Positions 1 through 64,000 of a stretch of 64,000 bases of DNA are shown piece by piece; the first letter of the stretch is position 1, and each line of letters opens with the position of its first letter. The position numbers and the translations under genes were made by a program. Source of the DNA: Fibrobacter succinogenes (GTDB lineage: Bacteria; Fibrobacterota; Fibrobacteria; Fibrobacterales; Fibrobacteraceae); assembly GCA_902762305.1 (NCBI GenBank), contig CACWNW010000004.1, positions 62,001 through 126,000 of the forward strand. The letters are read 5' to 3'. The notes below the pieces were generated by a model. That model searched no databases and was not told the origin of the DNA. It saw nothing but the letters and a program-made list of their open reading frames with translations.

Positions 1-1871
1 CCTTGCACCACGTGGCCCACGATAATCTTCACGGAATGTTCCGGATCGATGTTGTTGTGCGGGTTCACGCCCTGCTTCTGGTTCTCGGTGAAGTATTCCG
101 GGCGCATGGTCTTGCCGATGTCGTGGTAGAGCGCCATGACGCGCACCAGGAGCGAATTGGCGCCGATGCTGTCGGCGACCTTTTCGGCGAGGTTGGACAC
201 CTGGATGCTGTGGTGGAACGTGCCGGGCGAAAGTTCGGAGATGCGCTTGAGTGCTGGGCGGTTGAAGTCGGACATTTCCATGAGCGTAAGGACGGTCGTG
301 ATACCGAATAGGCGCTCGACAAGGTGGATGAAGAACACCGACGCGACTGCCGTGCATATCATGATGTTCACGGAGCCTGCGATGAGCGTCTGGTAGAACG
401 GGGTGAGTCCCATGCGGTTACGCAGCAGGAACATGATGCAAATGGCGCAGGCGAGCCCGAGCACGCCCGCCATCATGGACCATACGAACTGGATACGGTA
501 GCGGATACGGATAAGCGGGTAGGTGAGGACGGAGAGGACTCCGAATACGGTGACTGTGGCCGCGAGGTCGTAGCCGTTGAGGATGCCGAAGAATATGGAG
601 GAGAATGCCTCGAAGGCGATTCCGATGCGCTGCTCGTAAAGCACCATCGCGATGACGGGCGTTATGGCGAACGGGTACAGCCACATGATGTCGATTCCTT
701 CGGGGAGCGGCATCACGTTGAGCTTGTTGAGGCTGTCCGAGAAGTTGTGCATGAGCCAGAAAGCGATGAGCTGCAGGGCGATGAGCGCCATGAGGCTCCA
801 GAGCTGGCGTGGCGTGCGCAGCGTCTTGGTGGACGAAGAAAACGCGAAGAAGCAGAAGAGGATGGTAATGCACACGAAGAACACGAGCGCCTGGCCGTAG
901 GGTGCGGTAAGCGTGCGTGCGTTCTCTTCTTTCTGCTGTGCCTGCTGGAAGGCTTCGAGCTTTTCGAGGATTTCCTTGGTCACCGGGGTGCCCTGCGTGA
1001 CGATTTCGACTCCGCGCGGGACCATGCCCTTGATGAGGGTGACCTTGTCGCGGGCTTCCTGCTTGCGGGCCTGCGTCTCCTTTTCGAGGTAGAATACGTT
1101 GGGGAGCGTGAAAACGTAGAGGATTTCGTAGAAGGCGCTCTGGAGGCCCTGATCGGAGGGGAACGCGCGCTGCAGCTGGCTGAAGGCTTCCTCGATGCGG
1201 CGCTGTATAGGCTGGATTTCGCCTACTTCGAGCGTGTTCTCTTCGCTGTCCTTGATGAGCGAGACGTTGGGCTTGTTGTAGATGATGGCCTTGGTGTTCT
1301 GCAGGTTGTAGTTGTTGCTGAACAGCTGCACCTCGGTCTCGGTCTTGGCAATGAGCGTGTTGGAGACGCCCTTCTCGAGCATGCTGTTGAAGGTGGCGAG
1401 CAGGGAGTCGCGCGCCTTGGAATTCTGGCTCAACGGGCGGATGGCGGTGACGGAGACGCGCTGCTTGAGGGTCTCGTAGATGCGGCTGGCCTGCTGCACC
1501 TTGCGCTGCAGGGAGTCGTTGTTTTCGGCGCTGCCGCCGTTTGCGCTGATTTGCGCCTGGAGGTGGCCGTACTGTGCGAGTTTCTGCAGGTACTGCTTGA
1601 GGTCCTCGCTGATGCGGTTGGTCTCGTCGGTATTGTACCCGAAGATGGCGTTCACCTTCTCTTCGGCGCGCTGGCGTTCGACTTCGATTTCCTGCTTGGA
1701 CTTGGGAATGTCGAACTTGAGCGTCGAGACGATGGTACGCGTGCTCAGCTGGCCCAAATGCGGCTGTTCTGCCTGCAGGGCGATGTTCTTGTCGGGGAAA
1801 AGGAGTATGGTCAGCACCGTGATAAGTATCCACCCGATGGCGAGATGGATTCTTTTCTGTTTCTTCTTCAT
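1..1871 (-). CDS. pgpH: PgpH-type 7TM HD-domain phosphodiesterase (C-terminus cut by window edge)
   Basis: Membrane phosphodiesterase that in this family hydrolyses c-di-AMP. The reading frame starts at ATG 1871 with a short basic N-terminus and one hydrophobic segment, followed by a long extracytoplasmic region (7TMR-HDED type), a multi-helix membrane block, and a cytoplasmic HD domain. The HD pair is at about residues 583-584 in the motif ALYHDIGKT, followed by the family segment PEYFTENQ...NPHNNIDP. About 623 codons lie inside the window and the C-terminal end is missing. The start follows the phoH stop by one base (TGACATG), so the two are co-transcribed. The phoH-pgpH order matches the conserved phoH-yqfF neighbourhood of many bacteria, where ybeY commonly follows. 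Family assignment is firm; substrate is inferred from the family. Confidence 0.88.
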
Positions 1872-1872
1872 G

Positions 1873-2817
1873 TCACTTTTCCTTGTTTTCGTATGCTTGT
1901 AGGATGTCCTTTACCAGGTGGTGGCGGAGTACATCCGTCTTGTCGAATTCGATTTGCGCGATGCCGCGTATGCCCGATAGTATGCGCATGGCATGCTTCA
2001 GGCCCGATTCTTCGCCCTTCGCGAGGTCGACCTGCGAGGTGTCGCCGGTGATGATGGCCTTGCTGTGCGGCCCGAGGCGGGTGAGGAACATCTTCATCTG
2101 CGCCTTGGTGGTGTTCTGTGCTTCGTCCAAAATAATGAAGGCGCGCTTGAGTGTACGACCGCGCATGTAGGCGAGGGGTGCCACCTCGATGGCCCCGGTT
2201 TCTTCGTAGCGGCGGAGTTTTTCTGCCGGCAGGAGTTCGGAGAGGCTGTCGTGGATGGGGCGCAGGTACGGGGCGATTTTTTCCTTGAGGTCGCCCGGCA
2301 GGAACCCGAGGGATTCGCCCGCCTCGACTGCGGGGCGCACCAGGCAGATACGCTCGGCTTCGTGGTTCTCGAGGCTTGCGACGGCGAGCGCTACGGCCAG
2401 GAATGTCTTTCCCGTGCCGGCGGGGCCCTTCGCGAATATGATGTCGTTCTTGTCGACCGCCTTGACCAGTTCGGCCTGCGAGCGGGTCTTTGCCGTGATA
2501 GCCATGCCGAACCTGTTGCGGAGGATGGGCGCCGTCGGCAGGGCTTCGAGGTCGAAGGTTGTTCCCGGTTCAGGCTGCCCGATAAGGCGGTCCACTTCTT
2601 TCGCGGTGAGCACGCCTCCTCGCTTGGCGATAATCTTCAGCTGGTCCAAAACGGAAAACAGGCCGTGCATGTCCGACTTGTCGGTCGTCTTTACCGAAAG
2701 TCCGGGGAGCCTGGTCTGTATTTCAACACAAAAACGGCTCTCCAATAAGCGGAAAACCGTTTCGTTTTCACCTGAAACAATGCGCTTCAGGTTATCTGAG
2801 ATGGAATAATGTTCCAA
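1873..2817 (-). CDS. phoH: PhoH-like ATPase
   Basis: Cytoplasmic P-loop ATPase of the PhoH/YbeZ family, linked in other bacteria to RNA metabolism with YbeY. The 314-residue length is typical. Walker A GPAGTGKT lies near residue 130 and Walker [10 protein letters not shown] near residue 230. The family segment [16 protein letters not shown] and a sensor-like GDTSQVDL are present. The start is a TTG at 2817, because the N-terminal KH-like part begins there and no ATG is nearby; it follows the upstream lipoprotein stop by 5 bases. The next gene, pgpH, starts one base after the stop. Function beyond ATPase is inferred from the family. Confidence 0.92.
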
Positions 2818-2822
2818 ACTGC

Positions 2823-3140
2823 CTACTCGGCGTCGGGACGTTCCACCGGAATGCCCAACTTGTTCTTTGCGTCGAAGATTTCCTTGCGGAGCTTGTGGTT
2901 TTCTTCGTTAGCGGCCATAGCTTCGTCTTCGGTTTTCTTCAGCTTGTTTTCGTCAATGACTTCCTTCGGGGCAGAAGCCTTCTTCTTGCTGCTGCTACCG
3001 CTGCCAGAGACTTCTTCAGTATCGTCATCACCGGCGTAGCCGGCATCGCCGCTGCCACCGTTAGATCCGCCGGCACATGCGGTAAAGAATGCAAAGGAGA
3101 GAGAGGCGAGGATAAGTTTCCATTTTTTTGTAAGAGACAT
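2823..3140 (-). CDS. Small lipoprotein with Ser/Gly-rich linker
   Basis: Predicted 105-residue lipoprotein. A Lys-containing N-terminus and hydrophobic stretch end in the lipobox FFTAC (Cys 21), followed by a Gly/Ser/Asp-rich linker and a short Lys/Glu-rich helical tail that could form a coiled coil. No known domain was recognised. A GGAG lies upstream of the ATG, and further upstream on this strand is TAGATTTT, a near match to the TAnnTTTG box. It is the first gene of the lipoprotein-phoH-pgpH operon. Confidence 0.75.
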   Translation of the reverse strand: MSLTKKWKLILASLSFAFFTACAGGSNGGSGDAGYAGDDDTEEVSGSGSSSKKKASAPKEVIDENKLKKTEDEAMAANEENHKLRKEIFDAKNKLGIPVERPDAE

Positions 3141-3253
3141 TTTGTTCAGGCTCCATTCTAGTCTGTGATGCCTAAAATCTATAATATTTTAATGTGGAAG
3201 GATAGCGAAAATGGTAAATTTATAGCGAAATTTTACTTACTTAGAGGTTAAAA

Positions 3254-4618
3254 ATGGCATCTAAAGCGTTTTCCAAGCCCTATTCGCAAGTTTTTATCGA
3301 TTCCCTGCGCTACAATTCCAAAAATCTGTACAGGAAACGCCGCAAGGCGATGCTCAAGTCGCTCGATTCCTTTTGCGTAATCGCCGGTATCCCCATGGAT
3401 CCGGGTTCCGAAGAGGCGTATGTCCAGACATGGAACAAGTTCATACAGGAACCGGCCTTCTTGTTCCTTACGGGCATAAACCAGGCGGGCTGCTACCTGC
3501 TGCTCGACCCCAAAACGGGAGAGGAAATCCTGTTCGTTCCGCCGAAGGACCCGTTCAGGGAGTTCTGGAACGGCAAGCGCCTCGGCTACCTCGAGGGCGA
3601 TAACGAGGTGAAGAAGGTTACCGGTATCGCCGACGTGCGCAGCGAATCGGAACTTTGGGACGAGATCGCCATGCGTGCCGAAAGGCTCCCGGAAGGCGGA
3701 CACGCCTACGCCTACTACTTCGAGAAGTTCAGGGACGACCACAATGACCGGTTCAGGAAATCGATGCTCAAGGCCCTGCGCGGTACCGGGGTTTCGCTCA
3801 GGAGCGCCGCCGCTCTGCACTGGAAGTTGCGGCTCCCGCTCGAACCCGAGCGCATTTTGGATGCGGAGGACGCCCAGAAGGTGACGGACGAGGCCTTTCG
3901 CACGGTACTGCCCCTTTTCCCGGAATTCAGGAACGAGCGGGAGCTTGCGCTGCGTCTCGACTACGAGATGCAGCGCCGGAGCGACGGCGACCTCGCGTTC
4001 CCGACGATTGCTGCCGGCGGGAAGAACGCCTGCTGCCTGCACTACGTGAAGAAGGACGAACCGCTTGTTCGGGGCGAACTCGTGCTGCTGGATTTCGGAA
4101 TCCGCATGGGGTCGCTCCACAGCGATATTTCGCGCACCGTTCCGGTCAGCGGCAAGTTCGACCCGCTCCAGAAACTCCTGTACCAGATTGTGCTCGATGC
4201 GGGCTTCGAGTACCAGAAGTTCGTGAAGCCCGGGGTGTCCCTGCGCGAAATAGGGCAGGTCCCGTGGGATTATATAATGCAGGAACTCGAAATCCGGCTT
4301 GTGCAAGGGGCGAAGGGCTCGTATGAGTTGCTGTACGACAGGCGCCCCCACGGGGTGAGCCACTTTATCGGCGAGCAGATTCACGAAGGCGACCCCGGCT
4401 CGCGTTCGCTCGACGTAGTCCTTGAATCGGGGATGCTCATCTCGTGCGAACCGGGACTGTATGGCAAGTTCTCGGGCATTTTTGGCGGCAGGCGAATTAC
4501 TGCGCAAATAGGCATCCGTATAGAAGATGACCTTCTTCTTACAAAGAGCGGTTTTGTAAATATCTCGAAGCATATCCCGAAGCAAATCGACGAAATCGAG
4601 GCTTTGATGGGCCGCTAG
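3254..4618 (+). CDS. M24B metallopeptidase (Xaa-Pro aminopeptidase type)
   Basis: Cytoplasmic di-metal aminopeptidase expected to remove N-terminal residues preceding proline. The 454-residue protein has an N-terminal aminopeptidase-P-like domain (about 1-200) and a C-terminal pita-bread domain. All five metal ligands can be placed: D280 (LLDFG), D291 (HSDISRT), H370 (GVSHFIGEQ), E399 (ISCEPG) and E424 (IRIEDD), plus H263 (CCLHY). A TAGAGG ribosome site precedes the ATG, and TAAATTTA, a near match to the -7 box, lies about 33 bases upstream. Transcribed alone, divergent from the phoH operon. Homologues are often called pepP, but the exact specificity cannot be read here. Confidence 0.9.
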   Translation: MASKAFSKPYSQVFIDSLRYNSKNLYRKRRKAMLKSLDSFCVIAGIPMDPGSEEAYVQTWNKFIQEPAFLFLTGINQAGCYLLLDPKTGEEILFVPPKDPFREFWNGKRLGYLEGDNEVKKVTGIADVRSESELWDEIAMRAERLPEGGHAYAYYFEKFRDDHNDRFRKSMLKALRGTGVSLRSAAALHWKLRLPLEPERILDAEDAQKVTDEAFRTVLPLFPEFRNERELALRLDYEMQRRSDGDLAFPTIAAGGKNACCLHYVKKDEPLVRGELVLLDFGIRMGSLHSDISRTVPVSGKFDPLQKLLYQIVLDAGFEYQKFVKPGVSLREIGQVPWDYIMQELEIRLVQGAKGSYELLYDRRPHGVSHFIGEQIHEGDPGSRSLDVVLESGMLISCEPGLYGKFSGIFGGRRITAQIGIRIEDDLLLTKSGFVNISKHIPKQIDEIEALMGR

Positions 4619-4712
4619 CGGCCTTTACGGCTCCTTGACGGGGGGCATTTGGCGTATACATATTTCTAGATTTTACGCACATTTTTTACTACTGAATCTA
4701 TAAAGGTGCAAA

Positions 4713-7700
4713 ATGTGGAAAGTTAAAGGTTCTATCCGCTATTTCCTGTCGATTCTCGCAACGACCTTCGTGCAGTGTGGCGTGTTCATTTATGCCCAGA
4801 AAATTCTGTCCGGGGCGTTCTCTGATTCGGAAACCGGCCAGATATGGCAGACGTTCATGTTGCAGGTCTTTTTCCTCGCGCCCTATGTGGTGATGATTTG
4901 GCCTGCCGGGTTCTTTACCAACAGGTTTTCGAAGAACAAGGTCTTGGCCTGGTCCTCGCTGTTCATGACCGCGTTCGTGATTGCGCAGGCGGTGCTCGTG
5001 ACCTGCAACTGCCCACGTGTCGCCTTCTGGCTTTCCATCGGGCTTTCTTCGGGATTTGCCGTCCACAGTGCGGCGAAGTATGCGATTGTCCGCGAAATGT
5101 TCGGAATCCGCAACCTGAGCTATGCGAACGCCTTCTTGCAGATTTTCTCGCTTATCGGCGTCATGGCGTCTGCCTGGCTTGCCATCGTCGGCGTGAATCT
5201 CATTGACCTGCAGGCCCTCATTAGCTACGAGGCCGTAGGGTTCTTGCTTTCGAAATCCGTCGTTATTCCGTGGATATTGACCGGCGTCAGCGTGCTCGGC
5301 ACGGTTGCCAGCTTCCTGGTACCGAAGGTCAAGTACGAAGACCACAATATCAAGTTCTCCGTGGCCCGCCGCCGCCTGAGCTTCGGTTGGCGCCACCGCA
5401 CGCTGCGTGCGACCATCATTACGCTTTCGATGTTCTGGGCCATGGCGCAGGTCTTTACGCTCCTGTTCCAGGACGTATCCGGTTCGCAGACGGTCACCAC
5501 GATGCAGAACTTCCTTGCATTTACCATCGCGGGTCTCATGGTCGGTACTATCATCGCCGCCAGGAACTCCAAGGACTTTATCGAGACGGGCTTTATCCCG
5601 CTCGGCATGATCGGGGCTTCCATCTGCATGTTCCTTATCCCGTTCATGGTGCATCCGGTGGCCCTCTCCGTTATATATGCTGCTATCGGCCTGTTTGGCG
5701 GCATGTTCCTCGTGCCGGTGAACGCGCTTTTGCAGTATAACACGCGCCCGAACAACTCCGGTTGGGTCATTGCGCTTGCAAACCTTATCCAGGCCCTCGT
5801 GCTCGTTGTATTCTTGTTCGTATACACCATCATGGTGCAGTACACGGAAATTACAACAGACTACTATATTATTGCGCTTGCCATTATTTCGGTGGGCGTG
5901 TTCTACTGGTGCATCTTGAACCTTCCGCAGGCGCTAGTCCGCTCGCTGTTGCGCCTCGTCTTCAGCCGCTACAAGATTCGTGTGCTGAATGTGGGCAATA
6001 TCCCGAACGACGGACCCGTGCTCTTGGTCGGTAACCACCACAGCTTTATTGACTGGGCCATGCTCCAGATGGCATGCCCGCGCCCGCTCTGCATTGCCGG
6101 CAACAAGGACCATTTCGAGAAGTGGTACCTGCGTTCGCTGTTGAAGCGCCTGGGCAGCATCCGTATCGACAACCGCCACCCCGAAGAGGCCATGAAGAAG
6201 ATTCATGACCGCCTCATGGAAGGCCACGCGGTCGTTATTTTCCCGACGGGCGAAGTTTCCCGTTCTCCGCACGTGGAACCGTTCAGCATAGATTATTCCA
6301 AGGCGGTGGAAGGCACCGACGCTCAGGTCGTGCCGTTCTACATCCAGGGCCTGTGGGGCTCCAACTACAGTTATAGCGGTTCCAACATGTACGGCGCCTC
6401 GGCAGAACGTACCGTGACCGTCGCGTTTGGCGAACCTATCGAGGCCTCTACGCCTGCGAACAAGGTGCGCGGCATTATCCGCAAGATTTCTATCGATGCC
6501 TGGAACTACTCCGTCTCGTTCGTGAAACCGGTCGGCGATTCCTGGATTAAGACATACAAGAAGTACGTGAAGTTCGGCCCCGCCATTTACAACCCGGACG
6601 GAGGGCATTTCTCGGGCTATAAGCTGATGGGCGCGGTCGTCGCGTTCAGCAAGCTCCTGAAGAAGAAACTGGCTCCCGACGAGAAGAACGTGGGCATCAT
6701 GCTCCCGCCGAGCCCTGCGGGTGTCATCATGAACCTCGCACTCTGGCTCTGCGGCAAGACGAACGTGAACCTGAACTACACCTCGTCGGTCGACAACGTG
6801 AAGTTCTGCGCCGCCCGCGCCGACGTGAAGACAGTCTTTTCGAGCAGAATGTTCGTGGAAAAGCTCAAGGGCCGCGGAAACGACTACTCGAAGATTGCGG
6901 GCGATAACCTGCGCCTGATTTACGCCGAAGACCTGATGAAGGAAATTCCGAAGGCGAAAATCGCGTTCTATATGCTAGTTTGTATTGTTTCTCCTGTATG
7001 GATAATCAAGCTCCTGTTCCGTAAGCGAGTCTCCCTCGACGATATCGCTGCCATCATGTTCAGTTCGGGTTCCGAAGGCACCCCGAAGGGCGTGATGCTG
7101 AGCCACAGGAACCTCATGGGCAACATCCAGCAACTCGCATGCATCTTCAACGTGACCCGCGCCGACGTGATGCTCTCGGAACTCCCGCTGTTCCATAGCT
7201 TCGGCCTCACGGTGACGACTCTCTTGAACCTCACGGAAGGCTGCCCCATCGTGACGGTGGCCGACCCGACCGACGTGAAAACGATGGCCCGCGTATGTGC
7301 GGAATTCCGTGTCACGGCGTTTGTGGCGACCCCGACGTTCTTGCGTGCGTTTACGATTAGCCGCTACGTGCACCCGATGGCGCTCAAGTACGTGCGCCTG
7401 ATTATCGCCGGTGCCGAGGCCCTGCGCCCGGAACTGGCGACAGCGTTCCGCCTCAAGTTCGGCAAGGAAATCTACGAAGGCTACGGCTGTACCGAGACCG
7501 CGCCGGTGGCATCCATCAATACCGAGAACAACCTGCACAGCGACTACATGACCATGCAGGTGAACAACAAGCCGGGTACGGTGGGCATGGCGCTCCCGGG
7601 CTCGCAGTTCCTGATTGTGGACCCCGACACGAACGAGCCTCTGCCGACGGGTGAGGCTGGCATGATCCTCATCGGTGGCTGCCAGGTGATGGTGGGCTAC

Positions 7701-8141
7701 CTCAAGGACGACGAGCGCACCAAGAGCGTGATTACGATGATCAACGGCAAACGCTATTACCGCACGGGCGACAAGGGCTACCTCGACGAGGACGGCTTCC
7801 TCACGATTGTGGACCGTTACAGCCGCTTTGCCAAGCTCGGTGGCGAGATGGTGAGCCTCGGTGCCGTGGAAAAGAAGATCCAGGATACGCCGGTGCTCGA
7901 GGGTTGCGACTACGTGGTGACCTCGATTCCGGATTCCGCGAAGGGCGAGAAGATTGTGCTCCTTTACCAGGGCGAAAAGGACCCGAAGGACGTGCTTTCG
8001 GAACTGCGCGCGAGCGGGTTCCCGCCGATCATGCTGCCCGCGGTGGCGTTTGCGGTGGAGAAGGTGCCGAAGCTCGGTACGGGCAAGGCCGACTTCACTA
8101 CCGCGAAGAAACTCGCGAAGGAGCTTGCAGGAGTGAAATAG
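4713..8141 (+). CDS. aas: MFS transporter-acyltransferase-acyl-ACP synthetase fusion (LplT-Aas type), copy A
   Basis: Inner-membrane protein of 1142 residues with three parts. Residues 1 to about 405 are a 12-helix MFS transporter like the lysophospholipid flippase LplT. Residues about 415-600 are a PlsC-type acyltransferase with the HX4D motif at H442-D447 (NHHSFIDW) and FPTGEVSR near 507. Residues about 640-1142 are an AMP-forming acyl-ACP synthetase with phosphate loop FSSGSEGTPKG at 783 and late motifs YRTGDKGYLDEDG. In E. coli LplT and Aas are separate neighbouring proteins that import and re-acylate lysophosphatidylethanolamine; here they form one chain. A paralogue with the same architecture lies at 13627. 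Lysophospholipid recycling is inferred from the family. Confidence 0.9.
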   Translation: MWKVKGSIRYFLSILATTFVQCGVFIYAQKILSGAFSDSETGQIWQTFMLQVFFLAPYVVMIWPAGFFTNRFSKNKVLAWSSLFMTAFVIAQAVLVTCNCPRVAFWLSIGLSSGFAVHSAAKYAIVREMFGIRNLSYANAFLQIFSLIGVMASAWLAIVGVNLIDLQALISYEAVGFLLSKSVVIPWILTGVSVLGTVASFLVPKVKYEDHNIKFSVARRRLSFGWRHRTLRATIITLSMFWAMAQVFTLLFQDVSGSQTVTTMQNFLAFTIAGLMVGTIIAARNSKDFIETGFIPLGMIGASICMFLIPFMVHPVALSVIYAAIGLFGGMFLVPVNALLQYNTRPNNSGWVIALANLIQALVLVVFLFVYTIMVQYTEITTDYYIIALAIISVGVFYWCILNLPQALVRSLLRLVFSRYKIRVLNVGNIPNDGPVLLVGNHHSFIDWAMLQMACPRPLCIAGNKDHFEKWYLRSLLKRLGSIRIDNRHPEEAMKKIHDRLMEGHAVVIFPTGEVSRSPHVEPFSIDYSKAVEGTDAQVVPFYIQGLWGSNYSYSGSNMYGASAERTVTVAFGEPIEASTPANKVRGIIRKISIDAWNYSVSFVKPVGDSWIKTYKKYVKFGPAIYNPDGGHFSGYKLMGAVVAFSKLLKKKLAPDEKNVGIMLPPSPAGVIMNLALWLCGKTNVNLNYTSSVDNVKFCAARADVKTVFSSRMFVEKLKGRGNDYSKIAGDNLRLIYAEDLMKEIPKAKIAFYMLVCIVSPVWIIKLLFRKRVSLDDIAAIMFSSGSEGTPKGVMLSHRNLMGNIQQLACIFNVTRADVMLSELPLFHSFGLTVTTLLNLTEGCPIVTVADPTDVKTMARVCAEFRVTAFVATPTFLRAFTISRYVHPMALKYVRLIIAGAEALRPELATAFRLKFGKEIYEGYGCTETAPVASINTENNLHSDYMTMQVNNKPGTVGMALPGSQFLIVDPDTNEPLPTGEAGMILIGGCQVMVGYLKDDERTKSVITMINGKRYYRTGDKGYLDEDGFLTIVDRYSRFAKLGGEMVSLGAVEKKIQDTPVLEGCDYVVTSIPDSAKGEKIVLLYQGEKDPKDVLSELRASGFPPIMLPAVAFAVEKVPKLGTGKADFTTAKKLAKELAGVK

Positions 8142-8210
8142 AATGTGGAATGTGTAATGTTAAATGAATAATTTCACATTTCACACCTCACACCTCACAT
8201 TACACATTTG
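8142..8210. repeat. Intergenic hairpin of TGTGAAATG/TGTGAGG-type repeats
   Basis: Directly after the stop of the fusion gene lie two perfect 12-base arms, AATGTGTAATGT (8149-8160) and ACATTACACATT (8198-8209). Between them is a run of short imperfect repeats of the form CACATTTCACACCTCACACCTCAC. The arms could pair around a roughly 37-base loop. There is no poly-T tail, so it is not a standard terminator. It looks like a small dispersed repeat, but no second copy is in the window. Confidence 0.55.
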
Positions 8211-8219
8211 TAATTGCTT

Positions 8220-9107
8220 ATGAGTAATGAACAGAAAAATACAGGTTTGGCTCCGGTAAGGACGGCGCGCCTTATAGCCTCGCTGTTTGCCCTTATGGGC
8301 ATGGTGTTCCTGCTTTTGGAACGCGTACTCTCGGCGGTGCTCGAAATGGCCAGCGGGGGAGTCGCGCTCGGGCTTGCGCGTTACAACAACTTCACCGGTC
8401 GTTTTGCCGCGCAGAATTTTTCCGAAGACAAGGAACTCCTCGGCCTGCTGAAGGAGGTCGAGAGCCTGCTCCCCATGGCGGATGTCGCGCTTGTCGTCTT
8501 GCTGGTCATTGCCGTGCTCCTGATTCTTGTGGCTGCGGCTGGGCTTGCCTTCCCGCGCCAGATGGTCCATATCCTTGTCGCCACGAAGTTGCTCAAGTGG
8601 CAGACAGGGACGGATGCCGAACCCGAGGGTGCATCTCTCGGCGAGGCTCTCGAAAGGCTGGGCAACGTGCCGCTCAAGAAGATTGCGCTCCCCCTCGCAT
8701 GCATTACCGCGGTTGTGGTCGCCGTATTTGCAGTGCGCAGCTGCAACGAGACTGCACAGGAGAACGACCTTGCCGCTTCGGTCAGGGATATGCAGGAACA
8801 GTCCCTGGCCTATATTAATGCTCAGAAGGGTTACTTCGCGAAGAACGGCGCAGTCGGGAACGCGAAGGCTCTTCAGCTGGTCGATTCCGTATCGACGGAC
8901 TATTTCGATTACAGGATTACGTCTTCCAGGTTCATCGCGGTATCGAAGGTGGACATTTCGGGGTGCCCCGCCGGAAGCAGGTGGAGCGTTTCCGCTTCGG
9001 CGAAGGGGGTGTTTACGATGGAACTTGCGCTTTACCGCAGTACCCCGAAGGATACGAACTGCGTGAAGCTTACGCCCGACTACAAGAACCTGGGCCGCGC
9101 AAGGTAG
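8220..9107 (+). CDS. Membrane protein with pilin-like periplasmic domain, unknown function
   Basis: A 295-residue protein of unrecognised function. Three hydrophobic helices are visible: near residues 18-40, 85-108 and 152-172. The third is followed by RSCNET and a soluble region of about 120 residues with the pattern AQKGYFAKNG...DYFDYRI, reminiscent of the globular part of type IV pilin-like proteins in this group. The ATG at 8220 is chosen because the next upstream candidate is only a TTG two codons earlier. No clear ribosome site is visible; the gene begins about 10 bases after the hairpin repeat. The pilin-like comparison is weak. Confidence 0.65.
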   Translation: MSNEQKNTGLAPVRTARLIASLFALMGMVFLLLERVLSAVLEMASGGVALGLARYNNFTGRFAAQNFSEDKELLGLLKEVESLLPMADVALVVLLVIAVLLILVAAAGLAFPRQMVHILVATKLLKWQTGTDAEPEGASLGEALERLGNVPLKKIALPLACITAVVVAVFAVRSCNETAQENDLAASVRDMQEQSLAYINAQKGYFAKNGAVGNAKALQLVDSVSTDYFDYRITSSRFIAVSKVDISGCPAGSRWSVSASAKGVFTMELALYRSTPKDTNCVKLTPDYKNLGRAR

Positions 9108-9227
9108 CCTTTTACGGCCGCTTTTGCGTTTTTTTATTTACACTTTCGTTCGGCTGCTCCTCCGGGGCCTAAAAAAGAATATATTCATTCGTAGTTTGGG
9201 AATAAATCCGGGCCAATAGGAGTGCTT

Positions 9228-11498
9228 ATGAAAAGATGGGTGGTGGTTTCCCTTATCCTGGGCGGTTTGTGTGGTGTTCACGCTGCCACTTGGAACCCTG
9301 TATGCGAACCGCATGGGCATAGGCTTGTCCGTGCGTCCGAGCATTTCGAAATATGCCGGAAGGACAAGTACGATGACGGCTCTACGAACATGGTGGGAAT
9401 CTCGAGCGACGAGGCGCAAAAGGGCCTGGATATCCTCGAGAGCATTTTCACGTTCTATCACGATTCCCTGAAATGGTCGTTGCCGCAGCCCAGTGACCCG
9501 GACAACAAGATGAAGATTGGCGTCTATGTCTTCGACGACGAAAAGATGGGCGCGCTTTACGGTGGCGACAATACCGAGGGCTGTAACGAGAATGGCTGCT
9601 CTCCCGGAATCTGGCTCGGGAAGGGCTCCCTGAGTGACCGTTCGGGTCTGGCGCACGAATATGCGCACGGCATGCAGAGCCTTGCCGGCTGGATGGGCAA
9701 CAACAGCCATACGGGCTGGGTCTGCGAATCCCATGCGAACTGGATGATGCACCAGTTTATCCCCGACGAGGCTCCCGGTTGCTCCGAATACCTCATCGAT
9801 TTCCCGTTCCTCTATTACGGCTCGACGCGTGACCGTTACTGCAACTGGCATTTTTTGGAACACTTGAAGGAAGAATTCGGTGGCGGCATAAAGGGCGCGA
9901 TGGAAGTAAACCGCATCTGGACAGAATCGCTCAAGGATGGCGACAAGGGCCTGATGGATCAGACTCCCTTCAGCGCGATGATGATGGTCTACAAATGGTC
10001 CATCGATGATTTGAATGATCAGTTCGGCCGCTGGGCGATGAAGCAGGCGACGTATGAATACGCGCCTGCGAAGAAGAAACTCTACAAGAAGGCCTGGGGC
10101 GATTACGAGTTCTCGACGCGGCGCAGCATTGGGGTGGGGTACCCGTACAGCAACCACGCCCGCATTACGATGCTGAACAAGATGGAGTGCGATTCTACCG
10201 TTGCGGGTGATTGCCCTGACCGCTATATTTCGCCTTCGTACTGGGCACCGCAGCGCTGGGGCTACAACCTTGTACGCCTTTATCCGGATTCGGCGGGGAA
10301 GGTGACGGTCAAGTTCCGCGGGATTGTGCAGGACAAGAAGACTGTGAACGGCTATACCTGTTTCGGCGACAATACCGACGTGTATATGGGCAAGACGTAC
10401 AAGTGGTGCAACTACGCGCCCGATGCGTTGCCGGATCCGGCTTCGGGCTGGACGGTCGGCCTCGTGGCCGAAGGCAGCGACGGCACGCCCCGTTATAGCG
10501 AGATGAAGCGCGGGACGGCGTTCAATCTGGAAATCGAGACGAAGGCAAGCGACAAGGCCTTGTGGCTTGCCGTGACGGCGACCCCGACAGAGGAACAGAT
10601 TATCTACTGGGACCAGTTCTACTATAGCATCTACCGCTATCCGTACATGATTGAGCTGGAAAATGGCGCTCCCGAGGGCTACAACAAGGATTTCTGGAAA
10701 CCCGCGAAGGCCGGCGAGTACAGCAAGCATTCTAACGGTGGCGGGCTCGTGAGCAGCAAGGCGAGCGTGGCCGCTACCGCCTATGTGGGGCCCGATGCGG
10801 TCGTGAACGGCGGAAAGGTTACGGGCAAAGCCCGGATCGAAAATTTTGCCGTTATTGACGGCGGCACCATAAGCGATAACGCGGTTGTCCGCGGGCGTGC
10901 GTTCGTAAGCGCGGGGTCGGTCAGCGACGACGCCGTGCTCGAAGAGGATGCCTGGCTCGTGAGCGGCTCTGTCAGCGGGAAGGCGAAGGTCGGCGCGCTT
11001 TCGGTGATTTATGAAAGTACCATCAAGGATAACGCGCAAGTCTATGGCGTGATGTGGTCGCTCGAATACAAGACTGTCGGCGGAACGGCACAGCTGCGCG
11101 GCGACCTCGAGAATAATTTTGGCCAGGAACTCACGAAGGGTGTTTTTTACGGCATGGTCGATGACGGCATGCTGAACAATGCGAATTACGGGGCGAACCT
11201 CACTGAGCCTCCGGTTGAGGCGACTGCGGGTATCGAGAACGCCGAATGGTACGCGATTGCCGACGATTCTGTGGGAATGACGATTGCGGTTCCGGCGCTG
11301 CCTCGCATTCACTCCCCAGAAATGCTTGCAAATTCCACAGAATTGCAGGTTTTTGACATGAGGGGCAGGGCGCTTGGCACAGCAGTCTACAATGGCGACA
11401 TGCAGGCGTCATTGAGTGCCGCCGGTTTCAAGAAGGGTGTTTACGTTGTTCGTGAATCGGGAAGCCGTGAGGTCCGGCGGGTGTTCTTGAACAGGTAG
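9228..11498 (+). CDS. Secreted DUF6055-like metalloprotease with beta-helix repeats and T9SS-like tail
   Basis: A 756-residue secreted protein. A signal peptide ends near VHAATW. A zinc-protease motif HEYAH lies at 143-147 inside AHEYAHGMQSLAGW, with a downstream Glu in CESHANWM. This pattern is that of the Svx/AvrXca-like DUF6055 family, putative secreted peptidases of plant-associated bacteria. Residues about 510-640 hold short repeats rich in V/A/G (GKARIENFAVIDGG, DNAVVRGRAFVSAG) typical of a left-handed beta-helix. The last 60 residues (LQVFDMRGRALG...GVYVVRESG) resemble a type IX secretion type A sorting domain. An AGGAG site lies 5 bases before the ATG. Substrate is unknown; a plant wall protein is a plausible target if the host is a gut fibre degrader. 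Confidence 0.78.
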   Translation: MKRWVVVSLILGGLCGVHAATWNPVCEPHGHRLVRASEHFEICRKDKYDDGSTNMVGISSDEAQKGLDILESIFTFYHDSLKWSLPQPSDPDNKMKIGVYVFDDEKMGALYGGDNTEGCNENGCSPGIWLGKGSLSDRSGLAHEYAHGMQSLAGWMGNNSHTGWVCESHANWMMHQFIPDEAPGCSEYLIDFPFLYYGSTRDRYCNWHFLEHLKEEFGGGIKGAMEVNRIWTESLKDGDKGLMDQTPFSAMMMVYKWSIDDLNDQFGRWAMKQATYEYAPAKKKLYKKAWGDYEFSTRRSIGVGYPYSNHARITMLNKMECDSTVAGDCPDRYISPSYWAPQRWGYNLVRLYPDSAGKVTVKFRGIVQDKKTVNGYTCFGDNTDVYMGKTYKWCNYAPDALPDPASGWTVGLVAEGSDGTPRYSEMKRGTAFNLEIETKASDKALWLAVTATPTEEQIIYWDQFYYSIYRYPYMIELENGAPEGYNKDFWKPAKAGEYSKHSNGGGLVSSKASVAATAYVGPDAVVNGGKVTGKARIENFAVIDGGTISDNAVVRGRAFVSAGSVSDDAVLEEDAWLVSGSVSGKAKVGALSVIYESTIKDNAQVYGVMWSLEYKTVGGTAQLRGDLENNFGQELTKGVFYGMVDDGMLNNANYGANLTEPPVEATAGIENAEWYAIADDSVGMTIAVPALPRIHSPEMLANSTELQVFDMRGRALGTAVYNGDMQASLSAAGFKKGVYVVRESGSREVRRVFLNR

Positions 11499-11500
11499 TT

Positions 11501-12112
11501 CTAGATTTTCGGCACTTTCACTTTGTCCCCGGCATTCAGGTTATCCAGATTGATGCCGGGGTTTACTGTTTGCAGTGCGGAGCGTACGAAGAACAGGGGG
11601 AGTGTCTGCGAACTGGCACCATAGGTCCGGCGCAGGAGCTTGCCTAGGTCCTCTTCGTTTGCGACAACAATCTTGTAGAGGCTTGCGTTGTTTGGGTCGG
11701 ATTGGAGTGCCGACATGGCGCGGACAAACTTGTCGCTGAAGGCTTCCGCTTTTTTGCCGAAGGCGTTGTCTTCGCGCCCCGAGGGCATCCCCTTGCCGCG
11801 GTTGTCCGAAACCTTCGCTGGTTTAGCCTCTTCCTTCTTCCCGGTCACGGAACTCGGCAGCTTGAAAACAGGGGCCTTGTGCGGGTTGAACGTGAGGTTC
11901 ACGTTATCCTTGGGGTCCTTCTTTTTTACCGGTTCGAGCGCGAGGATGGAGTCGAGGGAATTCACGTAAACGCTGTCGGGCCACTCGATGAGCGGCATTT
12001 TCTGGTCCACCTTGATGATTTTTGCTACGGGACGTTCGTCGTTGCAGGCGGTAAGGCAAAGTGCCAACCCGGCCATGAGCGGGGCGGCGAATAGACATTT
12101 CAGCGTTTTCAT
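11501..12112 (-). CDS. Lipoprotein with C-terminal LysM-like region
   Basis: A 203-residue predicted lipoprotein: signal sequence with lipobox LTAC, then an unstructured Pro/Lys-rich middle (about 60-115). A C-terminal segment (LYKIVVANEEDLGKLLRRTYG...NPGINLDNLNAGDKVKVP) has the shape of a LysM motif, with an initial Y-x-V strand, a helix, and a closing P/L-x-G-x-x-V-x-V-P strand. LysM domains bind peptidoglycan, so tethering the outer membrane to the wall is a reasonable guess. It converges with the protease gene, with two bases between stops. TATTTTTT lies five bases before the ATG, so the message may have almost no leader. Confidence 0.7.
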   Translation of the reverse strand: MKTLKCLFAAPLMAGLALCLTACNDERPVAKIIKVDQKMPLIEWPDSVYVNSLDSILALEPVKKKDPKDNVNLTFNPHKAPVFKLPSSVTGKKEEAKPAKVSDNRGKGMPSGREDNAFGKKAEAFSDKFVRAMSALQSDPNNASLYKIVVANEEDLGKLLRRTYGASSQTLPLFFVRSALQTVNPGINLDNLNAGDKVKVPKI

Positions 12113-12210
12113 GCCCTAAAAAATACAAAAAAAGAGCCCGTATCTTGCCAAATTCCGCAAAAACTGCTAAATTTACAACTCCAAATATTCACTTCAATAG
12201 GATTTGAAAA

Positions 12211-12513
12211 ATGAAAGAAGGTATCCACCCTAACTATCAACCGGTCGTGTTTGTCGATGCGAATACGGGTAAAGAATACATCACCCGCTCCACGAAGTCT
12301 TCCGCCGAAAAGAAGACTATCGATGGGGTTGAACATAGCGTGATTTCTCTGGAAATCACCGCTGATACCCATCCGTTCTGGACGGGTAAGCAGCACCGCG
12401 TGGATACGGCTGGCCGTATCGACCGCTTCAACAAGCGTTTCGCTGGCAACATCACGGGCGCAAAGCGCAAGACCCGCAAGGCTGCTCCCGCAAAGGCCGA
12501 AGAAGAAGCTTAA
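12211..12513 (+). CDS. rpmE2: 50S ribosomal protein L31 type B
   Basis: Ribosomal protein of the large subunit, 100 residues. The start MKEGIHPNYQPVVFVD, the core TADTHPFWTGKQ and the segment RIDRFNKRF are diagnostic of L31. It contains no cysteine, so it is the zinc-independent type B paralogue rather than the CxxC form. A basic then acidic Ala/Lys/Glu-rich tail extends beyond the usual length of about 85. The sequence upstream has TAAATTTA and an AGGA ribosome site, and a strong terminator follows. It stands alone. Confidence 0.95.
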   Translation: MKEGIHPNYQPVVFVDANTGKEYITRSTKSSAEKKTIDGVEHSVISLEITADTHPFWTGKQHRVDTAGRIDRFNKRFAGNITGAKRKTRKAAPAKAEEEA

Positions 12514-12529
12514 TTTTAGGCTATTTCCG

Positions 12530-12562
12530 ATGCCCTCCACGTTGCGGGGGGCATTTTTTTTT
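12530..12562 (+). terminator. Rho-independent terminator after rpmE2
   Basis: The inverted repeat ATGCCC(T)CC / GG(G)GGGCAT around a short CACGTTGC-type loop is followed by nine T. It ends the L31 transcript before the lipoprotein gene at 12600. Confidence 0.9.
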
Positions 12563-12599
12563 AAATTCAACTGGGTTTTCAAAAAACAAGGAAAAAAAG

Positions 12600-13484
12600 A
12601 TGAAGAAACAAATTCTTACTGCATGCGCTGTGGCCCTCGTTGCTATGGCCATGACTGGTTGTGATAAGACTGGTACCATCGAAGGTGTTGTGCTCGATCC
12701 GTTTACCGAACAGCCCGTTCCGATGCCGACCGTTTGGATGGACTCCACTATCTACACGACCACCAAGGAAAAGTACCCGTACAAGGAAGATCTCCAGAAG
12801 GGCGAATTCAAGTTCCAGAAGGTTCCTGTTGGCAGCTACCGTATCCTTGCCGGCCGTTCCAAGTACATCAAGAGCCGCAATCCGATTCAGACGACCGAGG
12901 CCGAACCGAACCTCAAGGTCAAGCTCTACATCTACAGCGACCAGGTGAACCCGGGTCTGTACAAGACGGGCGAGAAGGCCCCGACCAAGATCAACAACGA
13001 ATGGGTGCTCTTCTCCACGCAGTGCTCCGAATCTGTCGCCGGCTACCGCCTCGAAATGCCGCAGGCTACCGATGGTTCCAAGCTTCCTCCCAAGCAGAAG
13101 GAAGACAAGAAGGCCAAGGGTAAGAAGGGCAAGAAGGCTGCCGCTCCTGCCGCTGCCAAGGTGATTTCCCTTTCTGCCCCGCTCGTTGTGGACAGCAAGC
13201 TCAATGTGCTCTTCGTGAACGCTTCTTCTGTCTCCGCTCCGCTCGTCGCCAAGACCTTCGCCGCGATTGAAGACAAGGTAGCAAACCACAAGGACTGCAA
13301 GGGCTTCATCGAATCCGACGTGAAGGGTATCTTCCCGGATAAGAGCAAGTCTACCGACCTCCAGGTGACCTACGTTGCCGAAAACCTCTACAAGATTTCC
13401 GGCGACCTCCCGAAGGGCAAGCAGATTATCCAGCTTTCCCAGGACGGCAAGACGGTCCAGACCTACTACTTTGAAGTCAAGTAA
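12600..13484 (+). CDS. Lipoprotein with carboxypeptidase-regulatory-like domain
   Basis: A 294-residue predicted lipoprotein. The signal sequence ends in lipobox MTGC (Cys 21). Residues about 25-110 (GTIEGVVLDPFTEQPVPMPTV...GEFKFQKVPVGSYRILA) have the pattern of a transthyretin/carboxypeptidase-regulatory beta-sandwich. A Lys/Ala-rich linker (about 160-185, KKAKGKKGKKAAAP) separates it from a C-terminal region without recognised domain. An AAGGA site precedes the ATG. It is flanked by terminators on both sides, so it is a single-gene unit. Function unknown; regulatory-like sandwiches are common in cell-surface proteins. Confidence 0.75.
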   Translation: MKKQILTACAVALVAMAMTGCDKTGTIEGVVLDPFTEQPVPMPTVWMDSTIYTTTKEKYPYKEDLQKGEFKFQKVPVGSYRILAGRSKYIKSRNPIQTTEAEPNLKVKLYIYSDQVNPGLYKTGEKAPTKINNEWVLFSTQCSESVAGYRLEMPQATDGSKLPPKQKEDKKAKGKKGKKAAAPAAAKVISLSAPLVVDSKLNVLFVNASSVSAPLVAKTFAAIEDKVANHKDCKGFIESDVKGIFPDKSKSTDLQVTYVAENLYKISGDLPKGKQIIQLSQDGKTVQTYYFEVK

Positions 13485-13519
13485 GCCGGTTTAGGCCAAA
13501 TATCGCCTAGAACTATTAT

Positions 13520-13552
13520 GGACGGCTCCCATTCGGGGGCCGTCCTTCTATA
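13520..13552 (+). terminator. Rho-independent terminator
   Basis: GGACGGC(T)CCC and GGG(G)GCCGTCC pair perfectly apart from one mismatch around ATTC and are followed by TTCTATAT. This closes the lipoprotein gene at 12600-13484. Confidence 0.8.
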
Positions 13553-13567
13553 TATGTCGGCGCTTAC

Positions 13568-13575
13568 TATATTTG
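13568..13575 (+). promoter_or_regulatory. TAnnTTTG -7-type promoter box for the second fusion gene
   Basis: TATATTTG lies just after the preceding terminator and 51 bases before the ATG at 13627. It matches the -7 element described for Bacteroidota promoters. A paired -33 box is not obvious. Confidence 0.5.
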
Positions 13576-13626
13576 AAGGTTGCGGGGCTTGTGCTCTGCT
13601 GGATTGATCTTGAAAGGAAAGTTGAA

Positions 13627-16600
13627 ATGAAAAAGGTGAAAGGCTGTTTTTCGTTTTTTGGCTTGGCTTTTACTCAGGTTGCCGTCTCGACGGCGATTGT
13701 CGCCTATACCGAACTCGTCCTCAACCGCATGGGGTTCACGCCGACAGGCTCGTGGCAGTTTTATGTGCTGCACCTGCTGTTCCTCTTGCCTTGTGTACTG
13801 CTGTTGACGCCCGCTGGTTTTGCATCGGACAAGCACCCGAAGGAACGTGTACTCCTGTGGACGACGCTCCTTTCGCTCCCGGTGATAGGGCTGTTCTGTG
13901 CGGGCGCCTATCTCGGGAATCTCGTCATGATGTTCTCGGGCGTTGGGCTGTTCTTTGTGCTGCAGGCCTTCCAGAGTCCGGCTAAGAACGGTTACATGAA
14001 GGAACTTTTGGGTGTGCGCTTCCTCGCGAACGGAAGCGGGACGCTAATGATAGTGACGTTCTGCGCGATGTTCTTCGCGGGCGTGGCGCTCGCTTTTGCC
14101 GTGCGCGCTGACCTGACATTGCCCGTGCTCTATACGCTTGGCGGGCTCCAGCTTCTCGCGTTTGTTTTTGCCCTCAGGCTCCCTTCCATCGGTGCTTACG
14201 ACAAGGATCTGAAGTTCCCCTGGAAGTATTACTGGACGACCAAGTACGCTCGTCGCAAGATGGCGAAGGCCTGGAAGAACAGGCCGCTCCGCCAGGCGCT
14301 CGTCGGACAGTCGATGTTCTGGGTCATCATCTTCCTCATGGTGTTCGTCATCCAGGACCAGTTCAGTTCCGGCTCCTTGTTTGACAAGGACGCTCTTGCG
14401 AACTACGCCATCTTCGGTACGGCCATCGGCCTTGTCGCTGGTTTCCTGTTTGCGATTCGCATGTCCAAGAACTTTATCGAGATGGGGCTTATCCCGATGG
14501 GGACGGCCGGTGCGTCCGTGCTCATATTCCTTATCCCGTTTATTCCGCGCCCCTACAACTCGATCGCCTTCGCGCTTCTCGGGTTCTGCGGCGGCATCTT
14601 CGCGCTCCCGATGTTTGCGACCATGCTCTACAACACGAAACCGCGTTCTGCTGGCCATGTGCTCTCGCTGTCCAATATGGTGCAGAACCTCAGCATTATC
14701 GTGTTCGACATTCTCGCGATTATCGCCCTCCGCTATGTCGGGCTCGCAAAGATAAACTTGTTCTTCGTCCTCGGTATCGTATGCCTTGTGGGGACGGTCT
14801 GGGCGCTCTGGGCCTTGCCGCAGACGCTTTTGCGCCAGCTTTTGCGCTCGGTGCTCTCCGTGCATTACAAGTTCCTCGTGACCGGCGTGCAGAATATCCC
14901 GTGGGAAGGTCCTGTGCTCCTGGTCGGCAACCACATCTCGTATATCGACTGGGCGATGATCCAGATGGCGAGCCCGCGCCCGATGCGTTTCGTGATTACG
15001 CGTAGGCCCTTCGAGAAGTGGTACGTGAGGCTCCTGCTTTCGCAGATGGAGACTATCGACCTGGATATTTCGAACCCGCAGCCCGCGATGGAGGCGGCCC
15101 GCAAGGCCTTGCTCCGCGGGGAAGCCGTGGTGATGTTCCCTGAAAACGCGATGACTGCTACCGGCAATATGAGCCGCTTCCGTTTGGATTACTCGGCCGC
15201 CATCAAGGATGTGCCGCGCGTGAAACTTTTGCCGTTCTACGTGCAGGGCTTGTGGGGGAGTAGCTACTCCATGGCCGATGCCGGCTTCAAGGACATGGTG
15301 CATAGCGGTGGCCGTATCGTCTCGGTCGCGTTCGGCGAGGATTTGCCGCTCGATTCTAGCCCGATGATGGTGAAGCGTGCCGTGCAGGAACTCTCGATTA
15401 CCGCATGGACGACCTATATCCGCAAGTTGCGTCCGGTAGCTTCTGCATGGATTCGCACGGTGAAGCGTGTCGGGAGCGGCCCCTCGGTCTATAGCCCCGA
15501 CGGGAACCACCTCTCCGCCTATGCGCTGGCGACTGCCGCTCTCTCTTTCTCGGGAATGATTGACAAGTTAACGGCGGGCGAGAAGCAGGTGGGCGTGCTT
15601 ATTCCGCCTTCCGGCCCGGGTATCATCGTGAACATGGCCTGCCTCATCAAGGGTAAGACCGTCTACAACCTGAACTACACGAATACGCCCGAGACGATGG
15701 ACTACTGCTGCGGTGTCGCCGACGTCAAGACGATTATTACGGCCCGCGTTTTTGTCGAGAAGCTCAAGCAGAAGGGCCTCCCGATGGAGAAATTGCTCGA
15801 CAAGTATAAGGTCTATTACATGGAAGACCTGAAGGAGCAGCTCCACAAGTCTACGCTCGTGAAGAACTTCCTTCGCGTGATGTTCCTCCCGGCATGGTAC
15901 CTGGAGCTCCGTTTCTTCAAGAAGGTCACCCTCGACGACGTGGCGACCATCATATTCAGTTCGGGTTCCGAAGGCCGCCCGAAGGGTGTCGAGCTCACGC
16001 ACCAGAACCTGATGGGCAATATCAAGCAGTGCGAAAGCGTGCTCCTGCCGAGCGCGGAGGATGTTTTCCTCGGTTCGCTCCCGCTTTTCCATGCGTTCGG
16101 GTTCTCCATCACGACTATGCTCTGCCTTGTGGAAGGCGTGCCGGTGGCGACTTGCCCCGACCCGACGGATGCAAGGCTCGTATCGCGCATGTGCGCCCAG
16201 TTCAAGGTCTCCATCATGGTGGCCACGGGCACGTTCCTGCGCATGTGGGGCCTGAACCGTGCGGTGCACCCGCTTATGTTCTCGCATGTCCGTGCCATCT
16301 ACGCCGGCGCCGAGAAGATCCGCGAGGACGTGCGCCAGCTGTACCGAACAAAGTTCAAGATCGAGATTTTCGAGGGATTCGGTTGTACGGAAACGACTCC
16401 GGTGGCGGCGGTGAACACGAAGGACGTGCTCATGGACGACTACAAGACGGTTATCGAGGGCAACAAGCCGGGTACCGTCGGTGCTCCTCTCCCCGGAACG
16501 CAGATCCGCATCGTGGACCCAGATACCATGGAAGAACTCGGCGTGGGCGAGGACGGCCTGATCTTGATTGGCGGTGCCCAGATCATGAAGGGCTACCTGA

Positions 16601-17040
16601 AGGACCCGGAACGTACGGCGCAGGCGATTGCGGTTATCAACGGCAAGCGCTGGTACAAGACGGGCGACAAGGGCCATGTGGACGAGGACGGTTACCTTAC
16701 GATTGTGGACCGCTACAGCCGCTTTGCCAAGCTCGGCGGCGAGATGGTGAGCCTCGGCTCCGTGGACTTCAAGATATCGGAATGCGCCCTGTTCGACGAG
16801 ATTGACCACTTTGCGGTGGCGGTCCCCGACGGTAGCAAGGGCGAGAAGATTGTGCTTGTTTATGCGGGCGAAAAGTCCGAGGATGAGGTGAAGAGCCTTC
16901 TCAAGGAAGTGGGGCTCCCACCGCTCATGCTCCCCGGTGCCGTTGTGAAGGTCGATGAGCTCCCGAAGCTCGGTAGCGGCAAGAGCGACGTGCAGACCGG
17001 CAAGAGAATTGCCATGGAGCGCCTCGGCATTACGGGTTAG
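13627..17040 (+). CDS. aas: MFS transporter-acyltransferase-acyl-ACP synthetase fusion (LplT-Aas type), copy B
   Basis: Second copy of the three-part fusion, 1137 residues, aligning throughout with the protein at 4713. MFS helices fill about 1-400. The acyltransferase HX4D is at H436-D441 (NHISYIDW), with FPENAMTATG replacing FPTGEVSR, closer to the Aas-type motif FPEG...TG. The AMP-ligase loop FSSGSEGRPKG starts at 777, and the segment DEDGYLTIVDRYSRFAKLGGEMVSLG is near identical to copy A. The ATG at 13627 is preferred over an upstream TTG because of the AAAGGAAA site eight bases before it. It precedes the glycosyltransferase at 17070 by 29 bases and may be co-transcribed with it. Divergent acyltransferase motifs suggest different acyl acceptors in the two copies. 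Confidence 0.88.
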   Translation: MKKVKGCFSFFGLAFTQVAVSTAIVAYTELVLNRMGFTPTGSWQFYVLHLLFLLPCVLLLTPAGFASDKHPKERVLLWTTLLSLPVIGLFCAGAYLGNLVMMFSGVGLFFVLQAFQSPAKNGYMKELLGVRFLANGSGTLMIVTFCAMFFAGVALAFAVRADLTLPVLYTLGGLQLLAFVFALRLPSIGAYDKDLKFPWKYYWTTKYARRKMAKAWKNRPLRQALVGQSMFWVIIFLMVFVIQDQFSSGSLFDKDALANYAIFGTAIGLVAGFLFAIRMSKNFIEMGLIPMGTAGASVLIFLIPFIPRPYNSIAFALLGFCGGIFALPMFATMLYNTKPRSAGHVLSLSNMVQNLSIIVFDILAIIALRYVGLAKINLFFVLGIVCLVGTVWALWALPQTLLRQLLRSVLSVHYKFLVTGVQNIPWEGPVLLVGNHISYIDWAMIQMASPRPMRFVITRRPFEKWYVRLLLSQMETIDLDISNPQPAMEAARKALLRGEAVVMFPENAMTATGNMSRFRLDYSAAIKDVPRVKLLPFYVQGLWGSSYSMADAGFKDMVHSGGRIVSVAFGEDLPLDSSPMMVKRAVQELSITAWTTYIRKLRPVASAWIRTVKRVGSGPSVYSPDGNHLSAYALATAALSFSGMIDKLTAGEKQVGVLIPPSGPGIIVNMACLIKGKTVYNLNYTNTPETMDYCCGVADVKTIITARVFVEKLKQKGLPMEKLLDKYKVYYMEDLKEQLHKSTLVKNFLRVMFLPAWYLELRFFKKVTLDDVATIIFSSGSEGRPKGVELTHQNLMGNIKQCESVLLPSAEDVFLGSLPLFHAFGFSITTMLCLVEGVPVATCPDPTDARLVSRMCAQFKVSIMVATGTFLRMWGLNRAVHPLMFSHVRAIYAGAEKIREDVRQLYRTKFKIEIFEGFGCTETTPVAAVNTKDVLMDDYKTVIEGNKPGTVGAPLPGTQIRIVDPDTMEELGVGEDGLILIGGAQIMKGYLKDPERTAQAIAVINGKRWYKTGDKGHVDEDGYLTIVDRYSRFAKLGGEMVSLGSVDFKISECALFDEIDHFAVAVPDGSKGEKIVLVYAGEKSEDEVKSLLKEVGLPPLMLPGAVVKVDELPKLGSGKSDVQTGKRIAMERLGITG

Positions 17041-17069
17041 GTTTCAAAAATAAACTAAATTATCGAGAT

Positions 17070-19643
17070 ATGAGTAGAAGAGAAAATAAGAGTGCTGTTG
17101 TAAAAAAGGATTTGTCTGTAAAGAAGGAAAGCGGGGCGGAGAAGAAGTCGCTGGCACAGTCGCTGCGTGACTGGGTTTCTTCGCTCCATTTGGGAAAGCC
17201 CCAGGCGGTGATGGCTGCGGTCTCGGTCGCGGTATTGCTTGCCGCCTTCCTGATTTTCAACAACCTTACCGTTTCGTACGCACGCCGCTGGGATATCGAT
17301 TGGGGTTACTACTCCATCCTTTCGACGTTCGTCTTGCTGATTGCGGGCATTATCGTCAACATCCCCTTCGTGGCGAAGCATATCCGCGCCTTCTTGCCGA
17401 GCGGCAAGAGCTTCTGCGGGCTTGCGCTGCTGCTGATTTTCTTCTCGGTGTTCATGTTCGGCAACATCAGCAACACGCACCGCGTGTTGAGCGACGAGAC
17501 GAGCTGGGAATCGATGGGCCTGCAGATGTACTTCCAGCATACGGGCGGCATCTGTAACGAGGGCGTATGGACCGATGGCGTTCTCGACTGCAAGACGGAA
17601 GTGAACAACTTCAAGGGCAAGGCGCTCGGGTTCGTGTATTCGCTCGTGTTCAATTTCATGGAACCCGACCGCGATACGGCACTGCTCGTCAACTACCCGT
17701 TCTACATCCTGAGCCTTATAGCGTTCTTCCTCGCGCTCTCCAAGTGGTTCAGGAGCAGCAAGCTTGCGTTGGCGGCAACCGCGTTCTTGGGCGGCATGCC
17801 CATCTACCTGCTGCAGGCCCGCTCGGCATCTACCGAGGTGCTCTACATTTGCCTGCTCACCTTCCTCATGGCGTGGTACGCGTTTGTGCCTACGAATAAG
17901 GTGACCTGGAAGCATTTCCTGTTAACGGTCCCGCTGCTCGGGTTCTTCGCGCAGACCCGCCAGGAGACGGTCTTTGCCTTCATTCCGTTTGCACTTTATT
18001 ACTACCGCTATTTCCTCGAGAAGCCCTACCGCCTGCCTGCCTTTATCGCTTCGGTGATTGCAGTGAGCTGGCCTAGCGTCAACAACATGGCCGCCTACCG
18101 CGGTTACGATTTCCAGGGCGGCGAGCATGCGGCTCACTCGTTTGCGAACCTTTGGTTCAACCTGAAGACGAATATCGTGACCATGTTGAATTTCGATTCG
18201 GACACGGCGTTCGGCGGCATCATGATGAACCCGTTCTACACGACGTTTACCATCATTTTGCTCGTGGCGACGCTCTGGCTCCTTATCCGCATGGTCGTCT
18301 TCGGCCGCTACGTGCGCGGTTTTGTTCTCGGCATATTCTTCTGCCTCCAGATTTTCGTCATCATGTTCAACGTGTCGGGTACGTTCACGATCGATATCAA
18401 CCAGCGTTACGTGCTGGTGGCGCTCCCGATGTTTGCGCTCTTGATGGCGCTCGGCCTTTACGATGCGCTCGAATTCTCGACCAAGATGCGCAAGGACGCC
18501 GCCGCTACGATTATCATGGGGCTTGCGTGCCTCCTTACGCTCGGGCTCATGGTGTACCATGCCCCGAGTTACCGCAACAACATGCTCTATTACAAGAACA
18601 AGTTGCTTGGCGAAGAGGAATTCCTGAACAACGAACTGGCGGGCTATCCTGCGAATTCCGTGTTCATCTACTCCAGGCCCTGGCAGATGCTGGCCCAGGG
18701 GCATAGCGCCTTCAGCGAACGCACGTTCGAAGGCTGGAGTACCGATGTCTTTGCCGACTGGATGCAGAAATCCGGCGGGAACATCTACCTGGTGCGCGGC
18801 CAGGACGGCTACGGCAAGGTCAACCGCGAAAGTCGCGTGGTAGGTTTCAAGACAACCGACCAGATCGACAAGATTCTCGACAGCTACAAGCACGAGCGCG
18901 TGCTTATCGATGCGAAGAGGTTCGGCTACCCGCTGGTCATCTACAAGATTATTTCGAAGAAGGGCGTGTCGCACTATGCGCAGAACTTCACGGTCAGCGA
19001 ACAGAAGGACGGGATTATCGTATTGAACAAGCGGTTCCCCGAGTCCATCGCCTGCGATTACTCGCTTAACGGCGAAAAGCAGGGCGAACTTTTGCTGACG
19101 ACGGATGCGGACACGCTTCGCCTGGATTCCCTGAAAATCAGGAACGGCATGAACCGAGCCCTGTTTACCTGCTCCATGCCCGATGGCGACACGAGCGTCA
19201 TTTACAGGGATTTCTTCCTGGAATCCGACAGGGCGGTTCTCCTTTCGGCCCTCAAGATGGAGCGCTTCGCTCAGGACTGGGGTGACCCGCAGGTGAACGA
19301 ATCCGTAGAACACCACAGGCTTACCTTGGATGGTGAACCGTTCCGTTACGGTATCGGCAGCCATGCGAATTCCAGCCTCGAGTACACGCTCCCGCGTGCC
19401 TTCGACATGTTCCATGCGGTTGTCGGCCTGGATGACGAAAGCGCCTGCGGTGACGGTGCCTACTTTGTGGTGATTGGGGACGGTCGCGAACTTGCCCGCT
19501 CCAAGAAGCTCTACTCGATGGAAAAGCAGAAACTCGACGTCGAGATTACCGGCGTTCGCCACCTGAACCTGAAAGTCGAGATGGGCGACAACAAGGACTG
19601 CGACCACGGCGATTGGGCTCATTCCTGGTTGGAGGCCCGGTGA
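17070..19643 (+). CDS. GT-C membrane glycosyltransferase (GT39/ArnT-like) with C-terminal NPCBM domain
   Basis: An 857-residue polytopic protein. After a basic cytoplasmic tail, about a dozen helices lie between residues 45 and 500. The first large outer loop contains SDETSWES, the acidic DE pair used by polyprenyl-phosphate-sugar-dependent GT-C enzymes. A soluble region follows, and the last 110 residues (GIGSHANSSLEYTL...VVGLDDESACGDGAYFVV...DGDWAHSW-like end) match the NPCBM carbohydrate-binding module. In ArnT-like enzymes the C-terminal soluble part is periplasmic, so NPCBM would sit there. The next gene overlaps by four bases (GTGA), implying coupling. Transfer of a sugar from a lipid-linked donor to an envelope acceptor is inferred. 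Confidence 0.82.
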   Translation: MSRRENKSAVVKKDLSVKKESGAEKKSLAQSLRDWVSSLHLGKPQAVMAAVSVAVLLAAFLIFNNLTVSYARRWDIDWGYYSILSTFVLLIAGIIVNIPFVAKHIRAFLPSGKSFCGLALLLIFFSVFMFGNISNTHRVLSDETSWESMGLQMYFQHTGGICNEGVWTDGVLDCKTEVNNFKGKALGFVYSLVFNFMEPDRDTALLVNYPFYILSLIAFFLALSKWFRSSKLALAATAFLGGMPIYLLQARSASTEVLYICLLTFLMAWYAFVPTNKVTWKHFLLTVPLLGFFAQTRQETVFAFIPFALYYYRYFLEKPYRLPAFIASVIAVSWPSVNNMAAYRGYDFQGGEHAAHSFANLWFNLKTNIVTMLNFDSDTAFGGIMMNPFYTTFTIILLVATLWLLIRMVVFGRYVRGFVLGIFFCLQIFVIMFNVSGTFTIDINQRYVLVALPMFALLMALGLYDALEFSTKMRKDAAATIIMGLACLLTLGLMVYHAPSYRNNMLYYKNKLLGEEEFLNNELAGYPANSVFIYSRPWQMLAQGHSAFSERTFEGWSTDVFADWMQKSGGNIYLVRGQDGYGKVNRESRVVGFKTTDQIDKILDSYKHERVLIDAKRFGYPLVIYKIISKKGVSHYAQNFTVSEQKDGIIVLNKRFPESIACDYSLNGEKQGELLLTTDADTLRLDSLKIRNGMNRALFTCSMPDGDTSVIYRDFFLESDRAVLLSALKMERFAQDWGDPQVNESVEHHRLTLDGEPFRYGIGSHANSSLEYTLPRAFDMFHAVVGLDDESACGDGAYFVVIGDGRELARSKKLYSMEKQKLDVEITGVRHLNLKVEMGDNKDCDHGDWAHSWLEAR

Positions 19644-20722
19644 AAGTACTGATAGCCCCTTTGGATTGGGGGCTGGGGCATGCGACGCGTTGCGTGCCCG
19701 TTGTTCGTGAATTTCTCCGTAACGGAGCCGAGGTCGAAATTGCTGTTGTGCCGGCGAATGCCGCCTTTTTCCGGGAAGTGTTCCCGGAGGTGCGCCAGCG
19801 CATTGCTCCGAGCTACAATATTGTGTATCCGAAGCACGGATTTAACATGGGGCTCTGGCTCATCAAGAAGAGTTCGCACCTGAATGCCGTAATCCGGTAC
19901 GAGCACCGCTATGCCGAAGAGATGGTCGAGCGCCATGGGTACGATATCGTGCTTTCGGATAACCGGTTCGGCTTCTATTCCACCAGGGCGCACAGCGTGT
20001 ACATGACGCACCAGCGGCGCATCGCTTTCCCGCCGGCCTTGTCGGCGCTCGAGGGCTTCGGTATCCGCTGGCATAATTCCCTGATGAAGAAATTCGACGA
20101 GGTGTGGGTCCCCGACGTGGAGGAATTTCCCGGGTATGCGGGTGCGCTTTCGCATGTGGAAGGCTGCCCGGTGCCGCTCCGGTATGTGGGACTGCTTTCG
20201 CGGTTTGCCGGAATCGGGCCAGATGACTTGCATCGTACGGCGGCTCCCTCGGGCCGGAACATCCTCGCGGTTGTTTCGGGTGTGGAACCCGCGCGCACGC
20301 AGTTCGAGACTGCCCTTCGGCAGGTTCTCGCGCAGGTTCCGGGCGAACATGTGATGGTGCTCGGTAAGCCGCAGAAGGGCATGCATTCCTGGAAGGAGGG
20401 GAACATCGAGTTACATAACCACCTCCGTACGGAAGAATTCGCCCGCGCCGTGAAGAACGCTGACTGGGTGATAAGCAGGGGAGGCTACAGTACCGTCATG
20501 GACATGGCTTTCCTCGGTGCACGCTGCATTTTTGTCCCTACTCCCGGACAGTACGAGCAGCTCGTCTTGGCGAAGGAACTCTCTTCTGCGGGGTACGCTG
20601 CATACATTCCTGCGCATAATCTTACTTTAGGCGCTCTCGAAAAGGCTTTCCGGACCGATGTCGCCTTGCCCGCCCCTCCGCGGGGGGATTTGCTCGGGAC
20701 TGCGGTCCGGGCGATGCTGTAA
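19640..20722 (+). CDS. GT-B glycosyltransferase, MurG-like
   Basis: A 360-residue predicted glycosyltransferase of the GT-B fold. The N-terminus VKVLIAPLDWGLGHATRC carries the GLGHA motif of MurG-like and related nucleotide-sugar enzymes. The C-terminal half has the donor-site pattern ADWVISRGGYSTVMDMAFLG and PTPGQYEQLVLAKEL. The start is GTG 19640, overlapping the previous stop (GTGA) and preceded by TGGAGG; an upstream in-frame ATG would overlap the NPCBM domain more extensively. Translational coupling to the GT-C gene suggests one pathway. The sugar and acceptor are not identifiable. It is not murG itself, as no cell-division or wall genes are nearby. Confidence 0.82.
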   Translation: MKVLIAPLDWGLGHATRCVPVVREFLRNGAEVEIAVVPANAAFFREVFPEVRQRIAPSYNIVYPKHGFNMGLWLIKKSSHLNAVIRYEHRYAEEMVERHGYDIVLSDNRFGFYSTRAHSVYMTHQRRIAFPPALSALEGFGIRWHNSLMKKFDEVWVPDVEEFPGYAGALSHVEGCPVPLRYVGLLSRFAGIGPDDLHRTAAPSGRNILAVVSGVEPARTQFETALRQVLAQVPGEHVMVLGKPQKGMHSWKEGNIELHNHLRTEEFARAVKNADWVISRGGYSTVMDMAFLGARCIFVPTPGQYEQLVLAKELSSAGYAAYIPAHNLTLGALEKAFRTDVALPAPPRGDLLGTAVRAML

Positions 20723-20744
20723 AACATTTTATTTGAGGTCTAGA

Positions 20745-21440
20745 ATGAACCGTTTTGTCCTTGCTTTCCCGATTCCCGTTGCTCCCGCAGATGTTTTCCC
20801 GTTGACGGAAACGGTTTCCGTGGCTGCCGACGCGAAGACGCTTCTCGTGCCGGGCTGCGCCGTGAACTTCGAGGTCGTGCGCAATCCGCCCGCTCCTAGC
20901 CTTTCGGGAATCTTCGCTGAGCACCGTGAACTTGCCGCGGGCGAGGCTTCCGCCATCGATTCGCACAAGTCCCTGCTGTTCTTGCTTGGAACGCTCAAAA
21001 GCGCGGACGACCTCAAGATGGTGAATAATGCCATATTGAAGGTGCTTGCCGCGGGTGCGACGGGCGTGTACATGCAGCAGTCGGGCTCGGCCTGGACTGC
21101 CGACGCCTTCCGCGAGGAACTTGACGATGGCGAATTCCCCATGGACCCCTGGATAAACTTCGTTGAGAGCGCCGATATGCTCTACACGCTCGGGCTGGAA
21201 GTGTTCAATTCGCCGGACTTGTGCATTTCGCGCACGAACGGCAGCCCCGAGGAGCTCAGGAACATCCTTTCCGTTGTGGCGGACTCCATTTTCGTGGACG
21301 GGATCTCCTCGAAGTCCGGAATCGAGGTCGATGGGGGAGAATGCGGCACCTTCACGCTGCGTGCCGAACAGAAGAGCCCATTTTCGAAGGATTCTCCGGA
21401 ATTTAACCGCCAGGGAATCATGCGTCTGTTGAAGAAGTAG
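20745..21440 (+). CDS. Hypothetical protein, possibly DUF4261-like
   Basis: A 231-residue soluble protein without signal or membrane segment. A segment in the middle (ATGVYMQQSGSAWTADAFREEL...MDPWINFV) resembles the DUF4261 family, whose function is unknown; this resemblance is tentative. The ATG at 20745 follows a TGAGG site and is chosen over an upstream ATG lacking one. It follows the GT-B gene by 22 bases and could be part of the same transcript. No function is proposed. Confidence 0.6.
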   Translation: MNRFVLAFPIPVAPADVFPLTETVSVAADAKTLLVPGCAVNFEVVRNPPAPSLSGIFAEHRELAAGEASAIDSHKSLLFLLGTLKSADDLKMVNNAILKVLAAGATGVYMQQSGSAWTADAFREELDDGEFPMDPWINFVESADMLYTLGLEVFNSPDLCISRTNGSPEELRNILSVVADSIFVDGISSKSGIEVDGGECGTFTLRAEQKSPFSKDSPEFNRQGIMRLLKK

Positions 21441-21461
21441 TCTTTTATTATACTTTGTTCT

Positions 21462-22658
21462 ATGCCTATAGAAAACGAATACGTCAATCTCGCATTTTTG
21501 CTTTCGGCGATTGCATTCCTTTTCCTTGCAATCTATGCGGCGTTCGTCCCGCTGCTCAAGCGCTGGGCGAAAAGGACCCCGAATACGTTCAACATGCTGC
21601 TTGTCGAAAGGCATGTCGCCTCGCGACTTTTGCAGATTATCCCCGCGACGGCCTTCTCGACGACTACGCAGCGGATTCTGAACCAGTCCGGATGGCTTTA
21701 CGACCTGTGTTCCCGCGTGGCTAACATCTGGTACACGCTGCTCTCCTTTGCGATTGCGTGTTCCATGCTCGATGTGGTGGAACACCTGAATGGCATAAAC
21801 GAACGCACCATGAGGCGCCCGCTGCACGGTATTTTCCAGGCGGTGAAGGTCGCGCTGTTCTGCCTTGCCGCGATATTTATTGTGAGCCAGGTGACCGACA
21901 AGAGCCCCGTCATCATATTCTCCGCGCTGGGCGCCATGGCGACAGTCCTTATGCTCATTTTCAAGGACTCGATTCTTGGCGTAGTCTCGGGCGTGCAGAT
22001 CAACATTTCCGACTTGCTGCGCAAGGGCGACTGGATCGAAATTGAGCGTCACCATGCCGACGGTACGGTCATGGACATCACGCTTACTTCGGTGAAGGTG
22101 CGCAACTGGGACAACACCATATCGGTCATCCCCGCATACGACCTCATCACGAACTCGTTCCGCAACTGGCGCGGCATGCAGGATTCCGGAGTGCGGCGCA
22201 TCAAGAGGGCGATGTTTATCGATCAGAAGACGGTCCGCTTCCTCACTCCGGAAGAGATTTCCAGTTTGTCGAAGATTGAAATCCTGGCCCCGTACCTGAA
22301 TGCGAAGGCGCACGAGATTGTGGGCGAGGAATCGAAGGCCGGCCTGCTGGGCGTTGCCGTCGGGACCGAAAACCCGGATGTGCTCAATACCCGCCACCTC
22401 ACGAACATTGGCACGTTCCGCGCCTACTGCACGGCCTACCTGCGTTCGCGCAAGACGGTGGCACAGAACATGACGCTCATGACCCGCCAGCTGGATCCGA
22501 CCCCGGAGGGGCTGCCGCTCGAGATATACGCGTTTGCGAACACGACCGTGTGGGAGGACTTTGAAGGCATCCAGGCGGATATCCTGGACCACCTGATTGC
22601 AGCCTTGCCGGAGTTCGGGCTGGAACTGTACCAGTACGGAGTTGGTTTTAGGGCGTAG
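21462..22658 (+). CDS. MscS-family mechanosensitive channel (YbdG-like)
   Basis: Inner-membrane channel of 398 residues that should open under membrane tension. Five or so helices precede the pore-lining TM3-like helix and the conserved MscS beta domain: IIFSALGAMATVLMLIFKDSILGVVSGVQI, split here by position 165-195, then GDWIEIERHHADGTVMDITLTSVKVRNWDNTISVIPAY. The sequence DGTVMDITLTSVKVRNWD identifies the YbdG/MscM branch. The ATG lacks a ribosome site and sits four bases after TACTTTG, a box-like sequence, so the message may be leaderless. It lies 21 bases after the preceding stop. Confidence 0.9.
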   Translation: MPIENEYVNLAFLLSAIAFLFLAIYAAFVPLLKRWAKRTPNTFNMLLVERHVASRLLQIIPATAFSTTTQRILNQSGWLYDLCSRVANIWYTLLSFAIACSMLDVVEHLNGINERTMRRPLHGIFQAVKVALFCLAAIFIVSQVTDKSPVIIFSALGAMATVLMLIFKDSILGVVSGVQINISDLLRKGDWIEIERHHADGTVMDITLTSVKVRNWDNTISVIPAYDLITNSFRNWRGMQDSGVRRIKRAMFIDQKTVRFLTPEEISSLSKIEILAPYLNAKAHEIVGEESKAGLLGVAVGTENPDVLNTRHLTNIGTFRAYCTAYLRSRKTVAQNMTLMTRQLDPTPEGLPLEIYAFANTTVWEDFEGIQADILDHLIAALPEFGLELYQYGVGFRA

Positions 22659-22693
22659 CGCCTTATCTTTGATATTTGAAAAAGAGGTCTTAT

Positions 22694-23239
22694 ATGCAGA
22701 TACTTTTCCTTATGGCCGATGGTTTTGAAGAAACCGAGTTCGTCACACCGTTCGATTACTTCCAGAGGGCTGGCTTCGAGGTGGCGCTTGCGAGCGTTTC
22801 GGGCGATTCGTTCGTGACGGGTGCCCACGGGCTAAAGATTGCGGTCGATTTCGCGCTTTCGGGTGCCGATACGGCCAAGTTCGATGCCGTTCTCCTGCCG
22901 GGTGGCGGTCCGGGCGTGAAGCGCCTCAAGGCGAGTGCCGACGTGGAGCGTGTCGTCTGCGACTTCAACGACCAGAACAAGTGGATTTTCGCCATCTGCG
23001 CGGCCCCGCTCGTATTGAGCAAGGCCGGGCTCCTTGTGGACAGGACTGCGACATGTTTCCCGGGTTGCGTGGAGGAACTCGTGTGCAACAAGTTTGTGGA
23101 AGACCGCGTGGTGGTGGATGGCAATATAGTCACGAGTCGCGGGGCCGGAACCGCCGAGGAATTCGCGTTCGAGTGCATTGCGCAGTTGGGCGGGCGGGAT
23201 TTGTCCGAGAAAATCCGCAAGCAGGTGGTGGCGCGCTAG
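22694..23239 (+). CDS. DJ-1/PfpI family protein (YajL/ThiJ-like)
   Basis: A 181-residue cytoplasmic protein of the DJ-1 superfamily, whose members act as protein or glyoxal deglycases and stress chaperones. The N-terminal FLMADGFEETEFVTPFDYF provides the conserved Glu. The nucleophile Cys 102 lies in the elbow IFAICAAPLVL, and GAGTAEEFAFECI near the end is typical. The ATG at 22694 is taken because AAAGAGG precedes it; an in-frame TTG at 22676 is less likely. TATCTTTG at 22668-22675 could be its -7 box. Biochemical activity is not determinable. Confidence 0.9.
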   Translation: MQILFLMADGFEETEFVTPFDYFQRAGFEVALASVSGDSFVTGAHGLKIAVDFALSGADTAKFDAVLLPGGGPGVKRLKASADVERVVCDFNDQNKWIFAICAAPLVLSKAGLLVDRTATCFPGCVEELVCNKFVEDRVVVDGNIVTSRGAGTAEEFAFECIAQLGGRDLSEKIRKQVVAR

Positions 23240-23283
23240 CTGTTTTTTGTATATTGATGGTATAACAACAAAGTGAGGTTTTT

Positions 23284-23703
23284 ATGAAGTTTTCCTATGC
23301 CCTGATTCTTGCAGGTTCGCTCGCTTTCTTGGCTTGCGATGATACGACATCGGCTGACAACGGTTCTGATTTTGATTGCACCGTGAGCGGTGGCGTGAAG
23401 GTCGTATCCCCCAAGGGTGGTGAGGAATTCAAGATCGGTGACAAGATTACCGTTGTGTATGGTTCCGATGTACAGGGTTCCGGTTATCGTTTCGTTTTCA
23501 AGGCCTCGGAAGAAGACATGGGCACTGATTTGCTCGATGGTTCTGCTGGTCCGGAGCAGCCGGATGGCAAGACATGCTACGAGCAGGAAGTTGTCTTGTC
23601 GGAAGGCCTTGTCGAGCCGACTTCGACGGCCATTATTCGAGTGATTCCATACGAACGCCAGAACAAGGGCGCTAATTCCGGGACCTTCAAGGTCAAGGAG
23701 TAA
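23284..23703 (+). CDS. Small lipoprotein with beta-sandwich-like domain
   Basis: A 139-residue predicted lipoprotein with lipobox LAFLAC (Cys 18). After a short Ser/Asp-rich linker, the mature part begins VKVVSPKGGEEFKIGDKITVVYGSDV, the opening pattern of immunoglobulin-like domains often found in surface proteins of this phylum. A GTGAGG site precedes the ATG. The stop overlaps the start of the following epimerase by one base (TAATG), so the two are coupled, though the functional link is unclear. Confidence 0.72.
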   Translation: MKFSYALILAGSLAFLACDDTTSADNGSDFDCTVSGGVKVVSPKGGEEFKIGDKITVVYGSDVQGSGYRFVFKASEEDMGTDLLDGSAGPEQPDGKTCYEQEVVLSEGLVEPTSTAIIRVIPYERQNKGANSGTFKVKE

Positions 23704-24848
23704 TGAACCTCCGTTTCGACGACAATAGTATCACTGTGGCCATTGTAGGCTGCGGTGGTTTTATCGGTAGCCATTTGCTCGACGCCGTGTTGGAACGTAC
23801 CCGCTGGCGCGTGTTCGGCGTTGATCTCGATTTCTACAGGTTGCAGCACCGCCTGAACCATGAGCGGTGTGAATTCCTGTGCGCGGACCTTGCCGACCCT
23901 TCCGTTGTGGAGCGCATTGCGCAGTTCCCGCTGGTGGTGAACTTGGCCGCCATTTGCACGCCGAGCCGCTACATGGGGGAGGCGTGCGAGGTCATCCGGA
24001 GCAATTACGACCACCCGGCGGCTTTGGCCGAGGCGTGCGCGAAGTCAGGTTCCTGGCTCGTGCATTTTTCGACTTCCGAGATTTACGGACGTACGGCACC
24101 CGATTCGGGTGAACTGGAGGAAGATTCGACGCCTGCCGTGTTCGGGCCAGTTACCGCGAGCCGCTGGAGCTATGCGACTGCGAAACTCCTGGCGGAGCGT
24201 TATATCGCGGGACTGCCTGGGCTTAAGTGGACGGTTGTCCGCCCGTTCAATTTTGTCGGGCCGTACATGGACTTTATGCCGGGTATCGACGGCGAGGGAA
24301 TTCCGCGGGTGCTTGCGAACTTCTCGACGGCGCTTTTACGGGGAGAACCACTCAAACTTGTGAACGGCGGGAAGGCGAAACGTTGCTTTACTAGCGTACA
24401 CGATGCGGTAGACTTCTTGTTCGCGCTGTTTGCCGCAGGCTCTGGCGCTGCACACGATGCTGGTTTCAAGATTGCGCAAGACGCCGGTTCAGGAAAGGCA
24501 CAAGTTTCTGGTTCTAAAACTGCGCCGGATTCGGGGGTATTCTCGCAGGCGTTCAATGTCGGGAATCCGAAGAACGAGGTGAGTATTGCGGAACTTGCGC
24601 AGAAGATGCGCTCGATTTTCGCGAAGGTACGCGGGGTCGATGTCTCGACGCTGCCGAAACCGCAGGTGGTCTCGGGCGAGGAATACTACGGTGCGGGTTA
24701 CGATGATTCGATGCGTCGCATGCCCTCGGTCGCGAAGGCTGAACGCTTGCTCGGGTTCAAGGCGCGCATCCCGCTCGATGTCGCTCTCGAGGAATCGCTC
24801 TCGTGGTTCGTCGGACATTATGGTACCGGTTTGTCATCCCCCGCTTGA
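23703..24848 (+). CDS. ArnA-like UDP-glucuronate decarboxylase/epimerase (SDR)
   Basis: A 381-residue extended short-chain dehydrogenase closely patterned on the decarboxylase half of ArnA. The NAD loop GCGGFIGSH is at 17-24, S125-E126 lies in FSTSEIYG, and catalytic Y157 and K161 are in SYATAK. The late motifs NVGNPKNEVSI and EEYYGAGYDDSMRRMPSVAKA resemble the ArnA segment with its essential Arg. Oxidative decarboxylation of UDP-glucuronate is therefore likely. Residues about 245-278 are a low-complexity Ala/Gly/Asp insert of degenerate eight-residue repeats absent from the family. The last codons and the stop are provided by the repeat element at 24832. No formyltransferase half is present. 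Confidence 0.8.
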   Translation: MNLRFDDNSITVAIVGCGGFIGSHLLDAVLERTRWRVFGVDLDFYRLQHRLNHERCEFLCADLADPSVVERIAQFPLVVNLAAICTPSRYMGEACEVIRSNYDHPAALAEACAKSGSWLVHFSTSEIYGRTAPDSGELEEDSTPAVFGPVTASRWSYATAKLLAERYIAGLPGLKWTVVRPFNFVGPYMDFMPGIDGEGIPRVLANFSTALLRGEPLKLVNGGKAKRCFTSVHDAVDFLFALFAAGSGAAHDAGFKIAQDAGSGKAQVSGSKTAPDSGVFSQAFNVGNPKNEVSIAELAQKMRSIFAKVRGVDVSTLPKPQVVSGEEYYGAGYDDSMRRMPSVAKAERLLGFKARIPLDVALEESLSWFVGHYGTGLSSPA

Positions 24849-24926
24849 CGGGGGATCTCCCTTTTATGAATAAATGTTTAGTTTTCATAAATAAAAAGGA
24901 GATGTCCGACTAAATCGGACATGACA
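24832..24926. repeat. Cruciform REP-like element: two inverted 29-base units, each with its own hairpin
   Basis: Two units face each other. The left reads TGTCAT, hairpin, ATCTCC (24832-24860); the right is the same plan on the other strand (24898-24926). The left hairpin pairs ATCCCCCG with CGGGGGAT, the right ATGTCCGA with TCGGACAT. The stems differ in sequence yet each remains fully paired, while the flanking TGTCAT and ATCTCC are identical. Between the units TTATGAA (24864-24870) and TTCATAA (24884-24890) pair too. The element supplies the stop codon of the epimerase and ends six bases before the GTG of the GT2 gene. Confidence 0.85.
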
Positions 24927-24931
24927 AGTAA

Positions 24932-25741
24932 GTGCATCCCGATTACTTCATCTTTGTTCCGGCCTATAACGTATCGCAGACTCTTGCGGACGTATTGGGG
25001 CGCATTTCGCCCGCAGTCATGGAACGCGCGGAAGTGCTCGTGATAGACGACGGCTCGAAGGATGATACCCGCGGGGCCTATGAAACGTTTGTCGGCGCAT
25101 CTTCAATCATGAACTGCGCGGCATCCGGTAAGGCGTGCGCGGGCCACCTGCATTACGAGCGTTTCGAGAAGAACTGCGGTTACGGCGCGGTCGTCAAGCG
25201 CGGAATCACTGCAGGCCTGGAATCGGGTGCGAAGTTCATCGCCTGCTTGCATGGCGACGGGCAGTACCCCGCCGAGCAGCTTGGCGAATTTTTTGCGTAC
25301 CTCGAGTCCGCGCGCACCCAGCCCGAAAATGCCGAGCGCACCCAGCCCGAGGCAAGTGGCCTGCCAGAAATAGCCCTCGTCCAAGGTTCCCGCCATGCTG
25401 TCGCGGGGGGCGCGAAAGCCGGCAACATGCCTTTGTACAAGCGGCTCGGCGGGGCTTTCCTCACCGCGCTCGAGAACATCGCTTTCCGGCAGAAGCTTAC
25501 GGACCGACATAGCGGTTTCATCGTCTACAATGCGGAATTCCTGAAGACGCTTGACCTCAAAGCGCTGAGCCCGAGCTTCGATATCGACCTGGAAATCATA
25601 TCCATCGCCGATGCCCGCGGTTACCAGCAGGCAGAACTCCCGATACCCACGCGCTATGCCGGCGAGAAGTCCAACCTGAACGTCGTCACCTACGGCCTGC
25701 GCGTCTTGCGGCAAATTCTGCGCCGTTTTTGCCTGCGATAA
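24932..25741 (+). CDS. GT2 glycosyltransferase (ArnC/DPM-synthase-like)
   Basis: A 269-residue GT-A enzyme: opening YFIFVPAYN, nucleotide Asp in VLVIDDGSKDDT, donor motif HGDGQYP, and SGFIVYNAEFL in the acceptor region, typical of polyprenyl-phosphate sugar transferases. The GTG at 24932 immediately follows an in-frame TAA. The nearest AAGGAG is about 30 bases upstream inside the cruciform element, so translation initiation may have been disturbed by its insertion. Two family-atypical inserts are visible, one Ala/Cys-rich near 55-70 and one containing an in-frame duplication (RTQPE twice, 25312-25350). C-terminal membrane helices seen in ArnC are absent. Role inferred: making a lipid-linked sugar. 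Confidence 0.8.
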   Translation: MHPDYFIFVPAYNVSQTLADVLGRISPAVMERAEVLVIDDGSKDDTRGAYETFVGASSIMNCAASGKACAGHLHYERFEKNCGYGAVVKRGITAGLESGAKFIACLHGDGQYPAEQLGEFFAYLESARTQPENAERTQPEASGLPEIALVQGSRHAVAGGAKAGNMPLYKRLGGAFLTALENIAFRQKLTDRHSGFIVYNAEFLKTLDLKALSPSFDIDLEIISIADARGYQQAELPIPTRYAGEKSNLNVVTYGLRVLRQILRRFCLR

Positions 25742-25817
25742 AGCTCTTTTTTAGGGTAGGGGCGTATAAATAGCTTGATTCGCCCTGGTTTATATGCCCC
25801 GCACTCAAAAATCTCGA

Positions 25818-25864
25818 AAAAAAATACGCTTGAAGGTGAGCTAGAGCCTCAAGCGTAATTTTTT
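25818..25864. terminator. Bidirectional terminator between GT2 and slyD genes
   Basis: TACGCTTGA (25825-25833) pairs with TCAAGCGTA (25849-25857). The stem has A-rich sequence on the left and a run of T on the right, so it can stop both converging transcripts. Confidence 0.88.
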
Positions 25865-25915
25865 GGCAATTTCTTGCTTTTGGCGCGCGGCAACTTAGTG
25901 CCCGCGTCTTGAAAA

Positions 25916-26515
25916 CTACCCGTTGCCGTGGTGCTTGTCGTGGTTGGGGCAGCCGCAGCCGCCCTGGCCGTCGCAATTTTCCTTGTGGCCTTCGCCGCCG
26001 CATTCGCATTCGTGGCCTTCTTCGCCACACTTGCATTCGCCTTCGCCACCGCAGCAGCAGTGGCCTTGCGGGTTGAGTTCTTCTTCGGTGGCTTCGCGCA
26101 CGCTCACGACTTCGATCGCGAAGTTCAGGTTCTTGCCTGCGAGTTCGTGGTTTGCGTCAATCACGGCCTTGTCGCCCGCAACAGACTTTACGCGGATGGG
26201 CATCGGGCCCATGGGAGTCTGCGCGTAGAACTGCATACCCGGGACGACCTGGTCTACGCCCTGGAAAACGTCCAGCGGAACTTCCTGCGTCATGCGCTCG
26301 TCGTACTCGCCGTATCCTTCGCTCGGGATGACCTTCACGTCGAACTTGTCGCCGACTTCGTGGCCTACCATGGCTTTTTCGAGCCCGACCACGATCATGC
26401 GGGCGCCCTGGATGTACTGGAGGGGTTCGCGGCCTTCGGAGGAATCGATGACGGCTCCTTCGTCGGAGGTGAGGGTGTAGTGCATCTGGACTACGGTCTT
26501 GTCGGCAATCTTCAT
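25916..26515 (-). CDS. slyD: SlyD-type FKBP peptidyl-prolyl isomerase
   Basis: Cytoplasmic prolyl isomerase and metallochaperone, 199 residues. The FKBP core (about 1-70 and 125-145) is split by the insert-in-flap chaperone domain: VIDSSEGREPLQYIQGARMIVVGLEKAM is spread over residues 21-48, followed by GEYDERMTQEVPLDVF. From about residue 150 a metal-binding tail contains ten Cys and six His (HCCCGG, ECKC, ECEC, CGC, HDKHH), the SlyD hallmark for nickel or zinc. An AAAAGGA site precedes the ATG. Divergent from the SurA-like gene, with both promoters in 26516-26596. Confidence 0.95.
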   Translation of the reverse strand: MKIADKTVVQMHYTLTSDEGAVIDSSEGREPLQYIQGARMIVVGLEKAMVGHEVGDKFDVKVIPSEGYGEYDERMTQEVPLDVFQGVDQVVPGMQFYAQTPMGPMPIRVKSVAGDKAVIDANHELAGKNLNFAIEVVSVREATEEELNPQGHCCCGGEGECKCGEEGHECECGGEGHKENCDGQGGCGCPNHDKHHGNG

Positions 26516-26596
26516 TGGGTATCCTTTTTTTGATTTGTGGCTGCAATATAGAATAATTTGCTATATTAAGTTCGGATTTTTTAAAAAGGATAGATA

Positions 26597-27601
26597 ATGT
26601 CTATTAAACTTGTTTCCCGTAGTTTACTTGCCGTGGCCATGGCCGCGGGTATTGCTTCTGCACAACTTCTCAATAGCAAGAGTATCGATGTCATCCGCGT
26701 CGAAAAGACCGGCTTCTCCGCTGGCCGAATCGACAGCCTGACCCAGGCGCTCGCACTGCAGCAGTTCCAGGGCAAGAAGGTGAATGACGAAACCATGACC
26801 CAGGTCCGCTATGCGGTAATCGACAACCTCGTGGGCCAGGAGCTCGTGAAGCTCGAATGCAAGAAGCAGGGCATCAAGGTCCCCGCAGCCCGTGTGGATA
26901 GCCTTTCCGCGCTTTTCAAGAAGCAGTTCCCCAGCGAGGAAATGTTCCAGAAGCAGCTCAAGCAGAGCGGCCAGACGATGGCCCAGTTCAAGGAAAAGAT
27001 TGAAGACCAGCTCAAGAGCGAAGAACTCCTGAAGAAGAAGGTGCCCTTCCCGAAGGACCCGACTGAAAAGCAGAAGGAAGCCTTCTGGGAACTCAACAAG
27101 GACAAGGCCGTCATCAACGATTCCATCAGCGGCGCCCGTATTTGGGTTTCGACGAAGGGCAAGAAGGCCCAGGAAATCAGCGACGCGAAGGACATGCTCA
27201 AGGGTCTTGCCGCCCAGGTGCGTAGCAAGAAGGCTACTTTTGCCCAGCTCGCTGCCATCTACAGCGACGACAAGGATGCGAAGAAGACCGGCGGCATGAT
27301 GCCGAAATTCGTGGCCAAGAGCAAGGGCGATGCCTTCGTTAAGGCCGTGAACAAGATCAAGGTGGGCGAAATTACCGACGTCGTGACCGACAAGGACGGC
27401 GTGTACATCTTCATGCTTGCCGAACGCAACGACGGCAAGTACGAAAGCTACAAGGTCCAGATCGAATACTACCTGCGACTCCAGGCCGAACAGGAACGCC
27501 AGATGAAGCTTAAGGCCTACCTCGACGAACTCGCCAAGGTCTACAAGGTGCAGTACCTCGACAAGAAGTACACTCCGCCGCAGGCCATCGGGGGCAAGTA
27601 A
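26597..27601 (+). CDS. SurA/PpiC-like periplasmic peptidyl-prolyl isomerase
   Basis: A 334-residue exported foldase. The signal peptide ends near IASAQL. An N-terminal SurA-like helical chaperone region (about 30-150, with LKQSGQTMAQFKEKIEDQL) leads into a parvulin domain at about 175-280 (ARIWVSTKG, SDDKDAKKTGGMMPKF, KVGEITDVVTDKDGVYIFML). A C-terminal helix completes the chaperone. It is expected to help outer-membrane proteins fold. An AAAAAGGATAG ribosome site precedes the ATG. The stop overlaps the prfB start by one base (TAATG). Confidence 0.88.
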   Translation: MSIKLVSRSLLAVAMAAGIASAQLLNSKSIDVIRVEKTGFSAGRIDSLTQALALQQFQGKKVNDETMTQVRYAVIDNLVGQELVKLECKKQGIKVPAARVDSLSALFKKQFPSEEMFQKQLKQSGQTMAQFKEKIEDQLKSEELLKKKVPFPKDPTEKQKEAFWELNKDKAVINDSISGARIWVSTKGKKAQEISDAKDMLKGLAAQVRSKKATFAQLAAIYSDDKDAKKTGGMMPKFVAKSKGDAFVKAVNKIKVGEITDVVTDKDGVYIFMLAERNDGKYESYKVQIEYYLRLQAEQERQMKLKAYLDELAKVYKVQYLDKKYTPPQAIGGK

Positions 27602-28711
27602 TGGCCTTCCAGACGACCCATACCGGGCTTATCGACTTGCGTAGCCGCATCGACAAGCTCTGGGGGTATCTTTGACCTAGAGGCCAAGACCGAGGAACTT
27701 TACGTCCTCGAGAAGGACTCCGCAGACCCGAACCTGTGGAACGACCAGGAAAAGGCGCAGTCGATGATGAAGAAAATCGGCAACCTGCGCGGCCTTCTGG
27801 ATGCGTGGAAAGAGGTTTCGCAGAGCTGCGATGACCTAGCCGAACTTTACGAGATGAGCAAGGCGGAGGAATCCGCCGACTTGACTAAGACCATCGAGTC
27901 CGATATCGCGGCCCTCAAGGCGCGCGTGGAGAAGATGGAATTCAAGAAGATGCTGAACGGGCCCGACGACGCCTGCGCATGCCTCATGTCTATCCATCCG
28001 GGTGCGGGCGGTACCGAGTCCCAGGACTGGGCCCTGATGCTGTTCCGCATGTACACGCACTTCTTCGAGCGCGAGAACATGGACTTCAAGGTGGTGGACT
28101 TCCAGGAAGCCGAAGATGCCGGCCTCAAGAGCGCGACCATCGAGGTGACCTGCGAGAATGCGTACGGCCTGCTCCGTTCGGAGATTGGCGTGCACCGCCT
28201 GGTGCGCATCAGCCCGTTCGACGCGAATGCCCGCCGCCACACGAGCTTTACCGCCGTGTACCTGTACCCCGAGCACGAGGACGTGGAATTCGATTTGGAC
28301 ATGGCCGACGTGCGCGTGGATACCTACCGCAGTAGCGGTGCGGGTGGCCAGTACATCAACAAGACGGATTCCGCTGTGCGCATGACTCACTTGCCCACGG
28401 GTATCATGGCGAGCTGCCAGACGGAACGCAGCCAGATCCAGAACCGCGAGACCTGTTACAAGATGCTCAAGACCATGGTGGCCGAGCACTACCGCCTCGA
28501 AGAAGAGGCGAAGCGCGATGCCCGCATGGCCGAGAAGAAGAAGGTCGAGTGGGGAAGCCAGATCCGCAGCTACGTGTTGCAGCCTTACCAGCTGGTGAAG
28601 GACCTGCGTACCGGTGTGGAAACCTCCGATACCGCGGGCGTGCTCGACGGCAAGATCAGGCCGTTTATCGATGCGTACTTGCTGAGTACGAGCGAGACGC
28701 AGCCTCAGTAA
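27601..28711 (+). CDS. prfB: Peptide chain release factor 2, programmed +1 frameshift (27601-27672 joined to 27674-28711)
   Basis: Release factor recognising UGA and UAA. The first 24 codons end at an in-frame TGA (27673-27675). Slipping by one base at CTT-T continues as GAC CTA GAG into the main frame, giving 369 residues, the usual RF2 length. The RF2-specific SPF anticodon tripeptide lies in VRISPFDANARRH and the GGQ motif in SSGAGGQYINKTDSAVR. The start overlaps the SurA-like stop. Low RF2 raises frameshifting, so the gene regulates itself. The interruption is not damage, because the slippery site is the canonical one. Confidence 0.97.
27661..27676 (+). promoter_or_regulatory. prfB programmed frameshift signal
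   Basis: TGGGGGTATCTTTGAC contains the internal Shine-Dalgarno-like GGGGG, three bases of spacing, the slippery CTT and the UGA followed by C, the same arrangement as in E. coli prfB. It autoregulates RF2 synthesis. Confidence 0.96.
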
Positions 28712-28756
28712 AATAATTCGCCTTGTCTGCGGAGACGGACTTCGGTCAAAAAATTA

Positions 28757-28782
28757 GCCCCGGTTCTAGCCGGGGCGTTTTG
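28757..28782 (+). terminator. Terminator after prfB
   Basis: GCCCCGG and CCGGGGC pair around TTCTAG and are followed by GTTTTG. An A-rich stretch on the left lets it also serve the converging MauE/DoxX gene. Confidence 0.85.
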
Positions 28783-28824
28783 TGTAATCGTTGCAGGATT
28801 GGGCGGAACAAGTCCGCCATGGCG

Positions 28825-29529
28825 TTACTTGCGCCAGATGCCGATGAGGCTCCTGTTCTTGCGGAGTGCAAGCCACAGCGTGGGCCAGATGAGGATCAGG
28901 TCGCGGATGAGGCTTGTCCAGGCTTCGGCCTTGTCCTGTGCGCCTTCGAGTTCGAAGCAGCCGCAGGTGATGCCCAGGTCGTTCCAGAGTGCCCAGGCGA
29001 GCGCGATGATGAAGCTCACGAACATCCAGAAGATGGCGAATGCGGATTCCTTCACGAACGGCGTGAAAATCATCGCGAGGCCGAACCAGAGTTCGAATTG
29101 CGGATAAACTAGCGCGAAGAAGTTGTTCACGAAGTCCATGTGCAGGGCCGAGAAGAACTGGTACTGCGCGACGAGGGTCGCAAACTGGTGCGGGTCCTGG
29201 ATCTTGAAGATGGAGGCGAAGATGAACATCCCGCCGATGCCGAACCTGCACAGCATTTCGAGGGCTCGCACGGCGAAATCCTTCTCAAGCTTATAGGCGG
29301 GAATCACGAGCAGGCCGCAGACGATACAGGCGGCAACGCCCAGGTGGATGTTGTAGCGGTAGGCCTTGGGCCAGATATCCAGGAGCCAGTCCTGGTCGGT
29401 AAACGTGAGGATGCTTTCGGGGAAGCTGATTTCTGCCACGCCGAAGGCTACGAAGAATGTGGCGACAAGGAGTAAAGCTGCGGAAGCGATGGTGCGCTTG
29501 ATATTTTTCTTTTCAAAACATTCAATCAT
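28825..29529 (-). CDS. MauE/DoxX-like membrane protein
   Basis: A 234-residue inner-membrane protein with about six helices. The segment RFGIGGMFIFASIFKIQDPHQFATLVAQYQ-type helix pair, read here at residues 95-124, and the cytosine-like motif TCGCF near 195 match the MauE/DoxX superfamily, whose members are often linked to disulphide or thiol redox chemistry. The ATG at 29529 has a perfect GGAGG site; longer in-frame starts upstream would cross the preceding gene. It follows a small membrane protein gene by eight bases, forming a two-gene operon. The redox role is inferred. Confidence 0.78.
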   Translation of the reverse strand: MIECFEKKNIKRTIASAALLLVATFFVAFGVAEISFPESILTFTDQDWLLDIWPKAYRYNIHLGVAACIVCGLLVIPAYKLEKDFAVRALEMLCRFGIGGMFIFASIFKIQDPHQFATLVAQYQFFSALHMDFVNNFFALVYPQFELWFGLAMIFTPFVKESAFAIFWMFVSFIIALAWALWNDLGITCGCFELEGAQDKAEAWTSLIRDLILIWPTLWLALRKNRSLIGIWRK

Positions 29530-29537
29530 ATCGCCTC

Positions 29538-29783
29538 CTACAGGATATCCGCCGGTTTTTCCATCACGTCCTGAGTGCCAATCCATTCGACGGATTTGCC
29601 TTCACCCACGCGGATGTTGTTTATGATGGCGAGCGCTATGCAGAAGAGGGCGATGCCGATAAGTACGAGCCAGTTCAGCTTTTTGGCGTAAGAGATTGCG
29701 GCGCTTGCTGCGAGTGCGACCGGGATGCATACCGCTGCAACGCAGAGCAATAAAACAGATGCGATAAATTCAAAAAATTTCAT
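29538..29783 (-). CDS. Small two-helix membrane protein
   Basis: An 81-residue protein with two hydrophobic segments, about 5-30 and 38-58, and a polar C-terminal tail. No family was recognised. The start MKFFEF at 29783 is preferred over one five codons upstream because it gives the usual short charged N-terminus. It is the first gene of the operon with the MauE/DoxX protein and may be its partner. Confidence 0.6.
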   Translation of the reverse strand: MKFFEFIASVLLLCVAAVCIPVALAASAAISYAKKLNWLVLIGIALFCIALAIINNIRVGEGKSVEWIGTQDVMEKPADIL

Positions 29784-29881
29784 AACTCTAATATACAAAA
29801 AATGCGCAAGTTTCTATACCTCATATATTCGTTTTATGATTGCAATAATCATTTCATACAAGAAATAAACTGTCTTATAAA

Positions 29882-29978
29882 TGGAAGGCGTCGGCCAAGG
29901 ATGGGGAGGGCGCAGGGAGGGGCCCGTGCGGCCTTCGCAACTCTGAGCTGGGGCCCCTCCCAGCAGCAGTTTTTTTAT
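29882..29978. other. GC-rich structured intergenic element
   Basis: In an otherwise AT-rich gap lies a GC-rich block. GGGAGGGGCCC (29915-29925) pairs perfectly with GGGCCCCTCCC (29951-29961), extendable by GC after one mismatch. Its loop contains a second hairpin, TGCG (29927-29930) with CGCA (29936-29939). A T-run (29970-29976) follows nine bases after the stem on the plus strand. It could be a terminator, a small RNA or a repeat. No reading frame is supported. Confidence 0.5.
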
Positions 29979-29996
29979 GAATTTTTTGTTAAAAAA

Positions 29997-32009
29997 TTAG
30001 TTCCCGAAGGTCCAAACAATGCCGTAGGCGAAGCGCAGTCCTTCGGGCGTGTAGCCCGAAGCCGGCATGTAGATGCTGTGGTTGAAGTTCTCGATGCGGC
30101 TGTAGAGCTCGAAGGAGAGAATCTGCATGCGGGCCTCGAAATCGAGGGCGAGGTATTTCTTCATTTGCTCGAGTTCGGGCATGCCTTCTTCGTTGACGGT
30201 GCAGTCGTAGCGGTCGCCGAACCACTGCCAGTCCACGCGTACGCTCACGCCGAGCCTGTTCTGCACAAAGCGGTTCTGCCAGTGGATGCCGCCCTTATAG
30301 TAGAGTTCCGGAGTGTCGATGATTTTCTCTTCGCGGTCGAGGACCTGCCCGCGTTCCAGGTAGAATTTCCAGTTCCCGAGCCTGAACCCGATTTTAAAGA
30401 GCCAGTCCCATGTGGATGCCTCGCCGAGATTGGCCCAGCGGAACGCCTCGTCCACCGATTCCATTCCTTCGCCCAGAACCCAGCGCTGCTTTATCAGGTT
30501 CGTGGCGCTCTCGTGCCTAAGCCCGAGCCCGTAGAACACTTCGCGCGAATACCACCCGATATTCAGGGCCTGCCTGTTGCGCCTTTCGTAATCGAGGTCC
30601 TCGTTCGGGAAGGAGAGGCGGCCCGTTTCGACAAACTTGAGTTCTTTCACGTCGGGGAACTTGTTGTCGTGGCGGACCATCGCGTTCAATTTCAGGTGGA
30701 AGGGGAGGTTGAATGTCGCGTCGGCAGAGTAGGCGGGGGCGAAGTCCACGCGGTCGAGGAGCGAACTGTTGCGCTGCATGCCGACTTGTGCGCGGAAGAA
30801 TACGAACGAGAGCGTGTCCGAGATTTCGCCGTAGCCAATTTCGCGGTCCTGGTAATATGTCTTGGAGAATTCGGCGCGTTCATCGTCGGTGTTCACGAAT
30901 TCGTATTGGAAATGTACGGCGGGGTTGAGGAACATCGCGTACCGGACCGAAGCGTCGCCGAGTATCGTGTTGTAGGTGTAGTTGTGCACGGTGTCGTAGT
31001 AGAGGCTGTCCGTGCGCAAAATGCCGAGCGTGTCCTTCCAGGTCTTGGTGCCGTACCCGATTCTGGCGAGCGAGTCCTCCTCGATTTCGTGCGTGCCGTA
31101 ATGGAAACTGGTCGCGACGGTCAGCTTCTTTATGGGATAGAGCTCTATGCCGCCGCCGTAGGTGACTGCCTTCTCTTCGATGGTGTAGGGCGGCTTCTGG
31201 AACGTGCGCTTGGCGAGGTCGAGCGTATCGAGCAGCACCTTGTGGCTCGTGTTGTCGGCATTCTCGAGGGAGAGGTAGTTCATCTTGAAGAACGCCTTGC
31301 CGAGACCGAATCGCCACGTGATGACTGGCTGTACGTGCATCGAGTTTACGGCGATGTTTCTGCCCGTGAACGGGATGCTCGAGGAGTCGCGGCCGAGCGC
31401 GAAGTACGGCGAACTCGTCACGTTTTGGTAGTCGTATTCCTTCGAAAGCTTGTTCGAGCGGCTCTGCACGCCGAAATCGAGCGTGACGGAATCGGTGATG
31501 AGCCTCCGGAAATCGAGGTGGAGCGCATTGCCGGCGAAGGCTCCGCGTTCCCAGGCCACGTCGGTCACAGGCGTGTCGACGGGAACGCCGTGGCGTTCCT
31601 CGAAGAGGATGCCGTTTTCGCCGTTGAGCGAGAGCCGCGACGGGTCGAACCCGAGGCGCGTGGTGTAAATGCCCGAAAGCATGGCCGGGTACCGCCTGCT
31701 CACGCTCGCCATGCCCATGGCGGCAGGTTCGAGTTCCGGGTTCCCGAGGATGGAGGTGCCGAGTGTCCATTCTGATTTCTGGCCCGAGACGTCGTAGAGC
31801 CTCTGCATGACTTCGGAATGCACGAGCCCGAAGCGGCCCGCGTCGTTCTCGCGTACCTGCGGGTCGAGGCGGTCGGGGACGACCATGACGGAATCCTGTT
31901 TTGCGGGTTGCGTGTACTGCTGTACAGGCAGAACCTGCGCAAACGCGGTGGTGGCAAGGCCTGCGGCAGTAACGATGGCGATAATGGCGCGGTTGATGTT
32001 CTTTAACAT
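29997..32009 (-). CDS. Outer-membrane beta-barrel protein, TonB-receptor-like barrel without recognised plug
   Basis: A 670-residue exported protein: signal peptide ending near TAFAQV, then long alternating strands with many Tyr/Phe/Arg (YTTRLGFDPSRLSL, VQPVITWRFGLGKAFFKMNYLSL). The C-terminus LRFAYGIVWTFGN has the aromatic amphipathic final strand of outer-membrane barrels. Length and spacing resemble the barrel of TonB-dependent receptors, but the plug and TonB box were not recognised. It starts one base after the PHP-phosphatase stop, so it is the last gene of a three-gene minus operon. Transported substrate unknown. Confidence 0.72.
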   Translation of the reverse strand: MLKNINRAIIAIVTAAGLATTAFAQVLPVQQYTQPAKQDSVMVVPDRLDPQVRENDAGRFGLVHSEVMQRLYDVSGQKSEWTLGTSILGNPELEPAAMGMASVSRRYPAMLSGIYTTRLGFDPSRLSLNGENGILFEERHGVPVDTPVTDVAWERGAFAGNALHLDFRRLITDSVTLDFGVQSRSNKLSKEYDYQNVTSSPYFALGRDSSSIPFTGRNIAVNSMHVQPVITWRFGLGKAFFKMNYLSLENADNTSHKVLLDTLDLAKRTFQKPPYTIEEKAVTYGGGIELYPIKKLTVATSFHYGTHEIEEDSLARIGYGTKTWKDTLGILRTDSLYYDTVHNYTYNTILGDASVRYAMFLNPAVHFQYEFVNTDDERAEFSKTYYQDREIGYGEISDTLSFVFFRAQVGMQRNSSLLDRVDFAPAYSADATFNLPFHLKLNAMVRHDNKFPDVKELKFVETGRLSFPNEDLDYERRNRQALNIGWYSREVFYGLGLRHESATNLIKQRWVLGEGMESVDEAFRWANLGEASTWDWLFKIGFRLGNWKFYLERGQVLDREEKIIDTPELYYKGGIHWQNRFVQNRLGVSVRVDWQWFGDRYDCTVNEEGMPELEQMKKYLALDFEARMQILSFELYSRIENFNHSIYMPASGYTPEGLRFAYGIVWTFGN

Positions 32010-32010
32010 T

Positions 32011-32877
32011 CTAGAACCATTCGGCTCGCGATTTCTCGCGGCATTCCTTGAGCGCCTGGACGACGGTGTAGGGCATCTTCATGCAGCCCGGGGGATAGGC
32101 ACCGCTTTCGGTGTGGAAGTCGGAACCGCCCGTGCCGACAAGCCCGTATTTAAGGGCCATTTCTTTGTACTTGCGGCCGACGGCTCCCTTCTGGGCCGGG
32201 CTGTAGACTTCCATTCCCTTGATGCCCCATTCCACCATGTTCTCGATGAACTCGTCGGAGAGGCCCGACTTGTAGGGGTGCGCGAGCACGGCGATTCCAC
32301 CAGCGTTTTCGATGAGGCGGATGGTCTGCTGCGGGTTGAGTCCCTTCTTTTCGACGAAGGCGACGCACCCGTCTCCGAGGTACTTGGTAAACGCTTCGGC
32401 GAAGTTGCCGATGTATTCCTCGTCTACAAGCGACATGGCGATGTGCGGGCGGCCGATGACCTTCCCCTTGCAGTAGGAATGCACCTTCTCGTAGGAGATG
32501 TCGATTCCGAGCGCGTTGAGCTTCTTGATGATTGCCTTGACGCGGGCGATTCGCTGCTTCGCGAAATCCTCGAGTTCCATGTTCAGGGCGAGGTTTGTCG
32601 GGTCGCAGAAGTACCCGAGGATATGGATGTCCTTGCCCTGCCACACGGCCGAAATCTCGATGCCCGGGATGAGCTCGAGTCCGAGTTCCTTGGCCTTGTC
32701 TTCGGCCAGCTTGTACGAATCCAGGTTGTCGTGGTCGGTTATGGAGATGCAGCGTAGCCCCTTGCGCTTGCTGAGCGCGAGGAGTTCCTCGACCGAGAGT
32801 GTACCGTCGGAAAGGCGGGTGTGCAAGTGCAGGTCCGCGTATCCACCACTTTCGGTGATGATTGTTCCTCGGTTCAC
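32011..32877 (-). CDS. PHP-domain phosphatase (RNase AM/YciV family)
   Basis: A 288-residue cytoplasmic metal-dependent phosphoesterase. Motifs run in order: ADLHLHTRLSDG (H17, H19), SITDHDN, IPGIEISA, HILGYF, GRPHIA, LAHP and GGSDFHTES, the complete PHP set. The family hydrolyses 3',5'-nucleoside bisphosphates and trims RNA 5' ends (YciV/RNase AM, about 290 residues). The GTG at 32877 overlaps the upstream stop by four bases (GTGA) and has a GGAG seven bases before it; starts further upstream would run through the neighbouring gene. The outer-membrane barrel gene follows one base after its stop. Confidence 0.88.
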   Translation of the reverse strand: MNRGTIITESGGYADLHLHTRLSDGTLSVEELLALSKRKGLRCISITDHDNLDSYKLAEDKAKELGLELIPGIEISAVWQGKDIHILGYFCDPTNLALNMELEDFAKQRIARVKAIIKKLNALGIDISYEKVHSYCKGKVIGRPHIAMSLVDEEYIGNFAEAFTKYLGDGCVAFVEKKGLNPQQTIRLIENAGGIAVLAHPYKSGLSDEFIENMVEWGIKGMEVYSPAQKGAVGRKYKEMALKYGLVGTGGSDFHTESGAYPPGCMKMPYTVVQALKECREKSRAEWF

Positions 32878-33431
32878 TTGCCGACTCCGTAGTATTGCGC
32901 GATGATCTCCGCTTCGCTGAGCTGGTCCGTATTCAGGCACATGTTCAGGAACGGGTAGAGGCCTTCGCAGCCGAACCCGATGCGGCAGCCTGCTCCGCTT
33001 TTTTTCGCAAGGTAGAGCCTGGGCAGGAAGGGCTGGCCGAGGTAGATGCACACCGTTGGCGCAAATTCGAGAATCTTCTGTTCAATCTCTTCGAAGACGC
33101 GTTCGCCGTAACGGCATTCGGCGTCGCTGAAATAGACGGCGTGTGCACGCTTTGCCGATATGAGGGCGTGGAGCGATTCGTGCGCGACGCACAGTACGTC
33201 TGTGAACCAGGAGTTCGGCATCTTGTGCAGGAATCCTGCGGAACTTTCCATGTCGCGCGGCAAGAACAGGAGCGTCTTCGGGTTGTTGCGGAGCGATTCG
33301 GGGAAGCTGAATGCCGCCGAATATTCACCTGCTTGATTCAGGAACCATTTGAACAGCGAATCCTTGCTAGAGAATCGTTTGAAGAAAAAACGGAACTGGT
33401 CTGCAAAATACGGCGACGGCTTCAAAATCAC
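32874..33431 (-). CDS. Hypothetical protein, Rossmann-like
   Basis: A 185-residue soluble protein not recognised. Alternating strand-helix segments (KTLLFLPRDMES, DVLCVAHESLHALISAK, HAVYFSDAE, PTVCIYLGQPFLPRLYLAKKSGA) suggest a Rossmann-type fold, faintly like the N-terminal half of GT9 heptosyltransferases but without the donor-site half. The start GTG at 33431 has GGAG immediately adjacent, an unusually short spacing, and TATATTTC lies about 15 bases upstream. It overlaps the PHP-phosphatase gene by four bases and is first in the operon. Confidence 0.6.
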   Translation of the reverse strand: MILKPSPYFADQFRFFFKRFSSKDSLFKWFLNQAGEYSAAFSFPESLRNNPKTLLFLPRDMESSAGFLHKMPNSWFTDVLCVAHESLHALISAKRAHAVYFSDAECRYGERVFEEIEQKILEFAPTVCIYLGQPFLPRLYLAKKSGAGCRIGFGCEGLYPFLNMCLNTDQLSEAEIIAQYYGVGK

Positions 33432-33453
33432 TCCAATGTTTGGGAGAAATATA

Positions 33454-33461
33454 TAAATTTG
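33454..33461 (+). promoter_or_regulatory. TAnnTTTG box immediately before the RNase H start
   Basis: TAAATTTG ends five bases before the ATG at 33467. If it acts as a -7 element the transcript would start at or next to the ATG, giving a leaderless message. Confidence 0.5.
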
Positions 33462-33466
33462 TACTT

Positions 33467-34069
33467 ATGTCAAAGCAGAAATTTTATGCAATTAAGCGCC
33501 CCGAAGGGGGGCAAATTGTCGATTCATGGGAAGTTTGCGAACCTTTGGTCCGTGGGGAGAAGGGAATCAAGTACAAATCTTTTTCGACGAAGGCCGAAGC
33601 CGAGGCCTGGCTGGAAGGTTCGGAATCCGCCGAGCCGGGAGGAATCCGCGTGTATGTGGACGGATCCTTCACCCCGAGCTGCGAAAAGGCGGGTTGGGCG
33701 TTCGTGGTCATCGAAGACGGCAAGGAAATCGCCCGCGGTTCGGGCTTTACCGCATTTGCGGCAGAAAGCAGGAACATCGACGGCGAATGCATGGCGAGCT
33801 ACCAGGCGATGCGCTGGCTCGACCATAACGACAAGTATGCGACCATCTGCCACGACTACGAGGGAATTGCCCGCTGGGCCCGCGGGGAATGGAAGGCCAA
33901 GAGCCATATCGCTATGCAGTACGTGGCCGCGGTGAAACCCTACCTTTTCCGCGTGAAATTCGAGAAGGTCGCCGCCCATACGGGCGTGAAGTGGAACGAG
34001 CTTGTGGACAAACTCGCCAAGGAGGCCGTCGAGAAGGCGAAGAAAGTGAATCAAGAGGCCCGCGCCTGA
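33467..34069 (+). CDS. rnhA: Ribonuclease HI with N-terminal viroplasmin-like hybrid-binding domain
   Basis: A 200-residue enzyme degrading RNA in RNA-DNA hybrids. Residues 1-50 (KFYAIKRPEGGQIVDSW...KSFSTKAEAEAWL) form the caulimovirus viroplasmin/hybrid-binding domain also found in eukaryotic RNase H1. The catalytic domain carries D65 (VYVDGS), E107 (DGECMA), D130 (ICHDYEG) and D181 (ELVDKLAK), with H171 before the last. ATG 33467 is used; an upstream TTG lacks support. The gene sits one base before mfd, so the pair is co-transcribed and links R-loop removal with transcription-coupled repair. Confidence 0.93.
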   Translation: MSKQKFYAIKRPEGGQIVDSWEVCEPLVRGEKGIKYKSFSTKAEAEAWLEGSESAEPGGIRVYVDGSFTPSCEKAGWAFVVIEDGKEIARGSGFTAFAAESRNIDGECMASYQAMRWLDHNDKYATICHDYEGIARWARGEWKAKSHIAMQYVAAVKPYLFRVKFEKVAAHTGVKWNELVDKLAKEAVEKAKKVNQEARA

Positions 34070-34070
34070 G

Positions 34071-37000
34071 ATGACCCTCCAGGAATTTATACAGGATAAC
34101 CCGATTTCGACGCTTTCGCACTTTGCGGAGGCGGGGCGCGAAGCCATACACGTGAACGGGGCGTCCATCCCGCTGGCATCGATGATGGTGGCCCAGCGCT
34201 TTTTCGAGAAACCCGGTCCGATTCTTGTGGTTGCGAAGGATTTCAAGAGCGCCGAAGTCTGGATGGAGAACCTCCAGAGCCTCGTGGGCGAGGAATACGT
34301 CCGCTTTTTCCCGGCGCTCGGTCTCAAGCCTTATGAGCAGAAGGTGCCTTTCGAGGGTGTTATTGAAGAACGCCTGAGGTTTTTCCGCGATGCGGGGAAT
34401 GCTGAGAAGCCGATCGTGGCGGTATGTCCGCTCGATGCTTTGCTGATGAAGCTCCCGGTGCCGGGCGGGCTTGTGCGGAACATGCGTACGCTCAAGGTGG
34501 GTGACGTGCTCGAGCCTTCGACGCTTCGCCCGTGGTTCATGGATCATGGGTTTACGGAACAGCCCGTCGTGAGTTCGGTGGGCGAGTTCTCCATACGCGG
34601 GTGCATCGTGGACGTGAACTGTTTTTTGTACCCGCACCCGATCCGTATTGAATTTTTCGGTGACGAGATTGAATCTATCCGCAGTTTCGACATCTTCACG
34701 CAGCGCTCGGTGGAGGCCATGGAGCGCGTGACGCTCTACCCGATGGGTGAGTGGACGCTCCCGGATGCGGAACTTGCCAAGTACAACGGTGAACTTGCCG
34801 GCATCTGGTGGAAACGCGGGCGTTATGAACAGCTGAATTCCAGCCTGCTGGATTACCTTCCCGGGGTAAGCCTCGTGTTCGAGGAACTCTCGACGCTTGC
34901 CGAGAACGCTTCGCGCCTGAACCAGGCCTACGATACCGCATTCGAGGAACTTTGCACGACGGCTCAGGATGTTGAGCCTTCTACCAAGATTTGGTGGAGA
35001 TTCGGTGAAATTTCGGCAACCTTCCCGGGGCATGCTTCGATGGATGTCACGCATGTGGAGGCCGATGCATCCAACTGGTACAGCGTGAAGTCGCGCCCGC
35101 AGGATTTTGCAAGCGCCGGTACCGAAGAAGTCGCGAAGAAAATCGAGGACTTCTATGCAGGTGGCGGGCAGGTCTATGTGGTTGCACCGACTCCCGGTGC
35201 TCTGGCACGACTCAAGCACGTGTTTACGGGATTGCCTGTCGAGGATTACTTTGTCGGAAACCTTTCCGAAGGATTCTGGCTCGACGACGACAAGGTGGCG
35301 TTCCTCACCGAAACGCGGATTTTCAACCGTCATGCGACAAAGTCCAGGAAGCGCCAGATAGCGGGCTCCGTGACTGCCGCGCTGATGGTGGAATCGCTGA
35401 ACCGCGGGGACTACGTTGCACACGAAGATCACGGCGTGGGCCGCTATCTCGGGCTTGTGCGCGTGGAAGTGAACGGCGGTCTCGTAGACTGCGCCCTGCT
35501 CGAATACGAGGGTGGCGACCGCCTGAAGTTCCCGGTATCGGACCTGCAGAAGATTGAGCGTCTGGAAGTTTCGGATGAAAAGGCCCCGAAGCTCGACCGC
35601 CTGGGCAGCAAGACCTGGGAAAACCTGAAGAAGCGTGTGAAGGAGAAGGTCGTAAAGATTGCGCGCGACCTCGTGAACCTTTATGCGAAGCGCGAACTTG
35701 TGGATGGATTCTCTTTCCCGCCCGATGGCAAGATGCAGAAGGAATTCGAGGACGCATTCGAGTACGACCCGACTCCCGACCAGGTGAAGGCTACCGCCGA
35801 AATAAAGCGGGACATGGAAAGCCGGAGGCCGATGGACCGCCTTGTCTGCGGTGACGTTGGATTCGGGAAGACGGAAGTCGCCATGCGCGCCGCCTTCAAG
35901 TGCATTGCCGCGAAAAAGCAGGTCGCGATTCTCGTGCCGACGACCATCCTTGCCGCCCAGCATTACGAAAACTTCTGCGACCGTTTTGCGGCTTTCCCCG
36001 TGAACATCGCGCTCGTGAACCGCTACAAGACGGCAAAGGAAAAGCGCGAGATTTTCAAGCGGGTATCCGAAGGGAAAATTGACATTGTCGTCGGTACGCA
36101 CGCGCTTCTGAGCGAGAAGAACCAGTTCAAGGACCTGGGCCTGCTCGTGATTGACGAAGAGCAGAAGTTTGGCGTGAAGCAGAAGGAAAAGCTGCGCGAG
36201 CTCCGCATGACTGTCGATACGCTTAGCATGAGCGCCACGCCGATTCCGCGTTCCCTGCACCTGAGCATGACGGGGGTGCGCGACATCTCGCTTATCAATA
36301 CGCCGCCGATGAACCGCCTCCCGGTAGAGACGAAGCTTTTGAAGCGCGACGATGTGGTCTTGGCGGCTGCTGTCCGCGATGAACTTGCCCGAGGCGGGCA
36401 GGTGTTCGTGGTGAACGACCGCGTGCAGAACATCAACATGCTTGCCGAAGAGGTGGAGTCGTGGGTGCCCGAGGCGCGCGTTGCCGTCGCCCACGGGCAG
36501 ATGAACGACCGCGATTTGGAACGCGTGATGGAGAGCTTCCTCTCGAAGGAATTCGATATCTTGGTAAGTACGAGCATCATCGAGTCCGGCCTCGACGTGC
36601 CGAACGCGAATACGATTATCATCATGAACGCCCACCATTTCGGCATCAGCCAACTTTACCAGATGCGCGGGCGCGTAGGCCGTAGCAGCGTGCTCGCGAA
36701 GGCCTTCCTCGTGATACCCGCGAAGAGCGGCATATCGCAGGAATCCATGCGCAGGCTGAAGGCGCTCGAACAGTTCAGCGACCTCGGCAGCGGGTACCAG
36801 CTGGCGATGCGCGACCTCGAGATCCGCGGTGCGGGTAACCTGCTTGGCGAAGAACAGCACGGCTTTATCGCCGAGGTCGGCTTCGAGACGTATGTACGTC
36901 TCGTGCGCGAGGCCGTGGAGGCCTTGCGCGGCGGTTCGAGCGAGAAGCCGGTCCAGCCCCGCGTGGAAATCGGGGTGGACGCCTACCTGCCCGAAGACTA

Positions 37001-37460
37001 CATCCAGGATGGCCTTACGCGCATCGGGATGTACCAGCGGATTGCCCGCGTTACCAGTTCTGCGGAAGTCGAGAATATCCGGCTTGAACTTGTCGACCGT
37101 TTCGGCGAGTTGCCGGTGCCCGCCAAGATGCTCCTGCTCGTTACCGAAATCGGGCTACATGCCGGCAGGCTCCGCATGCAGGGAATCCAGCAGCGCAAGG
37201 GCGTGCTTGTCGCGACCTTCGTGGAATTCCCGCCCATCGAGACGCGTGTGCTTGGGGAAATTGCGGGGAAGAGCACTTGCCCCATGCGCTATGTGGGCAT
37301 GTCGCCTCTGCAGGCCGTTTTCGAACTGGGGTCCGCTCCCGCAGAGAAGATGGCCGAAAAGATTGCGGAACTCTTCCGCGGTTTTGCCGACATCACGATA
37401 ACGCCGTCCCGCGCCGAGCCCGCGAACCCGATCTTCCAGGATACGAACATACTGACCTGA
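34071..37460 (+). CDS. mfd: Transcription-repair coupling factor Mfd
   Basis: An 1129-residue DNA translocase that removes RNA polymerase stalled at lesions and recruits UvrA. The N-terminal UvrB-like part begins with the degenerate non-ATPase motif region. The RNA-polymerase-interaction domain (DYVAHEDHGVGRYLGL) is near 450. The RecG-like motor has Walker A GDVGFGKTE starting at residue 594, DEEQKFG, SATPIPR and QMRGRVGRS. The C-terminal domain starts near 985 (LPEDYIQDGLTRIGMYQRI). Length is typical. A REP-like half-element lies two bases after the stop. Confidence 0.97.
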   Translation: MTLQEFIQDNPISTLSHFAEAGREAIHVNGASIPLASMMVAQRFFEKPGPILVVAKDFKSAEVWMENLQSLVGEEYVRFFPALGLKPYEQKVPFEGVIEERLRFFRDAGNAEKPIVAVCPLDALLMKLPVPGGLVRNMRTLKVGDVLEPSTLRPWFMDHGFTEQPVVSSVGEFSIRGCIVDVNCFLYPHPIRIEFFGDEIESIRSFDIFTQRSVEAMERVTLYPMGEWTLPDAELAKYNGELAGIWWKRGRYEQLNSSLLDYLPGVSLVFEELSTLAENASRLNQAYDTAFEELCTTAQDVEPSTKIWWRFGEISATFPGHASMDVTHVEADASNWYSVKSRPQDFASAGTEEVAKKIEDFYAGGGQVYVVAPTPGALARLKHVFTGLPVEDYFVGNLSEGFWLDDDKVAFLTETRIFNRHATKSRKRQIAGSVTAALMVESLNRGDYVAHEDHGVGRYLGLVRVEVNGGLVDCALLEYEGGDRLKFPVSDLQKIERLEVSDEKAPKLDRLGSKTWENLKKRVKEKVVKIARDLVNLYAKRELVDGFSFPPDGKMQKEFEDAFEYDPTPDQVKATAEIKRDMESRRPMDRLVCGDVGFGKTEVAMRAAFKCIAAKKQVAILVPTTILAAQHYENFCDRFAAFPVNIALVNRYKTAKEKREIFKRVSEGKIDIVVGTHALLSEKNQFKDLGLLVIDEEQKFGVKQKEKLRELRMTVDTLSMSATPIPRSLHLSMTGVRDISLINTPPMNRLPVETKLLKRDDVVLAAAVRDELARGGQVFVVNDRVQNINMLAEEVESWVPEARVAVAHGQMNDRDLERVMESFLSKEFDILVSTSIIESGLDVPNANTIIIMNAHHFGISQLYQMRGRVGRSSVLAKAFLVIPAKSGISQESMRRLKALEQFSDLGSGYQLAMRDLEIRGAGNLLGEEQHGFIAEVGFETYVRLVREAVEALRGGSSEKPVQPRVEIGVDAYLPEDYIQDGLTRIGMYQRIARVTSSAEVENIRLELVDRFGELPVPAKMLLLVTEIGLHAGRLRMQGIQQRKGVLVATFVEFPPIETRVLGEIAGKSTCPMRYVGMSPLQAVFELGSAPAEKMAEKIAELFRGFADITITPSRAEPANPIFQDTNILT

Positions 37461-37461
37461 G

Positions 37462-37483
37462 TGTCATCCTGATGTAAGTCAGG
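37462..37483. repeat. REP-like half element after mfd
   Basis: TGTCAT is followed by a hairpin CCTGA/TCAGG (37468-37472 with 37479-37483), the same layout as each unit of the cruciform at 24832 but without ATCTCC. It overlaps the last codons of the converging tatD-like gene and supplies its stop. Confidence 0.5.
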
Positions 37484-38231
37484 GTTGTGCCGGATTTTTT
37501 TGTGTATCAAGAAGCGTCTTGACGAGCCTCTCGGCGACTTCTCGGGGCGTTTCTGCATTATCCCTGACAAACGTTTCGTCGGCGTCGGTCTCGAATCGCT
37601 GGCATTCTGCCGGGATGAGCGCTAGGGCTTCCCGCGTCGCCTTCTTGCAGTAGGAATCCGCGTGTATGGAGAAGAGCGCGCCCAGCGAAATGCCCGCCTT
37701 CACGATGCCGGCATCCCCGCCAAACCTGTGGAATAGGGGGCGCGGCCGTTTAACGCCAGCGGCGTCATCTGCGCGGACATCGGAAAATCCGACATCCCGC
37801 AAAATTTTAACAATCCTTCCATAGTCGCCCACGCAATGGATTTGCAGGTCGCGCCCGAATTCGAACGCCATTTTCGCCTGCCTGCGGAAGATTTCTTCTT
37901 GAACTCCGCCCTGCCCGTAACCTGCGTACCGCTTGTCGAGACCGGCTTCGCCGACCTGGGCGTCCGGGAACAATTCCAGCAGTTTCGTGAGGTCGCGAAG
38001 GTCCTGTTCCTGAACTTTCCCGGCGATTTCAGGGTGTATCCCGAAAGAAAACCCGCAACCAATCAGCCACCCTTCGGCGGAAGCTTTTTCCCGCAATTCC
38101 TGCACGGCCTTCCATTCCCACGGTTCGCATGCCACGGACATGTATTTGTAGCCGCGCTCATGGAGTTCCCTGGCCATTTCCAGGGGATGGGGGAGCCTTG
38201 TTATGTGGATATGGTTGTCGAAATAATCCAT
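37479..38231 (-). CDS. TatD-family metal-dependent hydrolase
   Basis: A 250-residue TIM-barrel hydrolase. Metal ligands fit TatD: H7 and H9 (NHIHI), a Glu in VGEAGLDKRYAG, His in LQIHCVGDYG, and the Asp in RFETDADETF; GIHPE is also present. TatD enzymes act as nucleases or deacylases. The sequence around the third and fourth sites is divergent from E. coli TatD, so the exact substrate is open. TATTTTAC lies about ten bases before the ATG. It converges with mfd. Confidence 0.82.
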   Translation of the reverse strand: MDYFDNHIHITRLPHPLEMARELHERGYKYMSVACEPWEWKAVQELREKASAEGWLIGCGFSFGIHPEIAGKVQEQDLRDLTKLLELFPDAQVGEAGLDKRYAGYGQGGVQEEIFRRQAKMAFEFGRDLQIHCVGDYGRIVKILRDVGFSDVRADDAAGVKRPRPLFHRFGGDAGIVKAGISLGALFSIHADSYCKKATREALALIPAECQRFETDADETFVRDNAETPREVAERLVKTLLDTQKNPAQP

Positions 38232-38380
38232 TTTAACCGTAAAATATCTTTTTTTTACAATTTTTGCTTGTTTTTTCGGAATAAAAAGCCTAGTTTAAGT
38301 GGCGCGGGGCTCGGTCCCTGCGTTCTGGCGGGGTGCTGCCCTGCGATGTAAAGAACATGCGTTTTAATAAAGGAGTCTTT

Positions 38381-38578
38381 ATGCGCGACTTGCTGGAAAA
38401 AGCCCTTAAGAAAGGTCTGAGTGTCACTTTTTCTAACGAGAATGGCTATGCGGTCATTCGTATTAACAAGGATGGCGATGTGGTTGCTTCGTGCAGCCTG
38501 GGGTCTGCCAACTTCCGCGATTCCGTTGAGGAATCCCTGCAGTCGCTCCTTCTCGACCTGGAGCGCAAGGGACTTTAG
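38381..38578 (+). CDS. Small hypothetical protein
   Basis: A 65-residue soluble protein, MRDLLEKALKKGLSV followed by a predicted beta hairpin (YAVIRINKDGDVVASCSL) and a C-terminal helix. The ATG has a textbook AGGAG six bases before it, and codon use resembles its neighbours, so it is very probably translated. No family was recognised. It converges with lepB, with nine bases between stops. Confidence 0.65.
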   Translation: MRDLLEKALKKGLSVTFSNENGYAVIRINKDGDVVASCSLGSANFRDSVEESLQSLLLDLERKGL

Positions 38579-38587
38579 CCTCTTGCC

Positions 38588-39550
38588 TTAATCGGCTTTT
38601 TCGGGCTGCGCACCATCTTGCGGTTGCGCGGCCCTATTTTTTTTGCTTTTCTTGCCGACAATGCTTACGAGCAGCGATCTTGTAAAACGCTTTACCTGGT
38701 CTATCGCCATCCGCGGTTCCTTCACGAACCTCCCGCGCATGTGGCTCTGCGTAAAGTATCCCACTTCGCGGCTGTCCAGGCAGAATGCGCCCTTTTCGCA
38801 GGCAAGGAAGTAGCAGTCTTCCGGAATGACGAATTCGGTTATCTGTGTGGAATCGGCGGCATCGAAGAATTCGTAGCGCATCTGGATGGGGGCATCGCCC
38901 GGCTGCGAATGGAACACCTGTTCCTCGAGCAAGAAACGGTCTTGCCAAGGAAGGAAGTCGATTTCCTGCATGCTGACCTGCCTGTTGCCAAGCTTGGTGG
39001 CACCGAGGGCCTCGACCCCGATTTCGCGCTCGCCCTGCCAGAGTGTCGTCTTCACGTAGAACTTCTTGCCGAACTGGTGCATCAGGTTGACCAGGAAATC
39101 CTGTTCGATATCGTTCAGGCGGTCGAGGTGCAGCGTGTCGCCCTTGCGGGGGATATGCACCTGGCGGCTCTGGATAAAGGCGGTCTCTTCGCGCCAGCGG
39201 AACCTGCCGTGCGGGGTCTTTACACGCCCGTTATCCGAGAAATCGAGACGGTCGCCTGGCAGCCCGACGACCTTGCGCACCACGCTCTCGCCATTGCGCT
39301 GCGTTGCCCACACGATTTCGTTGTAGTGGATATTCTCGATGCATTTGGGGAGCTTGCACATCCACAGGATTTCTTTTTCCTTGAGGAACGGGTATAGCGA
39401 GGAATCGTGGAGCTGGACTGGTTCGAGCGCGTAAAACCGGACTGCGACAGCAAGCGAAAAGCCGGCAAGAATCCCGAGTACGAGCACGACGATGCATGCC
39501 TTGGAATTCTTCCACTGGAGGGTGCGTACTTTTCGCTTGAGGTTCGCCAT
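38588..39550 (-). CDS. lepB: Signal peptidase I (S26)
   Basis: Inner-membrane protease that removes signal peptides, 320 residues. One N-terminal helix (about 19-40) is followed by the nucleophile region DSSLYPFL, with Ser 51 the likely nucleophile and Leu in place of the usual Met. The general base is Lys 93 in VVRKVVGLPGDRLDF. The late box VIPEDCYFLACEKGAFCLDSREVGYF, at about 240-265, is complete. The long middle region corresponds to the domain II insert of Gram-negative enzymes. A Lys-rich tail ends the protein. It lies 11 bases after lepA, the same order as in E. coli. Confidence 0.9.
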   Translation of the reverse strand: MANLKRKVRTLQWKNSKACIVVLVLGILAGFSLAVAVRFYALEPVQLHDSSLYPFLKEKEILWMCKLPKCIENIHYNEIVWATQRNGESVVRKVVGLPGDRLDFSDNGRVKTPHGRFRWREETAFIQSRQVHIPRKGDTLHLDRLNDIEQDFLVNLMHQFGKKFYVKTTLWQGEREIGVEALGATKLGNRQVSMQEIDFLPWQDRFLLEEQVFHSQPGDAPIQMRYEFFDAADSTQITEFVIPEDCYFLACEKGAFCLDSREVGYFTQSHMRGRFVKEPRMAIDQVKRFTRSLLVSIVGKKSKKNRAAQPQDGAQPEKAD

Positions 39551-39561
39551 GTTCTTTCCGG

Positions 39562-41382
<1,821 letters not shown>

Positions 41383-41414
41383 AGAATCTTTGTTCGTTTG
41401 TTTTTTTACGAGTG

Positions 41415-41422
41415 CAAATATA
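41415..41422 (-). promoter_or_regulatory. TAnnTTTG promoter box for lepA-lepB
   Basis: On the minus strand TATATTTG lies 32 bases before the lepA ATG, consistent with a -7 promoter element of Bacteroidota type. Confidence 0.5.
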
Positions 41423-41522
41423 GAAATCCTGCGTCATTTTTTGAATTGTCGGGCGACAAAGCCCGAAAAAATAACTATATTCTCTTGACATTCCACACGT
41501 TAACTATATTGGAAGTGTTAAA

Positions 41523-42050
41523 GTGCTAAAGAAAATTTCGTTCATACTGACTCTTGCCGGCATGTTCTGTTTGTGCTTTGCCGAAGGAAAGGTCTTCAAC
41601 AAGGATTATACGGGTATTAAATCGATCGAGGCGACCATCACCACGCACGAAGGTGTCATCGTTATTGACCTCGATTTCAAGGCGGCTCCGAATACGGTCG
41701 CGAATTTCGTCGAACTGGCGAACAAGGGCTTCTACAACGGGCTCATGTTCCACCGCGTCATCAACGGATTCATGATTCAGGGCGGTGACCCTGAAGGCAA
41801 TGGCTCTGGCGGTCCGGGCTACACTATCGACGACGAACAAAACGATTTGAAACATGAAGCCGGCGTGATTTCCATGGCGAACCGCGGCCCGAACACGGGC
41901 GGCTCGCAGTTCTTCATCACGCAGATGCCCCAGCCGCACCTGGATGGCAAGCACACTGTTTTCGGGAAGGTTCTTCAGGGGCTGGACGTCGTCTGCCGTA
42001 TCGAACCTTTCGACCCCATTTTAAACATAACTATCGTGGAAAAGAAGTAA
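41523..42050 (+). CDS. Cyclophilin-type peptidyl-prolyl isomerase, exported
   Basis: A 175-residue cyclophilin with a signal peptide ending near LCFAEG. Core motifs [25 protein letters not shown] and [17 protein letters not shown] give the catalytic Arg, Phe and Gln; [12 protein letters not shown] is present as well. It should act in the periplasm. The start is a GTG at 41523, preceded by TTGACA and TATATTGG upstream. It is followed three bases after its stop by the H1-like protein gene. Confidence 0.92.
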
Positions 42051-42053
42051 TCT

Positions 42054-43235
42054 ATGAGTTCAAAGAAAGCCACTAGCGCAAAGAAACCGGCTGCGAAGGC
42101 TGCTGCCAAGAAGCCTGCTGCGAAGCCCGCTCCGGCAAAGAAGGCCGCACCGGCCAAGAAGCCTGCCGCGAAGAGTGCTCCCGCTAAGAAGCCTGCCGCC
42201 AAGCCCGCTCCGGCCAAGAAGGCTGCTCCTGCTAAGAAGCCCGCAAAGGCTCCGGCAAAGGCAGTCCCGGCCAAGAAGCCGGCCGCTAAGGCTCCTGCAA
42301 AGGCTGCACCGGCGAAGAAGCCTGCCGCCAAGCCCGCTCCGGCCAAGAAGGCTGTACCTGCAAAGAAGCCCGCTGTTAAGGCTCCTGCAAAGGCTGTTCC
42401 GGCGAAGAAGCCGGCTGTAAAGGCTCCCGCGAAGGTCGTTCCGGTGAAGAAGCCGGCCGCCAAGCCCGCTCCGGCAAAGGCTCCCGCGAAACCGCAGCCG
42501 AAGGCAAACATCGCGAAGGCGAAGGAAGAGGTGAAGGTGCCCGCAGCAAAACCGGTGCAGGTGAAACCTAGCGAAAAGGTCGTGAAGGTTCCCGAACCGG
42601 TTATCGAGAAGCCCGTGGAAAAGCCGGTCGAAAAACCCGAAGTCAAGGTTGTTCCCGAACCGAAGCCCGTTGTCGAGGCCGAAGAACCCGCAGCCGCCGA
42701 TAAGGCAGTTTCTGCAGGCAGCAACAAGAAGTTTGTCCCGTTCGCAGTCCTCTTGCAGGGCGGCAAGAAGCTCTCGAAGACCATCATGTTCATCGAGGTG
42801 AACGAAGAGGCCGAGCGCGTCAACCAGAAGAAGGTTTCTTCTGACGCCAAGCTCGAGAGGAAGCCCACGATGGCTATCCGCCACAAGCTTTCCCTTGCCG
42901 AAGAGACGCAGGAAGAACTGACGGAACGCATCTTGAAGGAACTGGAAGAGCAGAATGCCGCGTTCACGCGCGAGGCTGCGACGCAGATGTGCACCCGCTG
43001 CAACCGTAATCTTGTCTCTCCGGAATTCTGGGTCGACAAGCACCTCGGTTACTGCGAGGAATGTGCCGCGATTCTCAAGCTGGGCCAGTCCAAGGAAGCC
43101 CGCAAGGTCGAATACACGCTCGGTTCTATGGGCGGAGATTCGCTCGACGAGGCGGATGACGAGGATTTCGAAGGACCAGACGCGGCCGACCTGAAGGAAG
43201 CCGAAGAGGACCTCGCCGAACTCGAAGACAACTAG
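42054..43235 (+). CDS. Histone-H1-like Lys/Ala/Pro repeat protein with C4 zinc finger and acidic tail
   Basis: A 393-residue protein in three blocks. Residues 1-165 are tandem AKKPAAK/APAKKAAP repeats like bacterial histone-H1-like proteins, expected to bind DNA non-specifically. A Pro/Glu/Val-rich linker (165-225) follows. The C-terminal part has a coiled region and a four-Cys zinc finger, C313-TR-C316 and C334-EE-C337, spaced like DksA/TraR fingers, then a very acidic tail (DEADDEDFEGPD to the end). It sits between cyclophilin and TraB/GumN genes with gaps of three bases on each side. DNA compaction or transcription control is inferred. Confidence 0.75.
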   Translation: MSSKKATSAKKPAAKAAAKKPAAKPAPAKKAAPAKKPAAKSAPAKKPAAKPAPAKKAAPAKKPAKAPAKAVPAKKPAAKAPAKAAPAKKPAAKPAPAKKAVPAKKPAVKAPAKAVPAKKPAVKAPAKVVPVKKPAAKPAPAKAPAKPQPKANIAKAKEEVKVPAAKPVQVKPSEKVVKVPEPVIEKPVEKPVEKPEVKVVPEPKPVVEAEEPAAADKAVSAGSNKKFVPFAVLLQGGKKLSKTIMFIEVNEEAERVNQKKVSSDAKLERKPTMAIRHKLSLAEETQEELTERILKELEEQNAAFTREAATQMCTRCNRNLVSPEFWVDKHLGYCEECAAILKLGQSKEARKVEYTLGSMGGDSLDEADDEDFEGPDAADLKEAEEDLAELEDN

Positions 43236-43238
43236 TCC

Positions 43239-44156
43239 ATGGTTCGCAAACTCGCAATTATCGCATGCATCCTGCCGCTATTGGCAGGATGTTCTGCATC
43301 TAAAACGGAAGGTGCGCAGAAACACCTCCTGTGGAAGGTGTCGGATTCCAATTCGAGCGTCTACCTGCTCGGGAGCGTCCATTTTGCGGATGCTTCGTTC
43401 TATCCGCTCGCTCACGAAATAACGGATGCGTTCGAGCATTCGGACGAGCTGGGTGTTGAACTCGACATGAGCGATACTTCCGTCGTCAAGGAAATCGTTG
43501 AGCTTTCTGCGCAGCGCGGGATGCTCCCGGAAGGCGAAAGCCTCGACAGGATTTTGCCTGCGGATGTGCAAAGTTCGCTCGATAGCATTTGCGCGGCGTG
43601 GTACATTCCCCTCGGGACATTCAACCGCTACAGGCCCTGGGCTGCGGCTATGACCTTGAGTTCCATTGCCATTGAGCGCAAGGGATTCAATCCGGCATAC
43701 GGAATAGACTTCTATTTTCTGCGTGCGGCAAGTGAAAGGGGTTTGTCCGTTCTTTCGCTCGAAACGGTCGAGGAACAGGTCGACGCCCTTACCGGAGAGG
43801 GCGTTCTGGATTCGCTCAGCATTTTCTATATGAAGAGCACGCTGCGCGATATGCCGCTGATCGATTCGAGCATCTCGATGATGATGCGCGCGTGGAAAAC
43901 CGGCGATGTCGTGATGTTCCGCGATGCGATGGAACTGGAATCGCAGCCGAAGGATGAAATGGATTCGCTCCTGACGGAGGAAATCAACAAGCGCGTCTAT
44001 ACTTTGCGCAACAGGAAAATGGCCAAAACGGTTGAAGATCTGTTGGCCTCCGACCGCAAGGTATTTATCGTCGTTGGTGCCGCGCATCTGGTGGGGAAGG
44101 ACGAAAACGTCATAGACCTTCTCCGCGCCAAGGGTTTCACCGCCGAACAACTTTAG
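43239..44156 (+). CDS. TraB/GumN family lipoprotein
   Basis: A 305-residue predicted lipoprotein with lipobox LLAGC (Cys 18). The TraB/GumN domain shows YLLGSVHFAD at the start, an ELDM segment, and VFIVVGAAHLVGKDENVIDLL at the end, the two GxxH motifs of this putative metalloprotease family. It is third in the cyclophilin-H1-like-TraB group and is followed by a bidirectional terminator. Confidence 0.88.
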   Translation: MVRKLAIIACILPLLAGCSASKTEGAQKHLLWKVSDSNSSVYLLGSVHFADASFYPLAHEITDAFEHSDELGVELDMSDTSVVKEIVELSAQRGMLPEGESLDRILPADVQSSLDSICAAWYIPLGTFNRYRPWAAAMTLSSIAIERKGFNPAYGIDFYFLRAASERGLSVLSLETVEEQVDALTGEGVLDSLSIFYMKSTLRDMPLIDSSISMMMRAWKTGDVVMFRDAMELESQPKDEMDSLLTEEINKRVYTLRNRKMAKTVEDLLASDRKVFIVVGAAHLVGKDENVIDLLRAKGFTAEQL

Positions 44157-44174
44157 GTTTGGTGAAGACAAACG

Positions 44175-44205
44175 AAAAACCGGATTCCACTGGAACCCGG
44201 TTTTT
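44175..44205. terminator. Bidirectional terminator
   Basis: AAAAACCGG (44175-44183) pairs with CCGGTTTTT (44197-44205), with an inner TTCC/GGAA. It separates the converging TraB/GumN and argH transcripts. Confidence 0.9.
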
Positions 44206-44225
44206 GAATTTTGGTCGTTCAGTAA

Positions 44226-45650
44226 TTACTTCTTGAATTTCTTCAGAATAGCTTCTGCCTTGCTGAACTGCTGCTTCACGGACTTCGGGCCCGTTCCGCC
44301 TTCGATGTTGCGGCGAGAAACGCTGTATTCAAACGTGAGCGTCTTCTTCATCTGCTTCACATTCGGAACGCCGGCGCTGGCCCAGGCCTCGTCGCTGAGG
44401 TCCGTGAATTCGAGGCCTTGGCGGGCGGCTTCACCGACCAGGCTACCGACCACGTGGTGGGCATCGCGGAACGGCACGCCAGATTCGACCAGAAGGTCGG
44501 CGAGGTCGGTAGCCAGCAGCGCCGGCAGCATCTTCGCATGCATCTTGTCGAAGTTGAAACGTGCGCTTTCCAAAGCTTCCTTCATCACGCGGAGAATCAC
44601 CTTCACGTTATGGACGGAGTCGAAAACCGGTTCCTTGTCTTCTTGCAGGTCACGGCTGTAGCTGAGCGGGGCACCCTTCACCAGAGTGTAGAGAGCGCTG
44701 AAGTTGCCGAGCATGCGGCCGGACTTTCCGCGGATGAGCTCCATGGAGTCGGGGTTCTTCTTCTGCGGCATCATCGAGGATCCGCTGGAGAAGGCGTCGT
44801 GCAGGGTGAGGTAGCCGAATTCGCTGGTGCTCCAGTTCACGAAATCTTCGGCGTAGCGGCTCATCGTGTTCGCGATGATGGCTAGGTCGGCTTCGAATTC
44901 GAGCATCATGTCGCGGTGGCTCACGGCGTCGATGCTGTTGGGGGAGACCCCGTTGAATCCGAGTTCCTTCGCCACCAAAGCGCGGTGGTACGGGAAGGCG
45001 GAACCGGCCATGGCTCCGCTACCGAGCGGGAGTTCGCTGTGGAGTGTGAGGAAGTTGTCGAGGCGCTTCACGTCGCGGCTCACGGCAAAGAACATACTCA
45101 TCAGGTAATGGCTGAAGTAGATGGGCTGAGCCTGCTGCAGGTGCGTGTAGCCCGGCATCATCTTGCCGAAGTATTTTTTCGCGAGGTCGAGCACCGTTTC
45201 CATGAGAGAAACTTCGAGGGCGCGGATTTCGGCGGCGCGGTGACGCATGTAAAGCTTGAAGTCCGTGCAGACCTGGTCGTTACGGCTGCGGCCCGTGTGA
45301 ATCTTCTTGCCGAGCGCACCGATGCGTTCGGTGAGCACGCGTTCCACGGCCATGTGGATGTCTTCGTCGGATTCCTGCCACAGGTTCTTGCCGGCCTTGT
45401 AATCCTTGAGGATGCTGGCCAGGCCATCGCAAATCTTCTTGTAGTCGGCCTTGCTGAGCACGCCCGATTCCACCAAGCCCTTGCCGTGGCCGATGCTGCC
45501 TTCGATGTCTTCTTCGATGAGTTCGGCGTCGAATTGCAGGCTGAAGCTCAGGTCCACCATGCTCTGCGCCATGCCGCTTGCGAAGCGGCCGGTCCACATG
45601 TTGGTCTGGGTGCCTTTCTTTTCAGTTTTCTTTGCGCTGGTCTTTGCCAT
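44226..45650 (-). CDS. argH: Argininosuccinate lyase
   Basis: Last step of arginine synthesis: cleavage of argininosuccinate to arginine and fumarate. The 474-residue protein has the superfamily signature GSSMMPQKKNPDS, the segment TGRSRNDQVCTDFKLYMR and the catalytic-loop region YTHLQQAQPI. It has its own TATATTTG box and an AAAGGA site, so it is separate from the aryl polyene genes upstream. No other arginine gene is in the window. Confidence 0.97.
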   Translation of the reverse strand: MAKTSAKKTEKKGTQTNMWTGRFASGMAQSMVDLSFSLQFDAELIEEDIEGSIGHGKGLVESGVLSKADYKKICDGLASILKDYKAGKNLWQESDEDIHMAVERVLTERIGALGKKIHTGRSRNDQVCTDFKLYMRHRAAEIRALEVSLMETVLDLAKKYFGKMMPGYTHLQQAQPIYFSHYLMSMFFAVSRDVKRLDNFLTLHSELPLGSGAMAGSAFPYHRALVAKELGFNGVSPNSIDAVSHRDMMLEFEADLAIIANTMSRYAEDFVNWSTSEFGYLTLHDAFSSGSSMMPQKKNPDSMELIRGKSGRMLGNFSALYTLVKGAPLSYSRDLQEDKEPVFDSVHNVKVILRVMKEALESARFNFDKMHAKMLPALLATDLADLLVESGVPFRDAHHVVGSLVGEAARQGLEFTDLSDEAWASAGVPNVKQMKKTLTFEYSVSRRNIEGGTGPKSVKQQFSKAEAILKKFKK

Positions 45651-45685
45651 TTTAAAATCCTTTTTTCAGATCCAATTTTCGGATG

Positions 45686-45693
45686 CAAATATA
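45686..45693 (-). promoter_or_regulatory. TAnnTTTG promoter box for argH
   Basis: TATATTTG on the minus strand lies 35 bases before the argH ATG, downstream of the preceding lipoprotein stop. Confidence 0.5.
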
Positions 45694-45708
45694 GAATATC
45701 GCGAAGGG

Positions 45709-46167
45709 TTATTCCGCCTGATTACTGGCACTGGCAGGAGCGGCCGGAGCGGGAGTGGCCTGAACCTGGTTTGCCGGAGCCTGGTATATCATAATGGGCT
45801 TGGCAGCTGTGTTGCTCTGCTGTTTAGCCAACGTTCTCATGGACAAGCAATGGTCGAGGTTCCCGGCGCTAACGCCTTTTATGTAGCATTTGGTTTTGAC
45901 TTCCATATCGCGTGTATATTTTGTCCGAGCGATCAGTTGTCCGTTTACAAAGAAATCGAAATTCCCGTGCTTCTGTCCCTTGACGCAGCGTCCCATGATA
46001 TTGTATTGCTCACCCTGGTTGTCCATAAAATGCCATGTGGCTGTTTTTACATGGTAGCCGTCACAGTCGACAGGACTGTTCATCGATTCGGGACTCTGTC
46101 TTGTCAGGTAGCCGCCGCAAGAACAAAGCAACATAGCGATTAAACTTATGAAAGCGAAACGAATCAT
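45709..46167 (-). CDS. Lipoprotein at the end of the apeBCD operon
   Basis: A 152-residue predicted lipoprotein with lipobox LCSC. The mature part has KGQKHGNFDFFVNGQLIARTKY, like a MORN-type repeat, several Cys that could form disulphides, and a Pro/Ala/Gln-rich tail. A perfect GGAGG site precedes the ATG. It follows the acyltransferase gene by 22 bases with no terminator between, so it is probably co-transcribed with the aryl polyene genes. It has no counterpart that I know of among standard ape genes. Confidence 0.68.
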   Translation of the reverse strand: MIRFAFISLIAMLLCSCGGYLTRQSPESMNSPVDCDGYHVKTATWHFMDNQGEQYNIMGRCVKGQKHGNFDFFVNGQLIARTKYTRDMEVKTKCYIKGVSAGNLDHCLSMRTLAKQQSNTAAKPIMIYQAPANQVQATPAPAAPASASNQAE

Positions 46168-46189
46168 TATTCCTCCTTGTATATCTAAG

Positions 46190-46969
46190 TCAATTCTTGT
46201 CGCATTCCTTTTCCAGGACGGCCTTCATTTGTGCGGTCAGCAGGATGGCGCTTCTCGACATGGGCATGTCCTTGTACGGAGCGACTGAAATTTCCGGTAA
46301 GACCCTGAGCTTGTAGATATAGCGCTCGGTCGGGTGGAATTCCAACATCTTGTCGTGCTTGCGGAGCCCGATTTTTTCGTTGCCGCCGAAATAGATAGGC
46401 ACGACATCCGCGTTTGCATAAAGCGCGAACCTTGCAGCCCCCTTCTTGAAGTACCACGGCTCACCCGGCTTGGAGCGCGTACCTTCGGGGAAGATGATGA
46501 GGTTGTTGCCGTCTTCGAGCATCGACTTCTTGGCCCGTTCCAGCTGCTCGTCGAAGGGGAGCGTGTTCGGGATGTAGAGGTTCCGGATAATCAGCGAAAT
46601 GAACTTGTTCTGGACAAGCGACCCCTTCACGATACAGTTCGCGTTCGGGATGAGCGAAATGAGGATGACCACGTCGAGGAGCGAGGGATGGTTCGCGATG
46701 ACGACCTTTCCCTTGATTCCCTTGAGCATTTCGCGGTTCTCGACGCTCAGGCGCATCGCTCCCGTAACTTCGATATACTTGACGAAGAACTGGAAGAAAT
46801 GGTTCACGAACTTGCGCGAAATGACGTTGAAGCGTTTTTCCGAGAAGCCCGCGAGAACGTGGAAAAGCGGGAACAGCGAGGTAGCAAGAATTAGACTGCT
46901 GATTCCGAATACGGCGAACGACGAAAGCTTCGAGAGCAGACGGCGGAGGTATTTGATGCGTCTAATCAT
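46190..46969 (-). CDS. apeD: PlsC-like acyltransferase of the aryl polyene cluster (ApeD type)
   Basis: A 259-residue membrane-associated acyltransferase of the 1-acylglycerol-3-phosphate family. One N-terminal helix (about 15-40) precedes the HX4D motif NHPSLLD and the acceptor motif IIFPEGTRSK. The ATG 46969 shares one base with the preceding stop (TGATG). Acyltransferases are a regular part of aryl polyene clusters, where they may build the lipid anchor. An ordinary phospholipid-making PlsC is the alternative, but the overlap with the ketosynthase-like gene argues for the cluster role. Confidence 0.82.
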   Translation of the reverse strand: MIRRIKYLRRLLSKLSSFAVFGISSLILATSLFPLFHVLAGFSEKRFNVISRKFVNHFFQFFVKYIEVTGAMRLSVENREMLKGIKGKVVIANHPSLLDVVILISLIPNANCIVKGSLVQNKFISLIIRNLYIPNTLPFDEQLERAKKSMLEDGNNLIIFPEGTRSKPGEPWYFKKGAARFALYANADVVPIYFGGNEKIGLRKHDKMLEFHPTERYIYKLRVLPEISVAPYKDMPMSRSAILLTAQMKAVLEKECDKN

Positions 46970-47583
46970 CAGGCTAACCTCTGGCGAATGAAGGCGATTG
47001 CTTCTTCGGCGGCTGTCTCGAAATTCCCTTCGAGGGGAGTCTTGTCGAGTTCCTTGCCTCCGTGGCTCTTGTCCGTGGTAAGCCTGAGCGCGAGCGCGCA
47101 TACGGCGTTCGGGTAGGGCGTACCTGCCACGGGCGCGTACGTCTCGGGAATCTTCTCGTCGGCGAAGATAAAGAGGCGTTCGCTTTCGGAACCGGACTCG
47201 AGGGCGGCGATGCAGTCACGCAGGCCGGCGCGGAAGGCCTCGCGCCCCGAGAACACCGCAGAATATCCGGCCGTGTTCTTCTCGAGGATGGTCGCATTCG
47301 CGATAGACGCGTTGAAGACGGAAAGGCTGAAATGCGCGGGAGAAACGTTCCCGGTATCGAGGAGCGCCTGCGAAATCTTGAACTGCTGCGTTATTTCGCC
47401 GAACTGCGACGCGAAGGTTACTTTGCAGGGCTCGGCATCCTTGCTGATGGCGGCATTCACGTAGACGACCATCTTCGAAAGCTGGCTCAAGCGCCTGCGC
47501 GTAAGCATCGGTACGAACTTCACGTCGGGGAGCGGTTGCTCTTCGGTCGGAATAAAGTATTCGGCTCGTTCAATATAAATCAT
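46969..47583 (-). CDS. apeC: Beta-ketoacyl-synthase-like chain length factor (ApeC type)
   Basis: A 204-residue protein of the ketoacyl-synthase-like N-terminal family (PF13723). It has VPMLTRRRLSQLSKMV, FASQFGEI, and SLSVFNASIANATI where a thiolase fold would carry its Cys, but no catalytic Cys-His-His set. In aryl polyene synthesis the corresponding ApeC pairs with ketosynthase ApeO. Here ApeO is on the opposite operon at 59005. Coupled to the acyltransferase gene by a one-base overlap and 21 bases after the methyltransferase. Confidence 0.8.
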   Translation of the reverse strand: MIYIERAEYFIPTEEQPLPDVKFVPMLTRRRLSQLSKMVVYVNAAISKDAEPCKVTFASQFGEITQQFKISQALLDTGNVSPAHFSLSVFNASIANATILEKNTAGYSAVFSGREAFRAGLRDCIAALESGSESERLFIFADEKIPETYAPVAGTPYPNAVCALALRLTTDKSHGGKELDKTPLEGNFETAAEEAIAFIRQRLA

Positions 47584-47604
47584 TTTCCCTTCCCGTCGGT
47601 AATT

Positions 47605-48696
47605 CTACTTGATCCTGAACCTGAGGAGCGAGTAGCTGTTGGGGCCTACGCTGTGGTGGGCTTCCTTCAGTTCGAATCCTGCGATTTCGATGGCATGCTT
47701 CAGTTCTTCGAAGCGGTACATCTTGGAGTTGCCGTTCGCGATGCAGGTGAAGTAGAGCGAGGTCGCCTGGAGGGAGTAGGCGGCGGCTTCGAAGCGCTGC
47801 TTGTCCCAGAGCGGTTCGAGCACGTACACGTCGGTATCGGGTGCAGCTGCCGTGCGGATTTTCTTCAGGATTTTCGTGATTTCTTCGAGAGAGAAGCAGT
47901 CGAGGAACTGGCTCATCCAGACGGCGTTCGCGCCCTTCGGGAATTCGGTCGTCTCGTCGAGGACGTTGCAGGGGATGGTATCGATGCGGTTTTCGAATCC
48001 GGCGGCCTTTGCGTTCTTCTCGGCGACGGCAGTCTGGCCCGGGAGGTCGATGATGGAAACGTTCACGTCGGCGTTATACTTGCAGCAGGCGATGGCCCAC
48101 TTCGCGGTGTTGCCGCCGATGTCGAACAGGCGCTTGCAGGGGTTCGAGAACACGATGGGGAGCGCCTCGGGGAAGGCGAGGTCGGAGTAGAAGTGGTCGA
48201 AGCCGAACCAGCTCTTCTTCTGCTGGTCGGTCAGCTGCGAGAGGCCCTGGTAGACCGTCTTCCAGTTGCCGAGGTGCTTGAGGCCCGCGGGCTTGCCGTC
48301 TCGGATGGATTCCTGGAGGTTCTCGGCACCCAGGTAGCAGATGTCTTCGGAAAAGTCCATGTTGACCTGAGTCATCTCGTCGCTCATCAGGAAGAACCCG
48401 ATCTTGCCGAGCGTGAGGCGGAGGTCGTCTTCCTTGGAGTCCTTGTGCAGCTTGATGGCACCCATGCCGAGTCCCATTTCGATGAGGACACCGACACCGT
48501 AAAGCGAGATGCCGAGCTTCTGTGAAAGCTCGGATACGGTGATGCCCTTCTTGCGGGCGCTACAGATTTCTTCGAGGATTCCCATATCGCGCAGGGCCTT
48601 TGCGGCATGGAAACTGAGGGGAGCGAATGCGATTTTCTGGGCCTCGAACTTGGCGTCCGTGGCCGAAATTTTGTCTTGGAAGTAGTAGTCGAACAT
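47605..48696 (-). CDS. apeB: Class I O-methyltransferase of the aryl polyene cluster (ApeB type)
   Basis: A 363-residue two-domain methyltransferase. The N-terminal half is a winged-helix dimerisation domain (TVSELSQKLGISLYGVGVLIEMG) as in plant-type O-methyltransferases. The C-terminal half has the SAM loop RLFDIGGNTAKWAIA near 185, an acidic SIIDLPG and VWMSQFLDCFS. Methylation of the aryl head group is the inferred role, as in other aryl polyene clusters. It is first in the minus operon. TAAATTTG lies 32 bases upstream, facing the box of the plus operon. Confidence 0.82.
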   Translation of the reverse strand: MFDYYFQDKISATDAKFEAQKIAFAPLSFHAAKALRDMGILEEICSARKKGITVSELSQKLGISLYGVGVLIEMGLGMGAIKLHKDSKEDDLRLTLGKIGFFLMSDEMTQVNMDFSEDICYLGAENLQESIRDGKPAGLKHLGNWKTVYQGLSQLTDQQKKSWFGFDHFYSDLAFPEALPIVFSNPCKRLFDIGGNTAKWAIACCKYNADVNVSIIDLPGQTAVAEKNAKAAGFENRIDTIPCNVLDETTEFPKGANAVWMSQFLDCFSLEEITKILKKIRTAAAPDTDVYVLEPLWDKQRFEAAAYSLQATSLYFTCIANGNSKMYRFEELKHAIEIAGFELKEAHHSVGPNSYSLLRFRIK

Positions 48697-48727
48697 GGAT
48701 TTTGTTTTGGTTGAAATTTTTTGATAT

Positions 48728-48788
48728 CAAATTTAGCACATTTATGGCCGGACGTGGTTGACGCTGTATAACATTTTATCTATTTTTG
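48728..48788. promoter_or_regulatory. Divergent promoter region of the aryl polyene cluster
   Basis: Two TAnnTTTG boxes point outward: TAAATTTG on the minus strand (48728-48735) for the methyltransferase operon and TATTTTTG on the plus strand (48781-48788) for the ACP operon. The space between is short, so both arms could share a regulator. No operator-like repeat was clear. Confidence 0.55.
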
Positions 48789-48810
48789 CTTGCCAAATTA
48801 GGTTACTAAT

Positions 48811-49080
48811 ATGGACGAACTAAAAAATCGAATCAAGGAAATGATTGTTACGGCTCTCGAACTCGAAGACGTGACTGCCGCAGATATTGTTGAAGATGCT
48901 CCGCTTTTTGGTGAGAGTGAAAGGGGGCTCGGCCTCGACTCTATCGATGCCCTGGAATTGGGTATTGCCATCAAGGAAAACTTCGGTGTTTCTTTCTCGG
49001 CGGCAAACGAAGATACCAAGAAGCATTTTTATTCTGTTGATACATTGGCGGCCTATATTTCGGCGAATATGCCTAAGTAA
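48811..49080 (+). CDS. apeE: Acyl carrier protein (ApeE type)
   Basis: An 89-residue acyl carrier protein. The phosphopantetheine site is Ser 44 in LGLDSIDALEL. The longer loop before it (PLFGESERG) resembles carriers of type II aryl polyene synthases more than the housekeeping AcpP. First gene of the plus-strand operon, with AGG upstream and the next gene nine bases on. Confidence 0.92.
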   Translation: MDELKNRIKEMIVTALELEDVTAADIVEDAPLFGESERGLGLDSIDALELGIAIKENFGVSFSAANEDTKKHFYSVDTLAAYISANMPK

Positions 49081-49089
49081 GGAGAATTT

Positions 49090-49347
49090 ATGGACAAGCA
49101 GGCGATTTTTGAAAAACTCAAGGCAGCCCTCATCGAGGATTTCGAACTTGATGACGAACAGGTGACTCCCGAGGCACGTCTTTACGAAGACTTGGAACTC
49201 GACAGCATCGACGCTGTCGACCTGATTGTGAAACTCAAGTCCCTTTTGCCGACGAACATCGATCCCGAAGTGTTCAAGACGGTCCGTACCGTGCAGGACG
49301 TGGTCGATGCCATCTATAACCTGATCCAGAACGCGGAAAACAAGTAA
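49090..49347 (+). CDS. apeF: Acyl carrier protein (ApeF type)
   Basis: Second 85-residue carrier, Ser 39 in LELDSIDAVDL. An AGGAG site precedes the ATG, and the stop overlaps the next start by one base (TAATG). Paired carriers are characteristic of aryl polyene clusters, where one is thought to accept the starter and the other the growing chain. Confidence 0.92.
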   Translation: MDKQAIFEKLKAALIEDFELDDEQVTPEARLYEDLELDSIDAVDLIVKLKSLLPTNIDPEVFKTVRTVQDVVDAIYNLIQNAENK

Positions 49348-51683
49348 TGAAATCGGTGGCGGGGAAGGTTGTCTTTGCCGCCTTATCGGTTCTTTATCCT
49401 GTTCTCGTATTTTGTGGCCTCGAATTCTGGGGCCTTTCGCCTCGCCGATTAAGCTTGATGCTAATCGGCCTTGCTTTTGTGCATTTCTTCAATGTCACCA
49501 GGGAACAGGCTAAGGACGCCGAGGGTACGGGCAGGGCGAATGCCGTGAAGAACATATCGCTGCTCGTGCTGATGCTCATGTGCGGCGCGCTTGCCTTTTT
49601 TGCCGACAACATCCTGTTCCTCAAGTTCTATCCCGTGATGGTGAACTTGAGCCTGCTTTGCTTTTTTGCGTTTACGCTCTGGAAAAAGCCGAGCTTTGCG
49701 TTCCGCATGGCGAACCTGGGCGACAAGACTTTGCGTGTATCCCCGGAGCGTTCATTCGTGGAACGTTACTGCGACCGGGTAACCATGGTCTGGTGCGCCT
49801 TCTTTGTCGTGAACGCCTCGGTCGCTTTGGCCACTGCATTGGTGGGTAGCGAACGGATGTGGACGCTCTACAACGGTTTAATCTCCTATATTTTAATCGG
49901 CATTTTGTTTGCCGTGGAATTCATGGTCCGTAAAATTATGCAAAATAAATTGCACTCCTACGTTCCCGTTTGCGAGTTGCTGCGGGATAGTCGCCCCGAT
50001 GGGGCTGTTGTCTGTTTCGATGGTGAATCTGTAAGGACATGGGCCGATTTCGTATCCGACGTGTCCAAGGTGCGCCGGTTCCTGGAATCGAGCGAAAAAC
50101 GCCCGTGGATTCTCCATTGCGAGGATTCGTATTTCTTTATTGTCGCCCTCCTCTCGATGCTCCAGAGCGGGCGCAAGGCCATGGTGACCGCGAACCGCCA
50201 GGAAGCTTTCATCAAGGAAATCAAGAAGCCCGAGTACGGCTTCATTACCGACACGCCGTTTGGCGATGCGTCTGCGGGTGCGGTTCAAATCCAGGATATT
50301 CTTGCCGGCCCTGCGGTCGAACCCCTCTGGAACGCTTTCGACAAGAACGAAGCCGAGATGGTGATGTTCACGTCTGGCACTACGGGCGAACCCAAGTCCG
50401 TTCCCAAGCGTTTCTCGCAGTTCGAGAACGAACTTTATGAACTGGTGAAGGTTTTCGGCGACGATTGGCTGGGCCGCAAGGTCTACAGCACGGTGAACCA
50501 CCACCACATTTACGGACTCCTGTTCACGGTCCTTTTGCCGACGGCCACGGGACTCCCGTTCCGCAGGCACCGCATCGACTACCCGAGCGAACTTGTAAGC
50601 ATCGCGGGCGAGAAGGCGGTCATCGCCTCGAGTCCGGCCTACCTGAAGCGCCTTGCAGCCGATACCGACAAGCCTATCGATTTCAAGTACACCCCGATTA
50701 TCTATTCTTCGGGCGGACCGCTTCCCGAAGAGGTGGCGCGCAAGTGCGAAGGGATTACGGGTTACTGGACCATGGAAATCTACGGCAGCACCGAGACGGG
50801 CGGTATCGCCTACAGGCAGTCCAAGAACGGGCCTGTGTGGAAGCCGTTCGAAGTCTGCAAGATGAGCATCGGTGAAAATGACTGCCTGAACGTGAAGTCA
50901 AGCTACATTTTGGAACCCGAGGGCTTTACTACGGGCGACCTCGTGGAAATCTACGACGACGGGCGTTTCCTTTTGAAGGGGCGCGCCGATTCTATCGTGA
51001 AAATCGAGGAAAAGCGCATCTCGCTGCCCGAAGTGGAAAACCGCCTGAAGCAGACGGGCCTGGTGCAGGACGTACGCGTTGTCCCGATGGTCGGGAACCG
51101 CCAGTACCTCGCTGCGGCAATCGTGCTGAACGCGGAAGGCCGCGAGAAGTTCAAGGACCATCCCAAGCTCGAGATAAACAACTTCTTCAAGAAGCACCTC
51201 GCGCAGTTCATCGAGAATACGGTTTCGCCCAAGAAGTGGCGCTACCTCGAGGAACTCCCGCAGGACACGCAGGGGAAGATCAAGATGCGCGATATCCAGG
51301 CGCTGTTCGGCATTCCCGAAAGCCCGAATTTCAAGATCCTGAAGATGCGCCGCGAACCGGGCATGGTCACGCTCAAGCTCGTGTTCCCGGAAACAAGCGA
51401 CTTCTACAACGGCCATTTCCCTTCGTTCAAGCTGCTTCCGGCCGTGGCTCAGGTCGACATGACTGTCATGCTTGCCCAAGCCTTGCTCGGAACGCCCGAT
51501 ACGGTTGCGCGCATCCAGCGTACCAAGTTCAGCTACCCGATTTTGCCGAACGTCCCCGCCATCCTCGAGATGAGCTACAAGGCCGAGTCGGGCAAGCTCG
51601 CATTCTCGTACACGCTCGAAGAAGGCCGACCGCTTTCTGGTGGAACCCTCGTATTTTCTGGAGAAGACAATGCGCGCACCTAA
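49347..51683 (+). CDS. apeH: Three-part ApeG-ApeH-ApeI fusion: membrane domain, acyl-AMP ligase, hotdog dehydratase
   Basis: A 778-residue protein joining three aryl polyene functions. Residues 1-195 hold about six hydrophobic helices (COG4648/ApeG-like). Residues about 200-650 are an AMP-forming ligase with the loop MFTSGTTGEPK at 340-350, IYGSTETGG, and FTTGDLVEIYDDGRFLLKGRADSIVKIEEKRI, split here over 527-560. Residues about 665-778 are a FabA/FabZ-like hotdog with the catalytic-type FYNGHFPSFKLLPAVAQVD and G689-H690. The ligase should activate the aryl-acrylate starter and the hotdog should dehydrate the extended chain. The fusion tethers both to the inner membrane. The separate dehydratase ApeP at 60203 is its expected partner. 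Confidence 0.88.
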   Translation: MKSVAGKVVFAALSVLYPVLVFCGLEFWGLSPRRLSLMLIGLAFVHFFNVTREQAKDAEGTGRANAVKNISLLVLMLMCGALAFFADNILFLKFYPVMVNLSLLCFFAFTLWKKPSFAFRMANLGDKTLRVSPERSFVERYCDRVTMVWCAFFVVNASVALATALVGSERMWTLYNGLISYILIGILFAVEFMVRKIMQNKLHSYVPVCELLRDSRPDGAVVCFDGESVRTWADFVSDVSKVRRFLESSEKRPWILHCEDSYFFIVALLSMLQSGRKAMVTANRQEAFIKEIKKPEYGFITDTPFGDASAGAVQIQDILAGPAVEPLWNAFDKNEAEMVMFTSGTTGEPKSVPKRFSQFENELYELVKVFGDDWLGRKVYSTVNHHHIYGLLFTVLLPTATGLPFRRHRIDYPSELVSIAGEKAVIASSPAYLKRLAADTDKPIDFKYTPIIYSSGGPLPEEVARKCEGITGYWTMEIYGSTETGGIAYRQSKNGPVWKPFEVCKMSIGENDCLNVKSSYILEPEGFTTGDLVEIYDDGRFLLKGRADSIVKIEEKRISLPEVENRLKQTGLVQDVRVVPMVGNRQYLAAAIVLNAEGREKFKDHPKLEINNFFKKHLAQFIENTVSPKKWRYLEELPQDTQGKIKMRDIQALFGIPESPNFKILKMRREPGMVTLKLVFPETSDFYNGHFPSFKLLPAVAQVDMTVMLAQALLGTPDTVARIQRTKFSYPILPNVPAILEMSYKAESGKLAFSYTLEEGRPLSGGTLVFSGEDNART

Positions 51684-52440
51684 GATGAATCCCGACGACA
51701 TGAAGTTCTGTGCTATCGTGCCGGTGTACCGCCACGAGAAGGCTTCGCGCAAGGTTGCCGAATCGCTTGCCGCCCAGGGGCTCTCTGTAATCCTGGTCGA
51801 CGACGGGAACGCTCCCGAAGGTCACGAGATTCTCGTGCAGGTCGCAAACGAGGTCCCGAACACCACGCTCGTGACGCGCGAGAAGAACGGAGGCAAGGGA
51901 GCCGCTGTGATTAGCGGGCTCGAGGCTGCTTTCGAGATGGGCTTTACGCATGCGCTCCAGGTGGATGCCGACGGCCAGCACGACATGGAGGCCATTCCGT
52001 TCTTCGTGAAGGCGGCAAAGAAGCATCCGTTCGACCTGGTCGCGTCCTTCCCGCAGTACGACATGTCGGTACCCAAGGCTCGCGAACAGGGGCGCAAGAT
52101 TACGAACTTCTGGGTCGCCATCGAGACGCTATCCATGTCCATTCCCGATTCCATGTGTGGGTTCCGCGTGTACCCGGTGAAGTTCGTGTGGCCTGTCGCG
52201 AAGAAAATCCGCACGTACCGTATGGGATTCGATATCGAAATCCTGGTGCGTCTCTCGTGGGCCGGCCTCAAGATGTATTTCTACCCGATCAAGGTGAAGT
52301 ATCCCGAAGACGGCGTCTCCAATTTCAGAGCCTTCAGAGACAATGTCGAAATTTCGTGGACGCATACTAAGCTTTGCCTCGGGATGCTGGTGCGCCTTCC
52401 GATGATTCTTGGCCGCCGCCTTTTCAAGAAGAAAAAATGA
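51670..52440 (+). CDS. apeJ: GT2 glycosyltransferase of the aryl polyene cluster
   Basis: A 256-residue GT-A glycosyltransferase: CAIVPVYRHEKA, nucleotide site VILVDDGNAP, donor motif QVDADGQHD and MCGFRVYPVKF in the acceptor region. The ATG at 51670 has GGAG six bases upstream and lies within the end of the preceding gene; ATG 51685 is an alternative without a ribosome site. The stop overlaps the acyltransferase start by four bases (ATGA). In several proteobacterial clusters GT2 and acyltransferase are one protein (ApeJ); here they are two adjoining chains. Acceptor unknown. Confidence 0.83.
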   Translation: MRAPKMNPDDMKFCAIVPVYRHEKASRKVAESLAAQGLSVILVDDGNAPEGHEILVQVANEVPNTTLVTREKNGGKGAAVISGLEAAFEMGFTHALQVDADGQHDMEAIPFFVKAAKKHPFDLVASFPQYDMSVPKAREQGRKITNFWVAIETLSMSIPDSMCGFRVYPVKFVWPVAKKIRTYRMGFDIEILVRLSWAGLKMYFYPIKVKYPEDGVSNFRAFRDNVEISWTHTKLCLGMLVRLPMILGRRLFKKKK

Positions 52441-53405
52441 ACGACGTAAAAGCCGAGTCACAACAGTGGTTTGAAGTGAAGGAAGTCGGGGGAAGCCTCT
52501 GGCATTTCCGTTTCATGCTGTGGATTACCTGCCACCTGCCGCTACGCATAGTAGAACTCTGTACTGCAATTGTATGCTTTTTCTTCTGGCTGGGGGCATC
52601 TCCCGTGCGGAAGCGCTCGAAGGCTTACCTGAAACGCCTTTTTGCGGTGCGCGGGAAGCGGATGCCCTTCATGGCGACGTACAAGCATGTGCTTTCGTTC
52701 GCGCTCTCGATGATCGAGAAACTGCTCGGCTGGCGCGGGGCCATCAAGCTGAACCAGGTGGAAACGCAGGGTGACGACCTCGACAAGCTGGTGGAACAGC
52801 TCGACCGCGGGGAAGGTGCCTTCCTGATTTGTTCCCACCTCGGGAACATGGAAATGCTGCGCTCGCTCACGGGTTATGGCGAAATCCATACGCACAGGCA
52901 GTTCAAGGTGTTCCCGGTAGTCGATTTCTCGGGTACCTCCAAATTCAACGCGCTGCTCCATGAACTGAATCCGGACCTGATGAATTCGGTGCTCGACGCG
53001 AACAAGATGGGCGTAGATTCCGCCGTGTGGATGAAGGAGCAGGTGGCTACGGGCAACGTGGTGGCGATTGCGGGCGACCGGACCTCCGCCAATTCGCAGG
53101 GCCGCAATATCGAAATGAATTTCCTCGGCGATCCCGCCAATTTCCCCGAAGGCGCGTTTACGCTTGCGAGCATCCTGAACGCACCGATATATTTTACCTT
53201 CGCTATCCGCAAGCACGATTTCGATATCCGGACTCCATACGAGATGCATGTGGTGAAGGCTTCCACTTCTTTCGATTGCTCCCGCAGGGAACGCCCCGGA
53301 AAAATCAAGGATTTGGTGCGCGAGTACGTGCAACTCCTTGAAAAATTGAGTCTACGCCACCCGTACCAGTGGTATAATTTCTACAATTTTTGGAATAAAA
53401 CGTAA
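52437..53405 (+). CDS. LPLAT/LpxL-like acyltransferase of the aryl polyene cluster
   Basis: A 322-residue inner-membrane acyltransferase of the HtrB/LpxL type. One N-terminal helix (about 30-55) is followed by the HX4E-like motif CSHLGNMEMLR and a second conserved block VVAIAGDRTSANSQGRNIEMNFLGDPANFPEGAF spread over 200-235. It corresponds to the acyltransferase half of fused ApeJ proteins. It may place the aryl polyene acyl chain, or a fatty acid, on the sugar-lipid acceptor. Translationally coupled to the GT2 gene. Confidence 0.83.
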   Translation: MNDVKAESQQWFEVKEVGGSLWHFRFMLWITCHLPLRIVELCTAIVCFFFWLGASPVRKRSKAYLKRLFAVRGKRMPFMATYKHVLSFALSMIEKLLGWRGAIKLNQVETQGDDLDKLVEQLDRGEGAFLICSHLGNMEMLRSLTGYGEIHTHRQFKVFPVVDFSGTSKFNALLHELNPDLMNSVLDANKMGVDSAVWMKEQVATGNVVAIAGDRTSANSQGRNIEMNFLGDPANFPEGAFTLASILNAPIYFTFAIRKHDFDIRTPYEMHVVKASTSFDCSRRERPGKIKDLVREYVQLLEKLSLRHPYQWYNFYNFWNKT

Positions 53406-53421
53406 TAAAGGATTGGTTACA

Positions 53422-54948
53422 ATGAAAACTATCGTTATTGGCTCCGAAAAGTTAACAATTGAACAGGTCGTGGCCATTGCAAAGCGCCAGGTAATCGTGG
53501 AATTGGATTCGTCTTCCAAGTTCCAGAAAAAGATCGATGCCGGCGCGGAATTCCTGGACGAGGCCCTTGCCGAACACGGTGGCATTTACGGCGTAACCAC
53601 GGGCTATGGCGATTCCTGCACGCAGGTTGTGCCACCCGATCGTTACTATGAACTGCCTATCAACCTGTCGCGTTTTCATGGATGCGGCATGGGCAATTAC
53701 TTTGACGAAGAGACTACCCGCGCCATCATGGTGGTGCGCCTCAATACGCTTGCCCGCGGTTTCTCCGGCGTGAGCTATGCCCTCCTCAAGATTATCATGA
53801 CGTTCCTGCAGAACGATATCCTGCCCCTGATTCCGCAGGAAGGCTCCGTGGGTGCGAGCGGTGACCTGACTCCGCTTTCTTACCTCGCCGGCGCAGTCAT
53901 CGGTGAACGTGACGTGCTTTACAAGGGTCAGCGCAGGCCTTCGAAGGATGTGATGGCCGAACTCGGTATTACGCCGCACCGTTTCCGCCCGAAGGAAGCA
54001 ATCGCCATCATGAACGGTACTGCCGCGATGAACGCCGTGGCCTGCATGGCCTACAGCCGTGCCGAATACCTTGCCGACCTGAGCTGCCGCATTACGGCAA
54101 TGAACACGATTGCGATGAAGGGCAACGCCTACCACTTCTACGAACGCCTGTTCGCCGTGAAGCCGCACCCGGGTCTCGTAACTGCCGCGAAGAAGATGCG
54201 CGATGCTATGAACCTGGAAGTTGAAAAGAACGTGATTCCCGAAAAGATTCAGGATCCGTACTCCCTGCGTTGCGCTCCGCACGTGGTGGGCGTGTTCTAC
54301 GATTCCGCTCCGCTCCTGCGCCAGCTTATTGAAATCGAGATGAACAGCGCGAACGATAACCCGATTATCGACCCCGAAACGAGAAACATCTTCCACGGCG
54401 GGCACTTCTACGGTGGCCATATCTGCCTTGCGATGGATACGCTCAAGAACATTGTCGCAAACCTTGCGGACCTTCTGGACCGCCAGCTCGCGACGATTGT
54501 CGATATCAAGTTCAACCGCAACTTGCCGCCGAACCTTTCCGGCAGCCAGGGTGAATTTGCGCTCAACCATGGTTTCAAGGCCGTGCAGATTGGCGTTTCT
54601 GCTTGGACTGCCGAAGCGCTTCACCTCACGATGCCGATGAGCGTGTTCAGCCGCTCCACCGAATGCCACAACCAGGACAAGGTGAGCATGGGCACGATCG
54701 CTTCCCGCGACTGTATTCGCATCATCGAGCTCACCGAGCAGGTGGCCGCTGCCGTGCTGCTTGCTTCGGCTCAGGCTCTCCGTATCCGCCTCGAACGCGG
54801 GGAAATTTTCGAAGTGCGTCTCGCCGGCGTCAAGAAGACGTACGACCAGGTATTCGAATTCTTTGCGCCGCTTGCCTGCGACCGCCAGCTCGAACCGGAC
54901 CTCCGCAAGGCGCTTGAACTGATCCGTGAAAAGTATTACGCAGTCTAG
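53422..54948 (+). CDS. Aromatic amino-acid ammonia-lyase (HAL/PAL/TAL family) of the aryl polyene cluster
   Basis: A 508-residue MIO enzyme. The Ala145-Ser146-Gly147 triad in GSVGASGDLTPLSY forms the prosthetic group, and Tyr, Gln and Asn sites (TGYGDS, LNSANDNP-like MNSANDNPIID, FSRSTECHNQDKVSMGT) are in place. The substrate-selectivity pair, corresponding to the His-Leu of tyrosine lyases and Ser-His of histidine lyases, is F85-H86 in LSRFHGCGMG, the pattern of aryl polyene-associated lyases rather than HutH. It should release ammonia from Phe or Tyr to give cinnamate or coumarate as starter. ATG 53422 follows AAAGGA. Confidence 0.88.
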   Translation: MKTIVIGSEKLTIEQVVAIAKRQVIVELDSSSKFQKKIDAGAEFLDEALAEHGGIYGVTTGYGDSCTQVVPPDRYYELPINLSRFHGCGMGNYFDEETTRAIMVVRLNTLARGFSGVSYALLKIIMTFLQNDILPLIPQEGSVGASGDLTPLSYLAGAVIGERDVLYKGQRRPSKDVMAELGITPHRFRPKEAIAIMNGTAAMNAVACMAYSRAEYLADLSCRITAMNTIAMKGNAYHFYERLFAVKPHPGLVTAAKKMRDAMNLEVEKNVIPEKIQDPYSLRCAPHVVGVFYDSAPLLRQLIEIEMNSANDNPIIDPETRNIFHGGHFYGGHICLAMDTLKNIVANLADLLDRQLATIVDIKFNRNLPPNLSGSQGEFALNHGFKAVQIGVSAWTAEALHLTMPMSVFSRSTECHNQDKVSMGTIASRDCIRIIELTEQVAAAVLLASAQALRIRLERGEIFEVRLAGVKKTYDQVFEFFAPLACDRQLEPDLRKALELIREKYYAV

Positions 54949-54960
54949 TGCGGTAAGGTC

Positions 54961-55401
54961 ATGGCAGAAAAGAAGCTCAAGGAAACCGTAGAATTCAAGG
55001 TCGAATTCTACGACGTGGATTCGATGAAGGTGGCCTGGCACGGCAATTACGTGAAGTACATGGAAATTGCCCGCTGTGCGCTCCTTACCAAGATAAAGTA
55101 CGATTACTTTGCTATGGAAGAGAGCGGATACGCCTGGCCTGTCGTCGACATGCACATCAAGTACCTCCGTCCGATGATTTTTATGCAGCGCATCCGCGCC
55201 GAAGTCACGCTCGAGGAATACGAGGTCTGCATGAAGCTTTCGTACAAGTTCTTCGACGCCGAAACGGGCGTGCTTTTGACCCGTGCCGAAAGCATGCAGA
55301 TGGCTGTCGACATGAACAAGCGTGAATCGCTGATGGGCTGCCCGCAGTGCTTTATCGACCGCGTGCGTGCCGCATTGGCCGAGGAAGGGGCTCCTGCATG
55401 A
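54961..55401 (+). CDS. apeK: 4HBT hotdog thioesterase (ApeK type)
   Basis: A 146-residue acyl thioesterase. The YbgC-like signature EFYDVDSMKVAWHGNYVKYME (residues 15-35) places the catalytic Asp and a His-x-Asn-Tyr. In aryl polyene pathways ApeK is proposed to release or edit stalled acyl-ACP. The stop overlaps the LolA-like start by four bases (ATGA). Confidence 0.87.
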   Translation: MAEKKLKETVEFKVEFYDVDSMKVAWHGNYVKYMEIARCALLTKIKYDYFAMEESGYAWPVVDMHIKYLRPMIFMQRIRAEVTLEEYEVCMKLSYKFFDAETGVLLTRAESMQMAVDMNKRESLMGCPQCFIDRVRAALAEEGAPA

Positions 55402-56096
55402 ACGGTTTCGCTAGGGTGACAGTGCTAATCGCTTTGTTTGCGGCTCTCGTTTTTGCGGGGACCGGTGCAGGCGAGTCTGCCAGCGTTTACAAGAAACCGC
55501 TTACTGCAGCCGCGAAACCCGCAATGCTCCAGTCGATGAAGGTCCTCACCGAAAGCCAGCTGACGGTCGGGAATTTCAAGCAGACGCGCACAATCACTAA
55601 GCTGAACCGCGAATTCGTATCGACGGGCTCCTTTGCCATCGACCGCGTTTCGGGCATCCTCTGGGATACGCAGAAGCCGTTCCCGTCGGTGCTTTGGGTG
55701 GGCGACAATTCCATTGTCCAGTGGGACCCTGCGCGCGATACAAAGAAATCGATGTCCGCGAAGGACAATCCGGTCTTTGCGGAATTCTCGAAGACCATCC
55801 AGTCCGTTTTCTCGGGACAGTTCGATGAGCTGGAACGCAACTTCAAGCTCTTTTTCGATGTGAAAGGTGCCGCTTTCGATATCGGGCTCATTCCGAAGGA
55901 AAGCGCTGTCGCCCGTGCTATTGCCTCGATTACGCTTTCGGGACAGACGGAACTCGACAAGGTGACGATTGTCGATGGGGAAGGGAACACCGTAGTTTAC
56001 GAGTTCTCGCAGCATCGGCATTATCCGGACCTGCAGTCGGTCAAGGCTCCGTTTGAAGAAATTGCGAACCGTTTCCAGAAATTGAAGGGAAAATAA
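55398..56096 (+). CDS. apeL: LolA-like periplasmic carrier (ApeL type)
   Basis: A 232-residue exported protein with a signal peptide ending near VFAGTG. The mature part has the LolA-like opening FKQTRTITKLNREFVSTGSFAIDRVSGILWDTQKPFP, spread over about 65-100, with the basic then Trp-rich strands of LolA-fold carriers. It should ferry a lipid-linked pigment across the periplasm. It is seven bases before the exporter gene. Confidence 0.83.
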   Translation: MNGFARVTVLIALFAALVFAGTGAGESASVYKKPLTAAAKPAMLQSMKVLTESQLTVGNFKQTRTITKLNREFVSTGSFAIDRVSGILWDTQKPFPSVLWVGDNSIVQWDPARDTKKSMSAKDNPVFAEFSKTIQSVFSGQFDELERNFKLFFDVKGAAFDIGLIPKESAVARAIASITLSGQTELDKVTIVDGEGNTVVYEFSQHRHYPDLQSVKAPFEEIANRFQKLKGK

Positions 56097-56103
56097 CGGA
56101 CCG

Positions 56104-58395
56104 ATGACCTTGGCGCGAAAAAAAGTAGCTTCGGTAATATTGTGGGTGGCGATACACGCCGCCTTCGTGTTGCTTGGGCTCTTGCTGCCTTGGAATATCG
56201 AGACCGATCTGTATTCGGTTTTGCCGGATTCGAGCGAATTCAGGAATGTCGCGGAAGCGGAAAAGGCCCTGAGCGCGCATTCGATGCGGAACCTGACCGT
56301 ATTGCTTGGGCATCGCGATTTCGCGGTGGCGAAATCCGCGGCGAGCGAACTTGAGGACTTGTTTGCCGGGGATAGTTCGCTTGCCGAGACCCGCTTGCGG
56401 GTCGGCGATGCCTCGATGCAGGAACTTCGCGATTTCTATTTCGGGTACCGTTATGTACTGCAGGGAGCCCAGGTCCGTGACCTGCTGAAGCAGGGGGATG
56501 CCACGGCTCTCAAGGACAATGCGCTCCAGAAGGTCTACGGCGCCTTTTCCCTTGCAGATTTGAGCCGTATCGAAGAGGATCCCTTCCTGCTGGGCGACGA
56601 GGCTTTCGAATTTTTTACGCTGAATTCTCCGCTCCTGGCCGGGCGATTCACGATTCGCGAAGGAGTCCTTGCCGCCGAGGATTCTGCGGTGACATACGTC
56701 ATGTGGAGCGCATCCCTTGCGCCGAATACCTCCGCGATGGCTTCCAGCGGCCATGTGCTGGAGCGCCTCGACCGCGTGCTCGATTCTCTACAGCACGTTC
56801 ACGAAGGCCTCTTCGTCGAAAAGTCGGGCGTACCGTTCCACAGTTACGAGAGTTCAAGCAACGCGCAGTCCGAAGTCGCCTGGATTTCGGGCGTGTCGAT
56901 GGCGCTTATCTTGCTCTTGCTGCTCTGGGTGTTCCGCACGCCCATCCCGATCGTGTCGACACTCTTTGCAATCGGCGTGGCGGTATGTACCGCCCTTTCG
57001 GGTACCTGGGCCGTATTCGGGAGCATCCATATTTTCACGTTCGTTTTCGGTACGAGCGTCATCGGCGTGAGTATCGACTACGCGATACACTTCTTTACGG
57101 AACGCCATCATATCTTCAAGGGGCTTCTCCTTGGCTTCATGACGACGGAATTCAGCTACATCGCGCTCACGTTCGCGGATTTCCCGCTGTTGCGCCAGAT
57201 GGCAGTTTTCTCGATAGTCGGGCTGGCGAGCTCGTTTGCGACAATCGTGCTGCTCTTCCCGAATTTGCCGCTGCCTTCGCATCGCGCGGAGAGGGAACGC
57301 CCCCTCCCGACAAAGGTTCCGGCTATTTTCCTCCGCATTTATGACAAGTTCCCGCCGCGCTCGATCCGCATTGCCGGTATCGTCTTCCTTCTCTCGCTCG
57401 TGCCTGGAGTCTTGCGGCTGGATGTCCATACGGACATGCGCACGCTGTATGCAATGAGCGATGAGCTTAAGCATTCCGAGGCGCTGAACGCGCGGCTCAA
57501 CAACCTGGGAATTTCGGCGAATTACTTTATTGTGGAAGGCTCGTCGGAACAGGAACTCCTGGAAAACGAAGAAGCCCTTTCTGCACGCTTGCAGGTAGCG
57601 GTGAAGGATTCCCTGATGCGCGGGTTCCTTGCGACAAGTTCGTATATCCCTTCCGTCAAGACGCAGCAGGAAACATTCGAAGGCGTGCAGTCGCTTCGCC
57701 ATTCGCAGGCCCTGCAAGAACTCCTGGAAAGTCTGAACGTTCCGAGCGATTCCCTCTTTGAATCGGGTTTTGCCTCTCCTGCGTATCTGGAACCTTCCTC
57801 GAAGATACCTTCGTCTTTCGCGAGCATCCTCGATATGCTCTGGATAGGCGAGGTGGACGGGCGTTTCTACAGTGCCGTATTCCCGCTGCATGTCGCCCCG
57901 GGTTTCGACATCGCCAAGCAGGCCGCCGAACTGCCTCATGTGTATGCGGTGAACAAGATGGAAAACGTGAACGAGACGCTCACGCAGCTTTCCCGCGTGG
58001 CGCTTCTCCTTGTGGCGATTGCCTATGCGGTCGTGTTCCTGGTCCTGGTCTTTGTCTACGGTTTTGTCCCTGCGCTCCGGATTATCCGCGCTCCGGTCCT
58101 CTCGTGCATCTTTATCGCGGCGGTGTTCGGCTATTGCGGGATTCCGTTTAATTTCTTCGCCATCGTGGGTGTCATCCTGACGCTCGGAATCGGTATCGAC
58201 TATGCGCTCTTCTTCAAGGAGGGCGCGACCCGCGGCCTCGTGACCGCACTTGCCGTGATGCTTTCGGCGGCGACGACGCTCATTTCTTTCGGGAGCCTTT
58301 CCTTCAGCAGTTTCGTGCCTGTTTCCACCTTCGGGCTTTCGGTGCTGCTTGGAATATGGTGCTGCTTTGTCTTGTCTCCCTTTAGTCGGGATTGA
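56104..58395 (+). CDS. apeM: MMPL/RND-type exporter (ApeM type)
   Basis: A 763-residue inner-membrane exporter in two homologous halves. One helix then a periplasmic domain (about 30-250) leads to a helix bundle with GVSIDYAIHFF near 325; a second single helix and periplasmic domain (about 440-640) leads to GIGIDYALFF near 695. These GxxxDY motifs are the proton-relay signature of MMPL transporters. The expected role is to extract the aryl polyene lipid from the inner membrane and hand it to the LolA-like carrier. Confidence 0.9.
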   Translation: MTLARKKVASVILWVAIHAAFVLLGLLLPWNIETDLYSVLPDSSEFRNVAEAEKALSAHSMRNLTVLLGHRDFAVAKSAASELEDLFAGDSSLAETRLRVGDASMQELRDFYFGYRYVLQGAQVRDLLKQGDATALKDNALQKVYGAFSLADLSRIEEDPFLLGDEAFEFFTLNSPLLAGRFTIREGVLAAEDSAVTYVMWSASLAPNTSAMASSGHVLERLDRVLDSLQHVHEGLFVEKSGVPFHSYESSSNAQSEVAWISGVSMALILLLLLWVFRTPIPIVSTLFAIGVAVCTALSGTWAVFGSIHIFTFVFGTSVIGVSIDYAIHFFTERHHIFKGLLLGFMTTEFSYIALTFADFPLLRQMAVFSIVGLASSFATIVLLFPNLPLPSHRAERERPLPTKVPAIFLRIYDKFPPRSIRIAGIVFLLSLVPGVLRLDVHTDMRTLYAMSDELKHSEALNARLNNLGISANYFIVEGSSEQELLENEEALSARLQVAVKDSLMRGFLATSSYIPSVKTQQETFEGVQSLRHSQALQELLESLNVPSDSLFESGFASPAYLEPSSKIPSSFASILDMLWIGEVDGRFYSAVFPLHVAPGFDIAKQAAELPHVYAVNKMENVNETLTQLSRVALLLVAIAYAVVFLVLVFVYGFVPALRIIRAPVLSCIFIAAVFGYCGIPFNFFAIVGVILTLGIGIDYALFFKEGATRGLVTALAVMLSAATTLISFGSLSFSSFVPVSTFGLSVLLGIWCCFVLSPFSRD

Positions 58396-58401
58396 TTTTT
58401 C

Positions 58402-58409
58402 TAAATTTG
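58402..58409 (+). promoter_or_regulatory. TAnnTTTG box just before the apeN-like gene
   Basis: TAAATTTG ends eight bases before the ATG at 58418. It may drive an internal, nearly leaderless transcript for the apeN-R half of the operon. Confidence 0.42.
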
Positions 58410-58417
58410 TCGGCACC

Positions 58418-59008
58418 ATGGTAAAATCCATATTATTCTGCGCAACGCTTCTTTTATTTGTCGCTTGCCATAACACGCATCAGGTGCCGGGGACATCGCC
58501 CGTATTCTATTCCGATGGTCGTGCTGTTTCGCTTTTGCCGACATCCGCGATGACCTTGCGTATCGACATGCCGCAGCGTATCGAGGGGAACTTCGTGAAG
58601 CCCGACGGATCAAACGATTCTTTCGAGGCCGATTCCTGGGTGCGCGCGAACGACAGCGTTCTATCTATTACCCTTTTTACCGGATTCGGGACGACTCTCG
58701 GCGAAATCACCTATGCCCGCGATTCCGTCAAGGCCGAAAGTTCCGTGATGGATGTCGCGAAACTGAAGACGGAATACCTCGTCGCCGATTTCCAGATTTG
58801 CTTCTATCCGTTCGACGCCCTCCGGAAAAATTTCGAGCAGGCCGGTTTCGCTTTTTCCGAGACGCGTTCCGGCGATGCTGATTTTGTCCGCACGCTTTCC
58901 GATAATGGCAAGACGATTTTGACGGCGCGCAAGTCGGGCCGTGAAATCCACCTGGAGAACGTTCTGCGCCGCTACAGTTACCATATTACGCTGGGGGAGG
59001 AAAATTGA
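58418..59008 (+). CDS. apeN: Lipoprotein of the aryl polyene cluster (ApeN/DUF3261-like)
   Basis: A 196-residue predicted lipoprotein with lipobox LFVAC (Cys 17). Size, position between the exporter and first ketosynthase, and the C-terminal pattern YPFDALRKNFEQAGFAFSE...LENVLRRYSYHIT fit the DUF3261 lipoproteins of aryl polyene clusters; sequence similarity itself is modest. The ATG at 58418 is chosen because the signal sequence begins there. Likely works with the LolA-like carrier at the outer membrane. Confidence 0.78.
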   Translation: MVKSILFCATLLLFVACHNTHQVPGTSPVFYSDGRAVSLLPTSAMTLRIDMPQRIEGNFVKPDGSNDSFEADSWVRANDSVLSITLFTGFGTTLGEITYARDSVKAESSVMDVAKLKTEYLVADFQICFYPFDALRKNFEQAGFAFSETRSGDADFVRTLSDNGKTILTARKSGREIHLENVLRRYSYHITLGEEN

Positions 59009-60198
59009 GAAAGCCTCTATACATCAATGATTTTGCCATGCACTGCATTCTGGGCGGTGACAAGAAGACCGTTTTTGAAAAGTTGAAGAATGGTACCCGT
59101 GGCGAGTTTACAATCTATGATGTGGCCGGCGTGATGCGCCCCGCCGCGACAATCGACCCCGAGTCGCTTCCTCCGGTCGCCTTGTCCAAATACGACAATC
59201 GCGTGAATCGCCTGTCGCAGGCGGTGCTCGACCAGATGGAAGGTTCCATCGCCCGTGCGGTAAAAAAGTTTGGCGCGGACCGCATCGGTATTTTTATCGG
59301 TTCCTGCGACAACGGTTCCGAGGCTTCGCTCAGTGCCCTCAAGTGCTTTAGGGAAACGGGTGCATACCCCGAAGGCTACGTGCTCGATTACCAGGCTGCC
59401 GATTTCCCTGCACGCTACATCGCCGAACGCTTCGGCATAACCGGGATGCTTTCGGTGCATTCGACGGCGTGCGCTTCGAGCGCGAGCGCTTTCGTTTCGG
59501 CGCGCAACAACATTTATGCGGGCAACTGCGATGCCGCCATTGTCGGGGGTGTCGATATCGCCTCGCGTTCGGTCATTTTGGGTTTTGCCTCGCTCGAAGC
59601 CATGTCTGACAGGCCCACGAACCCCTTCAGCGCGAACCGCACGGGCCTCACGCTCGGCGACGCAGCAGCCTTCTTCCTGGTGACGCGCGAACGTTGCGAA
59701 GACCTGCAGGCCGAAGGTTCAGCCGGGCTTTCTGTGGTGGGTTTCGGTGAAAGTGCGGATGCCGACCACATTACCGCTCCCCGCGCCGATGGCGAAGGTG
59801 CTTACCAGGCCATGAAGGCTTCCCTTGCCGACGCGGAACTCGATGCCGGTTCTATCGGGTATGTTAATTTACATGGAACGGGTACTCGCCTGAACGATTC
59901 CATGGAGGCAGTCGCCGTCAATCGCCTTTTCGGCGAGAATACTCCTGCAAGTTCCACGAAGGCGCTCACGGGGCACACGCTCGGTGCGGCAGGCGCGCTC
60001 GAGGCTTCGTTCTGCTGCCTTGCGCTCGAGAACGGGGGAGTCCTTCCGGCGCACCTCTTCGATGGCTGCGAAGACCCGAAACTCCCGAAGGTGAAGCTCG
60101 TGAAGCCGGGCGAATCGGCGGACGGGCTTAAATACTGTATCAGCAACTCCTTTGCTTTTGGCGGTTGCAATGTCTCTTTAATTGTTGCTAAGGAATAG
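59005..60198 (+). CDS. apeO: Beta-ketoacyl synthase (ApeO type)
   Basis: A 397-residue condensing enzyme with full catalytic set: C156 (STACASS), H290 (HGTGT) and H324 (GHTLG). It should extend the aryl polyene chain with malonyl-ACP, paired with the chain length factor on the opposite operon. The start is a TTG at 59005 overlapping the lipoprotein stop (TTGA), with GGGGGAGG upstream. Confidence 0.9.
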   Translation: MRKPLYINDFAMHCILGGDKKTVFEKLKNGTRGEFTIYDVAGVMRPAATIDPESLPPVALSKYDNRVNRLSQAVLDQMEGSIARAVKKFGADRIGIFIGSCDNGSEASLSALKCFRETGAYPEGYVLDYQAADFPARYIAERFGITGMLSVHSTACASSASAFVSARNNIYAGNCDAAIVGGVDIASRSVILGFASLEAMSDRPTNPFSANRTGLTLGDAAAFFLVTRERCEDLQAEGSAGLSVVGFGESADADHITAPRADGEGAYQAMKASLADAELDAGSIGYVNLHGTGTRLNDSMEAVAVNRLFGENTPASSTKALTGHTLGAAGALEASFCCLALENGGVLPAHLFDGCEDPKLPKVKLVKPGESADGLKYCISNSFAFGGCNVSLIVAKE

Positions 60199-60202
60199 AT
60201 TT

Positions 60203-60676
60203 ATGGATACTCCCGAATTCAAGACGAGAAGCGAGGTCGGTGAACTTGTCCCCCATGCGGGCAAGATGCTTTTGCTCGACCGCGTCATTCGCCACGACTT
60301 AAATGAAGTCTCCATCGAAACGGAGGTGGACATCAACGAGAGTTGCATGTTCTACAGGGACGATAGGCAGGGAGTGCCTTCGTATGTCGCTTTTGAATAC
60401 ATGGCCCAGAGCATATCTGCGCTTTCCGGCGTTTACGGTCGTACCCACGGGCAAAAGCCGAGGGAAGGCTTTATCATGAGCGTGTCGAATTGCAAGCTGC
60501 TCGTGCCCGTGTTCAAGGCGGGCGATGTCGTGAGAATTCGCGTCAAGCAGACGATGCGCGTCGACATGGCCGTGACGTTTGACGGCGCGGTCTATGTGGG
60601 CGACACGCTCGCGGTTTCGGCTTCGCTCTGTACGGTCGAAGTCGATGATCCCATGTCGATCCTGAAGATGAACTGA
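60203..60676 (+). CDS. apeP: 3-hydroxyacyl-ACP dehydratase (ApeP type)
   Basis: A 157-residue hotdog dehydratase. Catalytic-type His 18 lies in VPHAGKMLLLDRV and the helix carries PSYVAFEYMAQSISAL, with Glu in the position of the second catalytic residue. In aryl polyene synthases ApeP works with ApeI, which here is fused into the protein at 49347. The ATG at 60203 has AAGGA upstream. Confidence 0.88.
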   Translation: MDTPEFKTRSEVGELVPHAGKMLLLDRVIRHDLNEVSIETEVDINESCMFYRDDRQGVPSYVAFEYMAQSISALSGVYGRTHGQKPREGFIMSVSNCKLLVPVFKAGDVVRIRVKQTMRVDMAVTFDGAVYVGDTLAVSASLCTVEVDDPMSILKMN

Positions 60677-60694
60677 TATCACATACCATTTTAT

Positions 60695-60702
60695 TATATT
60701 TG
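60695..60702 (+). promoter_or_regulatory. TAnnTTTG box before the ketoreductase gene
   Basis: TATATTTG ends six bases before the ATG at 60709, which lacks a ribosome site. A leaderless internal transcript is possible. Confidence 0.45.
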
Positions 60703-60708
60703 TGCTAT

Positions 60709-61437
60709 ATGGAAAATAAGAAGAGTGTTTTGATTACGGGCGCAAGCGGCGGAATCGGTTCTGCCATTGCTAAGGCTGTCGCGTTGGCGGGTTACGAAGT
60801 TGTAGCTCACTATAACAGGAATGCCGCTCCGGTCGAGCAGATGGCGAACGAAATTCGTGAACAGGGCGGCTCCGTTCGCCTGTTGCAGTTCAACATCCGC
60901 GACCGCGAACAGTGCAAGGCTGTGCTCGAAAAGGATATCGAAGAAAACGGTGTATATTATGGTGTCGTGACGAATGCGGGTGTCTGTGCCGATACGGCGT
61001 TCCCTGCCATGACCGACGAATACTGGGACAAGGTTATCGATACGAACTTGAACGGTTTTTACAATGTGCTCCACCCGATCGTGATGCCCATGTGCCGCAA
61101 GCGCAGGGGCCGCATCGTGACGATTTCGTCGGTTTCCGGCGTTATCGGCAACCGCGGACAGGTGAACTACAGCGCTTCCAAGGCGGGCCTCATCGGGGCT
61201 TCCAAGGCGCTCGCTACCGAACTCGCAAGCCGCGGCATTACGGTGAATAGCGTCGCTCCGGGCGTTATCGAGACCGAGATGATCAAGGATGCTCCGCTCG
61301 ACATGATTCTGCCTGCGATTCCCATGAAGCGCGAGGGCAAGCCCGAAGAAGTGGCTGCGACCGTCCTGTTCCTGCTTTCTGAAGGAGCGGCATACATTAC
61401 CCGTCAGGTGATTTCTGTGAATGGAGGCCTCGCCTAA
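60709..61437 (+). CDS. apeQ: 3-ketoacyl-ACP reductase (ApeQ type, FabG family)
   Basis: A 242-residue short-chain reductase. NADPH loop TGASGGIG at 10-17, Asn in TNAGV, Ser about 141, Tyr154 and Lys158 in NYSASK, then GVIETEM and the C-terminal VNGGLA, the complete FabG pattern. It should reduce the keto group after each extension. Stop overlaps the next start by one base. Confidence 0.92.
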   Translation: MENKKSVLITGASGGIGSAIAKAVALAGYEVVAHYNRNAAPVEQMANEIREQGGSVRLLQFNIRDREQCKAVLEKDIEENGVYYGVVTNAGVCADTAFPAMTDEYWDKVIDTNLNGFYNVLHPIVMPMCRKRRGRIVTISSVSGVIGNRGQVNYSASKAGLIGASKALATELASRGITVNSVAPGVIETEMIKDAPLDMILPAIPMKREGKPEEVAATVLFLLSEGAAYITRQVISVNGGLA

Positions 61438-62660
61438 TGCGCCGTGTAGTTGTTACTGGTGGTTCGTGCATTTCTTCTCTTGGTTTTGATGCTGATTCCG
61501 CATTCGATGGCCTGAAGTCTTTTAAGAACCGTGTCGTCCGTATGAACGATTGGGACGTCTACAAGCAAATGAATACCCGCTTGGCCGCCCCGATTCTTGA
61601 ACCGCTTCCGCAGTACCCCCGCAAAAAAATCCGCGGTGCCGGTCGCGTGGCGGTGATGGGCCTCCTCTCTGCCGACAATGCGCTCGAAGTCGCCGGGCTT
61701 ACGGGTGATGTTGCCCTGATGAAGTCTGGCCGCATGGGCGTCGCCTACGGTTCTTCGATGGGTAGTATCGATCCGCTGCTCGAGTTCTTCTCGATGCTCA
61801 ATACGTATGACTGCTCCAACATCAAGGCAACGACCTACATCCGCTCGATGCCGCAGACCTGCGCGGTGAACATCAGCGTGGTGCTCGGCCTTACCGGCCG
61901 TCTCGTGACGACGAATACGGCTTGCACCAGCGGAAGCCTCGCGATTGGCCAGGCATACGAGCTCATCAAGTACGGCAAGCAGGACGTGATGATTGCGGGC
62001 GGTGCCGACGAACTCAGCCCGACGGAATCTGCCGTGTTTGATACTTTGTTTGCGACGAGCGTCATGAACGACCATCCGGAACTCGCGCCGGCCGCATACG
62101 ACAAGAACCGTGACGGTCTCGTGATTGGTGAAGGTGCTGGCTGCCTTATTCTCGAAGAATACGAGCACGCGAAGGCACGTGGCGCAAAGATCTATGCGGA
62201 ACTGATCGGTTTCGGCTCCAATACCGATGGCGAACACATTACGCAGCCCAAGAAAGAGACCATGCAGCAGGCTCTCGAATTGGCGATTGAAGATGCGGGA
62301 ATTTCCCCCGATGCGATTGGCTACGTGAATGGTCACGGCACGGCGACGCACCATGGCGACATTGCCGAGAGCTGGGCGACCTACAATGCCCTGAAGCAGC
62401 GTGCAGTGCCGCTTTCCAGCCTGAAGAGCTATATCGGCCATACGCTCGGAGCCTGTGGCGGTATCGAGGCCTGGCTTGCCATCCACATGATGAACCGCAA
62501 GTGGTTCAGCCCGAACTTGAACCTGAAGGAAGTCGACCCCGAATGCGCTCCGCTGGATTACATTACGGGAACCGGCCGCGAAATGGACGTGGAATACTTC
62601 ATGTCCAACAATTTCGCGTTCGGCGGCATCAATACGTCGCTCATATTCAAGCGCGTGTAG
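61437..62660 (+). CDS. apeR: Beta-ketoacyl synthase (ApeR type)
   Basis: A 407-residue condensing enzyme, FabF-like. Catalytic C163 (NTACTSGS), H300 (HGTAT) and H335 (GHTLG) are present. In aryl polyene systems ApeR is a homodimeric synthase proposed to perform an early condensation. Last gene of the plus operon, 40 bases before its terminator. Confidence 0.9.
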   Translation: MRRVVVTGGSCISSLGFDADSAFDGLKSFKNRVVRMNDWDVYKQMNTRLAAPILEPLPQYPRKKIRGAGRVAVMGLLSADNALEVAGLTGDVALMKSGRMGVAYGSSMGSIDPLLEFFSMLNTYDCSNIKATTYIRSMPQTCAVNISVVLGLTGRLVTTNTACTSGSLAIGQAYELIKYGKQDVMIAGGADELSPTESAVFDTLFATSVMNDHPELAPAAYDKNRDGLVIGEGAGCLILEEYEHAKARGAKIYAELIGFGSNTDGEHITQPKKETMQQALELAIEDAGISPDAIGYVNGHGTATHHGDIAESWATYNALKQRAVPLSSLKSYIGHTLGACGGIEAWLAIHMMNRKWFSPNLNLKEVDPECAPLDYITGTGREMDVEYFMSNNFAFGGINTSLIFKRV

Positions 62661-62699
62661 TTCCGCTTCCGCCCACGACAGGGCAGGAATATGATTGTG

Positions 62700-62724
62700 A
62701 AAGGACCGCTCTGGCGGTCCTTTT
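62700..62724. terminator. Terminator at the end of the aryl polyene operon
   Basis: AAGGACCGC (62701-62709) pairs with GCGGTCCTT (62714-62722) around TCTG and runs into TTTT. It also faces the converging apt gene. Confidence 0.9.
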
Positions 62725-62726
62725 GC

Positions 62727-63251
62727 TTAATGTCCGGGGAATTTCGTGAGTGTTGCGATGTTGTAGCCCTTCAGGGCTTCGCGGCCGTGCAGGTCGAATA
62801 GCTCGATGACGAACAGCAAGAGTTCCACCTTGCCGCCCAACTTTTCGATGAGGTGCGCCGCGGCCCTGGCGGTACCGCCTGTCGCGAGCAGGTCGTCGAT
62901 GATGACCACCTTCTGGCCGGGCTTTATTGCATCCTTGTGGACTTCTATGCTTGCCTGCCCGTATTCCAGGTCGTAGGTGACGCCGACGGTTTCGTGGGGG
63001 AGTTTGCCCTTTTTGCGCACGGGCACGAAAGGCTTGTGGAAATGCTCGGCGAGAGAGACGCCGAAAAGGAACCCGCGCGCTTCGAGGCCGGCGACCAGGT
63101 CGAATTCTATGTTCTCGAGCGCCTTGTAGAGGGCATCGAGCGTGAGCTTGAGGCCGTCGGCGTCGTTCAGGATTCCCGTGATGTCGCGGAACAGGATTCC
63201 AGGTTTCGGGAAGTCCGGAACGGATATGATGTAGTCTTCAATCTTTTTCAT
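62727..63251 (-). CDS. apt: Adenine phosphoribosyltransferase
   Basis: Purine salvage enzyme making AMP from adenine and PRPP, 174 residues. The start KIEDYIISVPDFPKPGILFRDIT, the segment GLEARGFLFG, and the PRPP loop VVIIDDLLATGGTA are diagnostic of Apt. It follows the radical SAM gene by 18 bases on the minus strand. Confidence 0.97.
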   Translation of the reverse strand: MKKIEDYIISVPDFPKPGILFRDITGILNDADGLKLTLDALYKALENIEFDLVAGLEARGFLFGVSLAEHFHKPFVPVRKKGKLPHETVGVTYDLEYGQASIEVHKDAIKPGQKVVIIDDLLATGGTARAAAHLIEKLGGKVELLLFVIELFDLHGREALKGYNIATLTKFPGH

Positions 63252-63269
63252 TCTGCACGTCCCTTCGTG

Positions 63270-64000
63270 TTACCTTGCGAGCAGCTTTTCGACTTCCGCG
63301 ATGATGCGATCGCGCTCGCCGCACCAGTTCGGGGCGAGGAGCATGTCGCTCGGGCTTTCGCCGCTGAAACGCTCGATGGCGGTATCCGGCCCGATAATCT
63401 TTATCATCTCGGCGACAGCGGCGCAGTATTCCTCGAATTCCAGCAGCTTGATTTCGCCGGCGGAGAAGTCCTGTGCCATCACGGTGCCTGCGACAATGTG
63501 CAGCGGGTGGATTTTCACGGCGGCGAGGTGCAGGTCGTGCACCACCTGGGCGGTTTTCTTAAAATCGCCCAGCGTCTCACCGGGAAGCCCGACGATCACG
63601 TGCGTGGTGACGGTGAGACCCGCCGCCTGGCAGCGCTTGACCGCATCTTCGAATTCGGCGAGCGTATGCCTGCGGTTGATGGCGGCAAGCGTGAGGTCGT
63701 TTGCCGTCTGCAGGCCAATTTCTACGATAATCGGCTTTTTGCGGTTCAGTTCTGCGAGGTACGCCACCTTCTCGTCTTCGAGGCAGTCCGGGCGCGTACC
63801 GATGGCAAGGCCCGCGATTTCCTTGTGCTTGACAATCGGGTCGATAATCCCCTTCAGGTGCTCGAGCGGCGCGTGCGTGTTCGTGTACGGCTGCAGGTAG
63901 GCGAGGATGCCCGCGTTCGGGTACTTTTCGCGCAGGCGCGGCACGAACTTATCGAGCTGCTCCTGGATGGATACCTTCGCCTGGTCGAATACCGGGCTAA
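63270..64000 (-). CDS. YhcC-type radical SAM protein (TIGR01212), N-terminus cut by window edge
   Basis: C-terminal 240 or so codons of a radical SAM protein. The open frame continues to base 64000 with SPVFDQAKVSIQEQLDKF before LREKYPNAGILAYLQPYTNTHAP, the family pattern of YhcC-like proteins. IIVEIGLQTANDLTLAAINRRHT and THVIVGLPGET follow. The CxxxCxxC cluster motif would lie beyond the window. Recent work on the family links it to tRNA modification; that is not testable here. Co-directional with apt. Confidence 0.85.
   Translation of the reverse strand, partial: SPVFDQAKVSIQEQLDKFVPRLREKYPNAGILAYLQPYTNTHAPLEHLKGIIDPIVKHKEIAGLAIGTRPDCLEDEKVAYLAELNRKKPIIVEIGLQTANDLTLAAINRRHTLAEFEDAVKRCQAAGLTVTTHVIVGLPGETLGDFKKTAQVVHDLHLAAVKIHPLHIVAGTVMAQDFSAGEIKLLEFEEYCAAVAEMIKIIGPDTAIERFSGESPSDMLLAPNWCGERDRIIAEVEKLLAR

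What the first reader, a model, noticed from the sequence alone, without database searches (positions are those of the whole stretch)
24832..24926. Cruciform repeat whose two units differ by compensating base changes
Both 29-base units read TGTCAT-(17-base hairpin)-ATCTCC. The flanks are identical, but the hairpin stems are CCCCCG/CGGGGG in one and GTCCGA/TCGGAC in the other, each fully paired. That is direct evidence that pairing, not sequence, is kept. The inverted pair with an inner stem resembles a BIME/REP element or a small transposase-mobilised repeat.
Basis: seen in the sequence. Interest (0 to 1): 0.6.

Follow-up and report, generated by a model that had tools for sequence, protein, structure and literature searches.

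The report
CGTC-type REP dimer in Fibrobacter
A short pair of DNA hairpins wedged between two sugar-processing genes of a rumen bacterium belongs to a known class of tiny repeats (CGTC-tagged REPs) not previously described, as far as I found, in this bacterial phylum, and its many copies show that the hairpin shape is kept while the letters change.

Summary
Two 29-bp units lie head-to-head at 24832-24860 (+) and 24898-24926 (-), each TGTC-AT-6 bp-5 nt-6 bp-AT-CTCC, with different but fully paired stems. They belong to a genus-wide family: 17 exact copies in this genome, about 420 in 23 Fibrobacter genomes, 0 for the reversed control pattern. Of these, 376 have all six inner pairs Watson-Crick, using 32 stems. 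At two orthologous loci a pair changed on both sides in place, so the covariation is real; template-switch mutation could also produce it.

Feature by feature it is a CGTC-tagged REP (Di Nocera 2013, closest to CGTC-2) in a head-to-head heterodimer; that paper's text does not mention Fibrobacter. Fourteen relatives lack the dimer at this gene junction, so it was most likely inserted in this lineage. No REP-associated transposase was found in the genus genomes searched; the few IS200-type transposases do not track copy number and are not flanked by units.

New beyond the known description: loop bases 7 and 10 covary (C-TT-G or T-TT-A, never reversed), leaving base 11 out, which resembles single-stranded-DNA REP hairpins read by TnpA-REP. 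Identity is near certain; the mobilising enzyme is unknown.

The parts
24832..24860 (+). REP unit 1: tag TGTC (24832-24835), stem ATCCCCCG/CGGGGGAT (24836-24843 / 24849-24856), loop CTTGA (24844-24848), tail CTCC (24857-24860)
   Evidence: 17 exact family copies in the genome
24861..24897 (.). 37-bp AT-rich spacer of the head-to-head dimer; its ends (CTTTT.../...AAAAA) extend the inner stem ATCTCC/GGAGAT
24898..24926 (-). REP unit 2 (opposite strand): tag TGTC (24926-24923), stem ATGTCCGA/TCGGACAT, loop TTTAG, tail CTCC (24901-24898)
24832..24926 (.). whole element: CGTC-type REP, head-to-head heterodimer (tags outside, tails inside), 95 bp
   Evidence: definition; fold; 17 of 17 other HH dimers are heterodimers
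23703..24848 (+). upstream gene: NAD-dependent sugar epimerase/dehydratase family (resembles UDP-pentose synthase / ArnA C-terminal domain, below curated cut-offs); its TGA stop (24846-24848) lies in the loop of unit 1
24932..25741 (+). downstream gene: glycosyltransferase resembling polyprenyl-phosphate sugar transferases (below curated cut-offs); predicted start 6 bases after unit 2

Best explanation
The element is a head-to-head heterodimer of a CGTC-tagged repetitive extragenic palindrome: a miniature, non-autonomous, dispersed DNA repeat that inserted at the junction of two co-oriented sugar-metabolism genes in this Fibrobacter lineage. SHOWN: a dispersed genus-wide family; an 8-bp stem starting AT, a constant tag and tail; stem pairs that covary; absence at the same junction in relatives; strong enrichment outside genes, especially between converging genes; in-frame intragenic copies in UvrA, DNA ligase and others. 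INFERRED: (1) The entity recognised is the folded single strand of DNA (tag plus hairpin plus apical loop), because the loop itself has a constrained shape (bases 7 and 10 form C-G or T-A, one base left out) and because G.T mismatches are not clearly commoner than A.C mismatches, so there is no sign of selection for RNA pairing on one strand. (2) An enzyme acting in trans, probably of the single-strand HUH type but not identifiable here as a RAYT, copied or moved the units. (3) Stem pairing is then maintained by selection for recognisability, by hairpin template-switch correction, or both. At this locus it separates two genes that overlap or abut in most relatives and provides the stop codon of the first; any regulatory effect is secondary. 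The confidence given is for the identity and insertion; for the ssDNA-enzyme mechanism I would give about 0.5.
For: Copies and controls: 17 in own genome, 0 reversed control; 23 of 25 genus genomes with a match (one of them a single chance match), essentially chance level in other families. Covariation: 420 copies, 376 with all six inner pairs, 32 stems; mutual information picks exactly 6-12, 1-17, 4-14, 5-13 and 7-10. Two orthologous loci with both-side changes at pair 6-12 and continuous flanks (L240/L252 G-C to A-T; L308/L216 G-C to T-A), where a neutral simulation gives under 1% such outcomes against 52-85% unpaired. Insertion: 14 relatives lack the dimer at the junction. Location: 106 of 134 classifiable copies intergenic against about 18% of random positions; 25 convergent, 7 divergent. 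Membership features. Apical pair: Marinomonas REP loop TTTA whose T12 and A15 are inferred to pair and are needed for TnpA-REP cleavage (PMC8266576).
Against: No mobilising enzyme identified; no unit lies next to any Y1 transposase gene apart from one distant unit of another loop type in L051. Copy number does not follow Y1 presence (G014 43, G019 50, G024 38 copies without one). No recent transposition event was observed; only two unambiguous in-place compensations were found, against two in-place unpaired changes. The typical CGTC tail is CCA, here CTCC, and single units outnumber dimers. The DNA-level inference rests on 20 G.T against 14 A.C mismatches, a small sample.
Confidence: 0.9

Rival explanations
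1. RAYT-mobilised REP/REPIN of the GTAG type (BIME-like), moved by a resident REP-associated tyrosine transposase.
For: Same general architecture: short tagged hairpin, head-to-head dimers, extragenic location. Y1-family genes exist in 8 of 25 genus genomes.
Against: Tag is TGTC, not GTAG. No protein in the 17 genus genomes scanned exceeds the RAYT cut-off; the four Y1 proteins tested are IS200/IS605 transposases. Genomes with many copies (G003, G014, G019, G024) lack Y1 altogether. No family units beside the Y1 genes.
Confidence: 0.07
2. The covariation is a by-product of mutation: hairpin (quasipalindrome) template switching copies one arm onto the other, so pairing is kept without selection.
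For: Template switching can create and maintain perfect hairpins (PMC8794818). The in-place double changes at pair 6-12 are what one substitution plus one arm-copying event would give.
Against: Arm copying would also tend to make the loop palindromic, yet base 11 stays unpaired (A in 281, G 91, T 37, C 7 of 416) while 7 and 10 covary only as C-G or T-A. The tag and tail are constant without pairing to each other within a unit.
Confidence: 0.35
3. Intrinsic transcription terminator or mRNA 3'-end hairpin, selected as RNA.
For: Downstream of genes; T-rich after the tail (T 73-83% at +1 to +3); enriched between converging genes.
Against: The T tract starts only 4 bases after the stem; orientation relative to the upstream gene is only weakly biased (45 same, 29 opposite); intragenic in-frame copies occur; G.T pairs not clearly in excess over A.C (20 against 14); no Rfam family.
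Confidence: 0.1
4. Peptide-coding repeat kept for what it encodes, like Rickettsia palindromic elements.
For: Intragenic copies are in frame and nearly all read antisense as EIPGQAGND or RSPVKPGMT (14 of 15 inspected), in UvrA, LigA, HrpB-type helicases, MetH and others.
Against: About 79% of classifiable copies are extragenic. The peptide bias can be explained by tolerance, since one frame of each strand contains a stop and the antisense peptides are hydrophilic.
Confidence: 0.03

Closest known systems
CGTC-tagged REPs, family CGTC-2 (Di Nocera, De Gregorio and Rocco 2013, PMC3733652)
   Same: Unpaired tag (CGTC, often TGTC), 8-bp stem beginning AT, 5-nt loop, short unpaired tail, complementary stem variants, HH dimers commonest among dimers, CGTC-2 dimers mainly heterodimers, location downstream of genes and between convergent or tandem genes, intragenic copies notably in repair genes, no associated transposase.
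   Different: Host phylum Fibrobacterota is not among the five listed there; tail CTCC instead of CCA; single units predominate in my samples (127 of 144 and 91 of 118); the loop shows a covarying 7-10 pair that the text I read does not describe.
GTAG REPs with TnpA-REP (RAYT), e.g. Marinomonas REP-Mb (PMC8266576)
   Different: GTAG tag and dedicated transposase; here the tag is TGTC and no such transposase was found.
Neisseria dRS3 and Rickettsia RPE-4/RPE-6
   Same: Identified in PMC3733652 as CGTC-1 (dRS3, RPE-6) and CGTC-4 (RPE-4) elements; the Rickettsia ones also insert in frame in genes.
   Different: Different loop and stem classes; different hosts.

Membership tests
CGTC-tagged REP (CGTC-2) | Terminal unpaired CGTC tag, frequently TGTC | tested here: met
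   TGTC in all exact copies (by the pattern); among 216 looser hairpins T 186, C 25 before GTCAT
CGTC-tagged REP (CGTC-2) | 8-bp stem with complementary AT as first and second positions | tested here: met
   AT + 6 bp; 376 of 420 copies with all six inner pairs
CGTC-tagged REP (CGTC-2) | 5-nt loop | tested here: met
   Mostly CTTGA-type, though bases 7 and 10 covary; 4-nt and 6-nt loop units coexist in the genome
CGTC-tagged REP (CGTC-2) | Short unpaired tail, mostly CCA | tested here: inconclusive
   Short unpaired tail present, but CTCC rather than CCA
CGTC-tagged REP (CGTC-2) | Dimers mainly head-to-head; heterodimers predominate in CGTC-2 | tested here: met
   17 HH against 5 TT and 5 HT among 118 copies, all 17 with different stems; 91 single. 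In the first sample HH and TT were about equal
CGTC-tagged REP (CGTC-2) | Mostly intergenic, between tandem or convergent genes, near 3' ends | tested here: met
   74 tandem, 25 convergent, 7 divergent, 28 intragenic
CGTC-tagged REP (CGTC-2) | No associated transposase gene | tested here: met
GTAG REP / REPIN | GTAG tag and RAYT flanked by copies | tested here: not met
   Tag TGTC; no RAYT over cut-off, no flanking units

The most novel reading that the evidence does not exclude
CGTC units are ssDNA hairpins with a dedicated but still unrecognised recognition enzyme outside the Y1/RAYT family. The constrained cap (Y-TT-R pair plus one extruded base), the tag, and heterodimers that avoid identical stems are its specificity determinants. 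High-copy Fibrobacter genomes without any Y1 gene would be the place to find it.
Probability: 0.2. Interest if true: 0.65.

Novelty: new member of a known kind. Interest (0 to 1): 0.4.

Why it matters
CGTC REPs are a large group of bacterial repeats with no known mover. The genus Fibrobacter gives 25 related genomes with 0 to 53 exact copies each, many lacking any Y1 transposase, which makes the question of what moves them testable. The orthologous both-side changes allow selection for pairing to be separated from template switching.

Tried and rejected
RAYT association: PF01797 and NF047646 searches over relatives; only IS200/IS605-type proteins in the genus, uncorrelated with copy number, no units beside them. 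Known RNA family: none; best Rfam match is a chance mir-9 at E 0.21, far below its cut-off. Phage-borne spread: only two viral contigs carry a strict-pattern copy. Some apparent ortholog pairs with compensations (L229/L272/L314, L243/L280, L293/L246, L218/L264) were discarded because the bases next to the unit do not align. A first reading that genomes with few or no exact copies lack the repeats is wrong for G007, G009 and G011, which hold hairpins with other tails.

Full report
WHAT IS THERE. Each reads TGTC | AT + 6 bp | 5-nt loop | 6 bp + AT | CTCC. As single-stranded DNA the dimer folds into a four-armed structure far better than shuffles (z -6.5): outer stem TGTC/GACA, two hairpins, and an inner stem ATCTCC/GGAGAT extended by the spacer ends.

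IT IS A FAMILY. The assembly holding the window (3.6 Mb, 57 contigs) has 17 exact TGTCAT-N17-ATCTCC, reversed control 0, and 53 of the broader GTCATNCC-N8..14-GGNATC, control 0, including 4-nt loop (GCGAAGGC) and 6-nt loop (CTCCGA) units. 23 of 25 genomes of the genus have exact matches (G007's single one is unpaired and so chance), up to 53 each; other families of the class show 0-1, as expected by chance. A GTDB-wide scan identifies the carriers mainly as Fibrobacter, with further exact copies in gut Bacteroidales MAGs and one alphaproteobacterium MAG (flanks).

COVARIATION. The search pattern fixes only the flanks, so pairing inside is an independent observation. Of 420 copies from 23 genomes, 376 have all six inner Watson-Crick pairs, using 32 different stems (first set of 167). 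Mutual information over distinct sequences picks out the stem pairs 6-12, 1-17, 4-14 and 5-13, and additionally 7-10; everything else is near the shuffle level. Positions 7 and 10 are C-G in 344 and T-A in 59 of 416, never G-C or A-T, with base 11 variable. The 'pentaloop' is therefore better drawn as a two-base loop closed by a pyrimidine-purine pair with one extruded base. Two-base loops are plausible in DNA rather than RNA (established knowledge, not tested here). G.T mismatches (20) are not clearly more frequent than A.C mismatches (14), so there is no sign of RNA-strand selection, though numbers are small. Caveat: copies are related to each other, so shuffles overstate significance; the ortholog comparison below does not depend on that.

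IN-PLACE CHANGES. Stretches around copies in three related genomes were compared. Most orthologous units are identical. Two loci with continuous flanks show a both-side change at pair 6-12: L240/L252 (G-C to A-T) and L308/L216 (G-C to T-A). Two loci show changes that break pairs (L217; L281). A neutral simulation at 6-15% divergence gives 0.4-0.9% compensated against 52-85% unpaired outcomes. Pairing is thus actively maintained, but selection and hairpin template switching (PMC8794818) cannot be separated on this sample. The unpaired base 11 and the asymmetric cap favour some selection on shape.

INSERTION SITE. In 14 relatives the same epimerase and glycosyltransferase genes are adjacent and mostly overlap or abut (for example ...CATTATGGCTAACGAC...); none has this dimer. 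Here the epimerase stop codon TGA (24846-24848) lies in the loop of unit 1 and the glycosyltransferase's predicted start is 6 bases after unit 2. G004, G009 and possibly G015 carry other GTCAT..ATC palindromes or fragments at the same junction, so it has probably been hit more than once.

LOCATION. Of 134 classifiable copies, 106 are intergenic (random positions: about 18%); convergent junctions are enriched and divergent ones depleted. Orientation relative to the upstream gene is weakly biased (45 to 29). Intragenic copies are in frame and antisense in 14 of 15 inspected, reading EIPGQAGND or RSPVKPGMT. Pfam names the hosts of ten as UvrA-type proteins (three), NAD-dependent DNA ligase, HrpB-type helicases (two), a ResIII helicase, methionine synthase, a restriction-modification protein and MurB. 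Gene calls here come from a simple codon model, not a curated annotation.

DIMERS. In 118 copies of three genomes, 17 are head-to-head, 5 tail-to-tail, 5 tandem and 91 single; all 17 head-to-head partners have different stems. The window dimer fits this pattern.

WHAT IT IS. The features coincide with the CGTC-tagged REPs of Di Nocera et al. 2013 (PMC3733652): tag CGTC or TGTC, 8-9 bp stem starting AT, 4-5 nt loop, short tail, HH dimers, heterodimers in CGTC-2, position near 3' ends, repair-gene insertions, and no transposase. That paper lists Proteobacteria, Chlorobi, Bacteroidetes, Spirochaetes and Thermotogae and its text has no mention of Fibrobacter. Its figures and supplements could not be read, so an earlier record cannot be fully excluded.

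MECHANISM. A RAYT was sought in 17 genus genomes and not found; the four Y1 proteins tested in the genus are IS200/IS605 transposases. Y1 genes are absent from several high-copy genomes and not flanked by family units. The cap resembles that of Marinomonas REP-Mb, whose TTTA loop bases T12 and A15 are needed for cleavage and inferred to pair (PMC8266576). I therefore think a trans-acting single-strand-DNA enzyme recognises or recognised tag plus hairpin plus cap; this step is inference and its enzyme is unknown.

Noticed in passing
L192, L196, L185 (same gene junction as window 24832-24926): The epimerase/glycosyltransferase junction carries different GTCAT..ATC palindromes or fragments in G009, G004 and possibly G015, suggesting repeated insertion at one site.
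   Followed up: partly
L001 1501-1529 (own genome C1:57246-57274), L104 5478-5506, L171 6210-6238: Units inserted in frame in UvrA-type proteins, the first two at the same site after SPTG.WIK; the first is in this genome. Repair-gene insertions were also reported for CGTC REPs in other phyla.
   Followed up: partly
L092 788-1021: A Bacteroidales MAG holds three same-strand CGTC units spaced 66 bases apart plus a fourth in opposite orientation; other gut Bacteroidales and one alphaproteobacterium carry matching 29-mers.
   Followed up: no
G007, G009, G011: Genomes with few or no exact copies have hairpins with other tails or loop types, e.g. GTCATCCCGAGCGAAGTCGAGGGATC, so the CGTC-like family in the genus has several subtypes.
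   Followed up: no
L330, L331, L332 (G030, G031, G029): REP-tyrosine-transposase-like proteins occur outside the genus in the same class, all below the curated RAYT cut-off.
   Followed up: no
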